Both the position numbers and the translations under genes were made by a program. The notes beneath the pieces were generated by a model. The model worked only from the letters and a program-made list of their open reading frames with translations, was not told the DNA's origin and searched no databases. From positions 1 through 15,380 of the forward strand of contig LKUE01000347.1 of NCBI GenBank assembly GCA_001412365.1: a stretch of 15,380 nt of DNA, given 5' to 3'. Position 1 is the stretch's first letter. Every line of letters starts with the position of its first letter. Shown piece by piece: positions 1 through 15,380 of this stretch. This DNA comes from Desulfuromonas sp. SDB (GTDB taxonomy: Bacteria; SDB-A).

Positions 1-54
1 ATAATTGTTTAGCCGTGGTCCAAAAAATGGCCACAAATTATAGGAGGTAGCCCC

Positions 55-222
55 ATGAAAATTATGCGAGAGTACAATCTAAAAGGCAAGGATTAACATG
101 ATGCCCACCTCCCCGTAAAGAGGATAGGATCAATAGGATAGATAAAAGATGCATATATACTTATGACCATAGATGAAGTGCCAAAAGAACATAAGATCAA
201 AAAAATTTCATTAAAAGTTTGA
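55..222 (+). pseudogene. Decayed HicB-type antitoxin remnant
   Basis: An AGGAGG ribosome binding site (43-48) sits six bases before ATG 55, but the frame stops at TAA 94-96 and again at TAG 139-141 before a final TGA at 220-222. Read through the stops, it gives MKIMREYNLKGKD, then HDAHLP, then IKDAYILMTIDEVPKE and KKISLKV. This loosely resembles the order of HicB antitoxins (first strand, a KDxDGYYVAHLP-like segment, an ENIKEAI-like helix, a strand ending), with internal sequence missing. The terminal TGA overlaps the TTG start of the adjacent HicA-like frame, the arrangement expected for hicB-hicA. The identification rests mostly on the HicA match next door; alone this frame is too damaged to assign. 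Confidence 0.4.
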
Positions 223-392
223 AACGAAAACTTCTTCTTAAAAAAATTACCACACTAGGTTGTATATTACTTAGGCATGGGAAAAAACATGATCTTTATT
301 TAAATCCTGCGACTGGAAAAAAGCAACCTGTTCCCCGACATAATGAAATAGATGAGTAGCCTGCTAAGCATATCTTAAAAGAATTATCTTAA
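219..392 (+). pseudogene. hicA: HicA-like mRNA interferase toxin, broken by a late amber codon
   Basis: Translation from TTG 219 begins MKRKLLLKKITTLGC, then ILLRHGKKHDLYLNP, ATGKKQPVPRHNEIDE, a TAG at 357-359, and PAKHILKELS before TAA 390-392. This is the HicA double-stranded-RNA-binding-like fold nearly end to end: the KRKELLK helix, the G-C-LLR-G-x-KH strand with the catalytic-type histidine (in GKKH), the NPxTGK-VPRH turn and the final LA-xILK-L helix. In working systems HicA degrades mRNA and is held inactive by HicB. The amber codon removes the last helix (about ten residues), and the partner antitoxin frame is also broken, so I read the locus as a relic. TAG ends other genes here (8908-8910, and the peptidase at 416-418), so readthrough by code change is unlikely. 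TTG is the best start because it overlaps the hicB-like stop. Confidence 0.62.
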
Positions 393-415
393 TTTTCTAT
401 TACTAATTTTAGCAA

Positions 416-2455
416 CTATTCAATTATTTCCAGTTTGAAGGTTAATCGGGAAGAAATAAAATCAACATTAATAAAGTAAATACCAGAAGATGCTTGATTA
501 TCTAATAGGTTTGATGGTGACCAATAATGGCTACCTGCGGTATAAGTTTCCCGTATAGAAGCAATAGTTCTTCCGGATAGGTCAGTGATGGTAAATTTTA
601 CATTCTGTGGTACTGGTATATCAAACTTCACTTGAGGAATATCTCCCACCGAATTGATTAAAAAGCAGCTTATCTGATTAGGGTGGATTTGAGGTTGTTC
701 AGCAATAGCGGAAGGATGACAGTGAGTTACCGCATCCAGGTCGTAACCGGGTGTAGTTCCGGAAGTTGAACTGTAATCATCCACTATTTTCACATATCTG
801 GCTGACTGTAGACCTGTTGAGGACAAATCAAAACTGTCTGTTCCCACTGCGGTTCCCAACAGCTGCCAACCCTGATTAAACTCAGGGGAATTGCCTGCAT
901 AAACCTCACAATTTTCAACAATTCCGTCATTTCCTTCATGTATTACTATATCATAGCCGGTTTGATCAGTGACCTGATTGCCCTCTCCGAAGTCCAATAT
1001 TACAAATCCCTGGCGGTTAAGGGACATGAACACTCCGTCCACCGGTCCCAGGGCATCATAGGCATAGGTGCTGTTGATGAAGTTACTGTATTCCTGACGT
1101 GCTGCCAGTAATCTTATCGCAAAATAATCTGATCCCGGTGCAAGTTCAAAGTCAAGTCTAACTGAAGTATCTGCATAAATCTGTACGGACTTAGTTTGAC
1201 TGAGATAGCCAGGGACATAGGCGGTAACTGAGTAAGTCCCCGGAGCTAAAATTTTGTGATATTCACCGGTAGCATTTCGGGAATTGGTTATCCAGCGGGG
1301 ATCGTTTCCCTGTTTAAAAAATAAAACTCCCTCCAGGGGTGAACCATTTAAGCTGTCGGTTAAATATCCCTGGATGCCGTAACCGGCTAATTTGGCTACG
1401 TAGATCATCGCTCCCCGATTCTTAAGACACTCCGGATCAGGATCAGTGGGCTGTTGTGATTCAATAGTTACATCCAGTGTTCCAAATAAGCCGTAGGTGG
1501 CATCCTGGCAGGAGCCGCTCACTTGGTACCAGCTGTAGCCATTGATGGTATCGTAACCGGTAGAATCAGCGTAAGGAACTGAAAACATAACTACTTCTTC
1601 ATAGTAATCGGGAACCTGGTAAGTGGAGTAATCCCACAGGTAGTTGACATAGCTGGAAACAGAATGGTAATCCAGAGAGATGGTGTAGCCGTATTTACAG
1701 TAATCATCTCTCATTACTCTGCTTTCCGGTTGGGAAAAGGGAATAGAAGCTCCACTGTGCTGGAACCATTGAAATCCGTAATCTCTGTTCACATCTATGC
1801 CGTTTGCATTGTATCTTGATCCGGCATAAAACCCGTCCGGATTGACTACCGGAATGATGAAGATTTCTCTATTATCCACCAAGGAAGTAACTTCAGGCAG
1901 AGTCCCGTAGTTATCCAGAAGATACCTCATGAAGTACAGATTTATCTCTGTGGCAATATTTTCGTCTCCGTGGTGACATCCGTTGAACTGAATTTTGCCT
2001 TCCAGTTCATCATCAACGACATTGTCGCTGATTTTTATGCTGATTATGGGGCGGTTCTGCACTGACCAGCCGATGGTATCACACCTGGCGATGGCGGGAT
2101 AGTTAGTTATGTATGTATTCACTTCGCTTAGAACCTGGCTCCAGGTATGGTAGTAGCCGTAATCAACCGGATCATTGATCAGGTGACGATCGTAGACTAC
2201 GGGGATACTTAATGATCTGATCTGATCAACAAACTGCCGGTCAGCATAAATTTCAATATAATCTTCATATACTCTGATAACATCTATATTTTCAATATTT
2301 TCTATCTGTTGAATTATTGATCTTTCTGCAGTGGGCACTTTCCAAACATCCCATTGTCGGTAAATACTGAAATCGGAATCACTGAAATTGTCCTGGGCAA
2401 AGATAGAATTAGTTGATAACAATAAAATTAATCCGGTATATAATAAAAAATTCAT
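416..2455 (-). CDS. Secreted M14 zinc carboxypeptidase with C-terminal sorting-type domain
   Basis: A 679-residue exported metallocarboxypeptidase, expected to trim C-terminal residues from peptides outside the cytoplasm. A signal peptide (about residues 1-20, ending SIFA) leads into a propeptide-like segment (35-92), then the M14 domain (about 100-355). The zinc ligands are all present: H162 and E165 in HHGDE, and H264 in LDYHS. The substrate-binding R224 lies in DVNRD and the general base E332 in VTIES, so the enzyme should be active. Residues 360-440 look like a carboxypeptidase-regulatory (CNA-B-like) beta sandwich. Residues 445-581 form a beta-rich module ending ARYVKIVDD...PGYDLDAV, a pattern seen in cell-surface proteins. 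The C-terminus (about 590-679) is a FlgD-Ig/type-IX-sorting-like domain with TDLSGRTI and SSGIYF. AGGAGG (cctcct on plus, 2460-2465) lies four bases upstream of the ATG. It is divergent from the macrodomain gene, and no terminator is evident. Confidence 0.9.
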   Translation of the reverse strand: MNFLLYTGLILLLSTNSIFAQDNFSDSDFSIYRQWDVWKVPTAERSIIQQIENIENIDVIRVYEDYIEIYADRQFVDQIRSLSIPVVYDRHLINDPVDYGYYHTWSQVLSEVNTYITNYPAIARCDTIGWSVQNRPIISIKISDNVVDDELEGKIQFNGCHHGDENIATEINLYFMRYLLDNYGTLPEVTSLVDNREIFIIPVVNPDGFYAGSRYNANGIDVNRDYGFQWFQHSGASIPFSQPESRVMRDDYCKYGYTISLDYHSVSSYVNYLWDYSTYQVPDYYEEVVMFSVPYADSTGYDTINGYSWYQVSGSCQDATYGLFGTLDVTIESQQPTDPDPECLKNRGAMIYVAKLAGYGIQGYLTDSLNGSPLEGVLFFKQGNDPRWITNSRNATGEYHKILAPGTYSVTAYVPGYLSQTKSVQIYADTSVRLDFELAPGSDYFAIRLLAARQEYSNFINSTYAYDALGPVDGVFMSLNRQGFVILDFGEGNQVTDQTGYDIVIHEGNDGIVENCEVYAGNSPEFNQGWQLLGTAVGTDSFDLSSTGLQSARYVKIVDDYSSTSGTTPGYDLDAVTHCHPSAIAEQPQIHPNQISCFLINSVGDIPQVKFDIPVPQNVKFTITDLSGRTIASIRETYTAGSHYWSPSNLLDNQASSGIYFINVDFISSRLTFKLEIIE

Positions 2456-2498
2456 TATTCCTCCTGAAAAATACTATGAAAAATTAATAGGTTATTTT

Positions 2499-2526
2499 AT
2501 ATTATTTATCAGATTAGTAAAAGCAA
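2499..2526 (-). promoter_or_regulatory. Candidate sigma70-type promoter for the M14 peptidase gene
   Basis: Read on the minus strand, TTGCTT (2526-2521) is followed after 16 bases by TAATAT (2504-2499). The expected transcript start would lie about 35-40 bases before the ATG at 2455. The 84-base divergent spacer is very AT-rich, so chance matches are possible. No equally good pair was seen on the plus strand for the macrodomain gene. Confidence 0.32.
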
Positions 2527-2539
2527 GAATGAGGTAAAA

Positions 2540-3052
2540 ATGAACAAGATTAAAATTATATCTGGTGATATTACCAAACTGGATGTAGACGCTATTGTCA
2601 ATGCCGCCAACCGAAGTTTATTGGGAGGAGGGGGAGTTGACGGGGCAATTCACCGGGCAGCAGGTCCAGAACTTCTGGATTACTGCCGTAGTTTAGGGGG
2701 ATGTGAGACCGGAGAGGCAAAAATAACCCCTGGCTTTAATTTACCCGCTAAATGGGTAATTCATACGGTGGGTCCAGTGTGGAGGGGGGGGGATAACCGG
2801 GAAGCGGAGCTTTTACAAAGCTGTTATAGTAACAGTATGAATATCGCCCATGAAAAATCAATAAAGTCAATTGCCTTTCCCGCTATAAGCACAGGGGTTT
2901 ACGGTTATCCTAAACCGCAGGCAGCGGAGATAGCGGTTAATACGGTATTGAAATTTTTAAAAGATCATCAACTGCCCCAACAGGTTATCTTCACTTGTTT
3001 TTCACCGGAAGACCTTGAAATATACAATCAGGTTTATAAAAAATACAGTTAA
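2540..3052 (+). CDS. Macrodomain protein (ADP-ribose binding / O-acetyl-ADP-ribose deacetylase type)
   Basis: A 170-residue stand-alone macrodomain of the YmdB/MacroD/TARG-like class, the usual length for the family. Such proteins bind ADP-ribose and many hydrolyse O-acetyl-ADP-ribose or mono-ADP-ribose on proteins or nucleic acids. Visible motifs are the N-terminal [16 protein letters not shown] (ends at N24), the [10 protein letters not shown] loop (29-38, with D34 and H38 where MacroD enzymes carry catalytic residues) and the phosphate-binding STGVYGYP loop (117-124). The VIHTVGP strand (73-79) is also typical. GAGG (2531-2534) precedes the ATG by five bases. The stop overlaps the next start (TAATG), implying translational coupling to the large winged-helix protein. 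A run of nine G (2784-2792) lies inside the codons for WRGGD. The fold call is secure; the substrate is unknown. Confidence 0.93.
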
Positions 3053-5328
3053 TGAATTCTCCTCAAAGTATTGCCAGCTTAATATACCGGAAACTTGACC
3101 AGCTGGGGAAGCTTCATTACCGGAAGTTAACTGATATTTTAAAAAAAGAGATCCCCGGCATTGATGAACAGAGGGTTAATGCAACCTGCAGCGGAGATCA
3201 AAGGTTTGAAAGTGACAATCGAGGGCACTGGTGGATAATCGGTAGAACGGAAAGGGAGATTGAACTCAATGAAAAAATATTAGAGTTAATAAAATCTGAT
3301 TCTAAGCCCCTGTACACTCCTCAGATAAACTGCCAACTATACCAGAACAATTTGCTTAAATTAGATGAAGAATCCCTGCCTCGGAGAATCTTAATGGGAA
3401 ATAATTTTGTAAGATGGGGAACCAGCGATTACTGGAGTGATCAGAATATAAATCTTCCCACTTCCAATATCAGTAATTTTTACCGGGAGCAGATAAAAAA
3501 TTTCTTTACCCGCTACCGTCAGCCTTTAACCAGAAAATCGTTGGCGGATACAATAACTTCTCTTGCCGGAATCTACATTCGACCGGAAAGCGGATTTAAT
3601 GCGGAAATTTCTAAATTGATCAAGGAAAAATATCTTAAAAATTTAGGGCATTCAGTGATCGCCACTATGGAATCTTCATTTCACCTAACCAGTTTTAAAT
3701 TAAAAGAAATGCTTTATACCATTCTTCAAAGGTACAAGTATCCTATGAATTTAAATGAGATCAAGAACAAGATAGCTGAAGATTTCAACCATGATATCCC
3801 TGAAACCAGCATTTCCTCTGCACTGGTTGAAGATACCAGGTTTGTCCATCATAAAAATCATTACTGGACGATAAGAGGATTTAATCCTCCCCAGTCGGAG
3901 TCAAAAAACGTCTACAAATCAGGAAAAAAAATAAATTCCAATAAAATTTCCGTGAGTAGTTTAAAAAAGGGGGTGCTTCCGGTTGATCCTGAAATTTCTA
4001 AAATATTTCCGTCCTACCAGTCTCAGGTGATATTTAAGACTGAAGCCAAAACCCATTTAGTAAATTACAATTTTGAAAACAGGACTTTGGAAAATCTGAA
4101 CAATATTTATGAGGAGTTAGAGATTAAGGTTGGAGATATACTGCAAATCAAGTTATCCGACATAAACTTAAAAGTTTACCAAATTCAAAAAATCACTACT
4201 CAAGATCCATCTTATCGAAACTCACCTAAAAGTAAATTGCTGATTCCAGGAATTTCCAATCATGATTTAATTTATAACTTCAAAGATATCGTTTCCAATT
4301 TCACCGCTCCCGATCAATGCGGTAAAATTTTACTTCCTCTAAAATCACTGGACTTAACCAGTGATTTGTCCGTACTGCTGTTCCACGGAAATAGAAATAT
4401 CAGCTGGCAGAGCAAAGATGATTTATCAGCTACCTGGGTGAAACAGCTGAAAAATTCTAAAAAGTCAAAGCTGAAAATTTCCCGGTTTTCCAGAACCTGG
4501 TGGAGAAATGAACTGTCATTTCTGCAGAAAAAACTTTCCCCATTGTACCAGATGGATGAAAAATGTCTTAATTGCAACCACCCACTGCATTTTTTAGATC
4601 ACATTTGGGGTACCTTATCCTACAGAGTTATTTGTTCAAATAATAATTGCCGTAATTCTTCTTTACGCAATGCCCAGAAGATCAGAATGGACATCCAGGA
4701 ACAGCAAAGATTCAATGAAAGAATAAATGAACAAATGGTCAATCTTTTATACCGTAAAGATTTATTTAATCAAAACTTTGAACAAAAATTTATCAGATCT
4801 TTCATATCCCCTTATTGTCTTCTAGGATTGGATTTGTTAATAAAATCAATTGATAAAGTTAATCAAAAAGAATACCGAACCTTTCTTTACCTAACCTGGA
4901 TGGAATTATTGCTGGACTGCTTAAATAATGATATTATGATAGATAAGAATATTTTAATTAATTATGACTTGAAGTTAAAAAATTTAACAAAATTTCTATT
5001 GGAATTTACATACAGGGATTTTACATTATCATCATCACCGGATTTTGAAGTCAGTTATTATCCCAGTTCAACCGAGTTAATAAAACAAAAAATAATCCAG
5101 AACATAGTAAATTCATTTTCTGGATTCAGTGAAGCTGGTGAACAGGATGATAAAAATCAATATAGCTTAAAATCTTCAGGAAAGTATTTTTTGATCACCA
5201 AGCGCAATATTTTAGATCCTGATCATCATGAAATAACTGATAAGTTCAAACAGCAGCAGCTGGTATTAATTAAAAAATATACTGCGATAATGGATAATTC
5301 AGATGTTCTGGTTTTTGAAAAACAGTAA
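3052..5328 (+). CDS. Unrecognised 758-residue protein: four winged-helix-like segments, zinc ribbon, helical C-terminus
   Basis: I do not recognise this as a named family. The N-terminal 277 residues appear to be four successive winged-helix units (about 5-65, 72-130, 145-212, 214-277). The first and last end in near-identical patterns, D49-Q-R-F...W60-W61 and D261-T-R-F...Y271-W272, and the second has NNF...Y127-W128. This closely resembles the HARE-HTH of RNA polymerase delta subunits, where a D-x-RF...W strand closes the wing. Residues about 330-385 look like a small beta barrel (VNYNFENRTL, then VGDILQIKL). A zinc ribbon follows, C505-x2-C508...C528-x4-C533, then a mostly helical region to the end. 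No nuclease, ATPase or transmembrane motif was seen. ATG 3052 overlaps the macrodomain stop by one base and has no Shine-Dalgarno sequence, so it depends on coupled translation. A role in DNA or transcription-complex binding is inference. Confidence 0.85.
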   Translation: MNSPQSIASLIYRKLDQLGKLHYRKLTDILKKEIPGIDEQRVNATCSGDQRFESDNRGHWWIIGRTEREIELNEKILELIKSDSKPLYTPQINCQLYQNNLLKLDEESLPRRILMGNNFVRWGTSDYWSDQNINLPTSNISNFYREQIKNFFTRYRQPLTRKSLADTITSLAGIYIRPESGFNAEISKLIKEKYLKNLGHSVIATMESSFHLTSFKLKEMLYTILQRYKYPMNLNEIKNKIAEDFNHDIPETSISSALVEDTRFVHHKNHYWTIRGFNPPQSESKNVYKSGKKINSNKISVSSLKKGVLPVDPEISKIFPSYQSQVIFKTEAKTHLVNYNFENRTLENLNNIYEELEIKVGDILQIKLSDINLKVYQIQKITTQDPSYRNSPKSKLLIPGISNHDLIYNFKDIVSNFTAPDQCGKILLPLKSLDLTSDLSVLLFHGNRNISWQSKDDLSATWVKQLKNSKKSKLKISRFSRTWWRNELSFLQKKLSPLYQMDEKCLNCNHPLHFLDHIWGTLSYRVICSNNNCRNSSLRNAQKIRMDIQEQQRFNERINEQMVNLLYRKDLFNQNFEQKFIRSFISPYCLLGLDLLIKSIDKVNQKEYRTFLYLTWMELLLDCLNNDIMIDKNILINYDLKLKNLTKFLLEFTYRDFTLSSSPDFEVSYYPSSTELIKQKIIQNIVNSFSGFSEAGEQDDKNQYSLKSSGKYFLITKRNILDPDHHEITDKFKQQQLVLIKKYTAIMDNSDVLVFEKQ

Positions 5329-5412
5329 TGCCGGAGATGGGAGTCGAACCCATACAGAGCAAGCTCCGCTGGATTTTGAGTCCAGTGCGTCTACCAGTTT
5401 CGCCACTCCGGC
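5329..5412 (-). tRNA. tRNA-Leu, anticodon CAA
   Basis: Read on the minus strand, the 7-bp acceptor stem GCCGGAG (5412-5406) pairs with CTCCGGC (5336-5330), and the discriminator base is A (T at 5329 on plus), as leucine tRNAs require. The D-arm carries GGCGAAACTGGTAGACGC. The anticodon stem CTGGA/TCCAG encloses loop CTCAAAA, giving anticodon CAA (reads UUG). A long class-II variable arm with stem GAGC/GCTC and a T-arm ATGGG-TTCGACT-CCCAT complete the cloverleaf. The 3' CCA is not encoded. The gene ends exactly beside the TAA (5326-5328) of the convergent 758-residue gene, with no spacer. Confidence 0.97.
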
Positions 5413-5424
5413 AATTAGAACAAG

Positions 5425-5453
5425 ATATTATCTTTAATGAATTTTTATGTCAA
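5425..5453 (-). promoter_or_regulatory. Near-consensus sigma70 promoter of tRNA-Leu(CAA)
   Basis: On the minus strand a perfect -35 box TTGACA (5453-5448) is followed after exactly 17 bases by TAATAT (5430-5425), placing transcription start about a dozen bases or fewer before the tRNA 5' end (5412). The -35 box overlaps the ATG of rimO (5447-5449) on the other strand. RNA polymerase recruited for the tRNA would therefore cover the rimO initiation region. Confidence 0.75.
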
Positions 5454-6763
5454 GAATAAACAAAACCTATTATTTGGATTTTACCGGCTGCTATCGGGCT
5501 CATGTGGATGCGGAGTTAATCTGCGCTGAACTTGATCAAGCCGGATATAAACCACTTAACTCACCGGAGAATGCTGATTATATAGTTTTTTTAGGATGTT
5601 CATTTATCGAACTGGCAAGAGAGGAGAGCATACAGAGAATTTTAGAATTATCCACCATAAAAAATGACCAGGCAGTTCTTATCGCGGGAGGGTGCCTGTT
5701 CAGGCGGCATCAAAAAGAATTAAAAAAATATCTTACCGAAGTTGATCTCTGGGTCAACGGTTCAAATCCCCAGGATTTCTTAGGCACAATTCAGAAAGGA
5801 AGGGAATTATCCCAGCCGCAAATATTCCCCGCAATTTCTGGCAAGAGAAGCTATATTGGATCTCCACATTACGCCTATGTGAAGATATCAGAAGGATGTA
5901 GAAACAACTGCAGTTACTGTGCCATTCCCCATATACGGGGCAAACACCGAAGCAGACCGGCAGGAGATATTGTTGATGAAATAATTGAATTACAGAAAGC
6001 TGGGGTTAAGGAGGTAATACTTGTAGCTCAGGACAGTACTTCCTACGGTGTGGTTCAAGAAAACAACACTGATTTAATTTCACTGTTAACTCAAATCGAA
6101 TCAGTTTTAGAAAAAGAAGTTAAATACCGACTGCTTTATTTACATCCTCAGAGATTAAGCACCTCTCTTTTCGAATTTATCGCCGGTTCCGATAAAATTT
6201 TGAAAATGCTGGAAATTCCCATTCAGCATGTGTCCGACAGGATTCTGACTAAAATGAATAGAAATTATAGTGGGGATGATCTGGAAAAATTGTTTTCTCA
6301 AATAAAATCTATAATCCCTGAAGCGGGTTTGCGCACAACTTTACTCAGCGGATTTCCGGGGGAAACCAGAGCAGATCATGAAAAACTGACGGAATTTATT
6401 AAACAGTTTAAGTTTCAAAGGTTGGGAGTTTTTTCCTACAGCCGGGAGGAGAATACTTCCGCCGGTAGTTTTTCCGGACAAATTTCTGCCCCGGTAAAGA
6501 AAAAACGCAAGCTGGAATTAAATGATATCACCGAGCAGATCATGCAGGAGGAGGATAAAAACAGGATAGGCAAAAAAATCCCCGCGATTGTAGATGGTTT
6601 TTATTTAAATTATCCTGTAGTCAGAACTGATTGGGATCTTCCCGAAATTGATAAAGTGGTATTAATCCGGGGTTCAGATAAACTGGATAGCGGTCAGTGG
6701 ATAACTATTAAATTGACCGAGGTGGATGATCATCAAATTTGGGGAGAAGTTGATGAACAGTGA
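5447..6763 (+). CDS. rimO: Ribosomal protein S12 methylthiotransferase RimO
   Basis: A 438-residue radical-SAM methylthiotransferase, the usual RimO length. It would add a methylthio group to the conserved aspartate of ribosomal protein S12. The N-terminal domain carries the three cluster cysteines C15, C51 and C83. The radical-SAM cluster is C151-x3-C155-x2-C158 in SEGCRNNCSYCAIP, followed by RGKHRSRP. AQDSTSYG, YLHPQR, IPIQHVSD, SGFPGETRAD and GVFSYSREENTSAG are the RimO-type (rather than MiaB-type) signatures, and residues from about 370 form the TRAM domain. The first cluster motif reads TGCYRAHVDAE where RimO usually has a GCxKNxVDSE-like sequence, so the N-terminus is somewhat divergent. 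No Shine-Dalgarno sequence precedes ATG 5447, and the start overlaps the -35 box of the divergent tRNA promoter. It is the first gene of a tightly spaced cluster running to 9404. Confidence 0.92.
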   Translation: MSRINKTYYLDFTGCYRAHVDAELICAELDQAGYKPLNSPENADYIVFLGCSFIELAREESIQRILELSTIKNDQAVLIAGGCLFRRHQKELKKYLTEVDLWVNGSNPQDFLGTIQKGRELSQPQIFPAISGKRSYIGSPHYAYVKISEGCRNNCSYCAIPHIRGKHRSRPAGDIVDEIIELQKAGVKEVILVAQDSTSYGVVQENNTDLISLLTQIESVLEKEVKYRLLYLHPQRLSTSLFEFIAGSDKILKMLEIPIQHVSDRILTKMNRNYSGDDLEKLFSQIKSIIPEAGLRTTLLSGFPGETRADHEKLTEFIKQFKFQRLGVFSYSREENTSAGSFSGQISAPVKKKRKLELNDITEQIMQEEDKNRIGKKIPAIVDGFYLNYPVVRTDWDLPEIDKVVLIRGSDKLDSGQWITIKLTEVDDHQIWGEVDEQ

Positions 6764-7829
6764 TAGCATAAAATTCACCGCAGTAATATCTTTACTGGTA
6801 CTAGCCGGCTGCAGCAATCCTCAACCGGAGCCTGAAATTATTCATTTGCCTAACATCAACAACGTGTACTTTAAGTTTATATGGTCAAAAAATTTGCCGG
6901 GAACTCCCACTTACCCCCTGTTTTTATCTGATTCTGCAATTTTAGTGGGAACTGATGAAGGAACTTTGCATCAGTATTCTCTTACCCGGGGAGAACTGAT
7001 TAGGGAAATAGGGGGAATGAAAAGACTGACCGGAATTGCCCCGTGTAAAGAGGGCATAGCTGTATTGAGCTATTCCGGTTATCTGGATATACTTGATTAT
7101 AATTTTAATTGTACTGCCCGGGAAATACTGCCGGGAATTCAGTTTTATCCGCCGGTGGTTGCAGATAATTATTTATGTTGTTATAACATTGAAGGTACTG
7201 CTTTTATAGTGGAATCAGAACAGCTGCATATATACTCAGTGAAAACTGAAAATATGTGGGGGACCGGTCGAACCGGGATAATTGCAGAGGGTAATTCAAT
7301 TTACTCAATATCTGAAAACGGATTATGGAAGATAGATGTAGGAGGTAAAACCATAGATATAAGCTGCCAGTTTGATTCCCTGGAATTGTTGACTGATTTA
7401 TGGGTTGGACATGAACTGATTGCGGTTTCCAACAGCTGGGGGGAAATTAAGCTGGTAGATAAGCACAATTTTCAAATTCTCTACCACTTTATCACCGGAT
7501 TGAATTGTCCGGTCAAAACAACTGTACAGGATAATTACCTGTACTACCAATCTAACTGCGGGGAATTGGGCTGCGTGGAGTTGGTTAATTATTCACTGAT
7601 GTGGAAATATCAGCTTAAGGGCAATTCTTATACAAAGCCGCTGGTAATTGGTGATATTATATTAACTGGAGATGATCAGGGTTACCTGTATAAATTGAAC
7701 CGATGGTCGGGCATGGAATTGAATTTGAAAAAAATAACTGATCAAAACATAATTGAAATTGTCAGGCATGATAGATATCTGATAATAATGGGGCTTAAAG
7801 GAGGATTATATGTCCTGGTGGAGACCTAA
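6753..7829 (+). CDS. Beta-propeller (PQQ-repeat-like) lipoprotein, first of a tandem pair
   Basis: A 358-residue predicted lipoprotein. The signal sequence ends in the lipobox LAGC with lipidated C20, so it should be tethered in the cell envelope. The rest consists of repeated strands of the type ILVGTDEGTLHQYSLTRGE, LIAVSNSWGEIKLVDKHN and ILTGDDQGYLYKLNRWSG, characteristic of PQQ-like or WD40-like beta-propellers (BamB-type fold, six to seven blades by eye). No enzymatic motif is seen; a scaffolding or binding role in the envelope is inference. I chose ATG 6753 over the longer ATG 6726 because GGGGAG (6741-6746) lies six bases before it and only this start gives a proper signal peptide. It overlaps rimO by 11 bases and the next gene by 20. 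Confidence 0.82.
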   Translation: MNSDSIKFTAVISLLVLAGCSNPQPEPEIIHLPNINNVYFKFIWSKNLPGTPTYPLFLSDSAILVGTDEGTLHQYSLTRGELIREIGGMKRLTGIAPCKEGIAVLSYSGYLDILDYNFNCTAREILPGIQFYPPVVADNYLCCYNIEGTAFIVESEQLHIYSVKTENMWGTGRTGIIAEGNSIYSISENGLWKIDVGGKTIDISCQFDSLELLTDLWVGHELIAVSNSWGEIKLVDKHNFQILYHFITGLNCPVKTTVQDNYLYYQSNCGELGCVELVNYSLMWKYQLKGNSYTKPLVIGDIILTGDDQGYLYKLNRWSGMELNLKKITDQNIIEIVRHDRYLIIMGLKGGLYVLVET

Positions 7830-8910
7830 AAATATAATATTAATCTTAATGATGGTCAGCATATTGAGTTCTTGTTCAGTATTCAACAGAACTGATTATA
7901 ACTGGAGTATGTACGGAGGTCATTCAAGCCGTGCCCCCTATGGAGAAGTTAATTTTCCTGATTTTTCAGATTCGGTGATTATTGAACTTAATTTTTCTCC
8001 TGCTTATATGATTCCGGCAGACCAGGGAATATTCCTTTGGGATAACCAGGGTAGTTTATACTGGCTGGATTATTTAAACCAGAATCCGGTTTTAGTCAGA
8101 GAGGAATCATCACCAGTAAGTGCTGTATTGAAGAAAGATAATACAATATACACTGTGTACGCCAATGGCTTAATTGTCGCTGATGATGCGGAAAAAATGG
8201 AAACTGCATGGACCTGGCAGTGCAAAGACAGCATATTTTCCACTCCGGTTATTTACCAGAACATAATGGCAGTTCAATCCCAGCACAATTTATGGTTGAT
8301 GGAAACCTCCAGCGGAGAAATATTATACACCGATACCAGTGTGAACTCTCAAGGATGTGCAAATTTATCTTTAAACATGGAAGGATCTAAAATTTTCAGC
8401 GGAACTAACCGCGGAGAAATATTTTGCCTGGATGTTGACAAACAAGAGATGAATTGGATATTTAAGAGCAACTTTTATTTTCCGGTACGATCAACCCCCT
8501 TAATTGTTAAAGATCAAGTTCAGGTGATATTTCCCAACGGGATTTTAACTGTAATTGATAAAGATGAGGGCAGGTTAATTGCTGAATTTCAGATAGAACC
8601 GGTTCCTGATTTAAATTATTTTTGCTTTCATAAAGATATAGTTTATCTATCTTCATATCCGGTCAGAAAATACCTGTTGGCTTATTCACTGTCAAAAAAC
8701 AGTTTATTATGGAAAATCCCGGAAGTAGGGGGAACATTTTTGTTATTTAAAAATAAAATACTGATTCTAAGCAATAATCAACTATGTTCTGTTTCCACCC
8801 AGGGGGATCAACTGAACTATTGGAAAATCAGCATTCCCATTTACTGTTTCAGTTATCAATCCAATCAGCTGATCCTGGGGGGAGAGAACAGTTTAATTAT
8901 TTATAAATAG
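7810..8910 (+). CDS. Beta-propeller (PQQ-repeat-like) lipoprotein, second of a tandem pair
   Basis: A 366-residue predicted lipoprotein with hydrophobic segment IILILMMVSI and lipobox LSSC (C22). The mature start YNWSMYGGHSSRAPYG recalls the W-x-x-x-GG/GN opening of PQQ-binding-like propellers. Repeats include FSGTNRGEIFCLDVDKQEMNWIF, IYTVYANGLIVADDAE and LILGGENSLIIYK; aromatic-rich strands of the form alternating with L-x-D-x-x-x-x-x-x-W-x-x give a probable BamB-like fold. It is similar in size and architecture to the preceding lipoprotein, so the two may be old paralogues, though they share little obvious identity. AAAGGAGG (about 7797-7804) precedes the ATG, and the start lies 20 bases inside the upstream gene. 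It ends with TAG. BamB-like outer-membrane assembly is one possibility; the sequence does not prove it. Confidence 0.82.
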   Translation: MSWWRPKNIILILMMVSILSSCSVFNRTDYNWSMYGGHSSRAPYGEVNFPDFSDSVIIELNFSPAYMIPADQGIFLWDNQGSLYWLDYLNQNPVLVREESSPVSAVLKKDNTIYTVYANGLIVADDAEKMETAWTWQCKDSIFSTPVIYQNIMAVQSQHNLWLMETSSGEILYTDTSVNSQGCANLSLNMEGSKIFSGTNRGEIFCLDVDKQEMNWIFKSNFYFPVRSTPLIVKDQVQVIFPNGILTVIDKDEGRLIAEFQIEPVPDLNYFCFHKDIVYLSSYPVRKYLLAYSLSKNSLLWKIPEVGGTFLLFKNKILILSNNQLCSVSTQGDQLNYWKISIPIYCFSYQSNQLILGGENSLIIYK

Positions 8911-8918
8911 GAGAATTT

Positions 8919-9404
8919 ATGCCTTATTGGTTAAAAAGCAATTCAGCAGTTATAATCGGCGATGTCAGGTTGAAACCGAAGGTTAATATATGGCCAAATG
9001 CAGTGCTAAGAGGGGATCTTAACTACATACAGATTGGAGAACAAACAAATATTCAGGATGGCTGTGTACTCCATGTCACTGAAGAACTTCCCGTAATTAT
9101 TGGTAAAAATGTCACCATCGGACATAATGCGGTGGTGCATGGGTGTACGGTTGAAGATGATGTTTTAATTGGCATGGGAGCGATAGTTTTAGATGGAAGC
9201 CATATCGGGAAGGGATCAATTATCGCTGCCGGATCGGTAGTTTTGGAAAATCAGAATATACCCGAGTATTCATTAATAGCAGGAGTGCCCGGCAAAATAA
9301 TAAAGAAATTATCCCCTCAACAAGCAGCTAAATTTGCTGATCATGCTGAAAGTTATTTTGAATTAGCAGATAGAGAACTGGAAAAAGTTCTTATTGACGA
9401 GTAA
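8919..9404 (+). CDS. Gamma-carbonic anhydrase-like left-handed beta-helix protein
   Basis: A 161-residue hexapeptide-repeat protein of the YrdA/PaaY/gamma-carbonic-anhydrase group, which forms trimers with metal bound between subunits. The three expected zinc ligands are present: H52 (VLHV), H69 (IGHN) and H74 (VVHGC). So are R31/D33 (LRGD) and Q46/D47 (IQDG), which flank the active site in Cam-type enzymes. Residues about 10-125 are the hexapeptide coils, ending in the IPEYSLIAGVPGK turn, and the rest is the C-terminal helix. Many members of this subgroup bind metal but show weak or no carbonic anhydrase activity, so the reaction (CO2 hydration or an acyl-CoA-related role) is not settled. 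GGAG (about 8910-8913) overlaps the stop region of the upstream lipoprotein gene, and the eight-base gap implies one transcript. Confidence 0.9.
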   Translation: MPYWLKSNSAVIIGDVRLKPKVNIWPNAVLRGDLNYIQIGEQTNIQDGCVLHVTEELPVIIGKNVTIGHNAVVHGCTVEDDVLIGMGAIVLDGSHIGKGSIIAAGSVVLENQNIPEYSLIAGVPGKIIKKLSPQQAAKFADHAESYFELADRELEKVLIDE

Positions 9405-9429
9405 TTTAGACAACTGAATCCATTATTTC

Positions 9430-9457
9430 TTGACATATAAATCCAAAGGAGTATGTT
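9430..9457 (+). promoter_or_regulatory. Candidate promoter of the 2-oxoglutarate:ferredoxin oxidoreductase operon
   Basis: The 114-base spacer after the carbonic-anhydrase-like gene contains a perfect TTGACA (9430-9435), then a 16-base gap and TATGTT (9452-9457), a four-of-six -10 match. A start about seven bases later would leave a leader of roughly 55 bases before ATG 9519. No riboswitch-like fold or terminator was recognised in this spacer. Confidence 0.45.
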
Positions 9458-9518
9458 AAAGAAATTGAGAGAAACAATTCATAGCTAAGTTTGTTGATTG
9501 AAATATTTTGGAGGTAAA

Positions 9519-10643
9519 ATGTATAAATTGATGATGCAGGGCAATCAAGCCTGTGCACACGGGGCAATTGTAGCAGGATGCCGTTTTTTTGCAGGTTACC
9601 CAATTACCCCGTCGTCAGAAATTGCCGAAGAGTTGTCTCTGCTGCTTCCCCTGGTGGGGGGGAGGTTTATTCAAATGGAAGATGAAATTGCATCTATGGC
9701 TGCGATTATCGGAGCCAGCCTGACCGGATGCAAAGTCATGACTGCAACTTCCGGTCCTGGATTCAGTCTAAAACAGGAAAATATCGGTTATGCCTGCGAA
9801 GCTGAAATTCCCTGTGTGATTATCAATATACAAAGAGGGGGACCTTCCACCGGCAGTCCCACCATGACCTCTCAGGAAGATTTTATGCAAAGCAGGTGGG
9901 GAACCCACGGAGATCATAATATTATTGTTCTCTCTCCTTCCAGTGTTCAGGAAACTTTTGAACTTACCATTACTGCGTTTAATCTGTCGGAAAAGTTCAG
10001 AACTCCGGTTATTTTATTAAGTGATGAAATTGTGGGACATATGACTGAAAAGGTAATTTTGCCGGATCCGGATGAAGTGAAAATTTACGACCGGAAAAAA
10101 CCTGAGGTCTCTCCCCAAGATTATCTTGCCTACCAGTTCACTGAAGATGGCATCCCTCCCATGGCTGATTTCGGAAGCGGATACCGATACCATGTCACCG
10201 GATTGATCCATGATCAAACCGGATTTCCCACCAATGACAGTAATGAAATTAAAAAGATTAAAGACCGTTGGATGAAAAAAATGATTAAGGGAGAAAAGGA
10301 CATAATTTTAACTGAAAGCATCCATACCGATGATATGGATTATCTGATTATTGCCTACGGCTCCTCCGCCCGGTGTGCCAAAAGAGTGGTAAAGATTGCC
10401 CGGGAACAGGGAAAAAAATTCGGTTTGTTAAAACTAACTACGCTGTGGCCCTTCCCCGACCAGATAATATCCAGATTAACCGACAAAGTTAAACAGGTGA
10501 TTGTGCCTGAAATGAATCAAGGTCAGGCAATCAGGGAAGTAAAAAGAGTGGTGGGAGGAAAAATTCCGGTGGTGGGGGTGAATAGATATGATGGAGAAGC
10601 AATGAAACCTGAAGATATTCTAACTGTTATAAATAAATTATAA
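9519..10643 (+). CDS. korA: 2-oxoglutarate:ferredoxin oxidoreductase, alpha subunit
   Basis: A 374-residue alpha subunit of a four-subunit 2-oxoacid:ferredoxin oxidoreductase. The complex converts a 2-oxoacid (2-oxoglutarate for Kor) plus CoA to acyl-CoA and CO2 while reducing ferredoxin, or runs in reverse for carboxylation. The N-terminal pyrimidine-type domain has GYPITPSSEIAEEL (from G26), QMEDEIASMAAIIGAS (52-67), TATSGPGFSLKQENIGYA (75-92) and RGGPSTGSPT (106-115). Then come RWGTHGDH and RTPVILLSDEIVGHM, which match the Kor-type alpha chain. The C-terminal domain has IIAYGSSARCAKRVV and VPEMNQGQ. I chose ATG 9519, preceded by GGAGG (9510-9514); an in-frame TTG at 9498 has no binding site. 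Substrate specificity (2-oxoglutarate versus branched-chain 2-oxoacids) cannot be fixed from motifs alone. Confidence 0.92.
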   Translation: MYKLMMQGNQACAHGAIVAGCRFFAGYPITPSSEIAEELSLLLPLVGGRFIQMEDEIASMAAIIGASLTGCKVMTATSGPGFSLKQENIGYACEAEIPCVIINIQRGGPSTGSPTMTSQEDFMQSRWGTHGDHNIIVLSPSSVQETFELTITAFNLSEKFRTPVILLSDEIVGHMTEKVILPDPDEVKIYDRKKPEVSPQDYLAYQFTEDGIPPMADFGSGYRYHVTGLIHDQTGFPTNDSNEIKKIKDRWMKKMIKGEKDIILTESIHTDDMDYLIIAYGSSARCAKRVVKIAREQGKKFGLLKLTTLWPFPDQIISRLTDKVKQVIVPEMNQGQAIREVKRVVGGKIPVVGVNRYDGEAMKPEDILTVINKL

Positions 10644-10649
10644 GGGGGA

Positions 10650-11207
10650 ATGATGTCTTTTCGTTACGAAATCCGACTGAGCGGCGCAGGAGGTCAGGGA
10701 TTAATTTTAATTGGAAAAATATTAGCAGAAGCTGCGGCAATATTTGAGGATTTAAATGCAACTCAAAGTCAATCTTATGGACCGGAAGCCCGGGGAGGAG
10801 CCAGCCGAAGTGAAGTAATTATTTCCGATGAGGATATTGACTATCCCAAAGCAGATAATGTGGATTTGCTGCTGGCGATGACCCAGGAAGCCCTGGATAA
10901 GTATGGTGATGAGACCAAGGAAAAATCAATAATAATATACGATCAAGATTTAATCACTGCTCCAAAAGAATTAAAGGGTAGGAAATTGTATTCAGCGGAA
11001 ATAACTAAACTGGCTACTGAACAATTCAATAAAACTATTGTAGGCAATATGATTGCCCTGGGTTTAGTTACAAGTCTTTCTCATATCCTCCATCCGGATT
11101 CAGTAAAAAAAGCAATTCAGGCTAGAGTGCCCCGGGGTACTGAACAACTAAATCTCCAGGCTTTTGATCTTGGCTATAAGAGAGGAGAAGAATTACAAGG
11201 ACTCTAA
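10650..11207 (+). CDS. korC: 2-oxoglutarate:ferredoxin oxidoreductase, gamma subunit
   Basis: A 185-residue gamma subunit (POR/KOR gamma domain), which contributes to CoA binding and assembly of the oxidoreductase. The diagnostic GAGGQGL loop is at 12-18, and YGPEARGGASRSEVIIS is at 43-59. DLLLAMTQEALDKY and VGNMIALGL are also family patterns. Its length is normal. A GGGGG run (10644-10648) immediately after the korA stop acts as the ribosome binding site; either of two adjacent ATGs (10650 or 10653) could start. It lies six bases after korA and is followed after one base by the TTG start of the nucleotidyltransferase, so all three should be co-translated. Confidence 0.92.
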   Translation: MMSFRYEIRLSGAGGQGLILIGKILAEAAAIFEDLNATQSQSYGPEARGGASRSEVIISDEDIDYPKADNVDLLLAMTQEALDKYGDETKEKSIIIYDQDLITAPKELKGRKLYSAEITKLATEQFNKTIVGNMIALGLVTSLSHILHPDSVKKAIQARVPRGTEQLNLQAFDLGYKRGEELQGL

Positions 11208-11208
11208 T

Positions 11209-14187
11209 TTGAGTACTAAATTCACTTATCATCTGTTATCCCCTCTGGACCGGACTAAAGAAGAGATCGGCAAATGGGGCAATCACATGAGTAAATACAG
11301 GATGTTCATCGAACAATACTTCGATGACCTGGTGGAATGCCTGGAGGTTAACAATCTTATAGATGAAGTCAATTTAATTCACAATCTTCCCAATATTGAT
11401 CAGCAGGTTCAGCATGACATGGGCATAATTTCAAGACTGGAAGTTCCGGCTAAAAGCAAACTTAACTACTTAGGGGTTTACTATGCCTTAAAATTAGTTC
11501 AAATGAACATCCGGGGTATTGATTTCTTAAGAGCTCAGCTCCAACTGCAGGAACCGTTGAAAGTTTATGAAAAATATATGAGGGAATTAGGTTGGCGGTT
11601 TAGGGCAGTTACCGCAGCTTTTCTGGATAATGTTATGAAAATTCACGCTCTGGAACTGGAATTTCCGGATTTTACCCTGGTAAGTGTGGGCACCAGGGCA
11701 GACCAAGATGACATTGATGTGGCAATCATCACTGAAACTGATGAAAATGCAGGTCAGATTGACCGCTTGTTCAGCCGGATAAATAAAACCATGACCAAGT
11801 TCTCATCTCCTCTCCATTTTCATATCGCTGAAAGTCTGGATAACAACAAATTTTCCTCCACTATTGTGGAGATAAAAGATTTCGTACTTAGAAATATTTC
11901 AAATTTTGTAGTCATAACTGAAATCCTCAGTGCAAAAAGAATATTGGGATCTGAAAACACCATGTTTAAATTTGAGCAGGAGGTTATAAATCTTTTCTAC
12001 CCTCAGTATTCCGAGGACTATAGATACCATGAAGCTTACTTGAGGATAATTTTAGGGGAGACCAATTTATACCTTGCCCGTTCATTGAGCACTGAATTTA
12101 TCCATCCTAAAAATGACGCTTTGAGAATGGTTAAGGGATTATTGTCGGTGCTGAAAACCAGGTACGGCATCGTCAAGAAAAATGCCTGGTCCATAATTGA
12201 CCGGTTAAAAGAAGAAGATACCAAGCACTGGGATATCTACACTGCCATTGGTGAAAGCTTGGCTTTTTTTGAAACGGTGAGGTTTCTTTACATGCTCTAC
12301 GGCATTCAGGAGGAGATGATCGTTTTAAATGTAAAGGAAACCAGGGAAAACCTGAGGAGAGTTGGAGAATTAATGGGAATCGGACCTTACGGAGCGGTAT
12401 CCTGTATTGATCATTTGTTAATGAAATACTATGAGCATTTAAATCGAATTAAAAAAATTGCTGAAATTTTAATGGATGAATGCAAAGTTTATCTGGGCAG
12501 GATAACTGCGTTTAAAAATGTTCTGGTCACCGGCAAGGGGAATATTGCCTTGGAATTTGCCAGACACCTTCAATTCTTCCAAGGGTCACGTTACTGGGAG
12601 GATTTATTTAAACTTTTTAACGAAGACCAGGCAAATTTAATTAAAGAGTTCGCCAGAAATTATCTGGAGCTGCCTGACCGCAAAAGAAGATATATTATCC
12701 GCACTCTTTTTTCTTCATTGGAGACATCTTTTGATGGGCTATTAAAATTCATCATATATTTAGATGTTGTCCAGGATGAACCGGATTTAATAAGAGTTCA
12801 TCAAGAGTTCGTGAAAAATTTTTTTTCATATCTAACTTATACTGATAGCAGCATAGAGTTATTTTTAAGATTTTTTAAAAGATTCCCTGTTTTGATGAAC
12901 AGATTTCTGGTCAAACTGGATAAAAAACAAGTTAACTATATTATTGAAAATGTCCTTCCCGGACAAGATAAAATTAATGTTGAATATACCCAGGCGGTGT
13001 ATTTGATAAAATGTCTGAAAAGTATCTTAGAAATTTACGGTTACGGAAGCTGGCATTTCCGAAAATATTTCCAGAGAATTTCCGCATCCAATCCTGATTT
13101 AATTCAAAACTTAGGTCAAGATGAACAAATCGAAGAGGTTTGTGCAGGCATTTTTGCGGATATATCCAGAACTGCTGACCGAAATAATCAAAAAAAATTG
13201 TTAGGACAATTCTACGATCTTGAATTCATCCACACCGGGTTGAAAGCAATGCGGGGAAGACCGTACCAGGAAGTAGCCAATGCTTATATTGGTTTTACCG
13301 AGACCTATTTGAGAAGTTTATTTGATGTATGTAAATTAGAAATTGAATCCATTCAGAATAAAACCATAGGGGGGGAAGACCAATTTTTGCTTTGTACGGT
13401 GGGCAGCAATGCCAGGGGAAGTTCATATAACGATGATTTAGATCTGGTGGCAATACTTGATTCGGATGATCCTGAATTATTCTACAGTTACAATAAAATA
13501 TTGTCTAAAATTAGCAGAGAAATTGTTAAAAGAGGTTTAATTCCACAGTTTAGATTTGCCGACTATCTAGGAAATTATGTCACCAGAATTTATGAAATCC
13601 AGGAATTGCTTAACAAATATTATCCCAGTGATTTTATTGAAATATCCCAGATTATCGAAGCAAAACCGATCGTCAGTTCGGTGAGAATGATTAAAGTGCT
13701 CTACGATACTATCACTAAACCATATATTTTAAATAATTGGAAATACTATGCCCGAAAGATGATAAAGGAAATTACCGCCAGGAAAGAGAATATCCAAGGA
13801 TTTAAATACGACATAAAGGAATCCCATGGAGGAATCAGGGATATCGAGATGCTGCTGTTAATCTTCAAAGCAAGATATGATATAAAAACATTTTCTTCTA
13901 TTGATACCCTGACTAAGATAACTGAAATTGACCGGAAAAATTCAGAATATTGGGAAAAACTTTACCAGCCTTTGTGTATGTTTAAAGAACTCCGGCAGTT
14001 GATGAGGTTGACAGTGGCCATGGATAATGTCATAAATTTTTCAGAACTATGTCAATCGGTGAGGTTTTTACAATGTGACAACCAAGAACAGAGAAAAAAA
14101 GAACTGGAAGAAATGTATCTGGATTATTTAAAAATTTCAAGCAACTGCATAGATAAGATAATTTCAAATCTTGAATCAGAGTTATGA
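11209..14187 (+). CDS. Large double-nucleotidyltransferase protein related to GlnE/GlnD, inside the kor operon
   Basis: About 992 residues (numbered from TTG 11209). Two polymerase-beta-type nucleotidyltransferase domains are visible. The first has V-G161-T162-RADQD-D168-I-D170 with a shortened loop. The second has the canonical V-G732-S733-x9-D743-L-D745. Near the C-terminus, YDIKESHGGIRDIEML (K870-E880 region) matches the IKxGxGGIRD/EIE signature of GlnE and GlnD, which adenylylate glutamine synthetase or uridylylate PII. The two-domain layout is closer to GlnE. The middle (about 400-700) is helical. No HD domain or ACT domain motif was recognised, which argues against a standard GlnD. The protein probably transfers a nucleotide to a protein, but its target is unknown. 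TTG 11209 is preferred because AAGGA (11197-11201) lies seven bases upstream; a TTG at 11164 lacks one and ATG 11287 is an alternative. An A5T8 tract lies at 12814-12826. Confidence 0.8.
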   Translation: MSTKFTYHLLSPLDRTKEEIGKWGNHMSKYRMFIEQYFDDLVECLEVNNLIDEVNLIHNLPNIDQQVQHDMGIISRLEVPAKSKLNYLGVYYALKLVQMNIRGIDFLRAQLQLQEPLKVYEKYMRELGWRFRAVTAAFLDNVMKIHALELEFPDFTLVSVGTRADQDDIDVAIITETDENAGQIDRLFSRINKTMTKFSSPLHFHIAESLDNNKFSSTIVEIKDFVLRNISNFVVITEILSAKRILGSENTMFKFEQEVINLFYPQYSEDYRYHEAYLRIILGETNLYLARSLSTEFIHPKNDALRMVKGLLSVLKTRYGIVKKNAWSIIDRLKEEDTKHWDIYTAIGESLAFFETVRFLYMLYGIQEEMIVLNVKETRENLRRVGELMGIGPYGAVSCIDHLLMKYYEHLNRIKKIAEILMDECKVYLGRITAFKNVLVTGKGNIALEFARHLQFFQGSRYWEDLFKLFNEDQANLIKEFARNYLELPDRKRRYIIRTLFSSLETSFDGLLKFIIYLDVVQDEPDLIRVHQEFVKNFFSYLTYTDSSIELFLRFFKRFPVLMNRFLVKLDKKQVNYIIENVLPGQDKINVEYTQAVYLIKCLKSILEIYGYGSWHFRKYFQRISASNPDLIQNLGQDEQIEEVCAGIFADISRTADRNNQKKLLGQFYDLEFIHTGLKAMRGRPYQEVANAYIGFTETYLRSLFDVCKLEIESIQNKTIGGEDQFLLCTVGSNARGSSYNDDLDLVAILDSDDPELFYSYNKILSKISREIVKRGLIPQFRFADYLGNYVTRIYEIQELLNKYYPSDFIEISQIIEAKPIVSSVRMIKVLYDTITKPYILNNWKYYARKMIKEITARKENIQGFKYDIKESHGGIRDIEMLLLIFKARYDIKTFSSIDTLTKITEIDRKNSEYWEKLYQPLCMFKELRQLMRLTVAMDNVINFSELCQSVRFLQCDNQEQRKKELEEMYLDYLKISSNCIDKIISNLESEL

Positions 14188-14198
14188 AAGGAGTTGAA

Positions 14199-14438
14199 GT
14201 GAAATCCCCTAAAAAATTCAAGATTACAGTTAACCAACATTACTGTAAAGGATGCAACAACTGTGTTGAATTCTGCCCTAAAAATGTATTGGAATTAAAT
14301 ATTATGTTAAAAGCCTATCCAGTCAGGGAAGATGACTGTATTGGATGTTTAAGGTGCGAATATTACTGCCCCGATTACGCTATAACTGTAACTCCTTTAA
14401 CCGAAGATGCCCGGAATAAGGAGGAGGTAAATCAATGA
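14199..14438 (+). CDS. korD: 2-oxoglutarate:ferredoxin oxidoreductase, delta subunit (2x[4Fe-4S] ferredoxin)
   Basis: A 79-residue ferredoxin-type subunit that passes electrons from the TPP/Fe-S core to free ferredoxin. Two complete cluster motifs are present: C16-x2-C19-x2-C22-x3-C26-P and C47-x2-C50-x2-C53-x3-C57-P. I chose GTG 14199, which has AAAGGAG (14187-14193) five bases upstream. An in-frame ATG at 14184 overlaps the previous stop as ATGA but has no binding site; it would add five residues. The stop overlaps the korB start (ATGA at 14435-14438), so the two are coupled. Confidence 0.9.
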   Translation: MKSPKKFKITVNQHYCKGCNNCVEFCPKNVLELNIMLKAYPVREDDCIGCLRCEYYCPDYAITVTPLTEDARNKEEVNQ

Positions 14439-15310
14439 AAACTGAAATTGTATTAAAATATCTCCGCCAAGATAAACTACCTCATATCTGGTGCCCCGGC
14501 TGTGGGCATGGAATTATTTTAGGTTCTTTACTCAGAGCTATTGACAGTCTGCAATGGGAGAAAGATGATATATCCCTGGTGTCCGGTATTGGATGCTCCA
14601 GCCGCACCCCCGGTTATGTTGATTTCAACACCGTTCATACCACCCATGGACGGGCATTAGCTTTTGCCACCGGTATCAAATTTGCCAAGCCAAGGATGAA
14701 GGTTATTGCAGTGATGGGGGATGGGGATGCAGTTGCCATCGGGGGAAATCATTTCATTCATGCCGCCAGAAGAAATATTGATATTACTGCGGTGATTTTC
14801 AACAACAATATCTACGGGATGACCGGAGGGCAGTATTCTCCCACCACCCCCTCTTATGCCATAGCTTCCACCACTCCTTACGGGAATATTGATCAGCCCT
14901 TTGATATTGTCAATTTAGCCCGGGGGGCGGGAGCCGGCTTCGTAGCCAGGAGTTCGGCAATACATGTTCCCGGCTTAGATAAAATTTTCACTCAAGCTTT
15001 GGAATACAAGGGTTTTTCAGTAGTAGAAGTACTAAGTTTTTGCCCAATTCAGTATGGCAAGAGAAATAAAATGAAAGCGCCCAAGCTGATGATGGACTGG
15101 CTGAAAAAGATTACCATTCCTATCTCTGCTTATGAAAAACTGCCCGATGAGGAAAAGGCAGATAAAGTTCCTGTTGGTGTATTTATCAATATACCCAGGA
15201 TTTCCTACACTGAAAAGTATGACCAGCATGTTGTGCCGGCAGCAAAGAAAATCCAAGACAGGTATTCCTATCTTAAAAAGTGTCAAAAGGGAGCGCTGTT
15301 CGATCTCTGA
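14435..15310 (+). CDS. korB: 2-oxoglutarate:ferredoxin oxidoreductase, beta subunit (TPP-binding)
   Basis: A 291-residue beta subunit carrying the thiamine pyrophosphate site and an iron-sulfur cluster. Cysteines C20 and C23 in WCPGCGHG and C54 in GIGCSSR match Kor beta cluster ligands. The TPP/Mg motif is GDGDAVAIGGNH (95-106) through NNNIYGMTGGQYSPTTP (123-139). HTTHGRALAFATGIK and the CPIQYGKRN segment are typical of the 2-oxoglutarate-type beta chain. AAGGAGGAG (about 14418-14426) lies about eight bases before the ATG. It ends the operon inside the window; no stem-loop terminator is seen in the remaining 70 bases. Confidence 0.94.
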   Translation: MKTEIVLKYLRQDKLPHIWCPGCGHGIILGSLLRAIDSLQWEKDDISLVSGIGCSSRTPGYVDFNTVHTTHGRALAFATGIKFAKPRMKVIAVMGDGDAVAIGGNHFIHAARRNIDITAVIFNNNIYGMTGGQYSPTTPSYAIASTTPYGNIDQPFDIVNLARGAGAGFVARSSAIHVPGLDKIFTQALEYKGFSVVEVLSFCPIQYGKRNKMKAPKLMMDWLKKITIPISAYEKLPDEEKADKVPVGVFINIPRISYTEKYDQHVVPAAKKIQDRYSYLKKCQKGALFDL

Positions 15311-15324
15311 CCTGCCCTGGAATA

Positions 15325-15362
15325 TTAACCACAGATGAACTCAGAAAATACACAGAGAATTT
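15325..15362 (+). repeat. Degenerate CACAGA-type intergenic repeat element
   Basis: After korB the sequence reads TTAACCACAGATGAACTC, then AGAAAATACACAGAGAAT. This resembles the ACCACAGATGAACACAGA-type motif scattered between genes in many environmental bacterial genomes. Only one copy is visible here and the window ends nearby, so the assignment rests on pattern memory, not on internal repetition. Confidence 0.35.
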
Positions 15363-15380
15363 ATTATACTGCTGCGCAGG

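Follow-up and report, generated by a model that had tools for sequence, protein, structure and literature searches.

A tandem nucleotidyltransferase of predicted GlnE/DrrA fold encoded among 2-oxoglutarate:ferredoxin oxidoreductase genes: a candidate regulator of the TCA cycle

We analyze a 15,380-nt stretch of DNA (hereafter, the window) in which the gene for a 992-residue protein (hereafter, X) lies among the genes of a ferredoxin-dependent 2-oxoglutarate oxidoreductase (KGOR). The protein is predicted to fold as two GlnE/DrrA-like halves, each with a nucleotidyltransferase (NT) signature, and its gene keeps company with kor genes in several phyla. We class X with the bifunctional protein nucleotidyltransferases of GlnE type, as a variant whose association with the TCA cycle is new. 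We propose that X would act as a dedicated, PII-independent switch that nucleotidylates and de-nucleotidylates KGOR, with relatives turned to other TCA-cycle enzymes, a reading to which we give about an even chance of being right.

Among the open-access papers searched, we found none linking a 2-oxoglutarate oxidoreductase to a nucleotidyltransferase. If the proposal is true, it would add an undescribed on/off switch of the citric-acid cycle that works without the usual nitrogen-control partners, and the GlnE design would turn out to serve carbon flux in addition to nitrogen. Bacteria without 2-oxoglutarate dehydrogenase would then be able to set both carbon flow and low-potential electron flow at this point of the cycle by covalent modification, and a gene family that occurs in KSB1, Zixibacteria, Marinimicrobia, WOR-3, Eisenbacteria and others would gain a testable function.

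The initial annotation of the window described a gene order of alpha, gamma, X, delta and beta with near-zero or overlapping junctions, and the coordinates agree with it (Table 1). The genes korA-korC-X-korD-korB form one operon on the + strand, with 6 nt between korA and korC, 1 nt between korC and X, and 4-nt ATGA overlaps at both X-korD and korD-korB. The start of X is best read as the TTG at 11209, 1 nt past the korC stop codon and with AAGGA 7 nt upstream. Against NF006412 (cutoff 411), KorA reaches 567.5 bits, and it matches PDB entries 1yd7 (E 5e-122) and 8ys5_A (E 2e-88), while the nearest PDB entry to KorB is the beta chain of a 2-oxoglutarate ferredoxin oxidoreductase (8ys5, E 8e-81). 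By Pfam, NCBIfam and PDB comparison, all four subunits are of the Kor/Oor type, with KorC and KorD below their NCBIfam cutoffs, and 2-oxoglutarate is the likely substrate of the enzyme that they encode. The source genome also carries a second kor operon, without X. The hexapeptide-protein gene upstream of korA keeps its position in three loci of the same family (L009, L010, L011).

Table 1. Genes of the kor operon and motifs of X, with positions in the window
Feature	Position	Strand	Evidence or remarks
Gamma-carbonic-anhydrase-like hexapeptide protein, upstream of korA	8919..9404	+	PF00132
korA, alpha subunit, 2-oxoglutarate-type 2-oxoacid:ferredoxin oxidoreductase	9519..10643	+	NF006412; PF01855; PF17147; PDB
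korC, gamma subunit	10650..11207	+	PF01558 E 4e-35; NF006323 213 bits, below its cutoff of 235
X, tandem nucleotidyltransferase of predicted GlnE/DrrA fold, 992 aa	11209..14187	+	PF08335 E 3e-9; AlphaFold model
X, N-half catalytic signature, ~residues 156-172, including GTRADQDDID	11674..11724	+	G161, D168, I169 and D170 invariant in a 51-sequence alignment
X, N-half helical-domain motif, residues 298-309 (IHPKNDALRMVK)	12100..12135	+	K301 and R306 invariant
X, C-half catalytic signature, ~residues 729-749, including GSNARGSSYNDDLDL	13393..13455	+	G732, D743 and D745 invariant
X, C-half helical-domain motif KESHGGIRDIE, residues 870-880	13816..13848	+	PF08335 match; common to GlnE and GlnD (hhalign)
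korD, 2x[4Fe-4S] ferredoxin-like delta subunit	14184..14438	+	PF12838 E 1e-14; NF007205 OorD E 2e-14, below cutoff
korB, TPP-binding beta subunit	14435..15310	+	PF02775; NF007207 333 bits, below its cutoff of 364

The sole solid match of X to a sequence model is PF08335 (GlnD_UR_UTase; E 3e-9), confined to the C-terminal half, with NTP_transf_2 marginal. Pfam and NCBIfam searches gave no HD and no ACT domain match, TIGR01693 reached 24 bits against a cutoff of 519, and PF03710 was not matched at E 0.01 by X or seven homologs (hmmscan). A single-sequence phmmer search of X against PDB sequences returned no match, whereas a family profile of X found both GlnE structures. In alignments of 51 and 114 sequences, each half carries the G-[GST] and DxD metal-binding residues expected of an NT core. 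The domain order is NT-helical-NT-helical, and the DxD aspartates (D168/D170 in the N half, D743/D745 in the C half) are invariant in the 114 sequences.

The AlphaFold model of X has a mean pLDDT of 88.4, and the N half folded alone reaches 91.8. In this predicted model, the C half matches the N domain of E. coli GlnE (1v4a) at Z 33.1 over 389 residues (3.9 A), the GlnE C domain (3k7d) at Z 29.0 and DrrA (6yx5) at Z 22.1; the corresponding values for the predicted N half are 27.2, 25.3 and 22.7. Beyond GlnE and DrrA, matches to unrelated structures drop to Z ~8-9 for both halves, and AadA/ANT types stand at Z 7-9. As modeled, X thus consists of two GlnE/DrrA-like units in tandem, and its description as a double nucleotidyltransferase of 992 residues is borne out by a signature and a GlnE/DrrA-like predicted fold in each half. 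The label “GlnE/GlnD-like” holds for fold and domain order and fails for family membership, given that PF03710, HD and ACT are all unmatched.

GlnE, the glutamine synthetase adenylyltransferase/adenylyl-removase, is itself a tandem protein (PF03710 plus PF08335). Like X, it has tandem NT and helical domains in the same order; its halves and those of the X model fold alike (Z 25-33), a KxxxGGIRDIE-type motif is common to both, and the X profile also finds a true GlnE at E ~1e-22 to 1e-40. X differs from GlnE in having no PF03710 match and only ~12% identity to it, and its linkage is with kor, sdh, fum or pck genes instead of those for glutamine synthetase or PII. X also occurs without PII and without an adenylylatable glutamine synthetase; some X genomes (G047, G101) have both PII and a type I synthetase carrying the relevant Tyr. 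Nor do the halves of X pair with the corresponding GlnE halves: an hhalign comparison of the two X halves gives E 3e-27, against 4e-15 for the best X half versus a GlnE half, and the GlnE halves match each other at 6e-50. A half-domain tree rejects X and GlnE N halves as one group (p-AU 9e-6), which suggests two separate duplications and, because the branches are long and identity is low (~12%), does no more than suggest them.

GlnD, the PII uridylyltransferase/uridylyl-removase, is built as NT-helical-HD-ACT-ACT. Its N-terminal NT-helical region aligns with the X C half (hhalign probability 97), which also has the PF08335 match, but X has a second NT where GlnD has the HD removase and ACT domains, and its source genome has no detected PII. 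The AMPylase domain of Legionella DrrA/SidM, which acts on proteins, shares the NT-helical fold with both predicted halves (Z 22-23); unlike X, it is a single domain, targets host Rab GTPases and has no kor link.

The linkage between X and kor genes extends well beyond the source genome. The exact A-C-X-D-B order is kept in the three same-family genomes represented by L009, L010 and L011, and full-length homologs of X occur in these and in other families. A single-protein query against genome contigs returned no relatives, while an alignment-based search found 84, in records labelled WOR-3, KSB1, TA06, Zixibacteria, Gemmatimonadota, Krumholzibacteriota, Eisenbacteria, Cloacimonadota, Calditrichota and Neomarinimicrobiota; a few of the 84 carry the labels Acidobacteria, Chloroflexi, Actinomycetota or Bacteroidetes, in bins that may be mislabelled. 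In a broad genome sample, the X profile matched in 22 of 386 genomes, and these matches include other tandem families and at least one true GlnE (G375), which adjoins GlnA and PII. The same-family homologs, the 84 relatives and the broad-sample matches together rule out a single-genome oddity.

We counted linkage at 73 separate homologous loci from several phyla, each with at least 300 nt of readable upstream DNA. At 47 of them, korC lies directly upstream of X on the same strand, an adjacency that is far from chance, and at 55 there are kor genes no more than 10 kb from X. X usually starts within ~200 bases after korC. Three arrangements recur: A-C-X-D-B, which is that of the source genome's family; D-A-B-C-X, which is usual outside it (KSB1, Marinimicrobia, Gemmatimonadota and others); and a korDABC operon facing away from a second korC that is followed by X. 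In this last arrangement, seen in Zixibacteria, the second korC is co-oriented with X and its product, KorC2, is divergent (e.g., Q39E, Q41C, G50N/S, N168Y). Operons without X often read korDABC-ndk, and korC-X-ndk also occurs, so X has a set place in the operon, after korC and before ndk. On the tree, kor linkage extends over all deep branches.

Linkage to TCA-cycle genes other than kor is confined to one clade of 27 rows on that tree, mostly from KSB1. Here X is transcribed away from sdhCAB, adjoins fumarase and PEP carboxykinase, or has an HdrA-like gene beside it. Residue 736 of the C-half motif, R in all 74 kor-linked sequences, is H or Q in the sdh/fum/pck members of the clade. Several genomes of the clade have a kor operon elsewhere, without X, and two (G107, G111) have X and no KGOR korA over the cutoff. 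X is thus linked to the TCA cycle, where kor is its main and apparently older partner. More distant tandem proteins related to X had no kor neighbours in the genomes and loci inspected (G160, G301, G175, G440, G187; L189, L190, L193, L195, L200).

Gene linkage reveals a functional tie and not the identity of a substrate. The co-occurrence sample comprised 79 genomes, 36 with X and 43 without, and its counts are uncorrected for relatedness. A KGOR korA is present in 34 of the 36 X genomes versus 18 of the 43 X-less ones. An E1 of 2-oxoglutarate dehydrogenase over cutoff is absent from 35 of the 36, and KGOR is the only step from 2-oxoglutarate to succinyl-CoA found in nearly all X-bearing genomes searched.

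One of two roles first put forward for X was that of a regulator that nucleotidylates a Kor subunit, and this is the hypothesis that best survives, given conserved linkage across phyla and predicted GlnE/DrrA folds. X, made in step with KGOR, would be a bifunctional enzyme that nucleotidylates protein, most likely by AMPylation in one half and de-AMPylation in the other. Attachment and removal of the nucleotide would thus be divided between the halves much as in GlnE, but without PII, and would switch the ferredoxin-dependent oxidoreductase complex covalently in response to a presumed signal. KorC would be the likeliest contact and could itself be the target or present it; we choose it because it is constantly adjacent to X, the Zixibacteria arrangement included, and this is the one basis for the choice. 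Among KorC proteins of the same type, no residue special to X-linked KorC stood out as a candidate modification site. In the derived clade, X probably serves the part of the cycle that it adjoins (succinate dehydrogenase, fumarase or PEP carboxykinase). We hold with somewhat less than even confidence the fuller picture of a new PII-free tandem family of GlnE/DrrA fold, maybe duplicated apart from GlnE, that covalently switches a ferredoxin-dependent step of the TCA cycle in several largely uncultured phyla and has been re-aimed in one clade at succinate dehydrogenase/fumarase.

A precedent for AMPylation of TCA enzymes comes from SelO, which AMPylates SucA and aconitase (PMC12663964). SucA is a direct precedent for AMPylation of a 2-oxoglutarate-decarboxylating enzyme, by a protein whose fold is unrelated to that of X (PMC12663964, PMC12375108). 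SelO differs in its pseudokinase fold and many substrates, and is not presented as an operon-dedicated regulator (PMC12663964). These two papers from 2025 name GlnE and SelO as the sole AMPylases known in E. coli, GlnE having one substrate (PMC12663964, PMC12375108).

Part of this evidence would also suit a general regulator of the TCA cycle and of low-potential electron flow, whose substrate would be a shared partner (an HdrA/HdrB-type protein, a KorC paralog or succinate dehydrogenase) and whose adjacency to kor would reflect co-regulation. Besides kor, the neighbours of X do include hdrA/hdrB, sdhCAB, fumarase, PEP carboxykinase and ndk, and both G107 and G111, with X and no KGOR korA over cutoff, and the pairing of X with divergent KorC2 in Zixibacteria point the same way. 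However, no one non-kor partner recurs across phyla, and no other link spreads as widely or reaches as deep on the tree as that to kor, with X usually within ~200 bases after korC; we regard a general regulator as unlikely, if deserving of some weight. Counting against a switch of KGOR, some nucleotidyltransferases of related fold (the AadA and ANT types) act on small molecules, and these adenylyltransferases share the core fold with the X model at Z 7-9. X might nucleotidylate a cofactor or another small molecule that these enzymes require (one related to TPP, CoA or Fe-S), or be an assembly or quality-control factor of the complex, and its operon position would suit a role in maturation. Far stronger matches (Z 22-33) are to the protein-modifying GlnE and DrrA, however, and the X-less genomes with KGOR indicate that X is not needed everywhere for assembly. 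Succinate dehydrogenase employs neither TPP nor CoA, a further point against this reading. We consider a small-molecule or assembly role rather improbable.

The other role first suggested was that of a nitrogen sensor tied to 2-oxoglutarate flux, and a related reading would make X a descendant of glutamine synthetase adenylyltransferase or PII uridylyltransferase, diverged in sequence and placed in the kor operon by chance. It draws on the GlnE-like fold and domain order, on the near mutual exclusion of X and GlnE (GlnE in 1 of 36 X genomes versus 10 of 43 without X), and on G047 and G101, which retain PII and a Tyr-bearing type I synthetase. Across the 79 genomes, PII bears no relation to X, being present in 19 of the 36 X genomes. 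The suggested check for glnE and glnB found PF03710 and PF00543 unmatched in the source genome (98.7% complete), as they are in G001-G003 and G056; PF00543 is also unmatched in G004. Incompleteness could hide GlnE or PII in one genome, not readily in five. The only glutamine synthetase detected in the source genome, truncated by its contig, is of type III (PF12437, E 5e-65), and the type I synthetases of its family-mates G001 and G003 read NLFELPP, with Phe where GlnE-bearing G009 has NIYDLPP, whose Tyr corresponds to the adenylylated residue (Tyr397/398 of E. coli GlnA). Together with the lack of HD and ACT matches in X, these results contradict a nitrogen/PII role in the source genome, where we reject it, and make a chance-placed nitrogen regulator very improbable overall. 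In G009, X lies in a kor operon, and a separate GlnE is found with PII and glutamine synthetase on another contig.

Within the sdh-linked clade of X, the tandem predicted nucleotidyltransferase encoded between korC and korD, the R736 residue of the C-half active-site motif is replaced by H or Q, and both DxD pairs remain invariant. The replacement possibly reflects altered specificity or direction. In several lineages, a small nucleotidyltransferase-like protein of ~ 250 aa is encoded between korC and X or adjoining X. Its match to DUF6036 is weak and below the cutoff (E 0.016), and it is a possible third nucleotidyltransferase partner.

The gene order conserved in the family is RimO-PQQ-PQQ-gammaCA-korA-korC-X-korD-korB, and in the window korA is directly preceded by a gamma-carbonic-anhydrase-like hexapeptide gene. 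It is suggestive that a CO2-handling enzyme here neighbours one that releases or fixes CO2.

At Zixibacteria-type loci, X is accompanied by a second, divergent KorC paralog, oriented away from korDABC and hdrA and often with HdrB downstream; this second KorC may be an adaptor rather than a catalytic subunit. The genome of Desulfuromonas sp. SDB itself carries another korDABC operon, without X (locus L163, contig C331), followed by two genes, the second of which matches fumarase beta. The KorC of this operon is divergent, with Asn, Ser, and Pro at positions 65, 78, and 80, respectively.

Other GlnE-like tandem proteins have no kor neighbours (L189, L190, L193, L195, L200) and look like further branches of the superfamily of X. 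Those of genomes G160 and G301 neighbour SDR and fabD-type genes, and those of G175 and G440 neighbour genes for a 344-aa and a 375-aa protein.

Elsewhere in the window, a macro-domain protein gene overlaps the start of a gene whose 758-aa product matches HARE-HTH weakly.

Positions and loci of the features discussed
Feature	Position	Loci
Macro-domain protein gene	window 2540-3052	
758-aa protein gene	window 3052-5328	
Gamma-carbonic-anhydrase-like gene	window 8919-9404	
Small nucleotidyltransferase-like protein	L012:9478-10233	L012; also L018, L022, L029, L031, L032
Zixibacteria-type second KorC		L024, L035, L036, L038, L039, L042, L049, L050, L053, L088, L093
R736 to H/Q in X		L041, L071, L073, L075, L090, L091 and relatives
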